Part shown: positions 1-64,000 of the stretch, piece by piece
How positions within the stretch are numbered: position 1 is the first letter of the stretch
Layout of the letters: every line of letters starts with the position of its first letter
DNA from: Fimbriimonadaceae bacterium
GTDB lineage: Bacteria > Armatimonadota > Fimbriimonadia > Fimbriimonadales > Fimbriimonadaceae
Reading direction: 5' to 3'
DNA: 64,000 bases
NCBI GenBank assembly: GCA_019638675.1
Contig: JAHBTE010000001.1
Span: 1,768,605 to 1,832,604, forward strand
Notes under the pieces: generated by a model
Seen by the model: the letters and a program-made list of their open reading frames with translations, nothing else
Told to the model about the DNA's origin: nothing
Database searches by the model: none
Translations under genes and position numbers: made by a program

Positions 1-1
1 T

Positions 2-3000
2 TTTGACCTCGTGCGGACTACGGAAAATTCGCTTTCATTACCGTTGCGATACGGCAACATCATCGAGCGTTCTGAAACAGTCATCTACGATGGTCGGACG
101 TTAGTTCGTGATAATGAATATTCGATGGACTATGCTTCTGGGCTGGTCTACTTAAAAATCCGCACCAAGCCTGGGCAAACAGTCAACGTTTCTTATCGCT
201 ACGACGACACTAAATCCCAAGAAGGTGTGTTCGGCTCCGCAACTTCGCCTCAGGGAATGGGATTTGGATTCCAACTTTCTCCGGGCGCCCGAGCGATGGT
301 CGGAATGGGCTACACCGAACGCATGGCCGACGGCACGGTGATGTCAGGAAGCCTTTTTGGAATTTCAAACTCATTTAATCTAGGCGGAGGCGGGTCAATC
401 AGCGGATTGATGATGCTCAACAATCGCCAGGATGCGTCGGCAACCAACCTCTTTGGCGATGACACCAAGCGCGGAGAGCATGAAGATGGTCAGGGAATGG
501 CCATTGTTCAAAAGCTTGAAACCGCCGCTCTTGGTGGAAAAATCAGCATCGGATACCAGGATATTGACGATAAGTTCGCGGGATTCCAGTCGTTTGCTGG
601 TGCTGGATTCTCCGCAGATCAGATCAAGGCTTTTGCGGGCGAAAAAGGATTAAAACGAACGGGCTTTAACCTGACTGGAGCCAAATGGGGCCAAATGAGT
701 TTTGGCGGCGGCCTGAATACGGTTGGTGATGCAAACGGTTCAATCACCTGGCGATCTGCTGAGGCAAATATCGCTGGTATTAGCATGAACTGGAACTCAT
801 TGGTTGTAGATCCAGGATTTAATAAATTTAGCGGTTTGCGAGAAGCCGATCGTGCTCAACTTCAAAAAGAAGTAGGGATGGAACGGCAGAACTTCAGCTT
901 GGCTCGTAAGAGCGGCAAAAATGCATTGGCTTTTGATTTTTCAAGCGTGCAAAATTCTTCAGACCAACAAGGACTCTGGAAGTCCAACCTCTCGCTTCAA
1001 CAAGGTTGGATTAGCGGTTCTTGGTCTCGACAGTCGGTAGATGAGAACTTTTTTGGCTTCAACAATATTCGCGAAGCAGATCGCGGACAACTTGCCAAAG
1101 AACGAGGAATTGACCGTAATTCCTACTCCCTAGCGTTAGCACCTGGCTACCTTAAAGCAAATTATCTCAACAATACGATTGATGCCATCGGCGGTTCGGT
1201 TACTGCTCGTGATTTCAATCTCAACGTGGGCAAGTGGGGACTAGAATATCGTTTCCGTGGCATTGACGATGGATTCAATAGCCAAGGAGCCTTGACTGGT
1301 GACGACCGCAATCAATTCAACGAAGGCGTCATCAAAATGTATGATCCTAACGGCAAGGTTCAAGGCAATGACAATAACGGCCTGAACTCTTCCGGATTTG
1401 ATCGGACTGGATTCCGGTTGACTGGCGATCTGTGGAATTACAAAACCATCCTCAATCAAGTCACGATTGATCACGAATCCGGCACCATTCGGCTGAACGA
1501 ATTTTCGATGAATCGAGGCAAAACCTCGTTGAACGTGAGCACGCAAACGTCTTCAAACACGTTTGATTCAGCTGGTCAACTGTTCCACTCCGAACGCCAG
1601 CGACTCAGCGATATCAACGGCTTGGATCGCACTTCGGTCGGTTTTAACACTGCGTTTGGTAAGAATTCCAAGTTGGCATTCGACTGGATGTCAGCGAGTG
1701 ATCCGCTTGGCAGCGCCTTCCGCCACAAGTTAGATTATTCGCAAACTGGTTTGACTTTGTCTTACGCTCGTCGAGGAGTCGATAAAGGATTTACATCTGT
1801 TGGGCGAATGATGGATTCCGAGAAAGGATTGCTTGCCTCAATGCTTGGTTTTGACCAAACAGAGATTTTCGCAAATTACAATCCGGGCGGAATTTTCAAA
1901 TTCTCTTACAAACAATCCGATGCAGTCAGTTCGATTTTTGACGAAACTCGCAAGTTCAAAGAATTTGTCGCGGGTCTGAACCTCAGCAAGAACACAAGCA
2001 TCGGCTTTACGAACGCAGAGACAACATTCTCTAACGATGGTATTAACACCATCGATAGCCATTACACAGGAATGTCGCTGAGCCACAACATGGGCAAAGC
2101 GGGAACGCTGAGCATCAGTGAAGAGCACCATGCATTCGATGGCACCGAGCAACCCATTCCCGATGCTCACAAACGGTCTCTCGCTTACGAAAAAGAACTG
2201 AACTCCAAAACCAAATTCCGCACCGAACAAAGCGAAACCCGGTTTGAAGATGGGAAGCGCGAAACCGAAATGCGGAACAAGGTCAGCACTCAGCTGAATC
2301 CGCGAATTGGAGTAAGTGTTGAAGACCAGCGCATCAACCGCGATGGTGATCTAGCCGACGAAACCCGCCGCAACTATGGTTTCTGGGTCGATTTTGGTCG
2401 CGGCGTTCGGTTTGACTACGGCTACAACCGAGAAATCGTCGGTGAAACTGGCAAAATGAACTCCACTACTTCAATCAGTGGCGGAGAAATTGGCGGATTG
2501 ACCCTTGGTGGAGCTAGCTACCGCACCAACCGTTGGGACGGTTCTCGGCAGCAACATTTTGGGAACATGAAGCTTTCCAACAGCAAGCCGTTTGAACTCG
2601 GAATCTTTAAAGATATTCACTTTAACTACAGCACTGAAACTCAGCGAGATATGCTGGCATGGCAAAAAGAACTGATCAATATGGGAATTTCATCCTCGGT
2701 TGGTCAAGTTGGAATCGGTTGGACATATAACAGCCAAGTACACACCGACGGAGTTCGTGCGATTGACCGAGCGTTCTCACTTACCACGGATAAGACGGGT
2801 AAGGCACCGTTCCATGCGACCTTAAAGTACGGTGTACGCACCACACCGAGCGATGAATCAGTGATGATTCGCGACTACGCGCTTAGCTTCCAAGCAAACA
2901 AATTCCTTTCGATTGAACACGCGCTGGTGACCAATCCGCTTCAAAACCGCGGTGGAGTATTACTCGGTAGCACGCCATTGGATGAACAGAAGAGTTCCTG

Positions 3001-3343
3001 GACAGCGAAGTACCAAAACGATCCTAAACTCAAGTTCGATCTGAACTGGAACGAAATCAAGCGCGACAACATCCGCGATGCACTTCGACGGGAAGCTCGG
3101 TTCAACGCAACATTGTTTGCTGATCAGGCATCTCCACTTCAACTCACTTATGCGCTTCAGCAGTGGGATCGAAGCGGCGCGGCATCACTGGCACACAGCT
3201 ACGGCATTTCATTCACCCAACGACCAGGGCCAAACCAATCGTTCAGCTTCGGAATTGAGCATTTGCAGTGGGGTCAAGGCCGACCAAGCAATTCCAGCCT
3301 CCGCGATTGGAAACTACGATTCGACTTCAGTGCTCGATTCTAA
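2..3343 (+). CDS. Repeat-bearing outer-membrane beta-barrel-like protein, 5' end cut by window
   Basis: The reading frame is open to the left edge; the first possible start inside is GTG at 11, but in-frame codons precede it, so the true N-terminus is probably outside. At least 1110 residues remain, rich in alternating polar/hydrophobic stretches typical of outer-membrane strands, ending in FSARF; a terminal Phe is the usual barrel-assembly signal. About every 75-95 residues (near 189, 269, 346, 421, 517 and 594) a helical-looking module recurs, roughly F..F..hREADR.QL..E.GhdR..F.L, e.g. READRAQLQKEVGMERQNF and READRGQLAKERGIDRNSY. I do not recognise a named family. It converges with the next gene with a 7-nt gap. 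Likely a large barrel or surface protein; a periplasmic beta-repeat protein is the alternative. Confidence 0.75.
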   Translation, partial: FDLVRTTENSLSLPLRYGNIIERSETVIYDGRTLVRDNEYSMDYASGLVYLKIRTKPGQTVNVSYRYDDTKSQEGVFGSATSPQGMGFGFQLSPGARAMVGMGYTERMADGTVMSGSLFGISNSFNLGGGGSISGLMMLNNRQDASATNLFGDDTKRGEHEDGQGMAIVQKLETAALGGKISIGYQDIDDKFAGFQSFAGAGFSADQIKAFAGEKGLKRTGFNLTGAKWGQMSFGGGLNTVGDANGSITWRSAEANIAGISMNWNSLVVDPGFNKFSGLREADRAQLQKEVGMERQNFSLARKSGKNALAFDFSSVQNSSDQQGLWKSNLSLQQGWISGSWSRQSVDENFFGFNNIREADRGQLAKERGIDRNSYSLALAPGYLKANYLNNTIDAIGGSVTARDFNLNVGKWGLEYRFRGIDDGFNSQGALTGDDRNQFNEGVIKMYDPNGKVQGNDNNGLNSSGFDRTGFRLTGDLWNYKTILNQVTIDHESGTIRLNEFSMNRGKTSLNVSTQTSSNTFDSAGQLFHSERQRLSDINGLDRTSVGFNTAFGKNSKLAFDWMSASDPLGSAFRHKLDYSQTGLTLSYARRGVDKGFTSVGRMMDSEKGLLASMLGFDQTEIFANYNPGGIFKFSYKQSDAVSSIFDETRKFKEFVAGLNLSKNTSIGFTNAETTFSNDGINTIDSHYTGMSLSHNMGKAGTLSISEEHHAFDGTEQPIPDAHKRSLAYEKELNSKTKFRTEQSETRFEDGKRETEMRNKVSTQLNPRIGVSVEDQRINRDGDLADETRRNYGFWVDFGRGVRFDYGYNREIVGETGKMNSTTSISGGEIGGLTLGGASYRTNRWDGSRQQHFGNMKLSNSKPFELGIFKDIHFNYSTETQRDMLAWQKELINMGISSSVGQVGIGWTYNSQVHTDGVRAIDRAFSLTTDKTGKAPFHATLKYGVRTTPSDESVMIRDYALSFQANKFLSIEHALVTNPLQNRGGVLLGSTPLDEQKSSWTAKYQNDPKLKFDLNWNEIKRDNIRDALRREARFNATLFADQASPLQLTYALQQWDRSGAASLAHSYGISFTQRPGPNQSFSFGIEHLQWGQGRPSNSSLRDWKLRFDFSARF

Positions 3344-3350
3344 ATGCTGA

Positions 3351-5978
3351 TTATTTGAATCCGGTTACGCTCAGTCCGCTGATTTCAATCCAACCTTTCG
3401 GGTCAGCATCTTCAATCTGAATCAGAACCTGCTTGCCATCGAGTCCAGTCAATTCTAAGCTGACTGTTTCAGCGGTTGTTCCTGGCACCCACCGGGCAAG
3501 TTCAATTCGCGTAACCGGATCCAATATCCGTACGGCGCATTCGCCTTCACCTTTAGCGGTAAATGAAATTGCTTTTCCTTCGCAAGTCATCGGAGGTGTG
3601 GTCAGCGTTCCCGTCATCCAAAGTGCGTTGCCTGGAGCCGTTGTTTGGGCTACCGCGTTCAACCATCGGAGATCGCCGCTCCTGTGCCATCCCAGTGGGT
3701 AAGAAGAGATTAATCGCAAAGGGCTACCTGATGGAAGCACAGCATGGCCCATGATCTGTCGTCCTGCCGCTGATCCTTGGAAAGCCACTACTGGCGTGAG
3801 CAGATCGGTGGATGATAACAGCGATTCGAAGCCTCTCGTTCCTAGAATTGCGGATTGGCTTGCGTTTTGGTTTCCACCAAAGCCAAATACACCTACGGGG
3901 TTCGGCGAGCCATTGGGTATCGACAGTCCGGGTGAGGCGATAAGGAAGTACTCGTCAGAACGTTTTTCGATAGAAAACGAAGCTATAGATGGGATGCCTT
4001 CAATGCCGAGTGAGCTTTGTCGTTCGCTTGATAAGGCACTTCTGGTTGGCTCATGAAAAGCTCGAGCAAACGGAAGTGGATTTGAGAATAACGTGTTACG
4101 TAAAATGCCTGCCGAATCAGTGGCCAGTCCATCAACTCCAATGTGAACACCATTTGCAAACGTAAAAAGGCCACCTGAATGTTTCAGCACTTCCCAGGTT
4201 GCCGCCACATATCGACCCTCAGCAGATTCAAAATTCGTTCTGCTATCAGGATGATTGGGACGATCGTTACCATAGCCAGGAAATGCATAGCCGGCTTCAA
4301 GACTAGGAAAAGCGTCTGGGGTTCCTGCGCCGCCCAGCGTAGACCAAAGAGTATGGAGCGACCTCAAAGCAAAAGCCGACCGATCTAACCACTGCGGTTT
4401 ATTAAGTAGGATTCCAAGGCGCCCAATGCATGAGGCATAATCGGCGGAGTCACGGGCAATTTCCGCCGTTCCAGAGCCGAATGATCCAAAACTTGCAAGT
4501 TGATCGCTTGAAGTCCGGTCGAATGCGTTTTGCCGGAGCAGGTGACTGTTGACAACTTCTTCAATGACAGGCGTATAGCGTGAGGCATCCTTTTTCGCGA
4601 GCCAGTAATACGCCTCTAATGTCCAGCGGCTCTTCCTGTATTTGGCTGAAATCACCGCCTCAGCCAGCATGCTTTGTTGATCCTTATTGAGTTGGGATTG
4701 AATTGAAGCGGGAAGTCCGTCCATTGCCTGAGTTGCCGCGTATAAGGCTAAGGCAATAGGATGATCGTTGCTCGCGGGGATTCTTTTGAGCACAGAGATA
4801 ACTCGTTTAGTGAGTTCAGGAGTGTGGGTATCTTCTGGAAACTCAGCGATCCACTGAAGAGCGTAATACGACGTGGCTATTTCTTCTAGTTTTGCGTTAG
4901 CGGTCGGAGCGTCGTAAGTCGCGGGTTCATCAGATTTGGCATTTGTAGCAAAACCGTTATCAGGACTGGAAGTCAGGAGCAAACGAACATACATATCGGC
5001 AGGCCCATCAAGCCTCGTTTGATTCGTCCCCTTGCCCCAGCTTTTCATTGCCCAAGCAATGCGCATCCCGTTGGCTTCCACGCCAAACAGGGCATTCTTT
5101 TGCCCGGCTGGTCCACCGATCTTTCCGGCAGGTGTTTCTTCTGACCACCATCGCTTGAGCCCGGTTTCCGGATCATTGGAGATGGGATCAAGCGGAGTAT
5201 CCACTTCTTTAGGTAACTGCTTGAACCCAAGGGTTGTGTATTCGCCGATGACCATCGGCACTTTTTGAGGATAGGCTCGATAACGGCGAGTATCGGCTTC
5301 AGATCGCCAAATCTGCTCGGCAACCATGCTTTCATCTTTGGCAAGGTCACCGGAAGTCAGGTCGAGGCCGATGATGTAATCCACCTTCGCAATCGCATCG
5401 CTAGCTTTGGAAGCAAAGCTAATTTTTGCGTTCGACGAAGACCAATCTCCATTCGGAGTCATCGTCGCGTTTTGATAACCGATTATGTTGCCGGAAAGAA
5501 TCGCCGGAAACGGCCCTGGTTGCGAAAAATGCTTTAGATTTGGAATGACGGTGAGCCGAGTCGTGGCAGACCTGGCGAGAACAAACGGCGTGTGCCAGTA
5601 CGCTTCAAAACCAGGAGTCGAAGCCCGCTCTTTGAAACTGGATGAAACAACGTATTCGTCGCAGAACTGATCAGTGGAAACTCCGCTTGGGTCGCTAAAA
5701 GTTGTGACTACCCGTACTTTGGAATCTGAGTGCCGAGTGATCTCAGTAAAAAACTGCTTGCCTTTGCTCGTGCCTCGCAGGCTGATTCCATCTTGCTTTT
5801 TGACAATAACCGGATAGATCGAATCGTGAAGGAGAGTAATGCTGTCGTTAGAATTTCGTTTCTGAACAGTACACCGACCTGTGCCAGGATCAACGGTGAC
5901 TTTTAGATTTCCAGAAACCCATAGTTCTGGCTGAGCTTGTGATTGGATAACGACAGCAAATAAAGCAGAGGCAAGCAT
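3351..5978 (-). CDS. Large secreted protein of unknown function
   Basis: 875 residues. A short N-terminal signal peptide (about residues 1-16, ending SQAQ) implies export. Residues ~20-330 look beta-rich; ~365-640 are helical with Trp/Tyr-rich segments (YYALQWIAEF, WTLEAYYWLAKKDA) resembling an alpha/alpha-toroid fold as in some glycosidases or lyases; the last ~75 residues resemble a carbohydrate-binding beta-sandwich. No catalytic motif is recognised, so an enzyme role is only a possibility. The start at 5978 is supported by TATTCT six nucleotides upstream of the ATG with no Shine-Dalgarno, the leaderless pattern common here. Monocistronic. Confidence 0.7.
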   Translation of the reverse strand: MLASALFAVVIQSQAQPELWVSGNLKVTVDPGTGRCTVQKRNSNDSITLLHDSIYPVIVKKQDGISLRGTSKGKQFFTEITRHSDSKVRVVTTFSDPSGVSTDQFCDEYVVSSSFKERASTPGFEAYWHTPFVLARSATTRLTVIPNLKHFSQPGPFPAILSGNIIGYQNATMTPNGDWSSSNAKISFASKASDAIAKVDYIIGLDLTSGDLAKDESMVAEQIWRSEADTRRYRAYPQKVPMVIGEYTTLGFKQLPKEVDTPLDPISNDPETGLKRWWSEETPAGKIGGPAGQKNALFGVEANGMRIAWAMKSWGKGTNQTRLDGPADMYVRLLLTSSPDNGFATNAKSDEPATYDAPTANAKLEEIATSYYALQWIAEFPEDTHTPELTKRVISVLKRIPASNDHPIALALYAATQAMDGLPASIQSQLNKDQQSMLAEAVISAKYRKSRWTLEAYYWLAKKDASRYTPVIEEVVNSHLLRQNAFDRTSSDQLASFGSFGSGTAEIARDSADYASCIGRLGILLNKPQWLDRSAFALRSLHTLWSTLGGAGTPDAFPSLEAGYAFPGYGNDRPNHPDSRTNFESAEGRYVAATWEVLKHSGGLFTFANGVHIGVDGLATDSAGILRNTLFSNPLPFARAFHEPTRSALSSERQSSLGIEGIPSIASFSIEKRSDEYFLIASPGLSIPNGSPNPVGVFGFGGNQNASQSAILGTRGFESLLSSTDLLTPVVAFQGSAAGRQIMGHAVLPSGSPLRLISSYPLGWHRSGDLRWLNAVAQTTAPGNALWMTGTLTTPPMTCEGKAISFTAKGEGECAVRILDPVTRIELARWVPGTTAETVSLELTGLDGKQVLIQIEDADPKGWIEISGLSVTGFK

Positions 5979-6172
5979 AAATAAAGAATACCGAGAAAGT
6001 GCCCCTGGTAACTCTGCTATCTGGTACTTAAACTAACTCGTAATCGTGCTGACGGTAAGCGTGCTGGAGTTCATGCAAAGACTGGTAACTGTGATAGGAA
6101 ACACCGTGTTATTTCGGCTGAAAGTGGGGAACAAGATCATTGTCACCAACTGGTGCAGGATGAATTGACTTT

Positions 6173-6277
6173 ATGATGACCCTTGTAGCGATTGCTGTCG
6201 GGCTGGCAGCAGTAGCCGGAGCGTACGGTCTGGCAAAAGAAGCATTAAACGACGATTTTGAGACTGAACCGACCTAG
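6173..6277 (+). CDS. Possible 34-residue membrane microprotein
   Basis: An ORF from ATG 6173 to TAG 6275-6277 reads MMTLVAIAVGLAAVAGAYGL followed by KEALNDDFETEPT: a single hydrophobic helix with an acidic tail. AGGA lies 12 nt upstream. A hairpin (AACCGAC/GTCGGTT, about 6267-6284) has the stop codon in its loop, and a strong terminator follows at 6335-6366, so this stretch is very likely transcribed as its own unit. It could be a membrane microprotein, or the transcript could be a small RNA; nothing assigns a function. Confidence 0.4.
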   Translation: MMTLVAIAVGLAAVAGAYGLAKEALNDDFETEPT

Positions 6278-6334
6278 TCGGTTTTGTTCCATGCCCTCAC
6301 CCTACAGCAACCCTGGATAAACCGGTTAGCCGGG

Positions 6335-6366
6335 GCCTCCGCTCTTGAGCGGGGGCTTTTCCTTTT
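6335..6366 (+). terminator. Intrinsic terminator
   Basis: Stem GCCTCCGC (6335-6342) pairs with GCGGGGGC (6349-6356), loop TCTTGA, then TTTTCCTTTT. Ends the short transcription unit containing the 6173 ORF; the 6000-6172 stretch before it shows no recognised RNA family. Confidence 0.75.
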
Positions 6367-6379
6367 TAGATACTGCTAT

Positions 6380-6760
6380 TTATCTAGCTTGTTGACTAGT
6401 TGGACTAGTGCTTCCACCTGTCATGGCACCAAAAACTCCACAGGAGACGCAACACAGGAAGGGTATGCCAATAATGATCATGATAAAAAAGAGGCTTATC
6501 CCACCGCAAGTTCCGACGGTTGATGATGCCGTGCGGCTAAACGCATCGTTTGCCGCATCGGTTGCATCGCGAGGAGGAGTGGCATAAACAATTAAATTTT
6601 GACTCGGAGGCTGACCCACTTGTTGGGATGGAATGTAAGGTGGTTGACCCTGGGGCATTACTTGCACAACTGAGGACCAACCGCAGTGATGACAAGCTTT
6701 GGCACCCTTTGGAATCTTCTTGTTACACTTAGGACAATCATCAAATACAAGTGTTGCCAT
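6380..6760 (-). CDS. Zinc-ribbon membrane protein
   Basis: 126 residues. The N-terminus carries CPKCNKKIPKGAKACHHCGW, a two-knuckle zinc ribbon (CxxC...CxxC), followed by a Pro/Gln-rich linker (~30-60) and one strongly hydrophobic helix (~88-110) containing a further cysteine cluster, LCCVSCG. Probably membrane-anchored with the ribbon on the cytoplasmic side; such proteins often have regulatory or assembly roles but the substrate is unknown. TATACT lies 8 nt before the ATG with no Shine-Dalgarno, consistent with a leaderless mRNA. Divergent from the deacetylase gene. Confidence 0.7.
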   Translation of the reverse strand: MATLVFDDCPKCNKKIPKGAKACHHCGWSSVVQVMPQGQPPYIPSQQVGQPPSQNLIVYATPPRDATDAANDAFSRTASSTVGTCGGISLFFIMIIIGIPFLCCVSCGVFGAMTGGSTSPTSQQAR

Positions 6761-6812
6761 AAAAATCTAGTATAGCGAACTAATTAGTAATAGTATCAAT
6801 CTGTCGTAATTT

Positions 6813-7901
6813 TTGCATGATACACTCATATTCTTGATCCCCAATTTTTATTACCACCCAAGGATGATGGAGTACGATTTCGGGCCGAAGCATCCACTCA
6901 AGCCCATCCGACTCCAGCGAACCGAGGCGTTATTGCGGGCGATGGTTCCCGATTTAGCGTGTATTGACCCTGGATTGGCCGAGCCAGAAGAAATCGCCTT
7001 TGTCCACAGCCAAGACTATATAGAAGTGGCGCAATCGTTGAGTACGGGTGAGCAGGTGCCGCCCGAAGTTCTATTTAGTTATGGGTTTGGCAGCGTGGAT
7101 ACACCACCGTTCCGAGGGATGTTCGGCGCGGCCCTCGCCTATTGCGGAGGAGCGGTTCGGGCCGCTGAAGATTTATTGGTTGGGGAAGAACTTGCTTTTA
7201 ACATCGGCGGGGGCCTCCATCACGCACAACGCTCGCGGGCGAGTGGATTTTGCGTGTTCAACGATCCCGCGATTTCCCTGATGATCTTAAAACAGCGGTT
7301 TAAGAAACTGATGTATGTGGATATCGATCTTCACCACGGTGACGGAGTGCAGGCAATTTTTGAAGACGACCCAGATGTTCTCACCCTCAGCATTCATGAA
7401 TCCGGGAAAACACTTTATCCTGGCACTGGGTTTGTGGAAGAAACAGGAGCGGGCGGCGCGATAGTGAACATCCCTCTCGAAGCAAGAACTACGAGCGATA
7501 CCTGGATTTGGGCGTTTAGGGAAGTGTTCGCTCGAACGGTGAACTGGTTCCAGCCCGAGGCGATAGTTCTCCAAATGGGATGCGATCCGCACACGAACGA
7601 TCCGTTGGGGCACCTTGCGGTCACGGTGCAGGAATGGCTTGCCGCGGTGACTTTGGTGAAGAAAACCGGGCTACCGATTCTAGCGTGCGGCGGCGGTGGT
7701 TATGCTATCGAAAACGTTCCGCGCATGTGGGCGGCGGCCGTGATGGAACTTTCGGGGCTAGAAATTCCAGAACGCGCACCTGATTCGATCCCAATTGAGT
7801 GGGGCGTGAGTGCGATCTTTGATGCTGATCCTGGCGACCGTTGGATTGGTCGCCAAGAAGCTGAACGGGTTGTCGAATACTGGAAAGAAAAGCTCGGTTA
7901 A
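6813..7901 (+). CDS. AcuC/HDAC-like deacetylase
   Basis: 362 residues, whole arginase/deacetylase fold of class I-like bacterial histone deacetylases (acetoin-utilisation AcuC type; lysine or small-molecule deacetylation). Signatures: YDFGPKHPLKPIRL near the N-terminus, GGLHHA with the catalytic His pair, VDIDLHHGDGVQ with the Asp/His zinc ligands, MGCDPHTNDPLGHL with the third Asp ligand, and GGGGY with the transition-state Tyr. Start is TTG 6813: an in-frame stop sits two codons upstream and the first beta strand (TLIFLIPNF) lies before the next ATG at 6864. Neighbours do not reveal the substrate. Overlaps the next gene tail-to-tail by 4 nt. Confidence 0.88.
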   Translation: MHDTLIFLIPNFYYHPRMMEYDFGPKHPLKPIRLQRTEALLRAMVPDLACIDPGLAEPEEIAFVHSQDYIEVAQSLSTGEQVPPEVLFSYGFGSVDTPPFRGMFGAALAYCGGAVRAAEDLLVGEELAFNIGGGLHHAQRSRASGFCVFNDPAISLMILKQRFKKLMYVDIDLHHGDGVQAIFEDDPDVLTLSIHESGKTLYPGTGFVEETGAGGAIVNIPLEARTTSDTWIWAFREVFARTVNWFQPEAIVLQMGCDPHTNDPLGHLAVTVQEWLAAVTLVKKTGLPILACGGGGYAIENVPRMWAAAVMELSGLEIPERAPDSIPIEWGVSAIFDADPGDRWIGRQEAERVVEYWKEKLG

Positions 7902-8140
7902 CTGCGCATCGTGCAGTCAACGATGACGTCTTTGATGTTTGGTCGGGTTCGGAGTACCTTGGCGATGGTTTCAAGCTCGGCGCGAACATCCTGAGGCCCG
8001 CCTTTGATCGTCCCGACGCTTCCCCGGATGTAGGCGATTCCGTGTGTCACGCGCAAGTCCGCGCGGGTGGTGTCTAAGCCTCGTTTAGAAAATTCTTGTC
8101 GGACGGCTTTGGTAGCGGCAACATCATTGGGATCAGCCAT
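7898..8140 (-). CDS. Small BON-domain-like protein
   Basis: 80 residues, no signal peptide, begins MADPNDVAATKAVRQEF. The pattern LRVTHGIAYIRGSV followed by a helix and PNIKDVIVDC matches the alpha/beta arrangement of BON domains, which bind membranes or polymers, although here the protein appears cytoplasmic. Start supported by TAAAAT 6 nt upstream (leaderless type). A decayed copy of the first ~12 codons lies at 9952-9985 as part of a duplication scar. Confidence 0.65.
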   Translation of the reverse strand: MADPNDVAATKAVRQEFSKRGLDTTRADLRVTHGIAYIRGSVGTIKGGPQDVRAELETIAKVLRTRPNIKDVIVDCTMRS

Positions 8141-8204
8141 AGACTGATTTTATCTGATAGAAACTCGAGTTGTGTGTGGGTGAAATTCAAAAAAGAATCA
8201 CTAA

Positions 8205-8694
8205 TTACTTCGTAAGCACTTTTCGAATGTCCTTTTCAAGCTCCCTTATGACTTCTTTGCTTGCTTTGTAAGGAGTCGGAACGGATCTGACTCGCTTGAG
8301 AACAAAATATCGCGGATCGGTGTCATTAAATGCAGTTCATCACCCCTTAACTCCCCACCCAGGTTTGGAACTGGTGTGCCAGCACCTAGATCTTTGTCAA
8401 TCCCGCCGAGATAAAGATTTCCATCTTCAACTTTCTAGTTCATGTTCCAAACACAGTCAACAGTGGCTAATGTCGAGTCTGATGCTCTATGGTCGTCCCA
8501 TAAAATGAATACTCGTAAGCGACCATCAGGTTCAGTACCAGCCCAAAAGCCATAACCTGTAAGCCAGTCAATATTCCTGGTTTGATTGTCGGTTCACTAT
8601 TCTGAGGGGCTTGTGCAGGCTTTTTCAGGGACTCTTGCTTTGGTGCATTTGAGCATGAAATCAATAAGCCTATGCTAATTAAAGCGATAATCAA
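8205..8694 (-). pseudogene. Frameshifted lipoprotein pseudogene
   Basis: Protein-like sequence continues across frames on the minus strand. Frame A from TTG 8694 gives a lipoprotein signal (LISIGLLISCSNAP), then jumps near 8590 to another frame reading NIDWLTGYGFWAGTEPDG and on to DHRASDSTLATVDCVWNMN, meets an in-frame TAG, continues as KVEDGNLYLGGIDKDLG, and switches again to end DTDPRYFVLKRVRSVPTPY...KVLTK at 8205. So at least two frameshifts and a stop have broken a gene of about 160 codons. YGFWAG also occurs in the intact neighbour at 8784, so the two may be old paralogues. Alternative: sequencing error, less likely for several lesions in one gene. Confidence 0.6.
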
Positions 8695-8783
8695 AGCCGA
8701 AATTATCTCTATTGCTATTTGAGTGTTTTCATCGGGGTAAAAGGTTCATGTGAGTTCAATCAACTATTCACGATTGTTAAATT

Positions 8784-9329
8784 TTATTGCTGCAGTATCC
8801 ATTGATTTATCAAATCATGTACTTCCTTTTCTTTCGTACTTGTGAATTCCTCATGATGCATAGATTCAACTTTGTGGCTGTTACTGGTTACGTCTCCGAA
8901 ATAAAACACATAGTTCATTCCTTCACCACCGTCTGTTGTTAATTGCAAAACAAAGCGTTTCCTGCCCGCCCAAAAGCCATATTCATCTGTACTATTTCCT
9001 GCGAGATACAGGCGTGGATACTTCTCGAATAAATCGTAGGGCAGTACAATTGTTTTTGAACCAAGAGTCACACTTCCAGAAGTTATATTGTATGTAAATG
9101 AATCGGGCTCTTTCTCTCCCTGGCGTTTCCCCGCAAGTACTACCAGCGCAGGTTCTTTTCCTGTCTGACTCAAAGTGATGATACGGCTCTCATTTTCACC
9201 AGACCAATCTAACTTGGCAAATCCTTCAATTACCTTTTCGGCCTCTTGTGCTGATTTATCGCAACCAGATGACGCTACAACGAGCAGAGTCAAACTGACA
9301 AAAAAAACTGTAATTGCACGTCTACTCAT
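8784..9329 (-). CDS. Putative lipoprotein of unknown function
   Basis: 181 residues from ATG 9329, chosen because TAAGG precedes it by 7 nt and the signal peptide follows directly; a longer frame from 9371 would add 14 unlikely residues. Signal MSRRAITVFFVSLTLLVVAS ends at a cysteine (SSGC), suggesting lipidation though the lipobox is imperfect. The mature part is soluble and beta-rich, with YGFWAG at about residue 120. No known family recognised. Sits in an accessory patch with a broken relative downstream. Confidence 0.65.
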   Translation of the reverse strand: MSRRAITVFFVSLTLLVVASSGCDKSAQEAEKVIEGFAKLDWSGENESRIITLSQTGKEPALVVLAGKRQGEKEPDSFTYNITSGSVTLGSKTIVLPYDLFEKYPRLYLAGNSTDEYGFWAGRKRFVLQLTTDGGEGMNYVFYFGDVTSNSHKVESMHHEEFTSTKEKEVHDLINQWILQQ

Positions 9330-9548
9330 AACGACCCTTAATGAATCTTCTTCGACCCTATTCTGGCGCATTTATAGTCAATTGGTGGGTTGCGTATAAC
9401 ACGTTTCAGCAGATGTTTTTGTAGAGCCATTGCTTTGCCACAACCCCACCGGGTCACAGTGCGACTACCTTACCCAAACTTGGGGAGGGATAAATCGTAA
9501 GACCAAGTGGTACTGATTCTAACCCTTAGGAAACCTGATCGTACGGCC

Positions 9549-9887
9549 TTAGTCGGTAGGCGCGTTCGCAAGATTAAACACAACCTCTCCGCTCTTTTTT
9601 ACTTCTATTGAGCCAGAATCACTTTTTTGATCCCACGGATAGATACGTCTCGAAATTGACCTATTTGAACCTTGAACTTGGACAAGGTACGTCCATTTCC
9701 ACGGATGCAAAACGGCTGTGTCGGCGGAGAATTGAACAACCTGTCCGTCAATATAGACATTCGAGTTTGGGTCACTTCTTATTATGAGAATAGGGTTGAA
9801 ATATGGGTTAAAAAAAATAATCAGGAGTAATGTCCCCAAAGCTAAGCAGACAAAGTATTTCCACAAATGCGGGATTCGTTTCTTCAT
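9549..9887 (-). CDS. Membrane-anchored PEGA-like protein
   Basis: 112 residues. A basic N-terminus (MKKRIPHLWKY) and one hydrophobic helix (~11-27) anchor it; outside, SDPNSNVYIDGQVVQ followed by strands to WKWTYLVQVQ resembles a single PEGA repeat, a beta module of surface-associated proteins. TTAGG abuts the ATG. Function unknown; accessory, no counterpart nearby. Confidence 0.55.
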   Translation of the reverse strand: MKKRIPHLWKYFVCLALGTLLLIIFFNPYFNPILIIRSDPNSNVYIDGQVVQFSADTAVLHPWKWTYLVQVQGSNRSISRRIYPWDQKSDSGSIEVKKSGEVVFNLANAPTD

Positions 9888-9912
9888 CCTAATTTCACCA
9901 CTAGCTTACAAA

Positions 9913-9985
9913 TTACATCGTCGGAAGCTTATTCTTCCGCCGAAGCTTTGGTAACCGCAACATCGTTAGGATCAGCAATGGTTGA
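9913..9985 (-). repeat. Chimeric duplication scar: BON-gene start fused to rimK end
   Basis: Reading the minus strand, 30 of 35 bases from 9979 match the start of the BON gene at 8140 (I-A-D-P-N-D-V-A versus M-A-D-P-N-D-V-A). At the shared string ACCAAAGC the sequence switches to a copy of the last 40 bases of rimK (34 of 40 match; genuine end at 10409-10448). ACCAAAGCC is common to both parents, so the junction lies on a 9-nt microhomology. The upstream bases also resemble the BON leader. Non-coding relic, stop codons present. The rest of 9888-10015 holds nothing else I recognise. Confidence 0.7.
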
Positions 9986-10015
9986 ATTTTAGCAAAGGTC
10001 AAGCAGGTAAAACTT

Positions 10016-10333
10016 CTAATCATTCTTTTTCGGATAATTGTATTCTCCGGCCCTGGAAATGCCTGCATTGTTCGTGTAGTTCAGATCGCCGCCTTGATCC
10101 ACTAGGTATTTTCCGATTTCGTAATGGCCCCTGCCAAATGCTTCCCACGCAGCTCGCTCTCCATTTTCGTCTTTTATTTTGGGATCAACGCCACTTTCAA
10201 CCAGACGCTTGACCTCCTCAAAATCGCCTGCCTTTGCCGCTTGATGTAAGGGTGTGCCACGATATTCCAAACCATTGCACCCGCTGCAAAAGGCTAACAC
10301 AAGCAATATGGGTAGTGACGGATACGGTTTCAC
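10016..10333 (-). CDS. Ankyrin-repeat lipoprotein
   Basis: 105 residues, GTG start with AGGAG about 11 nt upstream. Signal MKPYPSLPILLVLAFCSGC with a lipobox-like end at Cys19. The mature part contains roughly two ankyrin repeats: GTPLHQAAKAGDFEEVKRLV and the next with GERAAWEAFGRGHYEIGKYL, so it should be an extracytoplasmic protein-binding module. Partner unknown. It lies between the genuine end of rimK and the decayed copy of that end at 9913-9952. Confidence 0.75.
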   Translation of the reverse strand: MKPYPSLPILLVLAFCSGCNGLEYRGTPLHQAAKAGDFEEVKRLVESGVDPKIKDENGERAAWEAFGRGHYEIGKYLVDQGGDLNYTNNAGISRAGEYNYPKKND

Positions 10334-10408
10334 TGATTAGTTGCTCCTATGAGGTTATTACTCGGAATTTGTCTGCTTGCCTTACGAAGCTTCAAATGGT
10401 GCTTAAAC

Positions 10409-11581
10409 TTAATTTGTCGGAAGCTTCTTCTTTCGCCGAGGCTTTGGTCGCGCAGGAATCAGGCCGCGCATGGATTCGTGCTTTCCAAAGCAAAGCAGTC
10501 GGTCGCCAGATTGCAATACAAATGTGCTCCGGGGATTTTCCAAGAACAAATCCGGTCGCTCTACTGTAAGAACAACGATATCCTTTTCCCGGATTCCAGA
10601 TTCGCGGATCGTTTTCTGATCGAATTCCGGCGTGTTGGGCACCACCAATTCGGCAACGCCGTAACCAGTTTGGAGAGAAAGGCGCTCCCGAACATCAAGC
10701 TCGGGGAAGGTGACCTGCTCGGCGATGTAATCAATGATCTGCCCGGCGACATCGATTCCAGTGCAGGTTTCGATTCCTTCTAGACCCGGGGATGAGTTGA
10801 CTTCGATAACTTGCGGGCCGTCTTGGCTTTCCAGCATATCAACGCCAGCAATCCGGAGACCAAGAATCTTTGCCGCCTGAATCGCGGTTCGTTCGTACTC
10901 TTTGGGGAGGTCAAGGGCTTCGGCTTTGCCGCCGCGGTGGATATTGCTTCGGAATTCTTGCCCTTGGGCTACCCGCCGCATACCAGCGACAACCCGGTCG
11001 CCAACCACAAACGCTCGGACATCTTTGCCCTTAGATTCCGCGACAAACTTTTGAATCAAAACGTTTTGCTTGGCGCCGTGCAGAGTTTCAATAATCGCTT
11101 CCGCGACTTTTTGAGTCTCGGCTAGAATTACACCGACTCCTTGGGTTCCTTCGAGCAGCTTGATAATGACTGGCGCGCCACCCACGCTTTCAATCGCGTG
11201 GAGAATATCTTTGCGGTCACGCACAAAGCTTGTGGGAGCGATTCCGATATCGTATTTGCTTAGAATTTGCAGACAGCGGAGTTTGTCGCGAGTGTTCCCG
11301 ATAGCGTTAGAAGTGTTCGCCGTAAACACGCCCATCTGTTGAAATTGGCGGACGATGGAAGTTCCGTAAGAAGTAATTGATGCTCCAATCCGAGGGATGA
11401 TTGCATCGTATGTGGAAAGCCGCCGGCCCCGGTAGAACAGCTCCGGATGCTGGTGCTCAATGTGGATGCTGAACTTGAGAGTATCTAAAACTTTGACGTT
11501 GTGGCCACGATCGACCGCCGCCTCGCGAAGGCGTCGCGTGGAATACAAATTGCGATTACGGCTGAGAATGGCGACCTTCAT
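10409..11581 (-). CDS. rimK: RimK-type glutamate ligase fused to an RCK_C domain
   Basis: 390 residues. Residues 1-~290 are a complete RimK ATP-grasp ligase (MKVAILSR start; KLLEGTQGVGV nucleotide-binding loop; VIEVNSSPGLEGIE metal/ATP site), the family that adds glutamates to the C-terminus of ribosomal protein S6. Residues ~305-378 are extra: GYGVAELVVPNTPEF, IREKDIVVLTVERPD and STFVLQSGDRLLCFG match an RCK_C/TrkA-C domain, known from K+ transporters as a ligand sensor that in some proteins binds c-di-AMP. A basic tail (PKPRRKKKLPTN) ends the protein. It follows rimB by 23 nt, so likely an operon. Family function is firm; regulation through RCK_C is inference. Confidence 0.88.
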   Translation of the reverse strand: MKVAILSRNRNLYSTRRLREAAVDRGHNVKVLDTLKFSIHIEHQHPELFYRGRRLSTYDAIIPRIGASITSYGTSIVRQFQQMGVFTANTSNAIGNTRDKLRCLQILSKYDIGIAPTSFVRDRKDILHAIESVGGAPVIIKLLEGTQGVGVILAETQKVAEAIIETLHGAKQNVLIQKFVAESKGKDVRAFVVGDRVVAGMRRVAQGQEFRSNIHRGGKAEALDLPKEYERTAIQAAKILGLRIAGVDMLESQDGPQVIEVNSSPGLEGIETCTGIDVAGQIIDYIAEQVTFPELDVRERLSLQTGYGVAELVVPNTPEFDQKTIRESGIREKDIVVLTVERPDLFLENPRSTFVLQSGDRLLCFGKHESMRGLIPARPKPRRKKKLPTN

Positions 11582-11604
11582 ATCAGGCTCTTTTAGTACT
11601 GGAA

Positions 11605-12036
11605 TTAAGTGAGATGGGATTCGCTGGCGTCAACAACAAATGTTCCTTCTAAAGTTGAGCGGCCAACAAGCATTCGTCGGAGCATCTTTTTCCGTGAGTT
11701 CAAAGTGATCTCAACGAGCTTTGATATTCCCCCAAGCACAATTGTAGTGGTTACAACATAACGGGTTTGGGCACGGCCCGATGAAGAACGTACGGTGGTC
11801 TTGCGTGTGATGGGGCAGGTGACGTGAACCCAAGTGTGCTCACGATTGATTTTGGTGACAACGTCAAATTCGATTTGTCCATCCTCGCGTTCGGTAATGT
11901 TTTCAGCGTGAATTGAACTTGTTTTTGCGCCTGTATCAATCTTGGCGATAATTTTATTGACGCCCCATTCGGGAAAAGAAACGCGTTCCAGCCACCCAAT
12001 TCGGATAAGATTGGCTTTGCTCGCGTCTGATTCCAT
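11605..12036 (-). CDS. rimB: RimB-type retropepsin-like protease
   Basis: 143 residues of the retropepsin-like family annotated as ATP-dependent zinc protease and studied as RimB in Pseudomonas, where it acts with RimK on modified S6. The aspartic protease motif is intact: AKIDTGAKTSSIHAE, followed by the strand RMLVGRSTLEGTFVVD typical of the family. Upstream of rimK in the same orientation. Start confirmed by TAAACT 7 nt before the ATG with no Shine-Dalgarno. Confidence 0.85.
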   Translation of the reverse strand: MESDASKANLIRIGWLERVSFPEWGVNKIIAKIDTGAKTSSIHAENITEREDGQIEFDVVTKINREHTWVHVTCPITRKTTVRSSSGRAQTRYVVTTTIVLGGISKLVEITLNSRKKMLRRMLVGRSTLEGTFVVDASESHLT

Positions 12037-12116
12037 GGCGGTTAGTTTAGCCTCAAACGCCCAATTGGATTAAGATTTAGTCAACCTTAGCCAAGCTGAA
12101 ACGTTACAATATTGTA

Positions 12117-12971
12117 ATGGTCGCCAATTTTCTGTTCGCACTGGCTTGTTCGCAGGCTGAAATTCAAAAAGATATTATCTATCGCGATTTGGATGGAGCC
12201 CAGATCAAAGCCGACTTTTATCCGCCCGCGTTGAGAAATCCGGCAGGCGATCCAATGGTGATCGTGATTCACGGTGGCGCGTGGGTTGGCGGTCAGCGGC
12301 AAGATATGGCGCTTGTCTGCGAAAATTTAGCTAAGTACGGTTTTGCTTCGGCGACGATCTCTTACCGCCTAGCCCCTCAATCCAAGTATCCGGCGATGCT
12401 GGATGACGTTCAGGGCGCGGTTCGATACTTTAGGGCCAACGCGAAAAAGTACGGTATCAATGCAACAAAAATGGGTGCTCTTGGAGCAAGCGCGGGCGGC
12501 CACTTGGCGTTGCTCCTAGGTTTTACCGATACCCGCGATACTGCGGCAAAAGACAATCCTTTGCAATCTAGCCGGGTACAGGCGGTTGTGAACTTCTTTG
12601 GTCCAGTTGATCTCTCTAAAGACTTTAATACTGCGGTAGCGAGCTACCTTTCGATGCAGGTCACGGGCAAGCAGTACGATCCTGCGGGAGAAGCCATCAA
12701 GAGCTTTAGCCCGATCACTTTTATTGATAAGAAATCGGCCCCCGTTTTCACCATCCAAGGCGACTCTGACACAACTGTTCCGCCGAAACAAGCGAACCGC
12801 TTAGATGATGCTATGAAGGCGATAGGAGTAGAACACACCCTGCGGATGATCCCTGGCATGGGGCACGAGATCAAACTTACTATCCCCGAGTGCGATAAAG
12901 CGGTTAAGGAATCGGTCGAATTTTTGACAAAGCAGTTGATGGGCGAAAAGTCAACTTCCAAATGGTTGTAA
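12117..12971 (+). CDS. Secreted alpha/beta-hydrolase (carboxylesterase type)
   Basis: 284 residues. A short hydrophobic N-terminus (MVANFLFALACSQA) suggests export. Oxyanion motif VIHGGAWVGG, nucleophile elbow GASAGGH, acid in GDSDTTVPP and His in GMGHE complete the triad of the BD-FAE/lipase-like esterases. Likely hydrolyses ester bonds of xylan acetyl groups, lipids or similar; exact substrate not deducible. TACAAT lies 6 nt before ATG (leaderless type). It overlaps the S51 peptidase gene by 10 nt, so the two are co-transcribed. Confidence 0.85.
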   Translation: MVANFLFALACSQAEIQKDIIYRDLDGAQIKADFYPPALRNPAGDPMVIVIHGGAWVGGQRQDMALVCENLAKYGFASATISYRLAPQSKYPAMLDDVQGAVRYFRANAKKYGINATKMGALGASAGGHLALLLGFTDTRDTAAKDNPLQSSRVQAVVNFFGPVDLSKDFNTAVASYLSMQVTGKQYDPAGEAIKSFSPITFIDKKSAPVFTIQGDSDTTVPPKQANRLDDAMKAIGVEHTLRMIPGMGHEIKLTIPECDKAVKESVEFLTKQLMGEKSTSKWL

Positions 12972-13663
12972 TCACGCTTGCCAGTTTGATGTTAGTGAGT
13001 TTGCCTTCTGTCGAAACGACGGAAGGCAAACTGTTTCTGATGGGCGGTGGCTCAACGACTCCTGAAGTCACCAAAGCCTTTATCGCAGAGTGCGGAGGGC
13101 CAAAATCACTCATTATTGTGATGTCACAAACCCGCCAAGAACCCTCAAAAGGTGCTGGAAGTGTTGATCTGCTCAAGGAAAACGGAGCCGAAAACGTGCG
13201 GCTGGTAGCCGATGTTGAGCCAAATGATGACCGGCGCAAAGCGGTGGGGCAAGAACTGGCACAAGCAAAGGGCGTGTGGATTCCTGGTGGCGACCAGAAC
13301 CTATTTATGGATCGCTGGGGAGCAGAGTGGCTACAAAAAGAATTCAGCAGTGCTCTTAAGCGAGGCACGAACTTCTTTGGGACGAGTGCGGGGGCGATGA
13401 TCATGAGCAATCCAATGATCGCCGGGCCGGGGAAAGAGAAGGACACGGTTGAAATCGTTCCCGGAATCGGTTTAACCAAAGCTTTGATTGACACCCACTT
13501 TAAGGAGCGCAACCGCTCGACAAGGCTAGAAAACGGGATCAAGCAAACGGGTAGCAAGCAGTGGATTGGGTTAGATAGTTCCGAGTGGGTAGTCATTCAC
13601 AAAGGCGAAATCATCCGCGTTGTGGGTGATCCTTTGATCGTCGGTATGACGATAAAAAAGTAA
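12962..13663 (+). CDS. Cyanophycinase-like S51 peptidase
   Basis: 233 residues with a short hydrophobic start (MVVITLASLMLVSLPS), probably a signal. KLFLMGGGST opens the class-I glutamine-amidotransferase-like fold; GVWIPGGDQNLFMDRW and FGTSAGAMIM hold the nucleophile Ser, and IDTHFKERNRSTRL is the HF..RxR..RL segment of cyanophycinases. Cleaves Asp-linked or similar dipeptide material in known homologues. No cyanophycin synthetase is present here, so the substrate is open. Overlaps the upstream esterase gene. Confidence 0.82.
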   Translation: MVVITLASLMLVSLPSVETTEGKLFLMGGGSTTPEVTKAFIAECGGPKSLIIVMSQTRQEPSKGAGSVDLLKENGAENVRLVADVEPNDDRRKAVGQELAQAKGVWIPGGDQNLFMDRWGAEWLQKEFSSALKRGTNFFGTSAGAMIMSNPMIAGPGKEKDTVEIVPGIGLTKALIDTHFKERNRSTRLENGIKQTGSKQWIGLDSSEWVVIHKGEIIRVVGDPLIVGMTIKK

Positions 13664-13706
13664 AAGTCTCAACGACTTCCGGCCGATTCCGTAGTCTTTA
13701 CTGTTC

Positions 13707-14972
13707 ATGAGTAGCGTCATTCTGCCAACCGTGAAAAACCGGATTGAAAGTCTGGATTTTCTACGCGGAATGGCGATCCTTGGAATTCTGCTCGCCAATA
13801 TATTTGCCTTCGGCTGGTTCGGCATCGCAAATGAAATAGCAGGGCATCGTAGCCTTCCGGGCGAAATACCGCTACTCGAAGCGCTTCGCGTAACGTTTAT
13901 CACCGGAAAAGCACGGGCTTTGCTTTGTGTTCTGTTCGGCGCGGGAATCTATCTGCAGTACCGCAAAAGGCTCTCGGCTGGGCAATCATGGCCCGGGAGC
14001 TACGCCTGGCGAACAGTTTTGCTGTTGATTATCGGGCTGATCCACGGAATATTCATCTGGTACGGCGACATCTTATTTTCTTATTCAGTGGTCGCTTTAT
14101 TTGCGATGCTGTGCGTGCGAATGTCTGATCGAGCGATGTTTTGGCTTGCGATCAGTATGCTGATTCTTTCGATCTTGGGTGGTTTCGGTCAACTATCAGC
14201 GCGGGCAGACATGGGTGGCAGCGGGGATCCGATTGCTTCATTTCTCGCTTGGGGTGAACACGCTTCAGAGCAACACGTTTATCAAGCGGGAACCTATCTT
14301 GACCAGGTTGTTTTTCGCCTGAAAATCTTTGCGATCAGTTTGATGAGCCTTCCGTTCATCTGTTTAGAACTGGGGGCTATGGTGGCGTTCGGATTCTTGA
14401 TGGCGAAAAAAGGGTTATTTTCTAAACCTAGCGGCAATCTGAAGCTAACGAAGCAATTAAGCTTAGTCGGGATAGCTGGCCTGGTTTTGAATTTCGCCTT
14501 GGCATTCTGGCGACTGGCTCCGGGTGGAGAAGTTCTTGATCCGTTGATTGAGTTCGGATTCAATGCGCCGCTTTCTATTGGCTACGCAATCTGGGGCGCA
14601 ATACTAATAGAACGAGGGATTGCCAAGGGGTTCACGAACTTCATTTCTCCTGTCGGCAAGATGGCCCTGACTTGCTATCTGATGCAGAGTTTGATCTGTA
14701 CTGCAGTGTTTTACAGTTGGGGCGGAGGTTTATTTGCACGCTTATCCTTCTTGCAGATTCTTGCCGTTGTCCCAGCGGTTTGGGCGGTGAACTTAATCTT
14801 TGCTCACCTTTGGCTTAAGAAATTCCCGATGGGGCCGGTTGAGTGGCTGTGGCGATCTATGGCAATGGGACGCAGTGCTACTCAAGCAATCGCCGAAGTG
14901 CCAATTGGCGGAGCGGTTCCGCCGCCGTTATTCGAACCGGCGGCGAACCCGGAGTTTCGGGACGGGAACTAA
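13707..14972 (+). CDS. DUF418 family membrane protein
   Basis: 421 residues, about 9-10 hydrophobic helices. Family features: RIESLDFLRGMAILGILLAN at the start, RLLF-like loop (ARALLCVLFGAG), and C-terminal GPVEWLWR, as in the YeiB/DUF418 proteins related to acyltransferase-3 membrane proteins; biochemical role undefined. Starts at ATG 13707 with TAGTCT about 9 nt upstream. Its last 45 nt overlap the 3' end of hspR on the opposite strand, both frames being maintained. Confidence 0.85.
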   Translation: MSSVILPTVKNRIESLDFLRGMAILGILLANIFAFGWFGIANEIAGHRSLPGEIPLLEALRVTFITGKARALLCVLFGAGIYLQYRKRLSAGQSWPGSYAWRTVLLLIIGLIHGIFIWYGDILFSYSVVALFAMLCVRMSDRAMFWLAISMLILSILGGFGQLSARADMGGSGDPIASFLAWGEHASEQHVYQAGTYLDQVVFRLKIFAISLMSLPFICLELGAMVAFGFLMAKKGLFSKPSGNLKLTKQLSLVGIAGLVLNFALAFWRLAPGGEVLDPLIEFGFNAPLSIGYAIWGAILIERGIAKGFTNFISPVGKMALTCYLMQSLICTAVFYSWGGGLFARLSFLQILAVVPAVWAVNLIFAHLWLKKFPMGPVEWLWRSMAMGRSATQAIAEVPIGGAVPPPLFEPAANPEFRDGN

Positions 14973-15329
14973 AGGCGTATCTTGCCGAACCGGAGCATTG
15001 GAATTTGCGGACATAGATTGAATCCGCAGTTCAACATCCTTGGCAAATTCGTTGAACTGGTCTTCAAAGTCCGTTCGCATATCTTCCATATCATCCAATA
15101 GCTTGAGGATGATGTCAACGCCTGCCAAGTTCACGCCGAGTTGCTGGGTCAGTCGTTGAATTTGTTTGACCCGGGCGATGTCATTTTCGCTGTAAAGTCG
15201 GTTCTTCGCTCCGACCCGGGCAGGAATAATGAGTCCGAGTTTTTCGTATTGGCGTAACGTTTGGGGGTGAGTGCCGCATAGTTCGGCGGCAACGCCAATC
15301 ATGTAAACAGGTTGTTTTGTGTTTCTCAT
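14928..15329 (-). CDS. hspR: HspR heat-shock repressor (MerR family)
   Basis: 133 residues: MerR-type winged helix ([31 protein letters not shown]), then a coiled coil ([20 protein letters not shown]) and a basic tail ending RVRRRFE. HspR represses chaperone genes through HAIR operators and typically needs DnaK as co-repressor. The gene overlaps dnaJ by 4 nt and is its downstream partner, and a HAIR operator lies before dnaJ, so the pair is autoregulated. Confidence 0.88.
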
Positions 15330-16312
15330 TTTTGGCTAATCCTTGATTTTCGAGCGGCTTCCAAATGTTTACGCTCGTTGGGTGAAAGCTCTGTAGGAAC
15401 GGTGATTTTCACTTTGGCGATAAGGTCACCTTTGCCAGTTCCACCTGATTTCGTTAAACCCTGGCCCTTCAACCGGAATAGCTTTCCGCTTGAGGTTCCT
15501 GGTGGAATCGTAACCGTCCCGCTAGAACGCAGAGTCGGCACTTTTGATTCTCCGCCAAGCACTGCTTCCAAGTAGTCCACTTCGATTTCAGTTTCCAGGT
15601 CGTCGCCTTTCCGTGTGAATTTGGGGTGAGGAGCCTGGTTAACTAGAACATAAAGGTCGCCTTGCCGACCGTCCGAACCCTTTGTTCCGCCGCCAGAAAC
15701 TCGCAGTCGTTTACCGTCGGCGATTCCGGCAGGGATAGTGACTTCAACTCGGCGGGAGCGGGGAACAATTCCCGTGCCGTTGCAGTTGGGGCAAGCGGCC
15801 ATTTGGCGATCGTTGGTCTGCACCTGGCCCGAGCCTTTGCACTTCACGCAGGCATCTTTTGCGTTGTAGGTGAGCGTCCGTCGAACCCCAGAATCAATCT
15901 CTTCGAGAGTTAATGTGATCGCTTGTTCTAGGTCGGTTGCGGGAATAACACGGCGTTGAGCGGCAAAAGGATCACCGCCACGCGCACCAAATCCTTCGAA
16001 AAACTGCTCGAAAATCGTGCCGAATCCAGCTCCGCCGATGTCTTCAAACCGGACTCCGCCCGGATTTCCACCGCCACCTGGCTGAGCGACTTGATCCCAG
16101 TTCGCGCCAAACATATCGTACTTTTTGCGTTTTGCCGGGTCAGAAAGTACTTCGTATGCCTCGCTGACTTCTTTGAACTTCTGCTCTGCCTCGGGGTTGT
16201 TTGGGTTCAAATCTGGGTGATACTTCCGCGCAAGTTTGCGATAAGCAGCTTTAATTTCCTTTTCGTCTGCCTTTTTACTGACGCCTAAGAGAGCGTAATA
16301 ATCGTTCTTCAT
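15326..16312 (-). CDS. dnaJ: DnaJ chaperone with a reduced zinc region
   Basis: 328 residues from ATG 16312; a longer frame to 16348 would begin inside the HAIR operator and is rejected. J domain at 1-67 with the HPD tripeptide (KYHPDLNPN); G/F-rich linker ~70-125; substrate domains after it. Only two CxxCxGxG motifs remain (CVKCKGSG and CPNCNGTG), where canonical DnaJ has four, so one zinc site at most. Co-chaperone of DnaK, stimulating its ATPase. Operon with hspR; dnaK and grpE are not in the window. Confidence 0.9.
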
Positions 16313-16332
16313 TGCATTCTTGCGCTCAAGCA

Positions 16333-16353
16333 CTTTAGTGCTATACACTCAAG
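16333..16353. promoter_or_regulatory. HAIR operator for HspR
   Basis: CTTTAGT, seven bases, then ACTCAAG: the HspR-associated inverted repeat CTTGAGT-N7-ACTCAAG with one mismatch. It sits 20 nt upstream of the dnaJ start. A palindrome CTTGCGCTCAAG at 16319-16330 directly adjoins it and may be a further weak half-site. Confidence 0.82.
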
Positions 16354-16462
16354 TAGACAATTTTCAGGCCAGTTAAGTTTCAGGAATAGGTCTCGTGAAT
16401 ATTCTTACAATTCGTTCAGGTTCAGTCTGAAGACGGAGTGAACAGTTGCCTAATATTTACCT

Positions 16463-17314
16463 GTGCAACTAGCGAGTCTAGAAATAAGGATGGCCCGAAG
16501 CGAGAATCTTCCGGTGCTTCCACAAGCAGTCAGCGAAATCATGAGACTCGCCGATGACCCAAATGCGAATCAGCGACATCTTGAAAAAGCGTTTGAACAG
16601 GATCCAGCTATTACGGCAAAGATTCTCAAAGTTGCGAACTCTTCGTACTACGGTGGAAACAGCGCACCGACAATTGGGCGGGCGATTAGTTTTCTTGGTA
16701 TGTCTGCCATTCGGTCATTGGTTATTGGAATCTCGTTCCAACAGATGACAGGGAACAAATCCGAATCGAAGCACTTTAATAAATTGCAGTACTGGCAACA
16801 CTCCACTGCGACAGCGATCGCATGTCGCGTGATTGGCAAACTCAGGCTCCCGGTGAAAAGCGAAGAACTTTACTGTACTGGCATGATGCACGATATCGGC
16901 TTGCTCATTTTCGAGCGGTTTATGCCCAAAGAATTAGACGCTGCTATTGAACTCAGCCTCAAAACTGGAATTCCGCTTTGCGATGCGGAAACGAATATTG
17001 TTGGTTACGATCACACAGAAGTCGGCGGGCTACTGGCCGAAAAATGGCATCTCAATGACTTGATGCGCAACGGCATCCGATACCACCGAGAGCCAAACAA
17101 AGACGGACAGTATTACGAATCCACTAAGTTAGTGAATTTGGGAGAAAAAGTCGCTGTGATGTGCGGCTACGCTGGCCCTGGCGTAACCAAGGTTCCGGAC
17201 GTTGCCCAGTTTGCGCGAGATGTTGAACTGCCAGTAGAGCAAATCCCGATCATTTTGCAAGTCGTTCAACAAGAACTTGATAAAGTGATGGCTTCGTTTA
17301 ACATCGCTGCTTAG
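16463..17314 (+). CDS. HDOD-domain signalling protein
   Basis: 283 residues, a single HDOD domain (ENLPVLPQAVSEIMRLADDP, then DPAITAKILKVANSSYYG, ISFLGMSAIRSLV). The HD pair is partly kept (MMHDIGLLIFERF), but HDOD proteins are usually non-catalytic output or scaffold modules in c-di-GMP, motility or stress signalling. GTG start with TAATAT 6 nt upstream (leaderless type). Alone between the chaperone and sigma-factor operons. Confidence 0.85.
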   Translation: MQLASLEIRMARSENLPVLPQAVSEIMRLADDPNANQRHLEKAFEQDPAITAKILKVANSSYYGGNSAPTIGRAISFLGMSAIRSLVIGISFQQMTGNKSESKHFNKLQYWQHSTATAIACRVIGKLRLPVKSEELYCTGMMHDIGLLIFERFMPKELDAAIELSLKTGIPLCDAETNIVGYDHTEVGGLLAEKWHLNDLMRNGIRYHREPNKDGQYYESTKLVNLGEKVAVMCGYAGPGVTKVPDVAQFARDVELPVEQIPIILQVVQQELDKVMASFNIAA

Positions 17315-17432
17315 TCGTACAAGTCTAAGAGTCCCAGCATATTTGCGGTTATTCACGATTTCTTTTTGCGGCGGGAACGCACCGGACATTGAACTGGTTG
17401 AACCTGGTCAGAGGTAGAATCGCGCAGCATCC

Positions 17433-18002
17433 ATGCTCTTCTCGAGAGCCAATTCTCTACGCGATCGCTTTCAACGACAGGCTGAAGACGCTTACCCATC
17501 GATTTTCGGTACGGCGCTCCGCCTGACACGTGATCGCGAGGAAGCGGAGGACTTGGCGCAGGAAGCAATCGTTCGAGCCTACGAAGCGTTTGATCGCTTT
17601 GATGGGCAGAATTTTAAGGCGTGGATATTACGCATTCTTACCAACCTCTACATTAACAAATACCGGCGAAAAAAGCGGACAGGTTTGGTGGTTTCGTTGG
17701 ACGACGATGAGAATTCGTACGAGCCAACTGGGCCAGCCGAATACAGTCCAGACCGCTTGGTGTTTGATGAAATGTTAGGGGCCGAAGTTGAAGAAGCCTT
17801 GTCCCAAGTACCGGACGTTTTTAAGATTGCGGTGATTCTCAGTGACCTGCAAGGGTTGAGCTACGATGAAATCGCACTCGCAACAGATGTTCCGGTTGGA
17901 ACCGTGCGTTCGCGCATTGCCAGAGGACGAGCAATTCTCCGTCGGGAACTGGAACGATTTGCCCTCCAAGAGGGTTACATTAAGCAGGAAAGCGAGAAAT
18001 GA
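17433..18002 (+). CDS. ECF-type RNA polymerase sigma factor
   Basis: 189 residues. Sigma-2 region: LAQEAIVRAYEAFDRFDG, FKAWILRILTNLYINKYRRK; sigma-4 region: LSYDEIALATDVPVGTVRSR followed by IARGRAILRREL. Acidic linker between them. Directs a stress or envelope regulon in known relatives. Its stop overlaps the start of the next gene (ATGA), the standard layout for a sigma/anti-sigma pair. Confidence 0.92.
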   Translation: MLFSRANSLRDRFQRQAEDAYPSIFGTALRLTRDREEAEDLAQEAIVRAYEAFDRFDGQNFKAWILRILTNLYINKYRRKKRTGLVVSLDDDENSYEPTGPAEYSPDRLVFDEMLGAEVEEALSQVPDVFKIAVILSDLQGLSYDEIALATDVPVGTVRSRIARGRAILRRELERFALQEGYIKQESEK

Positions 18003-18715
18003 GTCATGAATTTGAGTTGATGCACGCATACGCCGATGGGGAAGTCTCCGCATCGGAAGCGGCAGAAGCTAAGCGGCTGCTGGAAACAGATGCCCAGTGC
18101 CGAGCCGAATATGAATGGGCGCTTTCTATGAAGGCCGCGCTTGCCGACGGTTGTAAGCCAGTTGCGAACGAAGAAGGCTGGAAATCGTGCGTTGGTCGGT
18201 TGGATGAACTTGACCGGGTGAAACGAGCCGAAGGATTTGTCGGCAAGTATGCATGGGCGCTCTGTGGAGCTTTGATGCTCATGATCGTCGCGGGTGGATT
18301 TGCTAATCGAATGGTTAACTCGCGCATGGTGACATCAACCCAAATCGCCAGCGTGCTTGACCCAATCGGTTCGGGAGTAGCCGTGAGCCGCAATCCAGAT
18401 ATATCGGCGGCACGTCAGCTCAATCTTCAAGGATTTAAGATGACCAGTTCGCTGGGCGGAAGATTGGACAATCGCGAGTTTGTCCGATTCGGCCTCCGAG
18501 ATCAGAATGGTTTAGGCGGACTTTCAGTAGTCGTAGTAGCTGGTGCCGACCGGGTGGAAGGCGTTGACAATCCAACCCAAAATCCAGGAATCCGCAAAGG
18601 TCAGATGAACGGAGTCAACTGTGTAACATGGAACTTGGGCAACAACACGTGCATTCTATTTGGAGAACGGACTCCAGAAGAGCTCGTAGCTCTCGCTGAG
18701 CAAATGGCTCGCTAA
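17999..18715 (+). CDS. Membrane anti-sigma factor
   Basis: 238 residues. The N-terminal ~75 residues have the anti-sigma helical pattern (HEFELMHAYADGEVSASEAA) but lack the HxxxCxxC zinc motif; one helix at ~82-100 (WALCGALMLMIVAGGFA) spans the membrane, and ~140 residues face outward. Assigned by overlap with the sigma-factor gene and topology; probably holds the sigma factor at the membrane and releases it by regulated proteolysis. A terminator follows. Confidence 0.78.
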   Translation: MSHEFELMHAYADGEVSASEAAEAKRLLETDAQCRAEYEWALSMKAALADGCKPVANEEGWKSCVGRLDELDRVKRAEGFVGKYAWALCGALMLMIVAGGFANRMVNSRMVTSTQIASVLDPIGSGVAVSRNPDISAARQLNLQGFKMTSSLGGRLDNREFVRFGLRDQNGLGGLSVVVVAGADRVEGVDNPTQNPGIRKGQMNGVNCVTWNLGNNTCILFGERTPEELVALAEQMAR

Positions 18716-18750
18716 ACGATTTTTTAATCGTCCTCTCCAAAAGAAACATA

Positions 18751-18779
18751 ACGTCCCGGCGAAAGCCGGGGCGTTTTTT
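18751..18779 (+). terminator. Intrinsic terminator of sigma/anti-sigma operon
   Basis: ACGTCCCGGC (18751-18760), loop GAAA, GCCGGGGCGT, then TTTTTT. Strong GC stem with T-run on the plus strand; it also lies just past the 3' end of the opposing xth gene. Confidence 0.9.
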
Positions 18780-18782
18780 ATT

Positions 18783-19556
18783 CTAAAGATCGAATTCCGC
18801 TAGATGAGGAGCGTGATCGCTGGGGCGCTCTTTGGTTCGTGCTTCCAGGTCAGTCCAGCAGCTAGTTACTGAATCTTTAAGTGCTTCGGAAGCATAGATA
18901 TGGTCAATTCGCCAGCCAAGGTTACGGGCGACGCTCATTGGAATTCTGAAATCGAAAAACGTGTAATGCTCCGGTTCTTGATTGAACTTACGGAAGCAAT
19001 CCGTCCATCCCCAGTCAACAATCCGGGCAAGGCGCTCGAATTCGTCCGGATGATGGCCAACGCCACCTAGATGTTTTTCTGATTCGTAAACATCTCCTGG
19101 CGTTGGCGCGATGTTGATATCGCCGAGCCAGATGAACTTTTCGTTGGTGTTGCCGAGCTCTTTGATAAAGTCGTTAAACTTTTCAAGCCAACGCATTTTG
19201 TAATCCCACTTATCTATGCCGACCTGAGTGCCGTTTGGGACATAAGTATTGATAATCTGAATCCCTCTATAAACTCCTCGGATGATTCGGGCATCAGTTG
19301 GCATTTCTGGGTCGAGAAAGCCAGTTTGAATATCCTCGATCGGTTCCTTGGAAAGAAAACAAACGCCGTTGTATCGAGGCTGCCCGTGAATGTTGACAAT
19401 ATAGCCAGTTGACTCGAGGTCAGCAAAAGGGAATTTGGCGTCTTCGACCTTGGTTTCTTGAATCGCGACGATATCAGGCTGGGCAGAATCGAGCCATTCA
19501 ATGAGTCGTGGCATTCTGGCCCGGATTGAGTTCACGTTAAACGTCGCGATTCGCAT
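18783..19556 (-). CDS. xth: Exodeoxyribonuclease III
   Basis: 257 residues, full-length ExoIII/APE family. Motifs: ATFNVNSIRAR, QETKVED (metal Glu), YVPNG, GDINIAPTPGDV (Asp/Asn), WRIDHIYAS and SDHAPHLAEFDL (catalytic His). Acts on abasic sites and 3' blocked ends in base-excision repair. TAACCT stands 6 nt before the ATG. Confidence 0.94.
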   Translation of the reverse strand: MRIATFNVNSIRARMPRLIEWLDSAQPDIVAIQETKVEDAKFPFADLESTGYIVNIHGQPRYNGVCFLSKEPIEDIQTGFLDPEMPTDARIIRGVYRGIQIINTYVPNGTQVGIDKWDYKMRWLEKFNDFIKELGNTNEKFIWLGDINIAPTPGDVYESEKHLGGVGHHPDEFERLARIVDWGWTDCFRKFNQEPEHYTFFDFRIPMSVARNLGWRIDHIYASEALKDSVTSCWTDLEARTKERPSDHAPHLAEFDL

Positions 19557-19598
19557 AAGTTGAGGTTACCTGTGGCCAGGCGGGAGTAGAATCGAATA

Positions 19599-19817
19599 GT
19601 GAATGATCGGTTGCATCCGGAAGGCGTTGAACGCAGCCAACTTGCATGGGTTCTGACCCAGGCTCGGTTTGTGAAGGTCGCCGTGCGAATTGATCAATGT
19701 CTCTTGTGCCGGAACCGATCTGTTAATGAAGCTGGCCTGTGCGATGTGTGTTTTACTTTTTTGGATGATAAGGAAACTGAACTTGCGCTTCGGTGGACTT
19801 CCGGGGTTGCGCCGTAG
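19599..19817 (+). CDS. Small zinc-knuckle protein
   Basis: 72 residues from a GTG start with TAGAAT 6 nt upstream (leaderless type). The middle has CLLC and, 13 residues later, CDVC, a four-cysteine zinc knuckle; the rest is unremarkable. Stop codon abuts the ATG of the next gene, so they form an operon. Function unknown. Confidence 0.65.
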   Translation: MNDRLHPEGVERSQLAWVLTQARFVKVAVRIDQCLLCRNRSVNEAGLCDVCFTFLDDKETELALRWTSGVAP

Positions 19818-20660
19818 ATGGGTTGGTTAGTTCCGGTTGCGCTTATTACAATAGTGGCTGGTTTGATCGGCTGGCGTGTGCTGGTAGGTCGCCGCGAGCC
19901 AGGATATTTGGCTCTCACCGAATATTGGGTTTACACAACCGAAAAGAAGCTGCCCGATCAAACCAAGCTGATGGATCGAATGATCAGCTCTAACCCACAC
20001 AATAAGCCAGGACGACCTTCAATCGGTGCGAGGGAAGGCATGTTGTTTACCGATGTGCGGTTGCATTTGGCAGTTGCTCTTAAAGAAAAAAACGCGCTCG
20101 TCTTTCGCCCAGATTTGTTTGAGGAAGACGTGGAGCCGACCGCAGAAATCCTCGAACGACTTGCCAATTGCGATGCATTGGTAAAGGTTCGTTATGCCAG
20201 TGAAGCTGTACTCAAAGATAATCGGCATTTACAGTTTTTGCCGCACATGACGGAAGCGATTTCCGAAATGATGAACGGACAAGTGGTGTTCGATCATATC
20301 GGTGAAAAGATGTGGACGGCGGAAGACTTCCGATCCATGCTTCAGCAAACCAATAACACAGAACGACCGGAATTCCATGTGCGTGTTCAGTGGAAGCAAG
20401 ATGAAGATTCTTGTTATGCGCGAACGTATGGATTGAGAAAGGTCGGCTTAGCCGAACTGAAAAGCGACCCACAGGAATCTGATCGTGAGGTGTTAATCAC
20501 TGGATTGATGATGCGGCTTGCTTTCCAGTTAGTACGAAAGCCAGACGAACAAGGGCCGTTTGAATTTGATGAGTTCGGCGATTTGTTCATCCTCGAACTC
20601 GGTGAGCTCGAGGATGGTATACGCAAGGTCGCGATTCGGCGACGGCAGGTTGTCGGTTAA
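19818..20660 (+). CDS. Membrane-anchored protein of unknown function
   Basis: 280 residues: one N-terminal helix (MGWLVPVALITIVAGLIGW), then a soluble cytoplasmic-type alpha/beta domain with many charged residues (LFTDVRLHLAVALKEKNALV, RPEFHVRVQWKQDEDSCYAR). No family recognised. Begins directly after the zinc-knuckle gene and ends 1 nt from the opposing PPC gene. Confidence 0.75.
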   Translation: MGWLVPVALITIVAGLIGWRVLVGRREPGYLALTEYWVYTTEKKLPDQTKLMDRMISSNPHNKPGRPSIGAREGMLFTDVRLHLAVALKEKNALVFRPDLFEEDVEPTAEILERLANCDALVKVRYASEAVLKDNRHLQFLPHMTEAISEMMNGQVVFDHIGEKMWTAEDFRSMLQQTNNTERPEFHVRVQWKQDEDSCYARTYGLRKVGLAELKSDPQESDREVLITGLMMRLAFQLVRKPDEQGPFEFDEFGDLFILELGELEDGIRKVAIRRRQVVG

Positions 20661-20661
20661 C

Positions 20662-22266
20662 TTATTTGATCGCAACCTTTGTTAATTTCACCTCATTAGA
20701 TGATGAGTTTGTTGCGATGGTCAGTAAGTGATTCCCATCCATTTGAGGGTTGATCAGCATGATCTGCCGGCCGGAAGGTTCCCTTACCGTAGAGACAAAT
20801 GCATTCTTACCGTTAGGATCAAACAGCTGAACTCGGACATCGTCTCCAGAAGATTCCAGTGCTATGTAGAAAAACTCTCCTTTCTTAGCAGAAAGTAGTC
20901 GCAATTCTGGCTTTGCATTTGTCACTTTGAAAGATGCGCCGCTCGAAAATTCAGACGGCAACGTGATATGGCGTGAAATAGTGAACTGTCCGCCTCCGCC
21001 ATCGCCGAACGAACCGACCTGCAAGTAGTAAGTTCCTGGTTGAGTGATCAACATTTGGTGCGTTGGATTCGTTGACTCTCCTTTGTCATCTACCGTTGCG
21101 ATCACGTCACCATCGGGCATCATGAGTTTGAAGTTAATGTCAAACAAAGCACTGGTCGCGGAAAGATCAAGCAATACTCCAAGCGGCATCTGCCATTTGT
21201 AATACAGGTTTTCGCCAATGGGGAGGAACTCGCTTTGAGTTGCGTTATTCCAGCTTTTGGAGTAGTCCATCACTTCAAATTGGTAATCTTTTGCCCGGAA
21301 TTCGGAATGAACAACCAGAGTTTCGTATTCGCCGTTTTCGCGGATAAAAACGGTGTTTTGATTGTTAGTTTTGACCTGCCCTTCAAGCGGCAAAACTCCC
21401 GGGCCATTCCTTGGATTATTCAGTTTATAAGAACGGGTCGTAATCTGGTACCCGTATCGGCCCGGCCCGACTTGCGTACGCAGAAGGTCACCTGCATTCG
21501 CTTTGAAACGGTAAATCACTGCCTGACTTCGAGGCAACGATCCGCTCACTTTTTTACTGATCTCAATATTTTCGTATTTAACTGGGATGTAATCCAGAGT
21601 GTAATTTTTGTATCCGGATCGCGGAATAAGAACGTAGATTTCTTGATCGGTCTCAGATTCGTGGATAAACCTTCCGCCGAGATCAAAGCTATGGGCGTCG
21701 CGGCGATTATCTAGCTGGATGCCGCGAGAATCGAAACCCGTAGGCGTGGCCGACCTTGAACCGTAGATACCAATTACTGCGGGAGTGTTCTTTTTAACTT
21801 GAATCGATCGCCAGGCAGGCTTATTGTCTTCAAAATCGGCTGAGTTATTCGGCCCGGTGATAGGTGGGGCATTGAATCTACGAGTGCGAATTGTGAACTG
21901 GCCCCCGGCCGCTCCCTTGAACCCAGAAACAACCAGTTTATAATCACCTTCGGCGGTGAGTCGGCTGATAATTTGCGCAGATTGGTTACCGGTTGCGATG
22001 TCGTCATTTTCGTTTAAGACGTTTCCATCTTTATCCTGCAACTGAACCGCTGGATCAAATTGTTGGCTGTCCACCGTTGCAAGAATGACGTCGTTTGGCT
22101 TGGCTTCCAGTTTGATTTCCGCAGTTTGCCCTGGTGTGAGAATCAAAGTTTGAGTCTGGGTTTCAGTATCAGAGAGGCTCACCCCCGCTCCACCTTGCTG
22201 AAGAGGAACGGAATCTGTGACTGAAACAGAGGAAAGAATTGGCACGAGCGACAGTAATGCCCACAT
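20662..22266 (-). CDS. Secreted protein with PPC-like domains
   Basis: 534 residues, N-terminal signal (MWALLSLVPILSSVSV). At least two bacterial pre-peptidase C-terminal (PPC)-type beta modules are visible: DPAVQLQDKDGNVL...GDYKLVVSGF and INFKLMMPDGDVIATVDDKG...GTYYLQVGSFGDG; others are likely in the middle. No peptidase domain is attached. PPC modules aid secretion or substrate binding. An in-frame stop three codons upstream fixes the start. Confidence 0.72.
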   Translation of the reverse strand: MWALLSLVPILSSVSVTDSVPLQQGGAGVSLSDTETQTQTLILTPGQTAEIKLEAKPNDVILATVDSQQFDPAVQLQDKDGNVLNENDDIATGNQSAQIISRLTAEGDYKLVVSGFKGAAGGQFTIRTRRFNAPPITGPNNSADFEDNKPAWRSIQVKKNTPAVIGIYGSRSATPTGFDSRGIQLDNRRDAHSFDLGGRFIHESETDQEIYVLIPRSGYKNYTLDYIPVKYENIEISKKVSGSLPRSQAVIYRFKANAGDLLRTQVGPGRYGYQITTRSYKLNNPRNGPGVLPLEGQVKTNNQNTVFIRENGEYETLVVHSEFRAKDYQFEVMDYSKSWNNATQSEFLPIGENLYYKWQMPLGVLLDLSATSALFDINFKLMMPDGDVIATVDDKGESTNPTHQMLITQPGTYYLQVGSFGDGGGGQFTISRHITLPSEFSSGASFKVTNAKPELRLLSAKKGEFFYIALESSGDDVRVQLFDPNGKNAFVSTVREPSGRQIMLINPQMDGNHLLTIATNSSSNEVKLTKVAIK

Positions 22267-22334
22267 ATTTTTTTAGACTTGGGCGAAGGATCTTGGTTAC
22301 AGAAAAAGCTAAATCCACGTTCGACTCAGGAAAG

Positions 22335-23312
22335 TTAACTTTCTGAGTGTTCGGCATCAAGTATTTGTTGACGAACACCCTTAAGAGAAGGAATCCAGCA
22401 CCGTACCTGTGCTCGATAAGTTCTATATTCATCGCCGAACCGGACTTCGAGATCGGACTCTTCTTGCCACCTCACAAGAATGTCCCACCAAATTCCACCC
22501 ACAATCGCGTAGACGATAACAAGCGGGGAACCAAACATCAGGCCAATGCATGACCCTTGCAGAATGCTGGAGAATGCCATGGGATTTCTAACATAACGGT
22601 ATGGCCCAGCAATCACAAACCGCTTGGTTCGGTCACTTGGTAAGGGCGTGCCTTCTCCTAAAGATGAAACGGTGTATCCAGACCATAAGCCAATCAGCCC
22701 TGCTCCAACAAATATCACTAAGCCAAACATAAACAAGGGATGCGAGCTCAACCAATAGACATTAGTTTTAAACCGATACTCCAGAAGAACAATAGTGCCA
22801 GGGATCAATCCATAGAATATGAACCACATGACTATCGTTTGTAAAACTGCTCGCTTAATGTGACCGCCAATGGTTCGATCCGGAGCATCTTTGAATCTAA
22901 ACTTGCCCCACAACACGCTAAATCCTTGGAGCCGAATAGCAAAAGCAAGAGCACAACCAACTGAGAATGTCATGCCTACGACGCCCCAATAAGCTTCCGG
23001 ATCAATAATAGTCAAAGCTACCGATATCGCCCAGGCATAACCCTGTGCCCCAACGTGCATCCATGCAATGGATATTGCAACGGTGGAGCGTTTAACCAGG
23101 AGGGCAACCATCCAGGTAGCAAGTACAAAAGCAGAGATGAGATCGGGGGCCATCAGAATCCAGAAGAACTTTTCTGAAAACTCGCTTCCTAAAAAGACTG
23201 GTTTGGAACTCGGAAAGAAAATGAGAGTAAGCCACCAAAGAATAGTTGCAATGCCGGAGCAGAGATAAAAAAGAATCGCTAACCGTCGCTCCCTTTCGGT
23301 GAGGTGATCCAC
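22335..23312 (-). CDS. Isoprenylcysteine carboxylmethyltransferase-like membrane protein
   Basis: 325 residues, GTG start, seven or more hydrophobic helices. The C-terminal third has the ICMT/phospholipid methyltransferase signature GPYRYVRNPMAFSSILQGS and RFGDEYRTYRAQVRCWIPSL, which binds S-adenosylmethionine. The N-terminal half is an extra membrane region. In bacteria the methyl acceptor is usually unknown; amino-lipid or small-molecule methylation is possible. Confidence 0.8.
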   Translation of the reverse strand: MDHLTERERRLAILFYLCSGIATILWWLTLIFFPSSKPVFLGSEFSEKFFWILMAPDLISAFVLATWMVALLVKRSTVAISIAWMHVGAQGYAWAISVALTIIDPEAYWGVVGMTFSVGCALAFAIRLQGFSVLWGKFRFKDAPDRTIGGHIKRAVLQTIVMWFIFYGLIPGTIVLLEYRFKTNVYWLSSHPLFMFGLVIFVGAGLIGLWSGYTVSSLGEGTPLPSDRTKRFVIAGPYRYVRNPMAFSSILQGSCIGLMFGSPLVIVYAIVGGIWWDILVRWQEESDLEVRFGDEYRTYRAQVRCWIPSLKGVRQQILDAEHSES

Positions 23313-23359
23313 CCAACGACGTTACCCGGTTGATGCTGAAAGAAAAGTAACAATATAGT

Positions 23360-23435
23360 TGGTGGGAGCGGTGGGATTTGAACCCACGACCAAGAGATTA
23401 TGAGCCTCCTGCTCTGACCACTGAGCTACACTCCC
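23360..23435 (-). tRNA. tRNA with CAU anticodon (Ile2 or elongator Met)
   Basis: 76 nt including an encoded CCA. Acceptor GGGAGTG pairs with CGCTCCC; D-arm GCTC/GAGC; anticodon loop CTCATAA (CAU); T-arm GTGGG/CCCAC with TTCAAAT. The TTGGTCG stretch after the anticodon stem resembles lysidine-modified tRNA-Ile2 more than elongator Met, but identity cannot be fixed by eye. Solitary gene. Confidence 0.93.
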
Positions 23436-23465
23436 GCTGACCAGGGATATTACCTTGACCGGATT

Positions 23466-24152
23466 TTAGGCACCAGATTTGACTTTCGGCAGGGTGAACA
23501 TACTGTCTGGAATATTCGGCCCAACTTCAGCAAGCTTGATGCGATCTATTACAGCGTTATTATTACCACCCCCAAATCCGCCTTGGAAACCTCGACGGGG
23601 GTACGAAACTTCAATGAGCCCGTTCTTGAACAACTCAACGGTAATGATTGAGCCACCAATGTGCTTGAACGACAAAATTCGATTTCCTGATTCTTCCTTT
23701 ACTGTGATATCAGCTTTCAGGTCAACAAATGTTGCAACATCGTCTGGTTTGGTGAACAGAGAGAGGGCAAAGTTCTGCCAGTTAGAGCCATTGCCTGCCT
23801 GACCAACCTCGGCAAACGTTTTTGGAGCCGGCACGATTTCGATTCCACTTTGTTCTTGGTTGTCAATCGCCATCTGCTTGCCGTCGCAGATATAGGTCAG
23901 CCCATCTCCCCACATACCACCAAACATCCACTTGAATTTGCTGCCTTTGCGCCAGATAGTGAGCGCGCCGTTGTATTCAATTGCGTCCCCAGTTTTATCC
24001 AGGCGATCTACTTGAACAATTGCCGAATCTTTGGTTTGGAACCGAGCCATCACTTCTTTAAGCACGGGCAACCCACTCTGATCTGGCTGTTCTTGATAAG
24101 TGACTGGCGAAGACAGAGTGAGTAAGGCAATGAGTGAAGTCGCGACTCCCAT
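23466..24152 (-). CDS. Secreted LolA-like protein
   Basis: 228 residues from ATG 24152, chosen because TATAGT lies 8 nt upstream (an ATG at 24158 would be 2 nt from the box). Signal peptide MGVATSLIALLTLSSPVTYQ; then the strand/helix pattern of LolA/DUF2092-like periplasmic proteins (VLKEVMARFQTKDSAIVQVD, GALTIWRKGSKFKWMFGG, TYICDGKQMAIDN). Such folds bind lipid tails; here a lipid role is inferred only from fold resemblance. Confidence 0.68.
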   Translation of the reverse strand: MGVATSLIALLTLSSPVTYQEQPDQSGLPVLKEVMARFQTKDSAIVQVDRLDKTGDAIEYNGALTIWRKGSKFKWMFGGMWGDGLTYICDGKQMAIDNQEQSGIEIVPAPKTFAEVGQAGNGSNWQNFALSLFTKPDDVATFVDLKADITVKEESGNRILSFKHIGGSIITVELFKNGLIEVSYPRRGFQGGFGGGNNNAVIDRIKLAEVGPNIPDSMFTLPKVKSGA

Positions 24153-24221
24153 GACCATTCACTATACGCGATGAATGAAATAGAGTTCCATTTGTTTAGA
24201 ATTTAGCCATACTTGAGCTTG

Positions 24222-24689
24222 ATGAAGATCCAAGACTTGACTGTCCGGCAAACTCAAAAAGCACTCGGAGATTTCTTGAGAGCTGTCGAGTCTCTACCAG
24301 AAGATCGTCGAGATTGGTCACCAGTTGACGGAGTCCGCAGCGCAATGAGCATGGTTCAAGAAGTGGCGGTCGTGCCGGAATTTCATCTTCGCCTGATATC
24401 TGGGCAAAGTGTTCCGCCCGAACTTCATGCTGAATTGCAAGCCAAAGCCGCCCAACTCGTGGATTTTGAATCTGGTCGCGAAGCTGCGCTCCATGCAACT
24501 TCCGAACTCTGCCAAGCGATCCTCTCATTTCCTGATGATCGCCTCGACGATGAGGTGACGCTTCCGTTTGGGCCAGGTGTGGTGTTCACGATGGCGGAAG
24601 TTATCGGTCTGCATTACTGGAATCTGGTTTATCACTTAGGGCAGGTCAATTACATTCAGACCGCTCTTGGTGATAGAGAAATGCATTAG
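24222..24689 (+). CDS. DinB-family protein
   Basis: 155 residues. Four-helix DinB/YfiT pattern; C-terminal helix HYWNLVYHLGQVNYIQTALG carries the HxxxxxxH metal pair and the first helix reads RQTQKALGDFLRAVESLP. Members include metal-dependent thiol S-transferases. ATG 24222 preferred over TTG 24213. One of three DinB-like genes in the window. Confidence 0.82.
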   Translation: MKIQDLTVRQTQKALGDFLRAVESLPEDRRDWSPVDGVRSAMSMVQEVAVVPEFHLRLISGQSVPPELHAELQAKAAQLVDFESGREAALHATSELCQAILSFPDDRLDDEVTLPFGPGVVFTMAEVIGLHYWNLVYHLGQVNYIQTALGDREMH

Positions 24690-24734
24690 GAATTGCCACC
24701 ATAATTACTGTTCAATCGTATTCACTGTAACTCA

Positions 24735-25592
24735 ATGCGGTTGCGATTACCTTTCGGATGGTTGAGTGCGGCTTTATTGCTCGGAATTCTCACCGGGCTT
24801 ATTCTGTTTTTTGATTCCTCTGCAGTATCCGAATCAACCACCAGTTGGCATGCGGATCGCTCATTTGCCGATTCCGTAGGGCGGGGAGGGTTAGCTCTGT
24901 CCGCTATTTGCGCGACTGCATTCCTTATTATTCTTGTTGTTGAGATTGCTCTCCGCAGAGGGTGGGAACCCAAGGGACTCCGAAAGCTAATTCCCGGCGT
25001 TTACATTGAAAAGAAGTTTCGTACTACCACCGATCTAGGGTTTGAGCGACGCTTTATATTAGTGCGGCTCTCTAACGGGCAACAGGATGAGTTTGAATGC
25101 GATCCTGACGAGTACGAAGCGGTGGAGGCAGGAGACTGTGTGCACCTCTATCATATCGGGCCGTATGTAGAAAGCTTTTTGCCCATACCAGCCGAGGCGG
25201 CGGAGGGAATCCGATTACGAGCCCAGCGATGGAAAAAAGATATTGATGTGATTCCTTATCTAAGGGCGTATGGTTCAAACCCGAGTGCATTTCGCGGTTG
25301 GTGGACATCAATAGTCGCGGCAACAATCAGCGCATTCTTCCTAGAACAAGGATTGGCCATGACGATTACTTCCGAGTTCTTCTACCGCGCAAAGAGATCG
25401 AGATATTCGACTGAATACGTTGAATATGTATTCCGGGAGGATTACATACGAGCAATCGGCATTGGTGTCATCTTGGTAATTGGAATCATTTGGGTGTTGC
25501 TGATGAGGTCAGTAGGGAATGGCGTGGATATTGAATCTGGGCGGGACGATGATAATTGGTGGAGTTTCCGAACCAGGTTTCCGTTCTTTTAG
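24735..25592 (+). CDS. Membrane protein, tandem paralogue 1
   Basis: 285 residues, four hydrophobic helices: two near the N-terminus (~8-27, ~52-74) and two near the C-terminus. Between them a cytoplasmic-type domain: RRGWEPKGLRKLIPGVYIEK, GFERRFILVRLSNGQ, DEFECDPDEYEAVEAGDCVH and IGPYVESF. The same core recurs in the next gene, so the two are tandem duplicates. Family not recognised. Confidence 0.75.
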   Translation: MRLRLPFGWLSAALLLGILTGLILFFDSSAVSESTTSWHADRSFADSVGRGGLALSAICATAFLIILVVEIALRRGWEPKGLRKLIPGVYIEKKFRTTTDLGFERRFILVRLSNGQQDEFECDPDEYEAVEAGDCVHLYHIGPYVESFLPIPAEAAEGIRLRAQRWKKDIDVIPYLRAYGSNPSAFRGWWTSIVAATISAFFLEQGLAMTITSEFFYRAKRSRYSTEYVEYVFREDYIRAIGIGVILVIGIIWVLLMRSVGNGVDIESGRDDDNWWSFRTRFPFF

Positions 25593-25607
25593 TACAGCGT
25601 GAGTTGA

Positions 25608-26426
25608 ATGAGATTAAGATTGCCACTCGGCTGGTTAAGTTCGCTTAGCTATGTTTTGTTGATTGCAAGCTTATTTACTCTTACGGAATCTAGTGGATCT
25701 GCCTCTGATTTGGCACTTTGGGGATTGGACTGGAAATCTTGGGCTAACGTGAAATTAGCATCTCTCATTTGTACAATCGTGTTTGCACTTTGCTTAATCA
25801 CGTGCTTAATCATTGAGTTGCTTTTGCGGCTGGGCTGGGAACCAAAAAAACTTCGCAAGTTAATCCCCGAAGCGTATGTCCAACAAAAGTTCGTCAATGA
25901 AAGCGAACTTGGGCTAAAGCGTTATTTCGTTTTAATTCGGATGCCAAGCGGGCATGAGGAGGAGTTTGAATGCGACCTTGGGGAATTCGATGGACTTTCA
26001 CCCGGTGATTGTGTCCATCTATATGTGATTGGGCCATACGTAGAGAGTTATCGACATGTACCAACTGATGCCACCAGCGAAATCACAAACCGCGCTCTTT
26101 CGTGGGGAGATGACAGGGAAATCGCTCCTTTTTTAAGAGCGTATGGCACCTACTCCATTCAAGCTTGGAAGTGGCTGCTATCTTTGTTCATATTCACCTT
26201 TTCAGGAATGCTGTTATCAGGCGCTATCTTAATAACGCTTTCTGGAAGGCTCCTGCCTTGGGGTTTTACAAATTCACTTTCAGGTACTTATGGGTACAGA
26301 TATATAGAGTTTGAGTCTGGGGGAGTTTCCGGAGTGGTTCTGATCGCAGTTGCTTTGTTAATCTGGTTCTTCTGGCTTAAGTTTTTGCAACGTGGCGTTG
26401 AGATTAAAGAAGACGGCTCAGCGTGA
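25608..26426 (+). CDS. Membrane protein, tandem paralogue 2
   Basis: 272 residues, 15 nt after its paralogue and of the same topology. Shared core: RLGWEPKKLRKLIPEAYVQQ, RYFVLIRMPSGHEEEFECDL, PGDCVHLYVIGPYVESY and PFLRAYG. Both begin M-R-L-R-L-P-F/L-G-W-L-S. The conserved Glu-Phe-Glu-Cys-Asp block and the Gly-Asp-Cys-Val-His block may be functional. Likely co-transcribed. Confidence 0.75.
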   Translation: MRLRLPLGWLSSLSYVLLIASLFTLTESSGSASDLALWGLDWKSWANVKLASLICTIVFALCLITCLIIELLLRLGWEPKKLRKLIPEAYVQQKFVNESELGLKRYFVLIRMPSGHEEEFECDLGEFDGLSPGDCVHLYVIGPYVESYRHVPTDATSEITNRALSWGDDREIAPFLRAYGTYSIQAWKWLLSLFIFTFSGMLLSGAILITLSGRLLPWGFTNSLSGTYGYRYIEFESGGVSGVVLIAVALLIWFFWLKFLQRGVEIKEDGSA

Positions 26427-26465
26427 AGCCGTAGGGTCTAGCCCACGTTCAAGTAAATTAGAAGA

Positions 26466-26948
26466 GTGAGCGAAGAAGAACCCAAATTAGTTCCGAGTAT
26501 TGAAAAGGCTCTTTACGAACGGCCTGGAATGGGGATTTGGTTTGCTGCTTTCTTTTTGACTGCGCTCATTACGGGATCGTTTTTCATGACCGGGCTATTT
26601 ATCATCTATGGCGTAGGAGCGACCTCACATATTTTGCCCTTGATCTTGGTGGGCGTGATTCCTGGATTGGTTTGCGGAGGTGTTTCGAGCGGGTTTGTTT
26701 ATTCGATCTATCCGCCTTATCGATACTACGCTCTGGCGATGGGGCTGTTTTTAGTAATGCTTCCGCTGCAGTTGGTGGGGTTATTGATCCACCCAGAAGA
26801 AGTCACTCCGAGCTTGGCACCAATCATGATCTCCCCAGTGGCTGTTTTACTAGCGGGGTTTGCTTTACCGCTGATCGTAAATCTGTACCGCCGAACCGGG
26901 AAGGGTCAGATCAAGACTCCCAAGGGCAGTTGGGAAGAGTGGTTTTAG
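26466..26948 (+). CDS. Four-helix membrane protein, unknown
   Basis: 160 residues, GTG start with TAAATT 6 nt upstream. Four hydrophobic helices separated by short loops (ALITGSFFMTGLFIIYGVGA, PLILVGVIPGLVCGG, YYALAMGLFLVMLPLQLVGL, VAVLLAGFALPLIVN), charged ends. No family recognised. Tail-to-tail 4-nt overlap with the next gene. Confidence 0.7.
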   Translation: MSEEEPKLVPSIEKALYERPGMGIWFAAFFLTALITGSFFMTGLFIIYGVGATSHILPLILVGVIPGLVCGGVSSGFVYSIYPPYRYYALAMGLFLVMLPLQLVGLLIHPEEVTPSLAPIMISPVAVLLAGFALPLIVNLYRRTGKGQIKTPKGSWEEWF

Positions 26949-27259
26949 ATTTCGCTACTATCGCCATCTATATATTTCAGTGCCCACCGAGTTGCGTATA
27001 GAATCATTGCGCCGCAGAAAAGCATCCAGATTATGTTTGAAATGTGTTTTCCTGGAGAATCAATTTCCCGGCCATACCAGAAGGCTAATCTGAAAACGGT
27101 CAGCGACTCTAACAGACCTCCAGCACAATAAAAGAGTAGAAAACCTGCGGCTACAAAGAGTGAGATTCTAACCACAATGTGGTTAGAACTAAATTTAAGG
27201 AAAAATCCATTCCAGGGAAACCACATGGAAAAATCTCTGCTAATCAGTACGATTACCAC
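26945..27259 (-). CDS. Small membrane protein, unknown
   Basis: 104 residues from GTG 27259 (ATG at 27226 is an alternative start). Two clear hydrophobic helices (ISLFVAAGFLLFYCAGGLL and NIIWMLFCGAMILYATRWAL). Nothing identifies its role. It lies directly before the rRNA promoter, pointing away from it. Confidence 0.6.
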   Translation of the reverse strand: MVIVLISRDFSMWFPWNGFFLKFSSNHIVVRISLFVAAGFLLFYCAGGLLESLTVFRLAFWYGREIDSPGKHISNIIWMLFCGAMILYATRWALKYIDGDSSEI

Positions 27260-27429
27260 TCATGTGCGGTTGCCGAGTGAAAGTTAGGGTCTGTTGTCCC
27301 GAATAGTAGTCCCGGGCAGCAGATATTGTTTTTGAACCTAGTTTTGGTGAAAATGCGGGTTTGTTGTACGATTTAGGGGAGGGAACCTATGGCAGTGGTC
27401 CCGGTTTTCCGAAAAGTTCCTGGGGGTCC

Positions 27430-27458
27430 TTGACTCCTGAGGGAGCCACTGGTATTAT
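27430..27458 (+). promoter_or_regulatory. rRNA promoter
   Basis: TTGACT at 27430-27435, a 17-base spacer, TATTAT at 27453-27458: near-consensus for the housekeeping sigma factor, about 40 nt before the 23S processing stem. The 27260-27429 stretch before it holds no gene that I can see. Confidence 0.8.
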
Positions 27459-27496
27459 TCCTCTTCGCCGCTGAACGAAAGTAACGCGGTGGCCGA

Positions 27497-27577
27497 TTGG
27501 CCAAAGAGCATTTTGAAAGCCTAATAGCGGTTTGTGGACTGCGCGTAAAAGACACCGGAAGCTACTCTCAAGAGAAG

Positions 27578-27588
<11 letters not shown>
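27497..27588 (+). repeat. 5' arm of the 23S processing stem
   Basis: Complementary to 30476-30566 past the 3' end of 23S: for example TTTGTGGACTGC, CGTAAAAGA and TTTGAAAGCCTAAT recur as reverse complements in the same order. The pair forms a helix of about 75-85 bp enclosing the 23S gene, the substrate shape for RNase III. Confidence 0.88.
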
Positions 27589-30475
<2,887 letters not shown>

Positions 30476-30485
<10 letters not shown>

Positions 30486-30566
30486 TTAAGCTTCGAGCAG
30501 CGTCCGGTGATCTTTTACGGGCAGTCCACAAACAGTAATTAGGCTTTCAAAGTGTTTTTAGCCAAC
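30476..30566 (+). repeat. 3' arm of the 23S processing stem
   Basis: Reverse complement of 27497-27588 with only a few mismatches and bulges. Lies between 23S and 5S; cutting within the duplex would free pre-23S from the 5S part of the transcript. Confidence 0.88.
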
Positions 30567-30590
30567 ATCGGTAAAAACACATTGCGAGTT

Positions 30591-30708
<118 letters not shown>

Positions 30709-30717
30709 TACATTTTT

Positions 30718-30742
30718 AAAACCCCACTTCGGTGGGGTTTCT
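30718..30742 (+). terminator. Terminator of the 23S-5S operon
   Basis: AAACCCCAC (30718-30726), loop TTCG, GTGGGGTTT, then CTTATTT. Confidence 0.9.
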
Positions 30743-30847
30743 TATTTGGCTCTTGTTAAAAGTAGAGTGGATGCACCACAATAGCTTTATTCGGTGAATT
30801 AGTCTAGCTTTAAGACTTGAGCAGCGATTTTGTTGAGAGGAATAAGC

Positions 30848-31654
30848 ATGAACGCAATACATAACATTGGCTTGGGAGTATTTGCTACGGTACTCATGAC
30901 TAGCCAAGCGCAAGCGACAATTATTAGTGAAGATAATGCTGGCAATACACAATACAATACTGGCTGGAGTAGTGGAAGGAATGGCGGCTCAGGGTTTGAA
31001 CCTTGGACCGTGAATGACTTTTCTCAAGTATTAGCTTTTACAGGTAGTTCGTCAGTAAATGGTGGAGGAAGTCTGCCAACTATCGATACAAATGGTCGTA
31101 GCTGGGCTCTTTCAGCATTTGGAAATGTAAGCACTTCTGCTACTCGTGTAATTAACGTGCTTCCATTTAGTAATGTCACGCGAATGAGCTTTGATTTTGA
31201 TGCAGGGCTAGTTGATTCGGGTACTTTCAATGGGCTTGACAATCAGGTGAGCTTTGGTATCAATATGTTGAGCGGATCTGCGATAGGGGTTGCAAGGCGA
31301 AACGGTCAGTCAAATTTCGAGTTCTATTTGGGAGGTGGAAGCCGTCAATTCTTTACAAGTTCACTTGCATTAAATGAAGGAGCGATGCATGTAGATGTAA
31401 TTCGATTAACTCCACAGAACTACAGGGTTCAACTTCTAAATATGGCGACCGGAGGCACGGACTTTCGTGATTTTGATTTAGGCAGCACTCAGGTACTTCA
31501 CCACTTCAGCTTTTTAAACAACAATGCTGGTTCAGGAGCAAACCACTTTTCCTACATCAATAACTTAGAGGTAGACGCAGTCCCAGAACCCGTGACGCTG
31601 ACGGTTCTAGGTGGTGGACTCCTGATTCTGATTCGAAAGCGGTCAAGCAAGTGA
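30848..31654 (+). CDS. PEP-CTERM sorted extracellular protein
   Basis: 268 residues from ATG 30848 with GAGAGGA upstream (a longer frame from 30830 is unneeded). Signal peptide NIGLGVFATVLMTSQAQA, Ser/Gly/Asn-rich beta-type body of ~210 residues, and a C-terminal PEP-CTERM signal: VPEPVTLTVLGGGLLILI then RKRSSK. Exosortase would cleave at this tail and release or anchor the protein; no exosortase gene is in the window. Body function unknown. Confidence 0.88.
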   Translation: MNAIHNIGLGVFATVLMTSQAQATIISEDNAGNTQYNTGWSSGRNGGSGFEPWTVNDFSQVLAFTGSSSVNGGGSLPTIDTNGRSWALSAFGNVSTSATRVINVLPFSNVTRMSFDFDAGLVDSGTFNGLDNQVSFGINMLSGSAIGVARRNGQSNFEFYLGGGSRQFFTSSLALNEGAMHVDVIRLTPQNYRVQLLNMATGGTDFRDFDLGSTQVLHHFSFLNNNAGSGANHFSYINNLEVDAVPEPVTLTVLGGGLLILIRKRSSK

Positions 31655-31656
31655 GG

Positions 31657-31694
31657 TGAACCACTCTTTTTACATAAAGTAAAAGGAGTGGTTC
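31657..31694. terminator. Bidirectional hairpin terminator
   Basis: TGAACCACTC...GAGTGGTTCA with inner TTTTTAC/GTAAAAG pairing. Lies between the convergent PEP-CTERM and BON genes; no long T-run on the plus strand, so strength is uncertain. Confidence 0.6.
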
Positions 31695-31704
31695 AAAACA
31701 ATAT

Positions 31705-32031
31705 TTAGGGCTCAACTCTGAGGTCGTCGATGACTTTATCGACTCCTCGAGTATCGCGGGTAATTTCCAGAACTAATGCTTTCTCCTTTTTGGTCTTTAC
31801 ATGACCGCCAATCTTGACCGTGCCGCCTTCGGCTTCTACATGTAAACCGCTCATATCCACGCTCTTACGGAGCCCAAGGGCAGTATTCACCTTTGCGGCT
31901 ACACTTGCATTTGCGGCTGAGCGACCGGCTGATTCGGCTAATTTGCCTGCATCCTGAGTCAGATCTTTGGCATCGGTCGGATTGCACCCGACGATGAACA
32001 AGGCAAGGGCACAAAAAAAGATCGGTTTCAC
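31705..32031 (-). CDS. BON-domain lipoprotein
   Basis: 108 residues. Lipoprotein signal MKPIFFCALALFIVGC with a good lipobox (IVGC). The mature C-terminus is a BON domain (AKVNTALGLRK, LHVEAEGGTVKIGGHVKTKK, VDKVIDDLRVEP), as in OsmY-like periplasmic proteins that associate with membranes. Downstream of the serine hydrolase by 37 nt, probably the same transcript. Confidence 0.85.
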   Translation of the reverse strand: MKPIFFCALALFIVGCNPTDAKDLTQDAGKLAESAGRSAANASVAAKVNTALGLRKSVDMSGLHVEAEGGTVKIGGHVKTKKEKALVLEITRDTRGVDKVIDDLRVEP

Positions 32032-32068
32032 GTTATTTAAGACGCAAAACCGATCCGATGCGTTGAGA

Positions 32069-33424
32069 CTACAAAGGACTGATGCCTACAGTAAAGACTT
32101 TGCCTTCTGTATCTACTGTGAACGAAGCCAAGTAAAGCCGTTCGCCGACTTTTACTCGTAAGCGAATGATTTTATCGGGATCAGCTGGTTCAGAACCCAT
32201 AAAGGCATCATATTCTGCCGTCGCAAATGGAGCATAACCGCCGACCTGCATTTGTCCGCGAGGGCGGGCAAGTCGCATCTGCATTTCTTCGCTCATCATA
32301 GGGTCATCAATCTTACGAGCGGCTAGGCTCTTGATTACTCCGATCAGCTTTTCCGAGAACTCCTTATCTGGGTCAGTCTCTGGTTCATATTTTTTTGGAT
32401 TGAGTTCTGGGTAAAGAACCCGAGCCAAGCCAAGTGCTACTGAATCCCCAGTCATTTGGTACGCATTTCCCAAAAGAGTGATCGTGGTTTTTTTGCTTGG
32501 AATGTACGTCACACTTCCTGCATAGCCGACGCTATTGCCGCCGTGGCTCCAAATTTCGACTCCATTTACCTTGCGGATAAACAATCCGAGGCCATAACCA
32601 GATTTTCTTCCCTTAGGGAGCGCCATAGGCGTGGTCATGAGCTTCATGCTTTCTGCATTGAGGAGCTTGCCGCCAAACAAAGCATGGCTGAACTTACTTA
32701 AATCACTCACGGTAGTGAAGTGACCGCCCGAACCCTTGTCAGGAGAATCCCCGGCTGGCCCGATAGGTTGAACTTCTTGTGTGATCCAGTATCCAGTTGG
32801 TTTGCGGGCATCATCTTTACTGGTGAGTAAAGGCCCGGTTTCAGTCATTTTGGCCGGCGTGAACACGCTTGATTTCAGCAAGTCATCGAACTTCTTGCCC
32901 GAAGCAGATTCATCGATCACCTTCAGCATGAAGAAGTTTGAGTTACTGTACTGAAACTCGCTTCCTGGTTTAAAATCGAGCGGCTTATCTGACATCACTT
33001 CGTACCAGGTCTTCATATCAAATGAATCAATTAGCCCAATGCGAGGATAAAGCACATATTCGGGCAAACCAGATGTGTGTGAAAGCAGGTTTTGAACAGT
33101 TGCTGACTTCCATTCTTCTGGAACTTGCTTGACGTATTTGCCTAAAGTATCGGTGAGCTTGAGCTTGCCTTGTTCTACTAATTTCAAGGTGACCACGGTT
33201 GTGAACATCTTGCCGATGGAGCCGCTGTCAAAAATCATGTCGGCCGTGATTGCGTTTTTCTTTTCAATATCGGCGATACCCTTGGTGAGGACAGTGATAT
33301 CGCCATCAACATCGTATTGAACGGCTATCCCGGGAATACGGGATTGTTTGAGGAAATCCTCGAAGTAGGTATTGACCGCTGGTGAAGGATCAGCGAGTGC
33401 AACCGCTAATAATGAAATGACCAT
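32069..33424 (-). CDS. Serine hydrolase of the beta-lactamase/class C family
   Basis: 451 residues, N-terminal signal (MVISLLAVALA). SxxK nucleophile in DSGSIGKMFTT, YxN in YSNSNFFML, and the third motif HGGNSVGYAG, the pattern of class C/DD-peptidase-like esterases. A ~110-residue C-terminal extension follows. Could trim peptidoglycan peptides or act as an esterase; antibiotic resistance is not implied. TAGAAT 6 nt before the ATG. Confidence 0.88.
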   Translation of the reverse strand: MVISLLAVALADPSPAVNTYFEDFLKQSRIPGIAVQYDVDGDITVLTKGIADIEKKNAITADMIFDSGSIGKMFTTVVTLKLVEQGKLKLTDTLGKYVKQVPEEWKSATVQNLLSHTSGLPEYVLYPRIGLIDSFDMKTWYEVMSDKPLDFKPGSEFQYSNSNFFMLKVIDESASGKKFDDLLKSSVFTPAKMTETGPLLTSKDDARKPTGYWITQEVQPIGPAGDSPDKGSGGHFTTVSDLSKFSHALFGGKLLNAESMKLMTTPMALPKGRKSGYGLGLFIRKVNGVEIWSHGGNSVGYAGSVTYIPSKKTTITLLGNAYQMTGDSVALGLARVLYPELNPKKYEPETDPDKEFSEKLIGVIKSLAARKIDDPMMSEEMQMRLARPRGQMQVGGYAPFATAEYDAFMGSEPADPDKIIRLRVKVGERLYLASFTVDTEGKVFTVGISPL

Positions 33425-33525
33425 TGCACAATTCTATACGATTGTGCATTTGCAAATCGTTCCTGCGTCCAAACTCGTTGAGAATAGTCCCGCGATAGTG
33501 CTACCAATATTTAGAATACTGAGCT

Positions 33526-34002
33526 ATGGCTTTGCAGGTGGGCGAGTTTGCGCCGGATTTTACGTTGCTCACGATGGGGAAGCGTGGGTTAGAAGAAGTG
33601 CGTTTGCACGACCATATCGGCAGAGAACCTGTCTTGCTGCTCTTTGTCCCTGGAGCCTTTACAGGAGTCTGCACGGCTCAACTGTGCAGTGACTCAGGCG
33701 GATTGGAAGAATTTGAAGACGCTGGCGCGGCAGTATACGGAATCAGTGTGGATTCCGCGTTTGCACAAGCTGGATGGGCAAAATCTGCTGGAATCAAAAT
33801 CCCGCTTCTCAGTGATTTCAAGCACGAGGTCGTTCGGGCATACGACGTAGTCCTCGAAGACTTCGCTGGGCTAGGGCCGAGCAGTTTACGCGCTGCGTTT
33901 GTGATTGATCCAGAAGGTGTGATTCGGTATAGCGAAGTCACCGCTCAGTTGCGGGATGTTCCGGATCGGGATGCAATTTTGGCTTGTCTTCGTAGTTTGT
34001 GA
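33526..34002 (+). CDS. Peroxiredoxin (AhpC/TSA family)
   Basis: 158 residues. Active-site loop FVPGAFTGVCTAQLC with the peroxidatic Cys in TxxC; a second Cys four residues on. SVDSAFAQAGWAKSAG and AFVIDPEGVIRYSEV complete the fold. Reduces hydroperoxides using thiols; most like the AhpE/BCP branch. TAGAAT 8 nt before ATG. Gene stands just before the methionine synthase piece, no functional link evident. Confidence 0.9.
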   Translation: MALQVGEFAPDFTLLTMGKRGLEEVRLHDHIGREPVLLLFVPGAFTGVCTAQLCSDSGGLEEFEDAGAAVYGISVDSAFAQAGWAKSAGIKIPLLSDFKHEVVRAYDVVLEDFAGLGPSSLRAAFVIDPEGVIRYSEVTAQLRDVPDRDAILACLRSL

Positions 34003-34057
34003 GCTTCCCGGGGTATTGGACTGGAGACTGTCATAATTTCAGTTCGCGACCACTGAA

Positions 34058-35725
34058 ATGCCCGACGAAAGAGAAGTAATTTACGACCCGCTGATTGAAT
34101 TGATGGCGCGGTTTGAAAACGTGAAAGCAGTGGATACCAGCGTCGATCCATTTGCTGACCTCTCGGCCGAAGATCGCCTCAAAAAGCATATCATTGAGGG
34201 CATTAAGAAGAGCCTCGAAGCTCATCTGGACGATGCACTGAAAACGTACGAGCCGCTCGCGATCATCAACGACATCCTCCTTGACGGGATGAAAACCGTC
34301 GGAGAGTTGTTCGGCGCGGGAAAAATGCAGTTGCCGTTCGTTCTACAGTCGGCCGAGGTGATGAAGGCGGCGGTGCGGCACCTTGAACCGCTAATGGAAA
34401 AGGTCGAAGGCTCCGAAAGAGGATCAATCCTGCTCGCGACGGTTGCGGGCGATGTTCACGATATCGGCAAGAACTTGGTAGATATTATCCTGAGTAACAA
34501 CGGATATCGCGTTGTCAACATTGGTATTAAGCAACCAATTAACAATATTCTGAGTGAAGCAGAAGCGAACAACTGCCAAGTGATTGGTTTGAGCGGCTTA
34601 CTTGTTAAGAGCACGCTGGTCATGCGTGATAACCTGCTGGAGATGAACGCGCGAGGTTTAGAACATTATCCGGTAATTTTGGGCGGTGCCGCATTAACTC
34701 GTGGATATGTTGAGGAAGATCTTCGCAGTATCTACAATGGGCGCGTGTATTATGCTCAAGATGCCTTTGAAGGTCTGCATTTAATGGGCGAATTATGTTC
34801 AGAAACTGCAGAAAACCCTGTGAAAGCGGAACCAAAAGCGCATGTGAGGGTATCCAGCCATCGTTTGCCCGACCGTGATCCAGAATTGTATGTTTTTGAT
34901 GGCACCAAGAGCGCAGTCGAACCATCTGAAATCGTGCCAGTTATTCCGTTTTACGGCGTAAAGAAACGCACAGACTTTGATATTTTTGAGATTTATCAAT
35001 ATATCAACCCTGTTGCATTATTCCGAGGTCAATGGCAGTATAAAAAACCAGATGATCTTACTAATCCTCAGTTCACGGCTTGGCTAGAAGAAAATGTTCG
35101 CCCGATTTTTGTTCGCAAACAACGCGAACTGGCCAACATCATGAAGCCAGCGGTGAAGTGGGGTTACTTTTACTGCCAAAGTGAAGGGAATGATCTCATC
35201 ATTCTGCAAGAGGACGCCAAGTCCGAGCGTTGCCGGTTCCAGTTTCCACGTCAACGCGATGGCAAGCGTCTGTGTCTCAGCGACTTTTTTAGAAGCACGG
35301 ATAGCGGGGAAGTTGATGTTGTTGGGTTTAGCATTGTCACGGTCGGCGGAGAAGTGAGCGAACACGAGCGCAAACAGTTCGCAGACGGAGATTTCCAGGA
35401 GTATCTATACACGCACGGTATGGGGGTTGAAACCGCCGAGGCTCTCGCCGAGTATTGGCACAAATCCATGCGACACGAAATGGGATTCGGCCACAACGAT
35501 CCCGAGGATAAGCGCCTGCTGTTTGCCGCGCGATATCAAGGCAGCCGGTATTCGTTCGGCTACCCCGCATGCCCCAATTTGGAAGACCAATCTATGCTTA
35601 TGGAACTGCTCCAGCCAGAGGATATTGGGATCAAATTGAGCGAGGAGTTCATGCTAGAACCGGAGCAAAGCACGTCCGCCATCATCGTCCACCACCCAGC
35701 GGCGAAATATTTCAACATCAAGTAG
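34058..35725 (+). CDS. metH: C-terminal half of cobalamin-dependent methionine synthase
   Basis: 555 residues. Cap helices ~30-115, B12-binding Rossmann domain ~120-250 with the DxHxxG motif in AGDVHDIGKNL, and AdoMet reactivation domain ~285-555 ending FGYPACPNLEDQ and HHPAAKYFNIK, as in full MetH. The homocysteine and methyltetrahydrofolate domains that fill the first ~650 residues of standard MetH are absent. An in-frame TAA lies about 10 codons upstream of the ATG, so this is a real gene start rather than a missed upstream portion. The other half would have to be encoded elsewhere. Remethylates homocysteine to methionine in combination with that half. Confidence 0.9.
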   Translation: MPDEREVIYDPLIELMARFENVKAVDTSVDPFADLSAEDRLKKHIIEGIKKSLEAHLDDALKTYEPLAIINDILLDGMKTVGELFGAGKMQLPFVLQSAEVMKAAVRHLEPLMEKVEGSERGSILLATVAGDVHDIGKNLVDIILSNNGYRVVNIGIKQPINNILSEAEANNCQVIGLSGLLVKSTLVMRDNLLEMNARGLEHYPVILGGAALTRGYVEEDLRSIYNGRVYYAQDAFEGLHLMGELCSETAENPVKAEPKAHVRVSSHRLPDRDPELYVFDGTKSAVEPSEIVPVIPFYGVKKRTDFDIFEIYQYINPVALFRGQWQYKKPDDLTNPQFTAWLEENVRPIFVRKQRELANIMKPAVKWGYFYCQSEGNDLIILQEDAKSERCRFQFPRQRDGKRLCLSDFFRSTDSGEVDVVGFSIVTVGGEVSEHERKQFADGDFQEYLYTHGMGVETAEALAEYWHKSMRHEMGFGHNDPEDKRLLFAARYQGSRYSFGYPACPNLEDQSMLMELLQPEDIGIKLSEEFMLEPEQSTSAIIVHHPAAKYFNIK

Positions 35726-35763
35726 CGCAACCTAGAAGCCTGATCAGATCGTCTCAGGTCTAA

Positions 35764-36714
35764 ATGGAATTCATTACTTTGGCCGCAGTTCTTGTCGGTT
35801 TGCAAAGCCAGCCGATGGTTGAGAAAAACTGTAAAGTATTTGATACAAAGGCCGGAACAACACTTGTTGCGCGAGCAAAAGGCGATGGTTTCGCATATAC
35901 GGACGGTAGTAAAGTGTTTTTAATTGATGAGAACGGGAAGCAAGAGCGTAGCTTGCCGCTAAAAGTTGGAAACGTTCCAATTGCAATCAATGAAAATGAA
36001 GAACTTTTCCAAGTTAGTCGGAAACCCGTTACAGATGAAAAAGAATCTGGACAATTTAAGTATTCCGAATTTAAAAGTATTGGAGGAACATTGGCCTTCG
36101 ATATGCGTAGTATTACATTATTTACTGATATCCATTGGAGTGTTCCTCTAGGAGGCTCTTTTGATGGTCTTGGAATCAACAAGGAGCAAAACCGGATCTT
36201 ATACATTGATAGCTCGGGCAATGTTCCGTTTTTGAAGGAATATCAACTAGTTGATTATGAGTGGAATCAAGTAGGTAAGCCGCAGGTTCCTTTAGTGTTA
36301 GATAAGGGAGGTAGAGGAGATGGTGTTGGATGGGCCATGCCGCAGAATCGCTTTAACGACGTTGTTTTCTTAAGCGAAAAATATGCGGCATTTTTGGGTG
36401 GTTTCGGTTTTACTGCAGGTGATGATTTGGTAGATAAGTTTGTTAGCGCATTGGTGAATTTTCCTGATTTCAGGATGGAACAGTCTCTCGGGAGAGGGGA
36501 GAGTTCAATGGTCTTATTTATTTTTGATATTAAGTATGGTGTTGGGTACGGGTACGGCTTGGTTACGAAGGATGGAAGCGGTGAACGCGGGAATTTGGGA
36601 TTTGGTCGGATGATGGTTTCCGGGTCGCAAAAGTTTTTGTATCTGAAAGGGGAAGATAAGGTGCTTCAGCTTCCGATTGGGCACGTTTTGAAGTCAGTTG
36701 GGTTTGGGGGCTAG
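35764..36714 (+). CDS. Secreted protein of unknown function (accessory)
   Basis: 316 residues with a hydrophobic start (MEFITLAAVLVGLQSQ). Beta-rich, many Gly-flanked strands, perhaps a propeller-like fold (GDGFAYTDGSKVFLIDENGK, NRILYIDSSGNV). No family recognised. Codon and base composition look more AT-rich than the flanking metH. Bounded by metH and a decayed copy of the metH end. Confidence 0.65.
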   Translation: MEFITLAAVLVGLQSQPMVEKNCKVFDTKAGTTLVARAKGDGFAYTDGSKVFLIDENGKQERSLPLKVGNVPIAINENEELFQVSRKPVTDEKESGQFKYSEFKSIGGTLAFDMRSITLFTDIHWSVPLGGSFDGLGINKEQNRILYIDSSGNVPFLKEYQLVDYEWNQVGKPQVPLVLDKGGRGDGVGWAMPQNRFNDVVFLSEKYAAFLGGFGFTAGDDLVDKFVSALVNFPDFRMEQSLGRGESSMVLFIFDIKYGVGYGYGLVTKDGSGERGNLGFGRMMVSGSQKFLYLKGEDKVLQLPIGHVLKSVGFGG

Positions 36715-36729
36715 GATTACTGATTACAA

Positions 36730-36766
36730 CCACCACCCAGTAGCGAAGTAATTCAATATCAAGTAA
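36730..36766 (+). repeat. Decayed copy of the metH 3' end
   Basis: 31 of 37 bases match the last 37 bases of metH (35689-35725): both begin CCACCACCCAG and end ATCAAGTA(A/G). In the copy the Tyr codon has become TAA. Flanking bases do not match. The rest of 36715-36836 is featureless. Confidence 0.75.
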
Positions 36767-36836
36767 AATGTTGCAGAGTCATTGACTGAGAACTTAAGTA
36801 AATTAGCTATGCATTGAATTAAACGGATTTAGAATA

Positions 36837-37259
36837 ATGAGTTTGTTTATTCTGTGGATTATCGCTACTTTCTTTTGGTCTGTACATCACTTTTTTATAT
36901 GTGCTGCTTTTGGAATGTTAATTGAAGAAAAGATAAAGGCGGGCAACACTCCGTTGCGTAATCCAATTTGGGGATTGATGCTTGTTTTTCCGGCCAGCTT
37001 GATCCTCGGATTTTGTTTCTATTTTGCATCAATTAGCTCAATTGCCGCTGCTTTTTGCGCACTACTTTTAGTGGGAGGGGCTTATATTGGAGTGCGTGAC
37101 TTCCTTAGATACGGAAAAGAATGGAGAAAATATAAGTACGGTTGGATTTTTTTCTCCATTTGCATATTGGGCTCGGTTGTTTTGAGTGGCTTATGCTTGA
37201 ATATGCTCGCCATTGAAGTGCGAGAATTAACAATGTCACGAGATCCAGGCAATATTTGA
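36837..37259 (+). CDS. Four-helix membrane protein, unknown
   Basis: 140 residues, four hydrophobic segments (ILWIIATFFWSVHHFFICAA, LMLVFPASLILGFCFYFASI, AFCALLLVGGAYIG, WIFFSICILGSVVLSGLCLN), AT-rich like the preceding gene. No family recognised. Confidence 0.65.
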   Translation: MSLFILWIIATFFWSVHHFFICAAFGMLIEEKIKAGNTPLRNPIWGLMLVFPASLILGFCFYFASISSIAAAFCALLLVGGAYIGVRDFLRYGKEWRKYKYGWIFFSICILGSVVLSGLCLNMLAIEVRELTMSRDPGNI

Positions 37260-37309
37260 ATCGGCGAATAGGTAAACCAGAATTTGTGGTGCATCGTATA
37301 ATCCAGCAT

Positions 37310-38563
37310 ATGACTCCCGATCAGCTGCAAGCAGATGTCGTCCGTAAGTACAGTGAATACATCAACCCGTACCTTGCGCGGCTGATGAACTTCGCCGGGT
37401 TTGGCGTGGAAATCCAAGCGGAAGGGTGCATCATGCGCGACCAGGAAGGCCGCGAGTATCTTGATTTTCTGGGTGGATACGGCGTGTTTTCGCTGGGGCA
37501 CAGAAATCCTAAAGTCGTCCAGGCGGTAAAGGATCAACTCGACCAAATGCCGCTGAGCGGGAAGACATTTTTCGGCTCTAAACAGGCTGATCTTGCGGAA
37601 AAGCTGGCGCAAATCACGCCGGATGGATTGCAGTATTGTTTCTTCAGCAACAGTGGAGCCGAAGCGGTCGAGGCCGCCCTCAAGTTCGCCAAAGGCACAA
37701 CCCGAAGAGCGAAGATCGTGAGCACAATCGGGGGTTTCCACGGCAAAACTTTGGGAACACTCGCCACCACCGGACGAGAAAAATATCAAAAGCCGTTTCT
37801 ACCTCTGATGCCAGGAGTTGAATTTGTCAAATACGGTGATGCGGCGGCGGCATGTGCGGCAATTGATGAAAACACGGCTTGCTTCATTGTCGAAACTCTG
37901 CAAGGCGAAGGCGGCATCCACGTTCCACCCGCTGGCTACCTCAAAGCGGTTCGCGAACGATGCACCGAAGTCTGCGCGCTTTTGATCGTGGATGAAGTCC
38001 AAACCGGGCTTGGTCGCACCGGCAAGATGTTCGGTTGCAACCATGAAGGCGTTTCGCCCGACATCATGACTCTGGCGAAGGCTCTCGGTGGCGGAGTGAT
38101 GCCGATTGGAGCGACGGTGTTCACTCAGCAAGTGTGCGACGCGATATTCAGCGAAAACCCTCTGGCACACACATCCACTTTTGGTGGGAACCCGCTTGCT
38201 TGTTCCGCAGCTCTCGCGGCAATCAAAGTTATTGAAGAAGAAGGATTAGTAGACCAATCCCGCATCAAAGGCGAGAAGATCATGAACGGCCTTAAGGCGA
38301 TTCAATCCAAGCATGACCTGATCGGTGAAGTGCGCGGACAGGGGCTGATGATTGGAGTCGAGTTCACGATGGATGAAGTCGGCGAACTCGTGATTGGTCA
38401 AATGGTGAAGCGGGGAATGGTAGCGGCGTACACGCTCAACAACCCGCGCGTTATCCGGCTCGAACCACCGCTGATCGTTTCAGATGCTCAGATCGACCAA
38501 GCCTTGCAGATTCTGGATGAAGCGGTCAGCGAAACTGCGGAACTCCTCGCGCAGTTTGCGTAG
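37310..38563 (+). CDS. Class III aminotransferase (putrescine/ornithine type)
   Basis: 417 residues. PLP-dependent fold type [33 protein letters not shown], and the PLP lysine in [13 protein letters not shown]. Resembles putrescine and ornithine aminotransferases ([13 protein letters not shown]). Start at ATG 37310 because TATAAT lies 7 nt upstream (leaderless type); an extension to TTG 37256 is unlikely. Probably polyamine or arginine catabolism; substrate not certain. Confidence 0.88.
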
Positions 38564-38670
38564 CAGTACGTTCTTGTATCAAGGGTGATTGTGTCAACCC
38601 CACCCGGTTGACCCTCCCCAATCTTGTTGAGGGAAATCCTTAGTCGCTAGCTGATATGCTAGCGATTCCA

Positions 38671-40146
38671 TTAGTCGCTGGTCTGTGCGTACGGACTTGA
38701 GTAGTTGGGTGGCTCTTTGGTGATCCAAACGTCGTGAGGATGCGATTCGAGCAATCCTGCGTTGGTGATCTTCACAAACTCGGCGGTTTGGGCGAGTTCT
38801 TTTAGCGAGCCAGCTCCACAGTAACCCATACCAGACCGTAATCCGCCCACCAGTTGAGCGACAGTGTCACCGAGTGGACCCTTGAACGGTACGCGGCCTT
38901 CGACGCCTTCTGGCACCAGGGTTGCCCCTGCTTCCTTCACGGCGAAGTAGCGGTCAGATGAGCCTTGCTTCATTGCTCCCACACTGCCCATGCCACGGTA
39001 AACCTTGTATGCGCGGTTACGATAGATTTCCATTTCGCCTGGAGATTCTTCGCATCCCGCGAACATATTGCCCATCATGACCGTGCTGGCGCCAGCGGCG
39101 AGAGATTTCACCACGTCACCACTGCTACGGATTCCGCCATCCGCAATGGTCGGAAGGTTGAGTTTGTTTGCTTCTTCGGCACAGTCCATGACCGCGGTGA
39201 ATTGTGGAACCCCGACCCCAGCAACAACCCGCGTTGTGCAGATAGAACCAGCCCCAATTCCAAGGCGGAGAGCATCTGCGCCAACTGCATGGAGATCCTT
39301 CACTCCTTCCTTAGTGGCGACGTTTCCGGCGATCACCTTGAGATCAGGCAGTTTGTTCTTGAGCATCTTCACGCATTCGATAACGCCCTTGCTTTGACCA
39401 TGAGCGGCATCAATCACAATGAAGTCCACGCCAGCATCTTGCAGAGCTTTTGCCCGCTCGTAAGGTTCGCGGAGCGGCCCAATTGCGGCACCGCAGACTA
39501 AGCGGCCCTTGCTATCTTTTGTAGCAGATGGGTGGCGCTTGACCTTTTCGATGTCTTTGATCGTGATTAGACCTTTCAGGAATCCTTCAGCATCCACTAT
39601 CGGGAGCTTTTCGATCCGGTGCTCGGCCAAGAGCTTTTCAGCTTGATCAAGCGTTGTGCCTGGTTCGCCCGTGATCAAATCCTTCGTGGTCATGCGCTCG
39701 GAGATCAGGCGGTTGAAGTTAGATTCAAAACGAATGTCGCGGTTGGTGAGAATGCCAACCAGCTTTCCTGCGGCATCGGTAATTGGTACCCCACTAATAT
39801 GAAAATGCTCCATGAGGTCAACGGCCTCTTGGAGCAATTTGTCGGCGGTGAGCTGGATGGGATTAGTGATGACCCCGTGCTCAGAGCGTTTCACCCTATC
39901 CACCTGCCGGGCCTGCTCTTCAATCGGCATATTGCGGTGAATGACCCCTACGCCGCCTTCGCGGGCAATGGCGATTGCCAGTCTGGCTTCGGTGACTGTA
40001 TCCATTGGTGCGGAAACAATCGGAACATTTAACACAATCCCCGGCAAAAGCTCAGTGCTGGTGCTGACATCTTTGGGGAGGACTTCCGTGCGTTTGGGGA
40101 GAAGCAGCACGTCGTCGAAGCTAAGGCCTTCGCGGAAGATTGGCAT
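38671..40146 (-). CDS. guaB: IMP dehydrogenase
   Basis: 491 residues, full length. N-terminal catalytic barrel split by two CBS domains (~95-215; e.g. [20 protein letters not shown]). Catalytic Cys in [18 protein letters not shown], flap motif [10 protein letters not shown]. Converts IMP to XMP, the committed GMP step. ATG 40146 selected over 40155 since TAAATT is 7 nt before it. Divergent from gatB across 81 nt that carries both promoters. Confidence 0.96.
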
Positions 40147-40227
40147 AACGTGCAATTTAGTATGGCAGTAATAATCCGAGAGTCAGGGGTCTGGCAGGGG
40201 ACATTCGGCGGAGTACACTCAACACCA

Positions 40228-41703
40228 ATGGCAGAGTACGTGGTCAGCGTTGGAATGGAAGTCCACGCCGAGTTGATGACCGAGAGCAAAATGTTTTGTC
40301 GGTGTCCGGTGGCGTTTGGTGGAATGCCGAATACCCGCACATGCCCGGTCTGCCTTGGTCTCCCCGGAACTCTCCCCGTACCCAACGAGCGAGCCGTGGA
40401 TATGGTGATGAAAGCCGCGTTGGCTCTCAACTGCACCGTTCCGACCGACAGCGTATTTCACCGCAAAAACTATTTCTATCCCGATCAGCCGAAGGGTTAT
40501 CAGGTGAGCCAATACGGTGATACGAACCCGATTGGCTATAACGGCTACTTGGAAATTCCAACCAGCGACGGTGGTACGAAGCAGATCAAGATTCGCCGCG
40601 TTCATTTGGAAGAAGATACGGGCAAGCTGATGCACTTTCCGGGCGGCGGAAGCGGCGTAGATTACAACCGCGCTGGCGTTCCTTTGATGGAGATCGTCAC
40701 GGAGTTCCCACCGGATATCGAAAGCTCTGAGGAAGCCAGGGAATATATGGTTCAACTCCGTGCGATTCTGATCTACATCGGGGTGTGCGACGGAAAGCTG
40801 GAGCAGGGCTCCATGCGATGCGAACCAAATATTTCCGTGCGTCCAAAAGGTTCGGAAACCTACGGAACCAAATCCGAACTTAAGAACCTCAACAGCTTTA
40901 AATCGGTTCAGCTGGGGATTGAATTTGAGGCAAAACGGCAATCCGAAGCACTTGAGAAAGGGGAAACTCTTCAACAAGAAACTCGCGGTTGGAACGAACA
41001 AACTCAGAGCAGTTACCCTATGCGGGTAAAGGAATCCGAAGCCGATTACCGCTATTTCCCATGCCCAGATTTGATTCCGATGCACTTCACGGACGAAAAA
41101 ATCCAAAGCGTACGAGAGAGTTTGCCGGAATTGCCACTCGCTAAGCAACGGCGGTATGAAAAGGAATTCGACCTCAGCCCTTATGATGCAGGTGTTTTGG
41201 TTTCCGAACAATACTGGGCACACTTTTTTGAAGAAACAGTCAAGCAAGGCGGGGAAGCCAAAGCGATCTGCAACTGGATGAATGGAGAATTTGCCAGACT
41301 GCTCAATGAAACCGGACAAGCCGGAACGGTAGATGGTTCAGCCGTGGAAGACAAGCAGGGTAGCAAGATTCGACCTGCTCACTTAATCGAATTGGTTTCT
41401 CTGATTGAATCGGGCACGATCAGCGGAAAAATTGCAAAAACAGTTTTTGAAGAGTGTTTTGGAACCGGAAAGATGCCTTCAGCCGTTGTAGAAGAACAAG
41501 GGTTAACCGTTATCAACGATTCATCTGCGATTGATGCGGTGGTTCAACAAGTGTTAGCGGCTAACCCAACGCAAGTTGCGCAGTTTAAGGAAGGCAAAGA
41601 GAACTTAATCGGATTTTTTGTCGGTCAGGTTATGAGGCAAACCGAAGGACGTGCCGATCCTAAAACTGTGCAAGACGCACTGCGCGCGGCACTAAGAGAA
41701 TAA
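40228..41703 (+). CDS. gatB: Asp/Glu-tRNA amidotransferase subunit B
   Basis: 491 residues: [18 protein letters not shown] start, zinc motif CRCP...[36 protein letters not shown], ending in the YqeY-like tail domain. Subunit B holds tRNA and makes the phosphorylated or amidated intermediate that converts Glu-tRNA(Gln) to Gln-tRNA(Gln). TACACT 8 nt before ATG. gatA and gatC are not in the window. Confidence 0.96.
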
Positions 41704-41706
41704 AGA

Positions 41707-42291
41707 ATGAAAAACTTCCTCCTCGGATTGACACTTTTGCTCAGTACATCAGCGTTTGCGCAGGTCAATGTGATTCCAGGCGGGAACACGGAGGGAACGA
41801 CCAATATTCTTGGCGCCGCTTATTGGCGCATGAACCAACAAAAAGATGCTTGGTTTGAAGATGGAGATTTTCCTGCCGCGATTGCGATGCTGGCAATGGA
41901 AGTTGTTTGGAGACCTTATGATTATCAATCGGTTACTGATCTTGGATGGATGTACGGAAACATAGAACGCAAAGACTTAGAACTTGCAACCTATATTCGT
42001 TTCCGTGAAGCTTTTCCAAAGGATCCAGAAGCTTATTATCCGGAAGCTGAATTCTATTTTAAGTTACGTAAGTACAGCCAAACAATAAATTTGCTTGAGC
42101 CAACTGTGAGCATGGATAAGAAACCTCATCCGAACACTTACAGATTGCTTGCTCATTCTCTGGATAGGGTTGGTCGTTTGCAAGACTCGCTGAAGATTTG
42201 GGAATTGTATATTGCACTTGCGCCGGATGATGCCGCGGCAAAAGTGAACAGAGATAAAGTGAAAAGTAAGATTTCTGACGGTAAAAGCTAG
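41707..42291 (+). CDS. Exported TPR-like protein
   Basis: 194 residues; signal peptide MKNFLLGLTLLLSTSAFAQ. Mature part is helical with about three TPR-like repeats (YQSVTDLGWMYGNIERKDLE, PEAYYPEAEFYFKLRKYSQT, PNTYRLLAHSLDRVGRLQDS). Starts 3 nt after gatB, so co-transcribed. Periplasmic scaffold presumed. Confidence 0.78.
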   Translation: MKNFLLGLTLLLSTSAFAQVNVIPGGNTEGTTNILGAAYWRMNQQKDAWFEDGDFPAAIAMLAMEVVWRPYDYQSVTDLGWMYGNIERKDLELATYIRFREAFPKDPEAYYPEAEFYFKLRKYSQTINLLEPTVSMDKKPHPNTYRLLAHSLDRVGRLQDSLKIWELYIALAPDDAAAKVNRDKVKSKISDGKS

Positions 42292-42352
42292 AGTTTTGCT
42301 TTAACCTGCCAAAAATACCAGTTGAGGATTCCTGGGATATTGGCCTTTGATC

Positions 42353-42637
42353 ATGGAGAAAGAGATTTTTTGCCTGATCGAAGTTCGCGTGAACCCACGA
42401 TCTACTCGTGAGAAAATGGAAGTTTGCGCCGACGGCACACTTAAAGTCTGGGTGAACGCTCCTCCGATTGACGGGGAAGCGAACCTTGCGGTTTGTCGCG
42501 TGGTAGCCAAGCAATTCAATTTAGCTCAGTCACGAGTTACTCTCCATAAAGGCGAAAAAAGTCGCAATAAAGTCCTTCGCATTAATGGCTTGGATCGAAG
42601 CCAAGTCGACCAAATCTTTAGTGGAGGTAGTCAGTGA
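42353..42637 (+). CDS. DUF167/YggU-family protein
   Basis: 94 residues: IEVRVNPRSTREKMEVCADG, LKVWVNAPPIDGEANLAVCR, VTLHKGEKSRNKVLRINGL, the full YggU fold; function unsettled in bacteria. ATG 42353 preferred to TTG 42347. Its last 4 nt overlap the next gene. Confidence 0.88.
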   Translation: MEKEIFCLIEVRVNPRSTREKMEVCADGTLKVWVNAPPIDGEANLAVCRVVAKQFNLAQSRVTLHKGEKSRNKVLRINGLDRSQVDQIFSGGSQ

Positions 42638-44907
42638 ACAAATCTGGCGTTAACGTTCGCAGTATTGATTGGGATGACATCGAAGATGATGCTCTCACTG
42701 GTGCTGGAGATGTCCTCCGCAAGAAAAAGTTTTGGCAGACCTCGTGGTTCTTAGCATTATTTTTCGGTTTGACATTTGCCCTCACTGTTTCACTCATTAT
42801 TCTTTCGGTTCGGATTCAGTCAACGCAAAAAGCAGTTTTGCACCTAGAGCATTTTTCCGATGAAATGGCGTTTCTCGAAAATGTAGATCAGAGTGTTCAG
42901 CTTGCGCTGATTCTCAAAGAAAAGGTCGGAATTCAGCGCGATGAACCATCGGTTCGAGGTGCTGACCGGGCTTTGGCGGCGGGAGTTGGATCGGCTTGGA
43001 CAGATGTTCGGCGCGAAGCACTTGTCCCCAATCTTGATGAAGGCTTGATTCGCCGGGCGAAGCAGTCAAATGATCATGCAATTAAGGCTTTCAATGCACG
43101 ACTGAAGCAGATGAAAGTCGCCGTATATGCCATAAGCACAGCCCTATTTGTGAGCTTGCTGACTTGCTTTGTCCTTTCACTTTCAGCATTGCGGCGCGGT
43201 TCTACAACGTTGGTTGTGCAGAGGTTGGAGCGTGGATTCCATGACCGAAAAGAGCCAATCGGGGGAGTGGATAGAAAAAAATCAGCCGCGATCTTGCGCA
43301 ATATGCCGGTGGCCTTAGTTGAATTTGAATCTGATGGCCGCATCCTTCGCTGGAACTCGGCGATGGAAGAACTCACTGGGTTGACCGCTGATCTTGCAAT
43401 GCGACGCGGCTTGATCGAAGGAATCGGTTGGTCAAACGCCAAAGAAATGGCCCGCTCAACTATTCGCAGATTATTTACTGGCGAAGATGTAAACGGACTC
43501 GAATGGAGCTACAAGAACGCTAGCGGAACCGAACTTGAGCTTTCTGCATCCTTTGCGGTTGTCCATGATGGCGGCGGCTCGATTCGCAGTGCAGTCGGAA
43601 TCATTCGTGACGTCACGCAGGAAAAAACCCGCCAAGAACTCTTTGTCGCCAACGACATGGCGAAGTCAGCAATTTTAAAGTCTCTGCCAGACTCTATTCT
43701 GAGATTCAACGCAAACTCCGAACTTGTCGAAATCCACGACAACGGCGACTTCTTGAGCGAAATCAGAAGCAAATGCGGCGGACTAGGTTGGAAGCAAGAA
43801 CTCACACAAGAGTTGGTTGGTCTAATCCAAGATGGCATCAAGCAAACTCGGGTCTCGCAGAAGCCGTACATTTTTGAATACAGAGGCTTAATTGGCAGTC
43901 GAGGAGTTACACTGGAAGTGCGAGTCACTGTCAGCGGACAATCAGATGCTTTAGCCGTGATTACCGACCTCAGCGACCGCGAACGAGCCTTGCAAGCCGA
44001 ACAAAAGAGTCAGTTGAGGTTCCAAGAACTCATCAATGGATCCGCTGACGCTATCGTATTACTCAATGAGCAGGGCAGAATTGATTACGCCAGTCCGGCA
44101 ATCGCTTTCATGCTCGGAGTCAATGAAAAGGCGATCATTGACAAAGAACTACTCGAATTAACGGTTGAAAACGATAAAGAGATAGTTGAAGCCGCCCTAT
44201 TCAATTTGCTCACCCAACCAGGAACAACAAGCCGCTTCGTAATCCAACTACTCGCTACCGATGGCGTAAGCCATTCAGTTGAGGTCAATGCTCGGAACCT
44301 GATTCATAAGGAAGCGGTGAACGCAATCGTATTCAATCTGCGTGATATCACTGAACGACGGCGTCTGGAATCTGAGCTGCAACACAAGCTTATTGAACTC
44401 GAATCTCGCAATGAGCAACTACGTCAAGTGGCAATGCAGGATTCGCTCACTGGAACTCTGAATCATAAAGCAGTTTTGGAATACCTCGGTGCAATTTGCG
44501 AATATGCCGCCACCGGGGGCACGTTCTCAGTTGCCTTCGTGGATGTAGATAACTTCAAAGAATTCAATATGGAGGCAGGTTTTGAGGAAGGCGACGAACT
44601 CCTGATTTCACTTGCCAACGTTATTCAAACAACCTGCAGGGAAGAAGACATTTGTGGTCGCCTTGGCTCAGAGGAGTTTTTGGTGATTCTGCCAGAGGCA
44701 AACGCAAGTGATTCGATAGCTATCGCCGAGAGGATTCAACAACAGTTTGCCCAAGAGCACGGTCAAGGAATGTCGCTGAGCATCGGAATCATCACTATTT
44801 CTAATGAATCTTCCGACGCTACGACCCTGCTCAACAAATTGGCAATGCAAATGGCCAAGGCTCACGACCGTGGCCCTGGCACTGTTTATCATCCGATGGC
44901 CGCTTAG
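42634..44907 (+). CDS. PAS-GGDEF diguanylate cyclase-like protein
   Basis: 757 residues, GTG start with GGAGG 7 nt upstream. Two membrane helices (~33-57 and ~166-188) flank a ~110-residue outside sensor; then three PAS-like segments (~215-330, ~345-450, ~455-570, each ending in a RDVT/SDRE/RDITER linker) and a GGDEF domain (~600-750). The active-site loop reads GSEEF instead of GG(D/E)EF, and the ND helix has NMEAG in place of ND..GH; RxxD (REED), the c-di-GMP inhibitory site, is intact five residues before. So either an active but atypical cyclase or a c-di-GMP receptor. Confidence 0.9.
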   Translation: MNKSGVNVRSIDWDDIEDDALTGAGDVLRKKKFWQTSWFLALFFGLTFALTVSLIILSVRIQSTQKAVLHLEHFSDEMAFLENVDQSVQLALILKEKVGIQRDEPSVRGADRALAAGVGSAWTDVRREALVPNLDEGLIRRAKQSNDHAIKAFNARLKQMKVAVYAISTALFVSLLTCFVLSLSALRRGSTTLVVQRLERGFHDRKEPIGGVDRKKSAAILRNMPVALVEFESDGRILRWNSAMEELTGLTADLAMRRGLIEGIGWSNAKEMARSTIRRLFTGEDVNGLEWSYKNASGTELELSASFAVVHDGGGSIRSAVGIIRDVTQEKTRQELFVANDMAKSAILKSLPDSILRFNANSELVEIHDNGDFLSEIRSKCGGLGWKQELTQELVGLIQDGIKQTRVSQKPYIFEYRGLIGSRGVTLEVRVTVSGQSDALAVITDLSDRERALQAEQKSQLRFQELINGSADAIVLLNEQGRIDYASPAIAFMLGVNEKAIIDKELLELTVENDKEIVEAALFNLLTQPGTTSRFVIQLLATDGVSHSVEVNARNLIHKEAVNAIVFNLRDITERRRLESELQHKLIELESRNEQLRQVAMQDSLTGTLNHKAVLEYLGAICEYAATGGTFSVAFVDVDNFKEFNMEAGFEEGDELLISLANVIQTTCREEDICGRLGSEEFLVILPEANASDSIAIAERIQQQFAQEHGQGMSLSIGIITISNESSDATTLLNKLAMQMAKAHDRGPGTVYHPMAA

Positions 44908-46355
44908 CTGCTAGTTGGCGGAGTCGCGGGTTTCGGAGCACGAGGCATCATCGTTGCCGCATTCGCCATCACATAACACGCAACCGCACTGTTAGTCGCC
45001 GATTGAATCATGTAATTTGCAGGCACGCGGCTGAAATAATCATGTTGAGTGTGGTGGATGAAAGTGTAATCAAACGTTCCAACTTCATCCCAGAAGAAGC
45101 CAGGAACACCAACAGCATTAAACGGAGCATGGTCGCTTCCGCCTCCGCGAGGCATTTGAGCGACAGTACGCATCCGAACGGGCAAATCAGGAAATGCCGC
45201 GTTCATCGTGTCCATGAGCGGCTGGAACATCGGAATCATTGATTCCAATGCAGGGGCACCGCCTTCATAGTTAGCGCCGCCATCTTCAATGAACACACAT
45301 GAAATCTTATCGAGTTCATCCTTGTGCATTTCTACGTACTGACGTGACCCATGCAGGCCCTGTTCTTCGCCAGAAAAGAGAATGAACCGAATCGTTCGCT
45401 TTGGTTTGGCTCCCACAGTATTCAGGATTCGAGCGGCTTCAAGAACAGTTGAAACACCCGTTCCATTATCTGCCGCGCCCTGCGATCCTGGCCCATCCCA
45501 TGAATCGATGTGAGCACCGAGAATGACTACCTCATCGGGTTTTTCAGTTCCAGGAATCTCGGCGATTACGTTGTAGTTTTTAATGGGGCCTTCAATAAAA
45601 CGATTATTGAGATCGAATTCTAATTCAACTGGCTTGCCGCCATCAATGTGCTCAAAAACCTTCGCCATATCAGATTTCCGGATCGTTACGTTGATATCTT
45701 TTGGATGGCTGGCGGCGGTTTTATTGGCATAGCTGCCAGAAGTTAGAACTAGCTCGTTGTTGCTGGGCAATACTCGACCCAGAATTCCCGCGTTTGCAAT
45801 CTCATTTTCTACTGCCTGCCTGTCTTTTTGAGCCGCCGTGAGTTCAGGTGGTTTTTGCCCTGGCTGAGTTCTTGGCGGGCGAGGGGGCGCAACTTTGTAG
45901 ACGACCCAAGCTCCCTTTAATTGAGACTCGATTTTTTCGAACTCTTCCATTGTTGTAGGTGCAGGAACGGCTTTTGCTTTTGTCGGCCCATTCGTACCTT
46001 GACCCCACGAAGGAGTCGTGAATTCAAAGCTGAATTCTTCTGGAGAAGTCATTTTTGCGTAGCTCGGGCCGCGATGGAACCCAACAGGCCACTCACCCCA
46101 TTCTTCTAAATGTACATTCACGCAACCGAATTCTTTGAACTTTGCCATTGTCCAGTGATATGCGCGGTCGAGGCCAGGAGAAGTTGTAAGCCTGTGACCA
46201 ATTCCCACCGAGAGGAACTCCAAGTGGGCCATCACTTGGTTGTTCATTTTGCCTTCCTTGACGATTCTGTCAATGGTGGCTTGATCGGCTTGCGCGTTGG
46301 CTAATGCGGAAAAAAGAAGCAACGCTCCAAAAGCGGCATGACGGTACGTGACCAT
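44904..46355 (-). CDS. Secreted M28-family metallopeptidase
   Basis: 483 residues; signal MVTYRHAAFGALLLFSALAN followed by AQA. Zinc ligands and catalytic residues of M28: GAHIDSWD, AADNGTGVSTV, FSGEEQGLHGS, FIEDGG and HTQHDYFS. A PA-like insert (~120-240) with a Pro-rich stretch precedes them. Aminopeptidase or carboxypeptidase of the periplasm. Start: TAATCT 7 nt upstream. 4-nt tail-to-tail overlap with the GGDEF gene. Confidence 0.92.
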   Translation of the reverse strand: MVTYRHAAFGALLLFSALANAQADQATIDRIVKEGKMNNQVMAHLEFLSVGIGHRLTTSPGLDRAYHWTMAKFKEFGCVNVHLEEWGEWPVGFHRGPSYAKMTSPEEFSFEFTTPSWGQGTNGPTKAKAVPAPTTMEEFEKIESQLKGAWVVYKVAPPRPPRTQPGQKPPELTAAQKDRQAVENEIANAGILGRVLPSNNELVLTSGSYANKTAASHPKDINVTIRKSDMAKVFEHIDGGKPVELEFDLNNRFIEGPIKNYNVIAEIPGTEKPDEVVILGAHIDSWDGPGSQGAADNGTGVSTVLEAARILNTVGAKPKRTIRFILFSGEEQGLHGSRQYVEMHKDELDKISCVFIEDGGANYEGGAPALESMIPMFQPLMDTMNAAFPDLPVRMRTVAQMPRGGGSDHAPFNAVGVPGFFWDEVGTFDYTFIHHTQHDYFSRVPANYMIQSATNSAVACYVMANAATMMPRAPKPATPPTSS

Positions 46356-46449
46356 GGAAATTAGATTAGCAGGTCTGTTCGCAGAAATGAAATATTAACG
46401 CCCTGCAAGTCTCGGACAGTCAGCAAATATCTGTGTTAGAATCCCCGCG

Positions 46450-47163
46450 ATGAAGGTCTTCTCAGTTGGTTTATTGGTATTTGGGTTCGCCGTTGTTGGT
46501 TCAGCGCAATGGAAAGGTTCGGTTGAGAGCAGTTTGACTTTTATTGATAGCAACAAAAAATCTGAATCTGCTTTATTGTTAGCAAAGGCTCGCCAGGAGA
46601 GAACTGAAGATCGCATTCTTTTGGATTTCCTTTACAGTTTTAGCCGCCAGTCTGGAACTGGAGGATTCCTCGAAACATCGACTGATGTCATGACGCTGGG
46701 CGGGCGGTACGAACGCAACTTCGCCAACAAATCGTTTTGGTATGCGAGTGCTCGATTTGATCGCGACGGAGTGAACAACCTCAATCTGCGCCAAGTTTAC
46801 GGTGCCGGTTTGGGTTATACGCTTTTTGATACGCCAGCGAGTAGTTGGCGAATGAGCTTAGGGGTCTCGCAAGTAATCGAGGAGTACGATTCGAGCAACG
46901 AAGATTTCTTTGGTTTGCAGGCGCAGTCAGATTATTCCCGCAATCTCACAGAAAAGCTTTCGTTAGATCACAGCTTTCTCTTTGTGCCAAACACAGATGA
47001 CTTCAGCGATTATTTCTTCGCTTCTGTACTTGGCTTAAGTTACAAATTGAACGGTTCGCTCAGCGCAGGATTCCGTTGGATCGTGAATTTTGATTCGACA
47101 CCATCAGTTGGCTCAGTCAAGCAAAGCCGAACCTATGCTTTGACGCTTGGCTATAAGTTTTAA
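46450..47163 (+). CDS. DUF481-like outer-membrane barrel
   Basis: 237 residues; signal MKVFSVGLLVFGFAVVGSAQ. Antiparallel strand pattern with WKGSVESSLTFIDSNKKSES, LDFLYSFSRQSG, WYASARFDRDGVNNL and final TLGYKF (terminal Phe) as in DUF481 barrels. TAGAAT 7 nt before ATG. 4-nt overlap with smc. Confidence 0.8.
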   Translation: MKVFSVGLLVFGFAVVGSAQWKGSVESSLTFIDSNKKSESALLLAKARQERTEDRILLDFLYSFSRQSGTGGFLETSTDVMTLGGRYERNFANKSFWYASARFDRDGVNNLNLRQVYGAGLGYTLFDTPASSWRMSLGVSQVIEEYDSSNEDFFGLQAQSDYSRNLTEKLSLDHSFLFVPNTDDFSDYFFASVLGLSYKLNGSLSAGFRWIVNFDSTPSVGSVKQSRTYALTLGYKF

Positions 47164-50100
47164 GCGAAGCTCACGGACGTTGGCAACGATTCTGGTTCTG
47201 GAGCTGGTGCTTGGCTTGGCACACGGAACGGAACCACGGTTGAAACACCCGGCTCTTGCATCGTGACGCCAAGCCAGACATCTGCACTTTCAATCGTCAC
47301 GTTGTTGTGCGTGATTAAAATGAACTGGGTTTCTTGGTTGAACTCGCGCATCATCGCGATAAACCGTTCGACGTTGCGACCATCAAGTGGGGCATCAACC
47401 TCATCAAGAATCACGAGAGGGCAAGGCTTAACCTTGAGCAAGCTGAACAAGAAAGCAAGGGCAGACATCGCTCTTTCACCACCGCTAAGAAGTTCAAGGC
47501 GTTGTCGTTTTTTGCCTGGGATAGTCACGGAGATTTCGACGCCGCTATCCAGAATATTCTCAGGATCGGTGAGTTCGAGAGAAGCTTCACCACCCCCGAG
47601 AAGCCGGACAAAGACCTCGCCAAAGGCAACCTGGAGTTTTTGGAAGGTTTCGACGAATCGCTGACGGGTGAGAGTATCAAGTTCACGGATTGTGGATTTG
47701 ATTTCCTTCATCCCCGATTCAATATCTTCAACCTGTGCGTGGAGTTCATCGTGGCGTTCGGTTAAACGTTCAAACGCATCAATCGCACCGAGGTTGACAT
47801 CGCCCATTGCTTTGAGATCGCGTCGCAGTTTTGCCACGACCGCAGGAGCATCCGGTGCGATGAGAGCTTCTTCTGATTGCGTGACGGCTTCATCTGGGTC
47901 TAGCCCGTACTCTTCTAAGAGTCGTTCTGTAGCAGCGGAACGCCGACTATCGGCACGGGCGCGCTTGATTTCGCATTGATGGAGAATCTCACCACCCGAT
48001 TGAGAGGCCTTTTGTGCGGCTTCCGCTTGGTCAGCTAATGCCTGGGTTTGTTCAATCAGAGACTTGCGGTGTTCCGTAAGCTCAAGAATCTTGGCACGGA
48101 TTTCTGAGACTTCCTTTTCGGTGAGGTCGCGGGTTTGGGCCGATTCGATAATCGCAATCCGCACTCGTTCTCGTTCCGGTTCGATGTGCTGGAGGCGAGC
48201 TTTACGTGATTCAGAATTGCTCCGCATTGCTTCTAATCGGCGGGCGGCCTCTTTGGCACGTTCGGCGGATTCTACCGACCGTGCATGTGATTCTTGGAGC
48301 CTCGCCTGAGCGGTTTCAGCGTCAGATGACTTAGCGGCCAGACCACGCATCACGTCGTCTCGTCGTGCTTCGATAGAAGCGACATCCACGCTGGCCCGCT
48401 CAGGCTGATTGGGGTGTTTGAGGCGGGCGAGTTCGGCCTCCAGTTTGGTTTGGCTGGATTCGGTCGTCGTTAATTCGTGTTTGAGGCTCATCAACCAAGT
48501 GCGAGCTTCATCGTATTCGGTCTGAATTTCCTTCAGATTGGCTTGAGCCGATTCCCGTTTTGCAGTGAATTCTTCACGAGCACTATCTTGGTTCCAAGCT
48601 TGCGACTTTTTAAGTTGGTTCTGAAGGGCGGAGAGTTCTTTGATGACTTCATCCAGTTCAGATTTACGCTGGACAACACCAGTTCCGTGGGAGCGCGCCG
48701 CGCCGCCCGTCACCGCACCAGAAGCATGAACGAGCTCACCTTCCAGCGTCACCATTTTGCTCCAGCCGCGAGTTTTGGCGAGCTTAAGAGCGGTATCAAG
48801 GTCTTCAACAATAACGGTTCGACCTAGAAGGGAATCTATGACAGGGCGGTGTTTCGTGTCGCAGTCAACTAGTTCCGAAGCTAATCCAATGATGCCGCTT
48901 TGGTTGAGAAGTTGGCGTAGTTCGTGGGAACTTTGAGAGGGCCGCATGAGCGGAATCGGCTGGAATGTTGCTCGACCAGCTCGGTATTCCTTAAGAAACT
49001 GAATCGCTCGTTTAGCGCATGATTCATCGGGGACGATGAGGTCGTTTCCGGCGGCACCAAGAGCGGTTTCAATCGCCTGCACCAAGTCGGGTTCGATATG
49101 AATTGCATGGGCGACCGGCGTGTAATCAGCGGGAAGCTTGCCAGCTTTGACAGCTTCTAATACCGCGCGAGTTCCTTGAGCTAAGCCTTCGTTTGCTTCA
49201 ATCGTGGCTTCAATCCCTCGTCGCCGACCGTCAAGAGCCGCAACTTGGGCAAGCAGTTTTCGAGATTCCGCCGCATGCTGATCTTCTAGAACTTGAAGGT
49301 TGCGGAGCGCGGAGTCTTGCTCTGCGATAGTTGCTTTATAAGCTTCCACTTTAGTCAGAAGCTCGTTTGTAGTTGCTTCACTTTCGGCAACCGCTTCTTT
49401 AAGGTCAGGCAGGGTAGCAATGATGCCCTCAAGTTCTTCGCGCACTTGGCGGATGCGAGATTTTGTGTGGCCTTGTTCTAGTTTCCAGCGTTCGTATTCA
49501 GCTTGCGATTGGCGAGCATCGTTGAGTTCTGTCTCAATTGACTGAAGCTCGGTTGCGAGAGCCTTTGCTTCTTCGTCAACTCCCGCCATGGACATTTCCA
49601 ATGCGATAAAAGAATCGTGATCGGTTTTTGCCTGGGCGTTAGCTTTTTCAAGGTCAGATTCGGCACCGGCTAGTTGCTCTGCGGAAGATTCTTTTTCCTC
49701 TCGCAGAGTTTGTTCTAAAGTGCCGAGCGATTCCAGTTTATGCTCGTTTAGGTGGAGTTGACTGATAGCCTGTTCGAGTTTGGTTTGAGTTGCTAGAAGC
49801 AGTTCGCGGTGCTTTTCGATTTCGCTATCGGTGATGCCGACTTTGCGATTGGATTCTCGATATTCTTCGCGGAGCGACTCAGCGCGATCGTTTTCGCGGT
49901 CAATATCGCTCATTGTTGCGTTGATGCGGGCTTCCAGTTGATCAAGTTCAGCTAAAGCTTCAGCGAGTTCTTTACCGAGAAGACTGCATTCAATCTCGCG
50001 CAGGGTCGAGAGTGCAACTTTGTAAGCTTTGGCGACTTCAGCTTCTTCCCGCAACGGCTCGCGCTGAGTTTCGATTTCGTTGAGGATGTCGTGAACCCGT

Positions 50101-50666
50101 TGCAGATGTCCCTCTGCAGATTCCAATCTGCGGAGTGATTCAGTTCTACGAGCGCGATATCGTTGAACGCCAGCGGCCTCGTCAATCCAGGCTCGGCGTT
50201 GGAGAGCAGATGCGCTCAAAGCCTGGTCAATATCTGACTGGCTGACAATTGCGTATCCTGCGCGACCTAACCCAGAGTCGGCAAGAAGTTCGTTGACATC
50301 CCGTAGGCGGCAGGAGCGCTTGTTAATGCTGTAATCAGAATCACCTGCCCGGTCGAGTTTGCGGGTCACAACTACTTCAGCAGCATCAATCGGGAGAGTG
50401 CCGTCTTCGTTATCGAAGAACAAGGAAACTTCCGCGAATCCGAGCGGTCGGCGGGTGCCGGAGCCTGAGAAGATGACTTCTTTGGAAGTCTGGGCGCGAA
50501 GATTACGGGCGTTGGTTTCGCCGAGTCCCCATAGAATGGAATCGACGATATTTGATTTGCCACACCCATTCGGTCCGATAATCGAAATGATGTTGCCATC
50601 AAGTTCAACTTCCGTCCGTTCGGCAAAGGTTTTGAATCCGAAGATTTTGACCCTTTTCAGTTTCAT
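47160..50666 (-). CDS. smc: Chromosome segregation protein SMC
   Basis: 1168 residues. Walker A GPNGCGKSNIVDS at ~32, coiled coil ~165-500, hinge ~500-660 (GALPADYTPVAHAIHIE-like region, GAVTGGAARSHGTGVV), second coiled coil, then signature LSGGERAMSALAFLF and Walker B LVILDEVDAPLDGRN. Condensin ATPase that organises the nucleoid with ScpAB, neither of which is here. Confidence 0.96.
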   Translation of the reverse strand: MKLKRVKIFGFKTFAERTEVELDGNIISIIGPNGCGKSNIVDSILWGLGETNARNLRAQTSKEVIFSGSGTRRPLGFAEVSLFFDNEDGTLPIDAAEVVVTRKLDRAGDSDYSINKRSCRLRDVNELLADSGLGRAGYAIVSQSDIDQALSASALQRRAWIDEAAGVQRYRARRTESLRRLESAEGHLQRVHDILNEIETQREPLREEAEVAKAYKVALSTLREIECSLLGKELAEALAELDQLEARINATMSDIDRENDRAESLREEYRESNRKVGITDSEIEKHRELLLATQTKLEQAISQLHLNEHKLESLGTLEQTLREEKESSAEQLAGAESDLEKANAQAKTDHDSFIALEMSMAGVDEEAKALATELQSIETELNDARQSQAEYERWKLEQGHTKSRIRQVREELEGIIATLPDLKEAVAESEATTNELLTKVEAYKATIAEQDSALRNLQVLEDQHAAESRKLLAQVAALDGRRRGIEATIEANEGLAQGTRAVLEAVKAGKLPADYTPVAHAIHIEPDLVQAIETALGAAGNDLIVPDESCAKRAIQFLKEYRAGRATFQPIPLMRPSQSSHELRQLLNQSGIIGLASELVDCDTKHRPVIDSLLGRTVIVEDLDTALKLAKTRGWSKMVTLEGELVHASGAVTGGAARSHGTGVVQRKSELDEVIKELSALQNQLKKSQAWNQDSAREEFTAKRESAQANLKEIQTEYDEARTWLMSLKHELTTTESSQTKLEAELARLKHPNQPERASVDVASIEARRDDVMRGLAAKSSDAETAQARLQESHARSVESAERAKEAARRLEAMRSNSESRKARLQHIEPERERVRIAIIESAQTRDLTEKEVSEIRAKILELTEHRKSLIEQTQALADQAEAAQKASQSGGEILHQCEIKRARADSRRSAATERLLEEYGLDPDEAVTQSEEALIAPDAPAVVAKLRRDLKAMGDVNLGAIDAFERLTERHDELHAQVEDIESGMKEIKSTIRELDTLTRQRFVETFQKLQVAFGEVFVRLLGGGEASLELTDPENILDSGVEISVTIPGKKRQRLELLSGGERAMSALAFLFSLLKVKPCPLVILDEVDAPLDGRNVERFIAMMREFNQETQFILITHNNVTIESADVWLGVTMQEPGVSTVVPFRVPSQAPAPEPESLPTSVSFA

Positions 50667-50814
50667 ACGCGCGCTAGCCCAATCCGAGCATTAGTTCGGA
50701 CGGTGCAGTATAAGCCGACGCTGTAGGAATCTGCGGGAGTTTTCCACCACGTTGTCCAGGTGGGATCACATCCAGCGTAGTAGTAAGCTAAAGTTCAAAA
50801 CAGATTGGGGAAGA

Positions 50815-51363
50815 ATGAATCAAACAGAATTTTTAGATGATTGTGCGGCGAAACTGCGAGATCATATCAACCGAGTTGAGGTTGCCACTTCTAACCTTAG
50901 CGATGGTCAATTGAGCAGAGACTTAGCTTCCGGTGAATGGGGTGTGGGAAGGGTGATTGAGCACTTGAACCTCTCGAACGAGCCATACCTAAGCGGAATG
51001 AGATCGAGTCTGGCGACTGCTCCCGGTACACCTGGCGGAGTTGCCCAAACGGGATTCTGGGGGCGTACAATCGCAAAGTTTGCCGGACCAGACAAGGATG
51101 CTCCTGTGCCAGCGGATATGGTTCCGACATCTGCCACCTATACGCGGGAAGTTGTTGACCAATGGAAGGCGGTAATGGGCGAAATCATTGCGCTTGCCGA
51201 TGAAGCGAAAGACAAGGATATCAATCAGGCTAAGTTCAAAAATCCGTTTGTAAAGTTTATGAAGATGAATGTGGTTGATGGTTATACGATAATCGTTGCT
51301 CACACGGAACGCCACGTACGGCAGATCGAATCTCGGTCAAAGCTGGTTATTCTAGCTGACTAA
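50815..51363 (+). CDS. DinB-family protein
   Basis: 182 residues from ATG 50815, preceded by GGGGAAGA. DinB-like helices: LRDHINRVEVATSNLSDGQL and a C-terminal VAHTERHVRQIES with the metal His pair; GEWGVGRVIEHLNLSNEPY carries another His. Thiol-transferase-like fold, substrate unknown. Confidence 0.75.
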   Translation: MNQTEFLDDCAAKLRDHINRVEVATSNLSDGQLSRDLASGEWGVGRVIEHLNLSNEPYLSGMRSSLATAPGTPGGVAQTGFWGRTIAKFAGPDKDAPVPADMVPTSATYTREVVDQWKAVMGEIIALADEAKDKDINQAKFKNPFVKFMKMNVVDGYTIIVAHTERHVRQIESRSKLVILAD

Positions 51364-51379
51364 GAATTGGATAAAAGTA

Positions 51380-51412
51380 AATCGGGGTGCATTCATCGAA
51401 TGCACCCCGATT
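51380..51412. terminator. Bidirectional terminator
   Basis: AATCGGGGTGCATTC, loop ATC, GAATGCACCCCGATT: 15-bp near-perfect stem between convergent genes, with a T-rich run on the minus side. Confidence 0.9.
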
Positions 51413-51432
51413 CTGTTGATCAACCGCTTAGA

Positions 51433-53253
51433 TTAAGGGTTGATGTCGGTGGTTCGGGTTTTACCGATCGAAGCGCTTCCACCTTGAGCACCAGTCCATT
51501 GACCAGTTACTGTGATGGTGAACGTTCCCGTGCTTGCGCCTGGGATGATGTCGAAGAACCGACCGCCTTGGTCGATGAACTGAGCACCCGAGAGGGAGTC
51601 AGCTGTTCCAACCTTGGTGAATGTGTATTCGCCAGTTGGAATGATGTGGCCCCAGTTGTCCATGAGGTTGAACTGAGCACCGAGTTGTGCACCTGTGTAG
51701 CCATTGATGGCGGTTGCAGGTGTGTAAACGATCTTGGTAGGAGCACCAAAGACGTTAGTGGTGATGACGTTGGAAGGAGTACCTGCAACGGTCACGCTTA
51801 CCTGAGCTTGTCCAGGAACAGCACCAGCGGTTACTTGACCAGTACCAGCATTGATTGTTGAGACTGATGTGGATTGAGCTGAAGCATCATCCAAGTCGCC
51901 AATGTTTCCAGAGCCAGCAACGTTGTTAACTGACCAGGTCGTCGCGCCAGTTGGAGCGGCAACTGCATCGTTGTCTACGTCGAGTCCGCCAGTGATAACG
52001 TATCGCTGACTGGAGCCAACTACAGTGCTACTGGTGGTGCCTACGTCGAGTCGGCTAGGACCAGTGATCGCAACGGAAGCGAGTGGTCGGGTCACGTTGA
52101 TGGAAGCATTGCCGCTTGCTGAACCAGCAGTTGCGGTCAGAGTGCCTGCACCCTTAGGATTCTTGTCAGAACCAGTGAGAACACCGTTGACTGAAGTAGG
52201 AGCCGAAAGGACGGTTGCAACTTGACCACTGTTGTTGGTTGTGTTGCTTGCTGGAGCGAACGCGGTTCCGCCAGTGGTGGTATCCCACACGTTGGAAATG
52301 AGTTTGTTTCCAGTGAAGTTAACCGTTACACCAGCAATTGGAGCACCAAATTCGTTGGTAACGGTTGCTGTGTAGTTGATCGTCGCAGGAACTGCAGCAC
52401 CAACGTTCCACAGAAGGTTTGTTGGGCCAGCTGGAGTTAGGCTCACGCTGGTAACGGTTCCGTAGTTGAAGTCGGAAAGGATGTTGTGGCTGACTGCACC
52501 GCCGAAATCGGATGTGATATTCACAGCACCTGCTGCTGCACCTGTTCCGACCGCTGGGGTGAGAAGGAATGAACCGCTGACTGCAACGGCTGCATTGTCA
52601 GAAACCACGTTTGGTGATGCACCGGAAACGACAACGCCGTTGGCATCAAGGCCAACCACTGCGAGTGTATAGGTGTTGCCAGAAATCAGGCCATCGGTGA
52701 GGATGTCTTCGGGAGCACCAAAGATTCCGTTGCCCGAGCCATTATCTCGAACTGCAACTCGGATCGCAGCAACTGCGCCCGGAGTGTAAACGCCTGGGGA
52801 GTTAATGGTTAAACCGAGAACTGTTCCGTTTGTGGCAGGTAGTCCGAGCGAGTGGTTGGAAGTCGAAAGGTTGCCCTTGCTTTGTCCGTCAAGCTCGAAT
52901 CCAGAACCGGAAACATTGAATGAAGGAGTTTGATCATTAGATTCAACTGAAGCAATGATTTCGTTAGAAATCGAAAGATCGAAGGTAGTGGAATCTGGTG
53001 CGCGAGTGATGTCACCGTTAGCAACCGACAGAGTTAATGATCCATCCGTTGGCTTGAAATAACCGTCAGGGGCGGTAGAAGTTGGGGCGACAATGACGCT
53101 AGGGCCAGCATCGATGCCGTTGTTGTTTTCTACGTAAACGTAGCCTGCGACAATACGAGTCTGTGAGAATGCTGACGAACCGCCAGAACCTCCACAACCC
53201 GTTAAAACCGCAGCCGCCGCTCCTAAAAGCAGGTAATTGGCAAGTTTTTGCAT
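51433..53253 (-). CDS. Ig-like repeat lipoprotein
   Basis: 606 residues. Lipoprotein signal MQKLANYLLLGAAAAVLTGC followed by GGSGGSS. The body is Thr/Gly/Ala/Val-rich beta structure with Big_1-type Ig-like domains (INYTATVTNEFGAPIAGVTV, SGQVATVLSAPTS; SVNNVAGSGNIGDL). Surface adhesion or cell-wall structure is plausible. Unlike most genes here it has a real Shine-Dalgarno (AGAGGAAC) and a ~50-nt leader. Confidence 0.82.
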   Translation of the reverse strand: MQKLANYLLLGAAAAVLTGCGGSGGSSAFSQTRIVAGYVYVENNNGIDAGPSVIVAPTSTAPDGYFKPTDGSLTLSVANGDITRAPDSTTFDLSISNEIIASVESNDQTPSFNVSGSGFELDGQSKGNLSTSNHSLGLPATNGTVLGLTINSPGVYTPGAVAAIRVAVRDNGSGNGIFGAPEDILTDGLISGNTYTLAVVGLDANGVVVSGASPNVVSDNAAVAVSGSFLLTPAVGTGAAAGAVNITSDFGGAVSHNILSDFNYGTVTSVSLTPAGPTNLLWNVGAAVPATINYTATVTNEFGAPIAGVTVNFTGNKLISNVWDTTTGGTAFAPASNTTNNSGQVATVLSAPTSVNGVLTGSDKNPKGAGTLTATAGSASGNASINVTRPLASVAITGPSRLDVGTTSSTVVGSSQRYVITGGLDVDNDAVAAPTGATTWSVNNVAGSGNIGDLDDASAQSTSVSTINAGTGQVTAGAVPGQAQVSVTVAGTPSNVITTNVFGAPTKIVYTPATAINGYTGAQLGAQFNLMDNWGHIIPTGEYTFTKVGTADSLSGAQFIDQGGRFFDIIPGASTGTFTITVTGQWTGAQGGSASIGKTRTTDINP

Positions 53254-53312
53254 TGAATGTTTGTTCCTCTGGACACAACCGAGCGGTCAAGCGACCGACG
53301 TGCCACTCCTCT

Positions 53313-53318
53313 ATTATA
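53313..53318 (-). promoter_or_regulatory. -10 box of the Ig-like lipoprotein gene
   Basis: TATAAT on the minus strand, about 60 nt before the start codon; leader contains a small hairpin and the Shine-Dalgarno. No convincing -35. Confidence 0.5.
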
Positions 53319-53421
53319 GTAATTTTACGGGCATTCTGTATGGGTGCTTTGGGAGAAATGAACGTAACTTTCCATTTTTATTAAGAAAATACAGGCTCTT
53401 AACAATTTTAGCTGAATTAAT

Positions 53422-53456
53422 AGAAGGGGCCGATCTCACCAGAATCGGCTCCTTCT
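53422..53456 (-). terminator. Terminator after the 53469 DinB gene
   Basis: AGAAGGAGCCGAT, loop of 9, ATCGGCCCCTTCT on the minus strand, then an AT-rich run, 12 nt past the gene. Confidence 0.75.
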
Positions 53457-53468
53457 CGGGCAGTTTTG

Positions 53469-53939
53469 TTAGCCCCAGTGGACTTCTTCGTCGCCTTGCA
53501 TGGCTTGAAGATAGTTGAGTTGAGCTGCGTGATACATCATGTGAACGCCGGCCAGATTTGCCATTGACGAGAAAGTGGTTTCACGCTCGCCAATCTTGAA
53601 CTTCTCGTTGAATTTTTCACCAGGCACATTCTTAAGCGCATCAAGGATCGCCTGTGTAGAAGATTTTATTTGCGCGATAGCGGTTTCTTTGTTGCGGTCA
53701 GAATCTGGGCAAACCGCCCATCCATCACCAAATGGCCAGTCGCCGGGATCTTCGCCTCGCAATTGGGTGGCAATGCGGTTGTTGACAACAATCACTTCGT
53801 GCGTGAAATCATAGCCTGACCGCGCTTTGCCCCCGGGAGATTTATCCAAAGTCTCGTGGTCAAGTGCTTCGATATCGTTCACATAAAAGCCAGACGCTTG
53901 TGCGATTTTCTCGCTGATGAATTCTTTGAGTTCAGACAT
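53469..53939 (-). CDS. DinB-family protein
   Basis: 156 residues from ATG 53939: TATTCT lies 8 nt upstream; a longer frame to 54005 would overlap the DUF2330 gene and is rejected. Metal His residues at HEVIVVN (~47) and VHMMYHAAQLNYLQAMQG, DinB fold. Third DinB-like gene of the window. Confidence 0.85.
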   Translation of the reverse strand: MSELKEFISEKIAQASGFYVNDIEALDHETLDKSPGGKARSGYDFTHEVIVVNNRIATQLRGEDPGDWPFGDGWAVCPDSDRNKETAIAQIKSSTQAILDALKNVPGEKFNEKFKIGERETTFSSMANLAGVHMMYHAAQLNYLQAMQGDEEVHWG

Positions 53940-53976
53940 GCCGAATAAGAATACTTTTATTTTTGTGCCGTTGGTT

Positions 53977-54948
53977 TCACATAATCTTGCGTCGCTTTGA
54001 AACAATCAATGCGATCGCGACACCAATCCCAGCACCGAAAGTCGTGCCCAACATGATCGTTTTTTGCTTTTGATCCTTCGCGGTTGTTCCCGGCACTGTA
54101 GTAAAGAAAATGTCGTCTTGCCCAGCTTTTGGGAAGCTGTAATCGGTGAAAGACATAACGGTTCCTGTGAATGGAATATCACCGGCAGGTATATCAAGAT
54201 GCTCTGCTAAAGAGGTCATATCGTCGTGAGTCATCGAATTCGTCCACGATGCTCTTTTCCAAGACTTGCTGGAATCTTCACCGACATGTGCATCTACTTT
54301 GCCGTCTGTGACGAAATAGAGTTGAAGTCCGCTACCGCCGTCAATATTATCGTCGGGCACATAGTAGGGGTTAAAGGGCTTTTCCGCTTTGAACTTCATG
54401 CAGATGATGCCAGTTTCAGCGGCTTCTTCTTTGTTGATGACTTTGAAAGCAGTGAGGTACCAACCTTTCTTAATATATGTATCCGCCCATTTTTGGGTGG
54501 ATGGTGTGGTGGCGTAATCGTTTGATTCCAGCCAATCTGTGAATGCTTTGCCATCCCCAGCTTTAATGACCGTTGCTTTGTATCCGGCGACTTCGGTTTC
54601 GCTGATGACCTCAATCCCACCCGCTGCAGCGGAGGTGACAGAGTCTGTAGGGGCGCCCTTAGTCTCCCATCTGCTTGGGGGTTGTTTGCTTTTCAGAAAT
54701 CGGAAAGCTTCGGCACTCGACTTACTCATCGTCGGTTCTGTTGGCGTTGGCGCGACAAACGAGAACTCTTTGCTATCTGTGCTGAACCGCGCATTACGGA
54801 TAAAGTATTCGGTCTTTGTAGTTGGGTTCCAGACAATAATGTTTTCCTGCTGTCCAAACAGGATTTTTTCACCAGCGGAAGATATCCCACAACAAGGTTG
54901 TGAAACGGCCGGAACTGCTAAGAACGGTACTAAAACCCAATTTCTCAT
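53977..54948 (-). CDS. DUF2330 membrane-anchored protein, copy 1
   Basis: 323 residues from ATG 54948 (TACACT 7 nt upstream); 17 extra codons to 54999 are rejected. Signal MRNWVLVPFLAVPAVS, then CCG, GQQENIIVWNPTTKTEYFIR and FVAPTPTEP, the DUF2330 hallmark. C-terminal helix GTTFGAGIGVAIALIV with a basic end anchors it. Function of DUF2330 undefined. Paralogous to the upstream gene. Confidence 0.85.
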   Translation of the reverse strand: MRNWVLVPFLAVPAVSQPCCGISSAGEKILFGQQENIIVWNPTTKTEYFIRNARFSTDSKEFSFVAPTPTEPTMSKSSAEAFRFLKSKQPPSRWETKGAPTDSVTSAAAGGIEVISETEVAGYKATVIKAGDGKAFTDWLESNDYATTPSTQKWADTYIKKGWYLTAFKVINKEEAAETGIICMKFKAEKPFNPYYVPDDNIDGGSGLQLYFVTDGKVDAHVGEDSSKSWKRASWTNSMTHDDMTSLAEHLDIPAGDIPFTGTVMSFTDYSFPKAGQDDIFFTTVPGTTAKDQKQKTIMLGTTFGAGIGVAIALIVSKRRKIM

Positions 54949-55001
54949 AATGATGAGTGTATATACGAAGGGCAATCGTTCAAAGATTGCCCTTCGCAAA
55001 C

Positions 55002-55871
55002 TTACATAGTGAAACGGGACAAGCTGAATAGTGACTTGACGGGATGAAAAAACAAGTCATCTTTATCTGCTGTTGGGAACGGGGTTCCTTTCCACATTTG
55101 AATATAAGCCGTTGCGGGCAGCTCCGAACGCGCTACTTTCAGCAAGGAAGCTATTTTGATCAGGTCGACCTCATCTACTGGAGCTGCGAAATCTTTCAGT
55201 ACAACTCTTGGGGCCTCGGTAGGTTCGGGGCCAATTGATCGCCGTACGGACTCAAAATCAGATAGCAAGCTGCAATTCAGACCTCCTTCGATATCCACAG
55301 TCGAATTTTCTTCCGGAACGTAATAAGGATGAAATGCCACTTCGGTCTTAAATTTCATTCCGATAATGCCAGATTCCGTGACTTCCGCCTGATTAACAAT
55401 CTTAAACGCTGTGAGATACCAGTTCTTTTTAATGTAATGATCAAGCCATTCGGTAATCCCTTTGGATACTGCGTAGTTATTATCGTTAAGCCACTTGGTT
55501 AATACTTTGCTATCGGTTGCTCTGAGAACCGTTGCTTGGTAACCGCCCACGTTGGTGACATTGACAATGGTGAGAGGCTCTTTTATCCCTCGACCAAAAC
55601 TTTGAAAGTACCGATCAAACGTTGTGAAGATTTCATCACTGACACCGAAGATTTCTGGTGCAGAAGGCGTAGGCGCAATGAACCCGAAGTCTTTAGAAAC
55701 GGTTTTGAATCTTGCATTCCTGATAAAGAACTCCGTTTTTGTTTTGGAGTTGTAGATCACGATATTTTCTTGCTTGCCGAATTCAATCGGCTGTCCGCTT
55801 GGCGTAACTCCGCAACAAGCAAACGACGTTAACGGCGCGAGTATGAGCAAATTAACAAGTGGCCCTCTCAT
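55002..55871 (-). CDS. DUF2330 protein, copy 2 without anchor
   Basis: 289 residues; signal ending SFACCG, then GKQENIVIYNSKTKTEFFIR and FIAPTPSAP, co-linear with copy 1 (TEWLDHYIKKNWYLTAFKIV versus KWADTYIKKGWYLTAFKVI). It stops before the membrane helix present in copy 1, so it is probably released in the periplasm. Tandem duplicates, 53 nt apart. Confidence 0.85.
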   Translation of the reverse strand: MRGPLVNLLILAPLTSFACCGVTPSGQPIEFGKQENIVIYNSKTKTEFFIRNARFKTVSKDFGFIAPTPSAPEIFGVSDEIFTTFDRYFQSFGRGIKEPLTIVNVTNVGGYQATVLRATDSKVLTKWLNDNNYAVSKGITEWLDHYIKKNWYLTAFKIVNQAEVTESGIIGMKFKTEVAFHPYYVPEENSTVDIEGGLNCSLLSDFESVRRSIGPEPTEAPRVVLKDFAAPVDEVDLIKIASLLKVARSELPATAYIQMWKGTPFPTADKDDLFFHPVKSLFSLSRFTM

Positions 55872-55910
55872 ACCCTATGGACGTTGAGACGAGAGGGCGG
55901 TTACTAATCT

Positions 55911-58115
55911 CTAATTCCAGCGTGGTGGATCAACACCGAGCAAATGTTTGACAAAGAAATCTCGCCGTTTGTGCTCACCGAATGCTCCACCTGAGGTGTG
56001 ATCGGTTCCTGGCAGATAAACGAAATCAAACTCTTTGCCCGCTTTAATCAAAGCGTCGGCAAGTCGGAAGGTGGATTCAGGCGGAACGTTGGTATCTACT
56101 TCGCCAACCATCAACAAAAGATCGCCTTTGAGCTTGCCTGCGTTGGTGATATTGGATTGCTGATCGTAATGGTCGCCCACCGGGTAGCCCATCCATTGTT
56201 CATTCCACCAGAACTTGTCCATCCGGTTATCGTGGCATCCGCATGAACTGACGGCAACTTTATAGAACTCTGGGTGGAATAGCAGCGCACCTGTCGAGTT
56301 TTGACCACCTGCGCTGGTGCCATAAATACCGACTTTCGATAAATCCATTTGCGGATACTTTTGTGCCGCTGCTTTCATCCAGGCAATGCGGTCGGGGAAT
56401 CCGGCATCGGCGATGTTTTTCCAGCAAACATCATGGAATGCTTTGCCTCGGTTTGCCGTTCCCATTCCGTCAATTTGAACAACGATGAACCCAAGTTCGG
56501 CTAGGCGCTGGTACCAAAACACTGGTCTGAACGACTTTGGTACGAACGAGTCGTGCGGCCCTGCATATATGTCTTCGATCACTGGATAAGACTTGGTCGG
56601 ATCGAAATGCGTTGGGAAGGTGATGAGTCCGTAAATGTCTGTTTTGCCATCCCGGCCTTTTGAAACGAATTCAACCGGGCCGTTGATTCCTGCTTTACGA
56701 ACAGGAGTTACGTCGCTGGTTACGAGCGTCGCGAGCTTTTTGCCGTTGATGTCCCTCAGTTCCGAAATCGGAGCGTTGAGAACCGTGCTGTATGTATCTA
56801 CAAAGAATTTGTTATCCGGTGACCATGTCGCGTTGTGTGTGGCTGTAGCATCAGTCAGCTTTGTAAATCCACTGCCATCAGTATTCACCTTGTAGTAATG
56901 GATGTAATAAGGATCGCCAGATTCCAAATGATTCGCAGAGAATATGACTTGATTATCCGTAAGGTTTTGAACGCTTCTAACAACGAAATCCTTGCTCGTA
57001 ATTGGCTTTGAAACTCCGGGGGCGGTGTAAAGATAGAGATTCGCCCAGCCAGTACGCTCAGACCTCCAAACTAAACCCCTTGTGGTCGGGAGTTTTTGCC
57101 AGAACAACTGACTTAGGTGAATAAACGTCGGCGAGATTTCATCCACCCAAGTTTTTACTTCTGCCGTCGCCGGATTGATTTCAAGGATTTTGTGTTGTTC
57201 AAATCCCCGGATACTAAAGTCAATGAGCGCCGTGGGGGCAGATTGTCCGTTTGGTTGCCACCATTCAATTCCGGGCGGGGAAGACCAGGGGTGTCCGCCA
57301 CAGATGATCGGATCAATTTCAATCTTCGTTTCAATCTGTTTTTCGACGTTAATTGAATAGATTTCGCTCATATCCAGCTTGTCGCCAGGCTGATCATAGA
57401 GCCGTGTTTTTAATTCCGCACGGGTGGCATCTTTGATCGTTGAGTTGAGCGTGGAAACTTGCTTGCGGTCGCCAGGGATTTGAGATTGCACCAAGATAAA
57501 TTTGGAATCGGGTGACCAATTAATGCGGACTAGGTTCGTGGCTTTTCCAATTGGCATCCAAACGGCATTTTCATTAGCCTGGCGGATTTCAAGTTTGCCT
57601 TCTTGAATGCGGGCAACCCATTTACGATCCGGGGAAACATTGCCACCAAATCGCGGATTATTTGGTCTTTCAGGGGCTGGTGTTTCACTGAGGGTTTCAG
57701 TTTTCAAATTCCAATCGTATGATTTCTGGTTAAGAGTGAATCGAACAATATCTTGATTTACTAGGATTAATGTGATTTGGATATGGTTTGCGTTGATGTT
57801 GGTTTTAGCAATATCGCCCAACGCCTTTGCAAGTTTTGCGTGATCGAATAGGGGTGATTCTTTTGGTGACTTGACAGTTACCTTGACGAATTGATGCATG
57901 CCAACCGCTGTCTGCTTGCGAAATGCGACCGCCTCATTTCCAATCCATAGAAAACTTACATTCAGGTTCAGTACTTGCCCAGCGGCTTGGTTGCCTACAG
58001 AATCTGCGCGACGGTAGTTTTCTCGGAGTTCATCTGGAGTTGGTTTGTAGGGAGTAAGCTGTGCCCAACCCAACGAACAGGTGATGAGGGCAGTAAACAA
58101 AACCGCGCGGCGCAT
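55911..58115 (-). CDS. S9-family dipeptidyl peptidase IV-like enzyme
   Basis: 734 residues, signal MRRAVLFTALITCSLGWAQ. N-terminal beta-propeller (~100-450) of DPP IV type, then alpha/beta-hydrolase with Ser in GIYGTSAGGQNS, Asp in VGEVDTNVPP and His in LPGTDHTSGG. Cleaves dipeptides from peptides in the periplasm or outside. TAGAAT 6 nt before ATG. Confidence 0.93.
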   Translation of the reverse strand: MRRAVLFTALITCSLGWAQLTPYKPTPDELRENYRRADSVGNQAAGQVLNLNVSFLWIGNEAVAFRKQTAVGMHQFVKVTVKSPKESPLFDHAKLAKALGDIAKTNINANHIQITLILVNQDIVRFTLNQKSYDWNLKTETLSETPAPERPNNPRFGGNVSPDRKWVARIQEGKLEIRQANENAVWMPIGKATNLVRINWSPDSKFILVQSQIPGDRKQVSTLNSTIKDATRAELKTRLYDQPGDKLDMSEIYSINVEKQIETKIEIDPIICGGHPWSSPPGIEWWQPNGQSAPTALIDFSIRGFEQHKILEINPATAEVKTWVDEISPTFIHLSQLFWQKLPTTRGLVWRSERTGWANLYLYTAPGVSKPITSKDFVVRSVQNLTDNQVIFSANHLESGDPYYIHYYKVNTDGSGFTKLTDATATHNATWSPDNKFFVDTYSTVLNAPISELRDINGKKLATLVTSDVTPVRKAGINGPVEFVSKGRDGKTDIYGLITFPTHFDPTKSYPVIEDIYAGPHDSFVPKSFRPVFWYQRLAELGFIVVQIDGMGTANRGKAFHDVCWKNIADAGFPDRIAWMKAAAQKYPQMDLSKVGIYGTSAGGQNSTGALLFHPEFYKVAVSSCGCHDNRMDKFWWNEQWMGYPVGDHYDQQSNITNAGKLKGDLLLMVGEVDTNVPPESTFRLADALIKAGKEFDFVYLPGTDHTSGGAFGEHKRRDFFVKHLLGVDPPRWN

Positions 58116-58147
58116 GCGCGCATTCTACATGAGGCAGGGACTTGGCA

Positions 58148-58723
58148 TTACTTCAAAAATCGTTGTTCAACGGCCAGGGCGGTAACGGATTCAATATAAG
58201 AATAAAGTGCGGGCGCACCTTCGGCAACGTGTGAATTCTTGTCCAGAACCTGCTCGCGGGTGAGGTTGAACTCCTTCCAAGTTCCACCCTCGTTATTAGA
58301 ATTCATGATAAAAGCCATCAGGCGATCGACCGAGTGAGCAAACTTGGATTCTGGGGTTTCATGGGCTTCAAACTCTTGGCGCAGAGTTTCTAATTCTTGA
58401 CCTTGGTGGGCTGGAAGCAATCCGTATATTCGATTTGCCGCCGCTTGCTCTTGGGCTTCTAAATCGGAAACATCTTGTTTAGCGTAATGGAACACATCGC
58501 CGGTATCAATTTCTACGATGTCGTGGATTGCCAGCATTTGAATCACCCGCAAGAGGTTGATCGGCTCCTTAGAATGTTCGGCGAGAATCATCGCGGCCAG
58601 GATGACTTGCCAGGAGTGCTCGGCGGAGTTTTCTTTGCGGTTCAGCCCGATAGGTGAGGTTTTGCGCTCGACGCTTTTAAGCTTATCGGTTTCGGTGAGG
58701 AAGGCGATCTGTTGGTCGAGCAT
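58148..58723 (-). CDS. HD-domain hydrolase (HDDC2/YfbR-like)
   Basis: 191 residues. HD metal site: NSAEHSWQVILAAM, AIHDIVEIDTGDVFHYA, and D in HSVDRLMAF. Resembles 5'-nucleotidases of the HDDC2/YfbR group acting on deoxynucleotides. TAAACT 6 nt before ATG. Confidence 0.85.
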   Translation of the reverse strand: MLDQQIAFLTETDKLKSVERKTSPIGLNRKENSAEHSWQVILAAMILAEHSKEPINLLRVIQMLAIHDIVEIDTGDVFHYAKQDVSDLEAQEQAAANRIYGLLPAHQGQELETLRQEFEAHETPESKFAHSVDRLMAFIMNSNNEGGTWKEFNLTREQVLDKNSHVAEGAPALYSYIESVTALAVEQRFLK

Positions 58724-58742
58724 GAGCTGAGTTTAGCTTTTG

Positions 58743-58997
58743 TTAACCGCCCGCCCGGGTGACGACCTGAACCAACTCCGCCAGGCAAACACAGGCTTTG
58801 AAGTGTCCCGTGCGTTGCATTCGCTGTGTTAAGCCTTCCTGTGATTCGGCAGTCGGATTGCCTTCCACGCATCGCAAAACGCACGAAAGGCAATCGCCTT
58901 GCATGCAGGAATATCCAACTTGCACGTTGTGGCGGAGCAGGGTTTCGAGAACCGTTTCGCCGGAGTTAGGTTCGTATTGAGTTCCAACGAAGCGCAT
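58743..58997 (-). CDS. Plant-type 2Fe-2S ferredoxin
   Basis: 84 residues; CMQGDCLSC (CxxxxCxxC) plus a fourth Cys in KACVCLAE bind the cluster. Electron carrier; no obvious reductase beside it. TAAACT 7 nt before ATG. Confidence 0.88.
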   Translation of the reverse strand: MRFVGTQYEPNSGETVLETLLRHNVQVGYSCMQGDCLSCVLRCVEGNPTAESQEGLTQRMQRTGHFKACVCLAELVQVVTRAGG

Positions 58998-59036
58998 TTA
59001 AGTTAGTTTAGCAGTCTGCTTGGTATCCTGGTTTTC

Positions 59037-59594
59037 GTGATCAAATTCGTAGAGAGGGCAACTTGGGAGGTGATTTTGGATTTTGCTCAAGATATGCCCT
59101 CAGGCTCTTATATGTACTGTTCCTGTTGGGACAGTGATGACCAGGCCGAATCAATAAGCAGAGGTTTCATTTATGCGGGATTCGAGTCATTTGTCCACTG
59201 CGAAAACTTTGCAGTCTTTCCTATCCATTCGGATTTTTTGAATCTTGTCGAGAATCGGAAGTGGGAGGATTTTCCACATTACGACGCTTATTGGTTTTTG
59301 CGTGATTTAAGCTCCCTTTCAAAGCCAATTCCGAATATGACAAATGCCTATTATTTGGCCACTGAGCGGGAGCGATTTTCCATGCTAGTACTGCTCCAGC
59401 GTTTGTTTAATAAACGAAAGCAAATTCCGCAACCTGCTCCGATTGCCACTGAGGAGGCAATGTCTAAATACTGGGAATCAATCGTTGATCTAATGGTCGA
59501 AAATGGAATCGAGCGAGGCGTGTTTTGGGTTGACGCTCCCTCAGGCGTAAATCAATCGCCAATTGCAGTTTTAGACCTAAACAGAGGGAGTTAA
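59037..59594 (+). CDS. Protein of unknown function
   Basis: 185 residues, GTG start with TGGTATCCT (extended -10) 7 nt upstream. Soluble, aromatic-rich (YDAYWFLRDLSSLS, NAYYLATERERFSM), no motif. Divergent from the ferredoxin gene over only 39 nt; 4-nt overlap with surE. Confidence 0.6.
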   Translation: MIKFVERATWEVILDFAQDMPSGSYMYCSCWDSDDQAESISRGFIYAGFESFVHCENFAVFPIHSDFLNLVENRKWEDFPHYDAYWFLRDLSSLSKPIPNMTNAYYLATERERFSMLVLLQRLFNKRKQIPQPAPIATEEAMSKYWESIVDLMVENGIERGVFWVDAPSGVNQSPIAVLDLNRGS

Positions 59595-60346
59595 TAAACG
59601 CTTTTAAGTTCTGCAATCTGAGCGTGATCAGTCCAATCCAAACTGATCGGTGTGACGGCAACAAACCGGTTACTTACGGCCCAGACGTCGGTGTTGGCCT
59701 CATCCGGACGCATAATCACGACCCCGCCCTGCCAGTAATAAGGGCGGCCCCAGGGGTCGTCGCGGCGTTCGACGCGGTCTTCGTAAACGCGCTTGCCCAT
59801 TCCGACCACCTTCATGCCTTCAATTTCTTCTTTAGCAATGGCAGGAATATTCACATTGAGAAAAGTCAGCGGCTTGTGCGGAAGCTCCAACAGTTTGCCC
59901 AGGTTTTCTCGTAGCCACCACTCGCCAGTTTCGTAGTGGAGCGGCGCACCGCCAACAAAAAACGCCATGCTCACCGCGATCGATCGAATGCCGTTGATTG
60001 CGCCTTCCATCGCGCCAGCCACTGTGCCTGAGTACGTGACATCGAACCCAAGGTTCGGGCCGTTGTTTATGCCGCTAAGAACCAGATCACAACCATTGGG
60101 GTAGGCAACGGTGAGGCCAACATTTACACAGTCCACGGGTAACCCGTTAACCATGTAAGCGGGGCAGTCTTCAAGCGTGGTTTCTTTGACCCGGAGCGGG
60201 TCGTGCAGAGTCATTCCGTGACCACAAGCGCTCTTTTCGTAGTCGGGCGCGACGACTACAACGTCGCCAAAGTTTTTGGCGACTCGGGTGAGAACCTTAA
60301 GGCCTTCGGCGTGGATTCCGTCGTCGTTGGTGATCAAGATTCTCAT
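59591..60346 (-). CDS. surE: 5'-nucleotidase SurE
   Basis: 251 residues from ATG 60346 (MRILITNDDGIHAEG, the family start; ATG 60358 is possible). Metal site Asp-Asp in NDDG, Ser in YEKSACGHGMTLHDP, and SGINNGPNLGFDVTYSGTVA. Survival protein acting on nucleoside monophosphates and polyphosphate. Confidence 0.95.
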   Translation of the reverse strand: MRILITNDDGIHAEGLKVLTRVAKNFGDVVVVAPDYEKSACGHGMTLHDPLRVKETTLEDCPAYMVNGLPVDCVNVGLTVAYPNGCDLVLSGINNGPNLGFDVTYSGTVAGAMEGAINGIRSIAVSMAFFVGGAPLHYETGEWWLRENLGKLLELPHKPLTFLNVNIPAIAKEEIEGMKVVGMGKRVYEDRVERRDDPWGRPYYWQGGVVIMRPDEANTDVWAVSNRFVAVTPISLDWTDHAQIAELKSVY

Positions 60347-60398
60347 GGCACGGCTCATGCTACCAAATGAGAAGATGGTCGGGTGTCACAATGAACCA

Positions 60399-61175
60399 AT
60401 GCAGCAAGATCGGGTGCGGTGGTTTGCGGCGGCGGCATTCGCGGTTTTGTGCATCTTGCAGGCGGTGAAGTGGGGCGCGATGCAGCTTCCGGTTCAAGGG
60501 CCGCTCTTGCTGATATTAGTCATCGGCCTGGTTGTGGCTGGTTTCAAGAATGAATTCCCGTTCCGCAACCACGTTTTATTTGTTTGCGCTTACGGTGCGA
60601 CATTCTTTTTGATCTGGGCAGTCAGCCATCCTGGAGTCGAGCTTGTTCCTGGCCGAACGTGGCTAGTGACTCTGCTTGCTTGCGCGGCTCTGGCGGGGAT
60701 CATCATTTGGAATACTCGCGGCAAAAACGGGTGGGTTTGGCTCATGGCTCTGCTTGCCACCGTAGGGTTTGGATTGCTGATCGCTCTGATTTCCGGGCCG
60801 CGCGGCGGGTCAGATTGGATGGCAGAAATGGTTCAGCGGTGGTTTGGTTTACGCGAAGATCAATGGGAATACCGGAATTCCATTGTCTATATGATCCGCA
60901 AAACTCTGCACTTCACAGGTTATGGGTTGGCCGCGCTCGCCGCCGCGGTTGCGGCAAAAAAAGCAGGTGCGACTGTGAACCGATCCGTGCTTTTAGGAAT
61001 CGCTTGGCCATTGCCGCTCGCGATTTTTGATGAACATCAGCAACAATTCGCCGCTAACCGGACAGGGATGGCACGCGACGTAATCCTTGACTTCTGCGGA
61101 ATGATTGCATTCCTTGGAGTTTTCGCATTTGTGCAGAATCGAAGAATTAAACGCGAAGAAGTGGAGAAGCATTAA
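60399..61175 (+). CDS. VanZ-like membrane protein
   Basis: 258 residues from ATG 60399. Seven or eight hydrophobic helices; C-terminal VanZ features RKTLHFTGYGLAALAAA, DEHQQQFAANRTGMARDVIL. Function unknown in this group. CACAAT 6 nt before ATG; stop overlaps the next start (TAATG). Confidence 0.8.
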   Translation: MQQDRVRWFAAAAFAVLCILQAVKWGAMQLPVQGPLLLILVIGLVVAGFKNEFPFRNHVLFVCAYGATFFLIWAVSHPGVELVPGRTWLVTLLACAALAGIIIWNTRGKNGWVWLMALLATVGFGLLIALISGPRGGSDWMAEMVQRWFGLREDQWEYRNSIVYMIRKTLHFTGYGLAALAAAVAAKKAGATVNRSVLLGIAWPLPLAIFDEHQQQFAANRTGMARDVILDFCGMIAFLGVFAFVQNRRIKREEVEKH

Positions 61176-62257
61176 TGCGATCGGTTTTGATCTTGCCAGA
61201 GGCTTTGAAGCTGGGTGTTGGTTCGATTTGGGAAGAACCACCAGTTGGACTGCGTTACATTGCTGATCACGGAGAAGTCTTCAAACTTTCACCGCTAGAA
61301 GCAACTCCGGAATTAGAATATGTTGGTCTTTCTGGTGCAAGCAAGTTACCGCGCGGCCCGCTCGTGCTGAGCGCATTTGGCATTGATCCCCCCGAGCGAA
61401 GCGTGCAGTTTGAAATGTCACTGCTCAGCGTAAGCGATGATGGGTTGATAGGGGAAGTCGGGAGGGTTTCCGCTGACGAACTCATCGGCTTGGATAATGA
61501 ATTCGCCAAACTCGCGACAAGAGATTTAACGCCTGTGTTCGGTGAACTCACAACGCACGGGTTAGTTTGGGAAAACGGTTCACTTGAACTTGGGGTGACT
61601 GCGCCCAACGATGTTCTTGGCAAAGTCTATGGATACGGTTTGCCCGAGGGCGATGGCGAAATCAAACTGAGGCAACTTATCGACGATTCGCTGAATCTGC
61701 TTGACGGTTTGGAATTCAACCGGATTCGCGAAGGAGAAGGGTTAGCGAAAGCAAATCTGCTCTGGCCCCATTCGTTTGGATTTAAGCCGAATCTTCCTAA
61801 TCTTGCAATACGGCGCGGGGCACCTGGTTATGTATGGAGCGAATCAATTGCGATGCATGGATTGACTCGGATGGTTGGTTATCGGCATTCAGAAAGGGCT
61901 GGTTTCCGCAAAGGAATTCACTTAGCGGAGAGTGTTGTTAAGGAGTTCAAATCTGCTCAATCCAGCGTGTTGATTTATTCAGGTTTAGGCGATATCTTGC
62001 AAGCAGGCAGAGACGATGAAGCTAGGTTTGGATTAGAAGAGCTAGACCGATTACTTTTCGAACCTTGGGCGACTGAAATTCGCCAAGAAAAGCGGTCGGA
62101 AGTTGTCATTTTGTGCCCGAGCCAAACCGAAGTCGGCCTTGGAATAGTCGTGAAAAATACGACTCATGGCAGTTTTCCGTTCGATGCCCGCGTTTTAGAT
62201 GATCCCCGCCTTCGCACCCAGCGAACGTTTGAGATTGTTGCGGAATCGCTCACCTGA
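61175..62257 (+). CDS. Degenerate phosphoglycerate mutase-like protein
   Basis: 360 residues co-linear with the archaeal-type cofactor-independent phosphoglycerate mutase (ApgM): FGIDPPERSVQFEMSLL, the gate segment GEVGRVSADELIGLDNEFAK, the HGLVWENGSLELGVTAPNDV block, ANLLWPHSFGFKPNLPNLAI and DDEARFGLEELDRLL. The metal-binding residues seem lost: the opening DG motif is replaced (MRSVLILPEALKLG) and the HxxxxDxxGH block reads IYSGLGDILQAGRDD. Likely a pseudoenzyme. Homology moderately sure, role unknown. Co-transcribed with VanZ-like gene. Confidence 0.6.
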   Translation: MRSVLILPEALKLGVGSIWEEPPVGLRYIADHGEVFKLSPLEATPELEYVGLSGASKLPRGPLVLSAFGIDPPERSVQFEMSLLSVSDDGLIGEVGRVSADELIGLDNEFAKLATRDLTPVFGELTTHGLVWENGSLELGVTAPNDVLGKVYGYGLPEGDGEIKLRQLIDDSLNLLDGLEFNRIREGEGLAKANLLWPHSFGFKPNLPNLAIRRGAPGYVWSESIAMHGLTRMVGYRHSERAGFRKGIHLAESVVKEFKSAQSSVLIYSGLGDILQAGRDDEARFGLEELDRLLFEPWATEIRQEKRSEVVILCPSQTEVGLGIVVKNTTHGSFPFDARVLDDPRLRTQRTFEIVAESLT

Positions 62258-62287
62258 TCGGGTTCGCCATCGGGCATACTTGAACCT

Positions 62288-64000
62288 ATGGCTTGTTGGG
62301 TTAGGAAATGGTTCACGTTCGGGTTGGTTCTTGCCAGTTGCCCGGTGTTTGCCCAACTCAACGAACGAGAATTGGCGGGATTGGAAGACTCGCTTTTCTT
62401 AGCAAATCTAACTCTCAAAGATCTGGCGACGGATCGTAACCCTTTCCGCACCATGGAGCTATCCGATTGGGTGAAGTCCGGGCTGGGTGATCCCATCGCT
62501 TCTTCAAGTTCTTTGATGAAAGCACATGAATCTGGGCTGACCGCCAAAGTGTCGGATTTGATAAAGAACTATCTCAAGTCGGCGACTGGAATTGATGCTC
62601 AGTTTCCCGATTCGGGCGAGAAGTTTGCTGCCAAATCTGGCTTACCGGAACCGCTTGGCAAGATCGTAGATTCTCTGGTCGGGACAGTTTCGCAAACAGA
62701 CTTAGAAATCCGCACCGCCTTAGAAAAACTCAAACCAGAAGAACTCCGCCTCCTCATTGAAAGTCTGCCATCGCAAGCGATTGAGGAGCCGAGAATAAAG
62801 TTAGGGTTCATACGTGGCCGAGTGGCAAGCTTGGCTGAATGCGAAGCTTTGATGAAGAAAGTTGACCTGGCCGCAATCTTAACGGCAGGTTGGAAGCTCC
62901 AGGTGGAAGTTGAACAAGCCGCAGCGACGCTTAAAGCGACAAAGATTACTTTCCCCAAAAAACAGCGGTTAACTGTCAACGGATTGGTAGTCGTTATCGG
63001 GAGTTCGGAAAATGATATTCATGATGAACTCGATGCTCGTATCACCATTGATCTTGGCGGCGATGATACATACATGGGTCGCGCCGGGGCAGGAGTTGGC
63101 TATTCTTCGGTTTTGATCGACGTTAGCGGTGATGACCGCTACAATGTGCCAGATATCAGCATCGGAGTTGGCGTTTTAGGGGCTGGATGCGCGGTTGACC
63201 TTGGCGGCAATGACCAGTTTTGGGGCCAATCTTTGAACTACGGATGCGGCATCGGGGGGCTCGGCGTTTTCAGTAAGTCTGGTGGCGATGACTACTACTC
63301 CACGGTAGCAGCGGGACAAGGTTTTGGAATGTTTGGCGCGGGAATCTGCACAGATTCGAGCGGCGATGATCTGTATAAGATTAACTTGATGGGGCAGGGT
63401 GCTGGCAGATTGAAAGGGCTCGGCTGGCTGATTGATGCCAAGGGAGCAGACATTTATCAGGCGGGTGGGCTGATTCTCAATTCACCCTTGTTTACTAATG
63501 TGAATTATTCTTTTGCGCAAGGTTTCGGAATGGGATTCCGTGATGATGCAGGTGGCTCTCCCGGTGGTTGTGGACTGCTCACGGATGGCGGAGGGCGTGA
63601 TAACTATTTAGCCGAAACTTATGCTCAGGCCGCATCCTATTGGTTCGCGGTTGGATCGCTTTACGACAAGTCTGGGAACGATACTTACAAAGGTCACCAT
63701 TATGTTCAGTCAAGTGCGATGCATATGACCTCGGCGTATCTTTTCGATCTTGCGGGTGAGGATTCTTACACCACGCAGTACGGTGCCGCGCAAGCGATTG
63801 GTCACGACTACGGGCTTGCCTTTTTGCTGGATCGGTCGGGGAACGATGTTTACGCAAGCCGCGACGCACGACCCGCTACTGCGATTGCCAACGGGGTTGG
63901 AATCTTCCTTGAAGGCGATGGGATTGACCGCTATGCAACCTGGCCTGCATATGCACGACGAGACCGGTCGATGATTTCACTGAGTGTTTTCGCTGACCTA
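62288..64000 (+). CDS. Secreted G-D-D-x-Y repeat protein, 3' end outside the window
   Basis: The frame from ATG 62288 stays open to the right edge (571 codons). Signal peptide KWFTFGLVLASCPVFAQ, a helical region to ~235, then periodic modules of about 20-30 residues centred on G-G/S-D-D-x-Y: LGGDDTYMG, SGDDRYNV, LGGNDQFWG, SGGDDYYST, SGDDLYKI, SGNDTYKG, AGEDSYTT, SGNDVYAS. Gly-rich turns (GAGVGYSS, GQGFGMFGAG) alternate, suggesting a beta-helix; the motif recalls calcium-binding RTX turns but the period is longer. CATACT 7 nt before ATG. Confidence 0.8.
   Translation, partial: MACWVRKWFTFGLVLASCPVFAQLNERELAGLEDSLFLANLTLKDLATDRNPFRTMELSDWVKSGLGDPIASSSSLMKAHESGLTAKVSDLIKNYLKSATGIDAQFPDSGEKFAAKSGLPEPLGKIVDSLVGTVSQTDLEIRTALEKLKPEELRLLIESLPSQAIEEPRIKLGFIRGRVASLAECEALMKKVDLAAILTAGWKLQVEVEQAAATLKATKITFPKKQRLTVNGLVVVIGSSENDIHDELDARITIDLGGDDTYMGRAGAGVGYSSVLIDVSGDDRYNVPDISIGVGVLGAGCAVDLGGNDQFWGQSLNYGCGIGGLGVFSKSGGDDYYSTVAAGQGFGMFGAGICTDSSGDDLYKINLMGQGAGRLKGLGWLIDAKGADIYQAGGLILNSPLFTNVNYSFAQGFGMGFRDDAGGSPGGCGLLTDGGGRDNYLAETYAQAASYWFAVGSLYDKSGNDTYKGHHYVQSSAMHMTSAYLFDLAGEDSYTTQYGAAQAIGHDYGLAFLLDRSGNDVYASRDARPATAIANGVGIFLEGDGIDRYATWPAYARRDRSMISLSVFADL

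Follow-up and report, generated by a model that had tools for sequence, protein, structure and literature searches.

A chimera of two gene ends between rimK and a BON-like gene of a Fimbriimonadaceae bacterium as a candidate fossil of the splicing of two alleles

The spacer between rimK and a BON-like gene in a Fimbriimonadaceae bacterium carries a short chimera in which a copy of the start of the BON-like gene, including its -10 box, runs into a copy of the end of rimK (positions 9991 to 9905, minus strand; all plain positions refer to the window, the whole stretch of 64,000 nucleotides that was analysed, taken from the 2.85-Mb genome G000). We regard it as probable, if by no means certain, that this scar was left by homology-facilitated illegitimate recombination that joined the rimK-ankyrin-BON allele of a related strain to the resident allele. 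On the minus strand the genes are ordered rimK, an ankyrin-repeat gene, the scar, a gene of 112 aa, a lipoprotein-like gene, a broken lipoprotein-like gene and the BON-like gene (Table 1). The entry of small genes into bacterial chromosomes without a mobile element is hard to see afterwards; gene-end scars record the position of the joint, and splice points of this kind, if read correctly, would tell how housekeeping genes come to have small additional genes between them.

Table 1. Features of the rimK-BON locus and of the other gene-end scars of G000 (positions with an L number refer to that locus, all others to the window)
Feature	Position	Strand	Support or remark
rimK, RimK ATP-grasp ligase	10409..11581	-	Pfam RimK 2.7e-59
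ACCAAAGCC, 9-nt microhomology copy in rimK	10440..10448	-	
Ankyrin-repeat gene, cargo of interval 1	10016..10333	-	Pfam Ank_5 1.2e-11
Scar, first half: BON start and its TAAAAT box; ATT in place of the start codon	9945..9991	-	score 47, 0/5000 shuffles
Junction ACCAAAGC, common to both halves	9945..9952	-	
Scar, second half: rimK 3' end, displaced or copied, and a few bases past the stop	9905..9952	-	score 54, 0/5000 shuffles
112-aa cargo gene, directly downstream of the scar	9549..9887	-	
Lipoprotein-like gene, cargo of interval 2	8784..9371 (start perhaps 9326)	-	name from reading the translation
Lipoprotein-like pseudogene, cargo of interval 2	8200..8735 (limits approximate)	-	frame broken, three-frame translation; name from reading the translation
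ACCAAAGCC, 9-nt microhomology copy in the BON-like gene	8105..8113	-	
BON-like gene, 80 aa	7898..8140	-	Pfam BON E 0.061, below cut-off
metH-like gene (34058-35725), 3' end as scar source	35689..35724	+	Pfam Met_synt_B12 1.1e-36 and B12-binding
Copy of the metH 3' end	36730..36765	+	86% over 36 nt, E 5e-5, 20-kb self-search
Unnamed 284-aa gene, 3' end	L222 8966-9022, copied at 9864-9920		
tRNA-Arg	L183 6692-6767; repeat region L183 6749-8534		

In the first half of the scar the start codon is lost (ATG to ATT). This half opens about 12 nt before that codon, at the box TAAAAT, and extends to ACCAAAGC, where the halves are joined; the second half continues from there to just past the rimK stop. 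In the repeat search, 8106-8152 matched 9945-9991 over 47 nt (79%), and 9910-9952 matched 10406-10448 over 43 nt (84%), so that the first 35 nt of the BON-like gene (8106-8140) and the 3' end of rimK (10406-10448) are the respective sources. The 9-mer ACCAAAGCC is the longest exact string common to the first 60 nt of the BON-like gene and the last 52 nt of rimK, and 8 of its nucleotides are retained in the scar. The sequence-only reading had described such a chimera at 9913-9985, joined at a 9-nt string present in both parents, and our analysis bears this out: its coordinates were right within a few bases, and the polarity and the microhomology joint are supported. Similarity to both gene ends is far above chance, since none of 5000 dinucleotide shuffles reached the local alignment score of either half (47 for the BON start, 54 for the rimK end; shuffle maxima 31 and 28). 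When the window was cut into 6360 segments (100 nt every 20 nt on both strands, without the scar), the rimK end and the BON start were the top two places, and the next place scored 29. As the two halves also abut in the right order and on the right strand, a chance resemblance has practically no probability.

The BON-like gene has one matching place each in 58 of the 61 genomes searched. Among 101 genomes, the 112-aa gene found one match outside its own genome (G060, 42%) and the lipoprotein-like gene (queried as 8784-9326) found none; Pfam searches assigned no family to either (9549-9887 and 8784-9371). The pseudogene was considered as a copy of the adjoining lipoprotein gene, and this was rejected because tblastn gave no support. 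The two intervals on either side of the scar have no same-strand nucleotide similarity; the two matches listed are inverted, with E values of 0.088 and 0.31.

This last result bears on how the scar arose. In the reading that we favour there were two alleles, rimK-ankyrin-BON and rimK-lipoproteins-BON. A piece of DNA from a related strain would have aligned by homology on one side, in rimK or equally in BON, and would have been joined on the other side where the BON start and the rimK end have ACCAAAGC in common. A single event would thus yield rimK-ankyrin-[BON start/rimK end]-lipoproteins-BON: the foreign cargo would be gained, no gene would be lost, and two useless gene fragments would be left behind, too short and too diverged for ordinary recombination to pop the insert out other than rarely. 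Of the elements of this scheme, an illegitimate joint at a short common sequence is present (9 nt in both parents, 8 kept), as is non-homologous DNA beside a homologous flank (six species compared, G005/G006 being an exception).

The sequence-only reading had instead proposed a tandem duplication in place, which would involve unequal or slipped recombination at ACCAAAGCC and then either different cargo losses in each copy or gains into an empty spacer that had been doubled. We judge this unlikely, although it deserves serious consideration. The form of the junction is right: polarity and microhomology are exactly as expected, with a direct-orientation joint between the downstream and the upstream end and with the BON promoter placed before the second copy. 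Moreover, laboratory duplications with designed 9-bp microhomology borders do occur and can capture promoters, according to the results given in PMC11111574, and their junctions, like the one described here, link a downstream promoter to an upstream segment via a short common sequence; those duplications, however, were designed and selected, whereas the copies described here are diverged and have no shared interior. It is this missing interior that speaks against the proposal, given that without shared cargo a duplication needs two complementary losses or two gains, while the splicing of two alleles needs one step.

The same locus was compared among eight genomes of the genus. The order rimK then BON was found in six (G000, G003-G007); in G001 and G002 they are on separate contigs and not near the contig ends that matter. 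The gap between them measures 2268 nt in G000, 2063 in G003, 834 in G004, 2580 in G005, 2577 in G006 and 81 in G007. The last value provides the adjacency in a relative that the reading of the sequence had set as a check on its model, and the existence of such an 81-nt spacer suits the duplication. The scar is absent in G003, G004, G005 and G006, which carry 0.8-2.6 kb of other DNA between the genes, and no internal repeat was found at E 1e-3 in the five gaps other than that of G000. Among the six species the gap DNA is without nucleotide similarity, except for G005/G006 (89%). The nearest relative among the genomes compared is G003, whose rimK protein is 99% identical to that of G000 and which matches CP075366.1 (a Fimbriimonadaceae MAG) by rimK position; the alignment of the two breaks off about 16 nt before the rimK end and restarts exactly at the BON ATG. 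DNA at the rimK-BON site turns over whether the scar is present or not. Because four relatives hold other DNA there without it, the duplication cannot have opened the site for gene gain, as had been suggested, and this state of the relatives also counts against the duplication itself. In G006, both rimK and metH are split by a frame break, which reflects assembly errors or real decay.

Three further gene-end scars, at metH, tRNA-Arg and an unnamed gene, were found in 1.18 Mb sampled from G000. For this sample a self-comparison was filtered to retain pairs in which a gene end is matched by a copy outside genes, and REP-like repeats were removed; seven direct and no inverted rows remained, of which two belong to the rimK/BON scar, one to metH and one to the unnamed gene, and three were dropped (one ORF copy and two of an accessory gene in an array). 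Two cargo ORFs without a Pfam family, 35764-36714 and 36837-37259, flank the copy of the metH end, and a class-III aminotransferase gene (37310-38563) follows downstream. In G004 metH and the aminotransferase gene are about 60 nt apart, in G003 641 nt of other DNA stand between the aligned blocks, and in G001, G002, G005 and G006 the aminotransferase gene was not found within 1.5 kb of metH. The unnamed gene, in which Pfam names nothing, has a convergent neighbour that is close in G004 and G007, separated by 1.3 kb of other DNA in G003 and not adjacent in G005 and G006. In G000 the fragment abuts this conserved neighbour; since this is where the true gene end sits in G004 and G007, the fragment looks like a displaced old gene end. 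At tRNA-Arg, which is outside the filter, a stretch of 119 nt, made up of the last 19 nt of the tRNA and the 100 nt downstream, recurs on the far side of two cargo genes (87%). That further scars occur at cargo sites, and that relatives have near-empty states of the metH and unnamed-gene sites, counts in favour of the splicing of alleles. The proteins of the two genes within L183 6749-8534 look alike by eye and have no Pfam family.

The 3' end of a tRNA gene is a classic attachment position, and in all four scars it is the 3' end of the upstream gene that is copied, as would be expected if the copies were attachment-site repeats from site-specific integration into gene 3' ends, the tRNA-Arg scar repeating just the last 19 nt. 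We nevertheless hold this to be very improbable: no integrase family was detected in the nine cargo ORFs scanned (8784-9371, 9549-9887, 10016-10333 and six at the other three scars), the copies are only 82-87% alike, and the rimK/BON scar is a chimera of two genes and not one site. A templated patch, in which a repair polymerase copied the BON start and switched at ACCAAAGC to the rimK end, would leave about 87 nt of filler between unrelated cargo genes with no larger duplication. The alignment is indeed confined to about 87 nt, and stops some 12 nt before the lost ATG and some 8 nt past the rimK stop, but such a patch explains neither the direct-orientation gene ends at the other cargo sites, for which the filter gave no inverted pairs, nor the codon-position pattern described below, and we consider it improbable.

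The same filter gave no direct and no inverted rows in 480 kb of G003, and likewise in 400 kb of G006. At the rate of G000, two to three cases would be predicted in these 880 kb, from which zero differs only weakly. Pairs outside genes were followed less closely in G003 and G006 than in G000. In G006, a 44-nt repeat (L258 9353-9396 and 11233-11276, 93%) comprises the last 4 nt of tRNA-Lys and terminator-like bases downstream of it; with its copy beyond another gene, it is possibly a scar of the same type and was not counted.

Several other repeats were set aside. The direct repeats L170 (2389), L171, L181 and L184 are coding paralogs or a shared C-terminal motif; L222 15287 (376 nt) is an ORF copy; and L275, a 3'-end copy of an accessory gene, was not counted as it lies inside an array of look-alike genes. 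Window 24960 and 54346/54743, L170 10378, and L168 12994 and 18681 were dropped on description only, and G006 L248 was dropped from the scar candidates. The scar count also leaves out the repeats of G006 L247, L249, L252, L255 and L256. The repeats of L220-L222 and L226 were removed as REP-like; a dispersed palindromic REP-like repeat, TTCCCTCCCCA...TGGGGAGGG, occurs there in several copies (L220-L222 in G000, L226 in G003).

The differences between scars and parents were counted by codon position in the four protein-coding fragments (50 codons, 9-mer overlap counted once). The counts at positions 1, 2 and 3 are 0, 1 and 4 for the BON start, 0, 2 and 4 for the rimK end, 0, 1 and 4 for metH and 2, 1 and 7 for the L222 gene, so that 19 of 26 differences fall at third positions; these differ at 38% and the other positions at 7%. 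Decay in situ beside a constrained parent predicts a third-position share of about 45% and at most 50%, against which the excess has a nominal P of 0.003 (at 0.447) or 0.014 (at 0.5) in a small, post hoc test, the pattern having first been noticed on the L222 fragment and then counted over all four. Between G000 and G003, third positions differ at 103 of 385 codons in rimK (27%), 19 of 80 in BON (24%) and 178 of 555 in metH (32%), a level that the scars resemble, as if the copies had diverged as working genes in different lineages. The 7% at other positions is more than between G000 and G003, as expected if the fragments later decayed. The third-position excess weighs, within the limits of a post hoc count, against the tandem duplication, of which the form of the junction stands and the origin in place is disfavoured.

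The age of the scars gives less guidance. Total scar-parent divergence is 5/35, 6/40 and 5/36 (about 0.14-0.15), whereas G000 and G003 are far apart at silent sites (dS 0.41-0.83). An age argument from states common to the scar and G003 or other species was rejected: such states prove nothing, because these distances permit a scar younger than the split, as would also fit the duplication. Three sites of the metH end separate the resident from G003; the scar agrees with G003 at two of them and with the resident at the third, an outcome that either transfer or in-situ duplication would explain. A donor boundary in rimK or metH was sought in the form of a step in divergence and none was clear; in successive blocks of 55 codons, rimK differs from that of G003 at 16, 17, 12, 17, 16, 8 and 17 third positions, and because there is no step towards the 3' end, no boundary of the anchor is seen.

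Splicing of the two alleles would also have carried the BON promoter box along, which may drive the gene behind it. A TANNNT box stands 6 nt before the BON ATG in 6 of the 8 genus genomes, and at 8 nt in G004 and 10 nt in G003. Across the window, TANNNT is most frequent at 6-8 nt ahead of ATG candidates (141 candidates, with 19 boxes at these three distances), a pattern that suggests many leaderless transcripts. The scar retains TAAAAT at the place of the BON box although the ATG is lost, and judging from its position this box could drive transcription into the 112-aa gene, which lies 92 nt further on.

Homology-facilitated illegitimate recombination is described as rare (PMC3240628, PMC5361080). 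The scheme proposed here resembles its account in competent bacteria and E. coli, with one homologous side and one illegitimate joint (PMC3240628), and differs in being reconstructed from a fossil of an uncultured lineage. A donor lineage is not among the eight genus genomes. In an E. coli conjugation selection, 56 of 60 clones were PCR-positive for partial target duplication, with 109-950 bp in the 14 sequenced, and the authors attribute these duplications to one crossover involving a shortened circle and not to homology-facilitated illegitimate recombination (PMC3240628). In the type VI secretion effector-immunity arrays of Vibrio cholerae, a new module beside a conserved anchor pushes the old effector 3' end downstream, for which the authors propose homology-facilitated illegitimate recombination; there the shifted pieces, as described, are effector ends and immunity genes (PMC5361080), whereas here they are housekeeping gene ends (36-57 nt in the protein-coding cases) and the promoter box and start of a neighbour. 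Transformation of Streptococcus pneumoniae also gives tandem structures with a hybrid junction, in merodiploids whose duplications, unlike the case described here, are reported as about 100-900 kb between IS repeats (PMC3784515). Our literature search found nothing on gene duplication in Fimbriimonadaceae genomes.

The rimK/BON event is of a known kind, and its recurrence in one genome is its most interesting side. The donor DNA may have arrived by transformation: PF03772 (Competence, ComEC type) is present in 8 of 8 genus genomes and Ku in 0 of 8, a gene content that fits uptake and counts against Ku-dependent end joining. We advance only speculatively the wider idea that splicing of whole alternative alleles at microhomologies has happened repeatedly in this lineage and is its main way of gaining small accessory genes in housekeeping-gene spacers. 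A datable gene-end fossil would then be left each time, and some of these fossils would carry a neighbour's leaderless promoter that switches on the new cargo. The codon-position pattern of scars may separate transfer from self-duplication, and accessory gene gain could become readable from single genomes of uncultured bacteria.

Compared with G003, non-homologous blocks of the window begin at 6374, 8141, 22313, 30748, 35725, 38563, 54986 and 58977, with a further short one at 40170; lying mostly at gene boundaries, these blocks show a rapid turnover of small genes. At 6374-6818 there is a small zinc-ribbon-like gene (Pfam matches weak, below cut-off) that is absent in G003 and is bordered by GATAC on both sides, a clean insertion or deletion of a single gene with a 5-nt direct repeat. 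An inverted repeat of 72 nt (27497-27567 and 30495-30565, 85%, 3 kb apart) has the same arrangement in G003.
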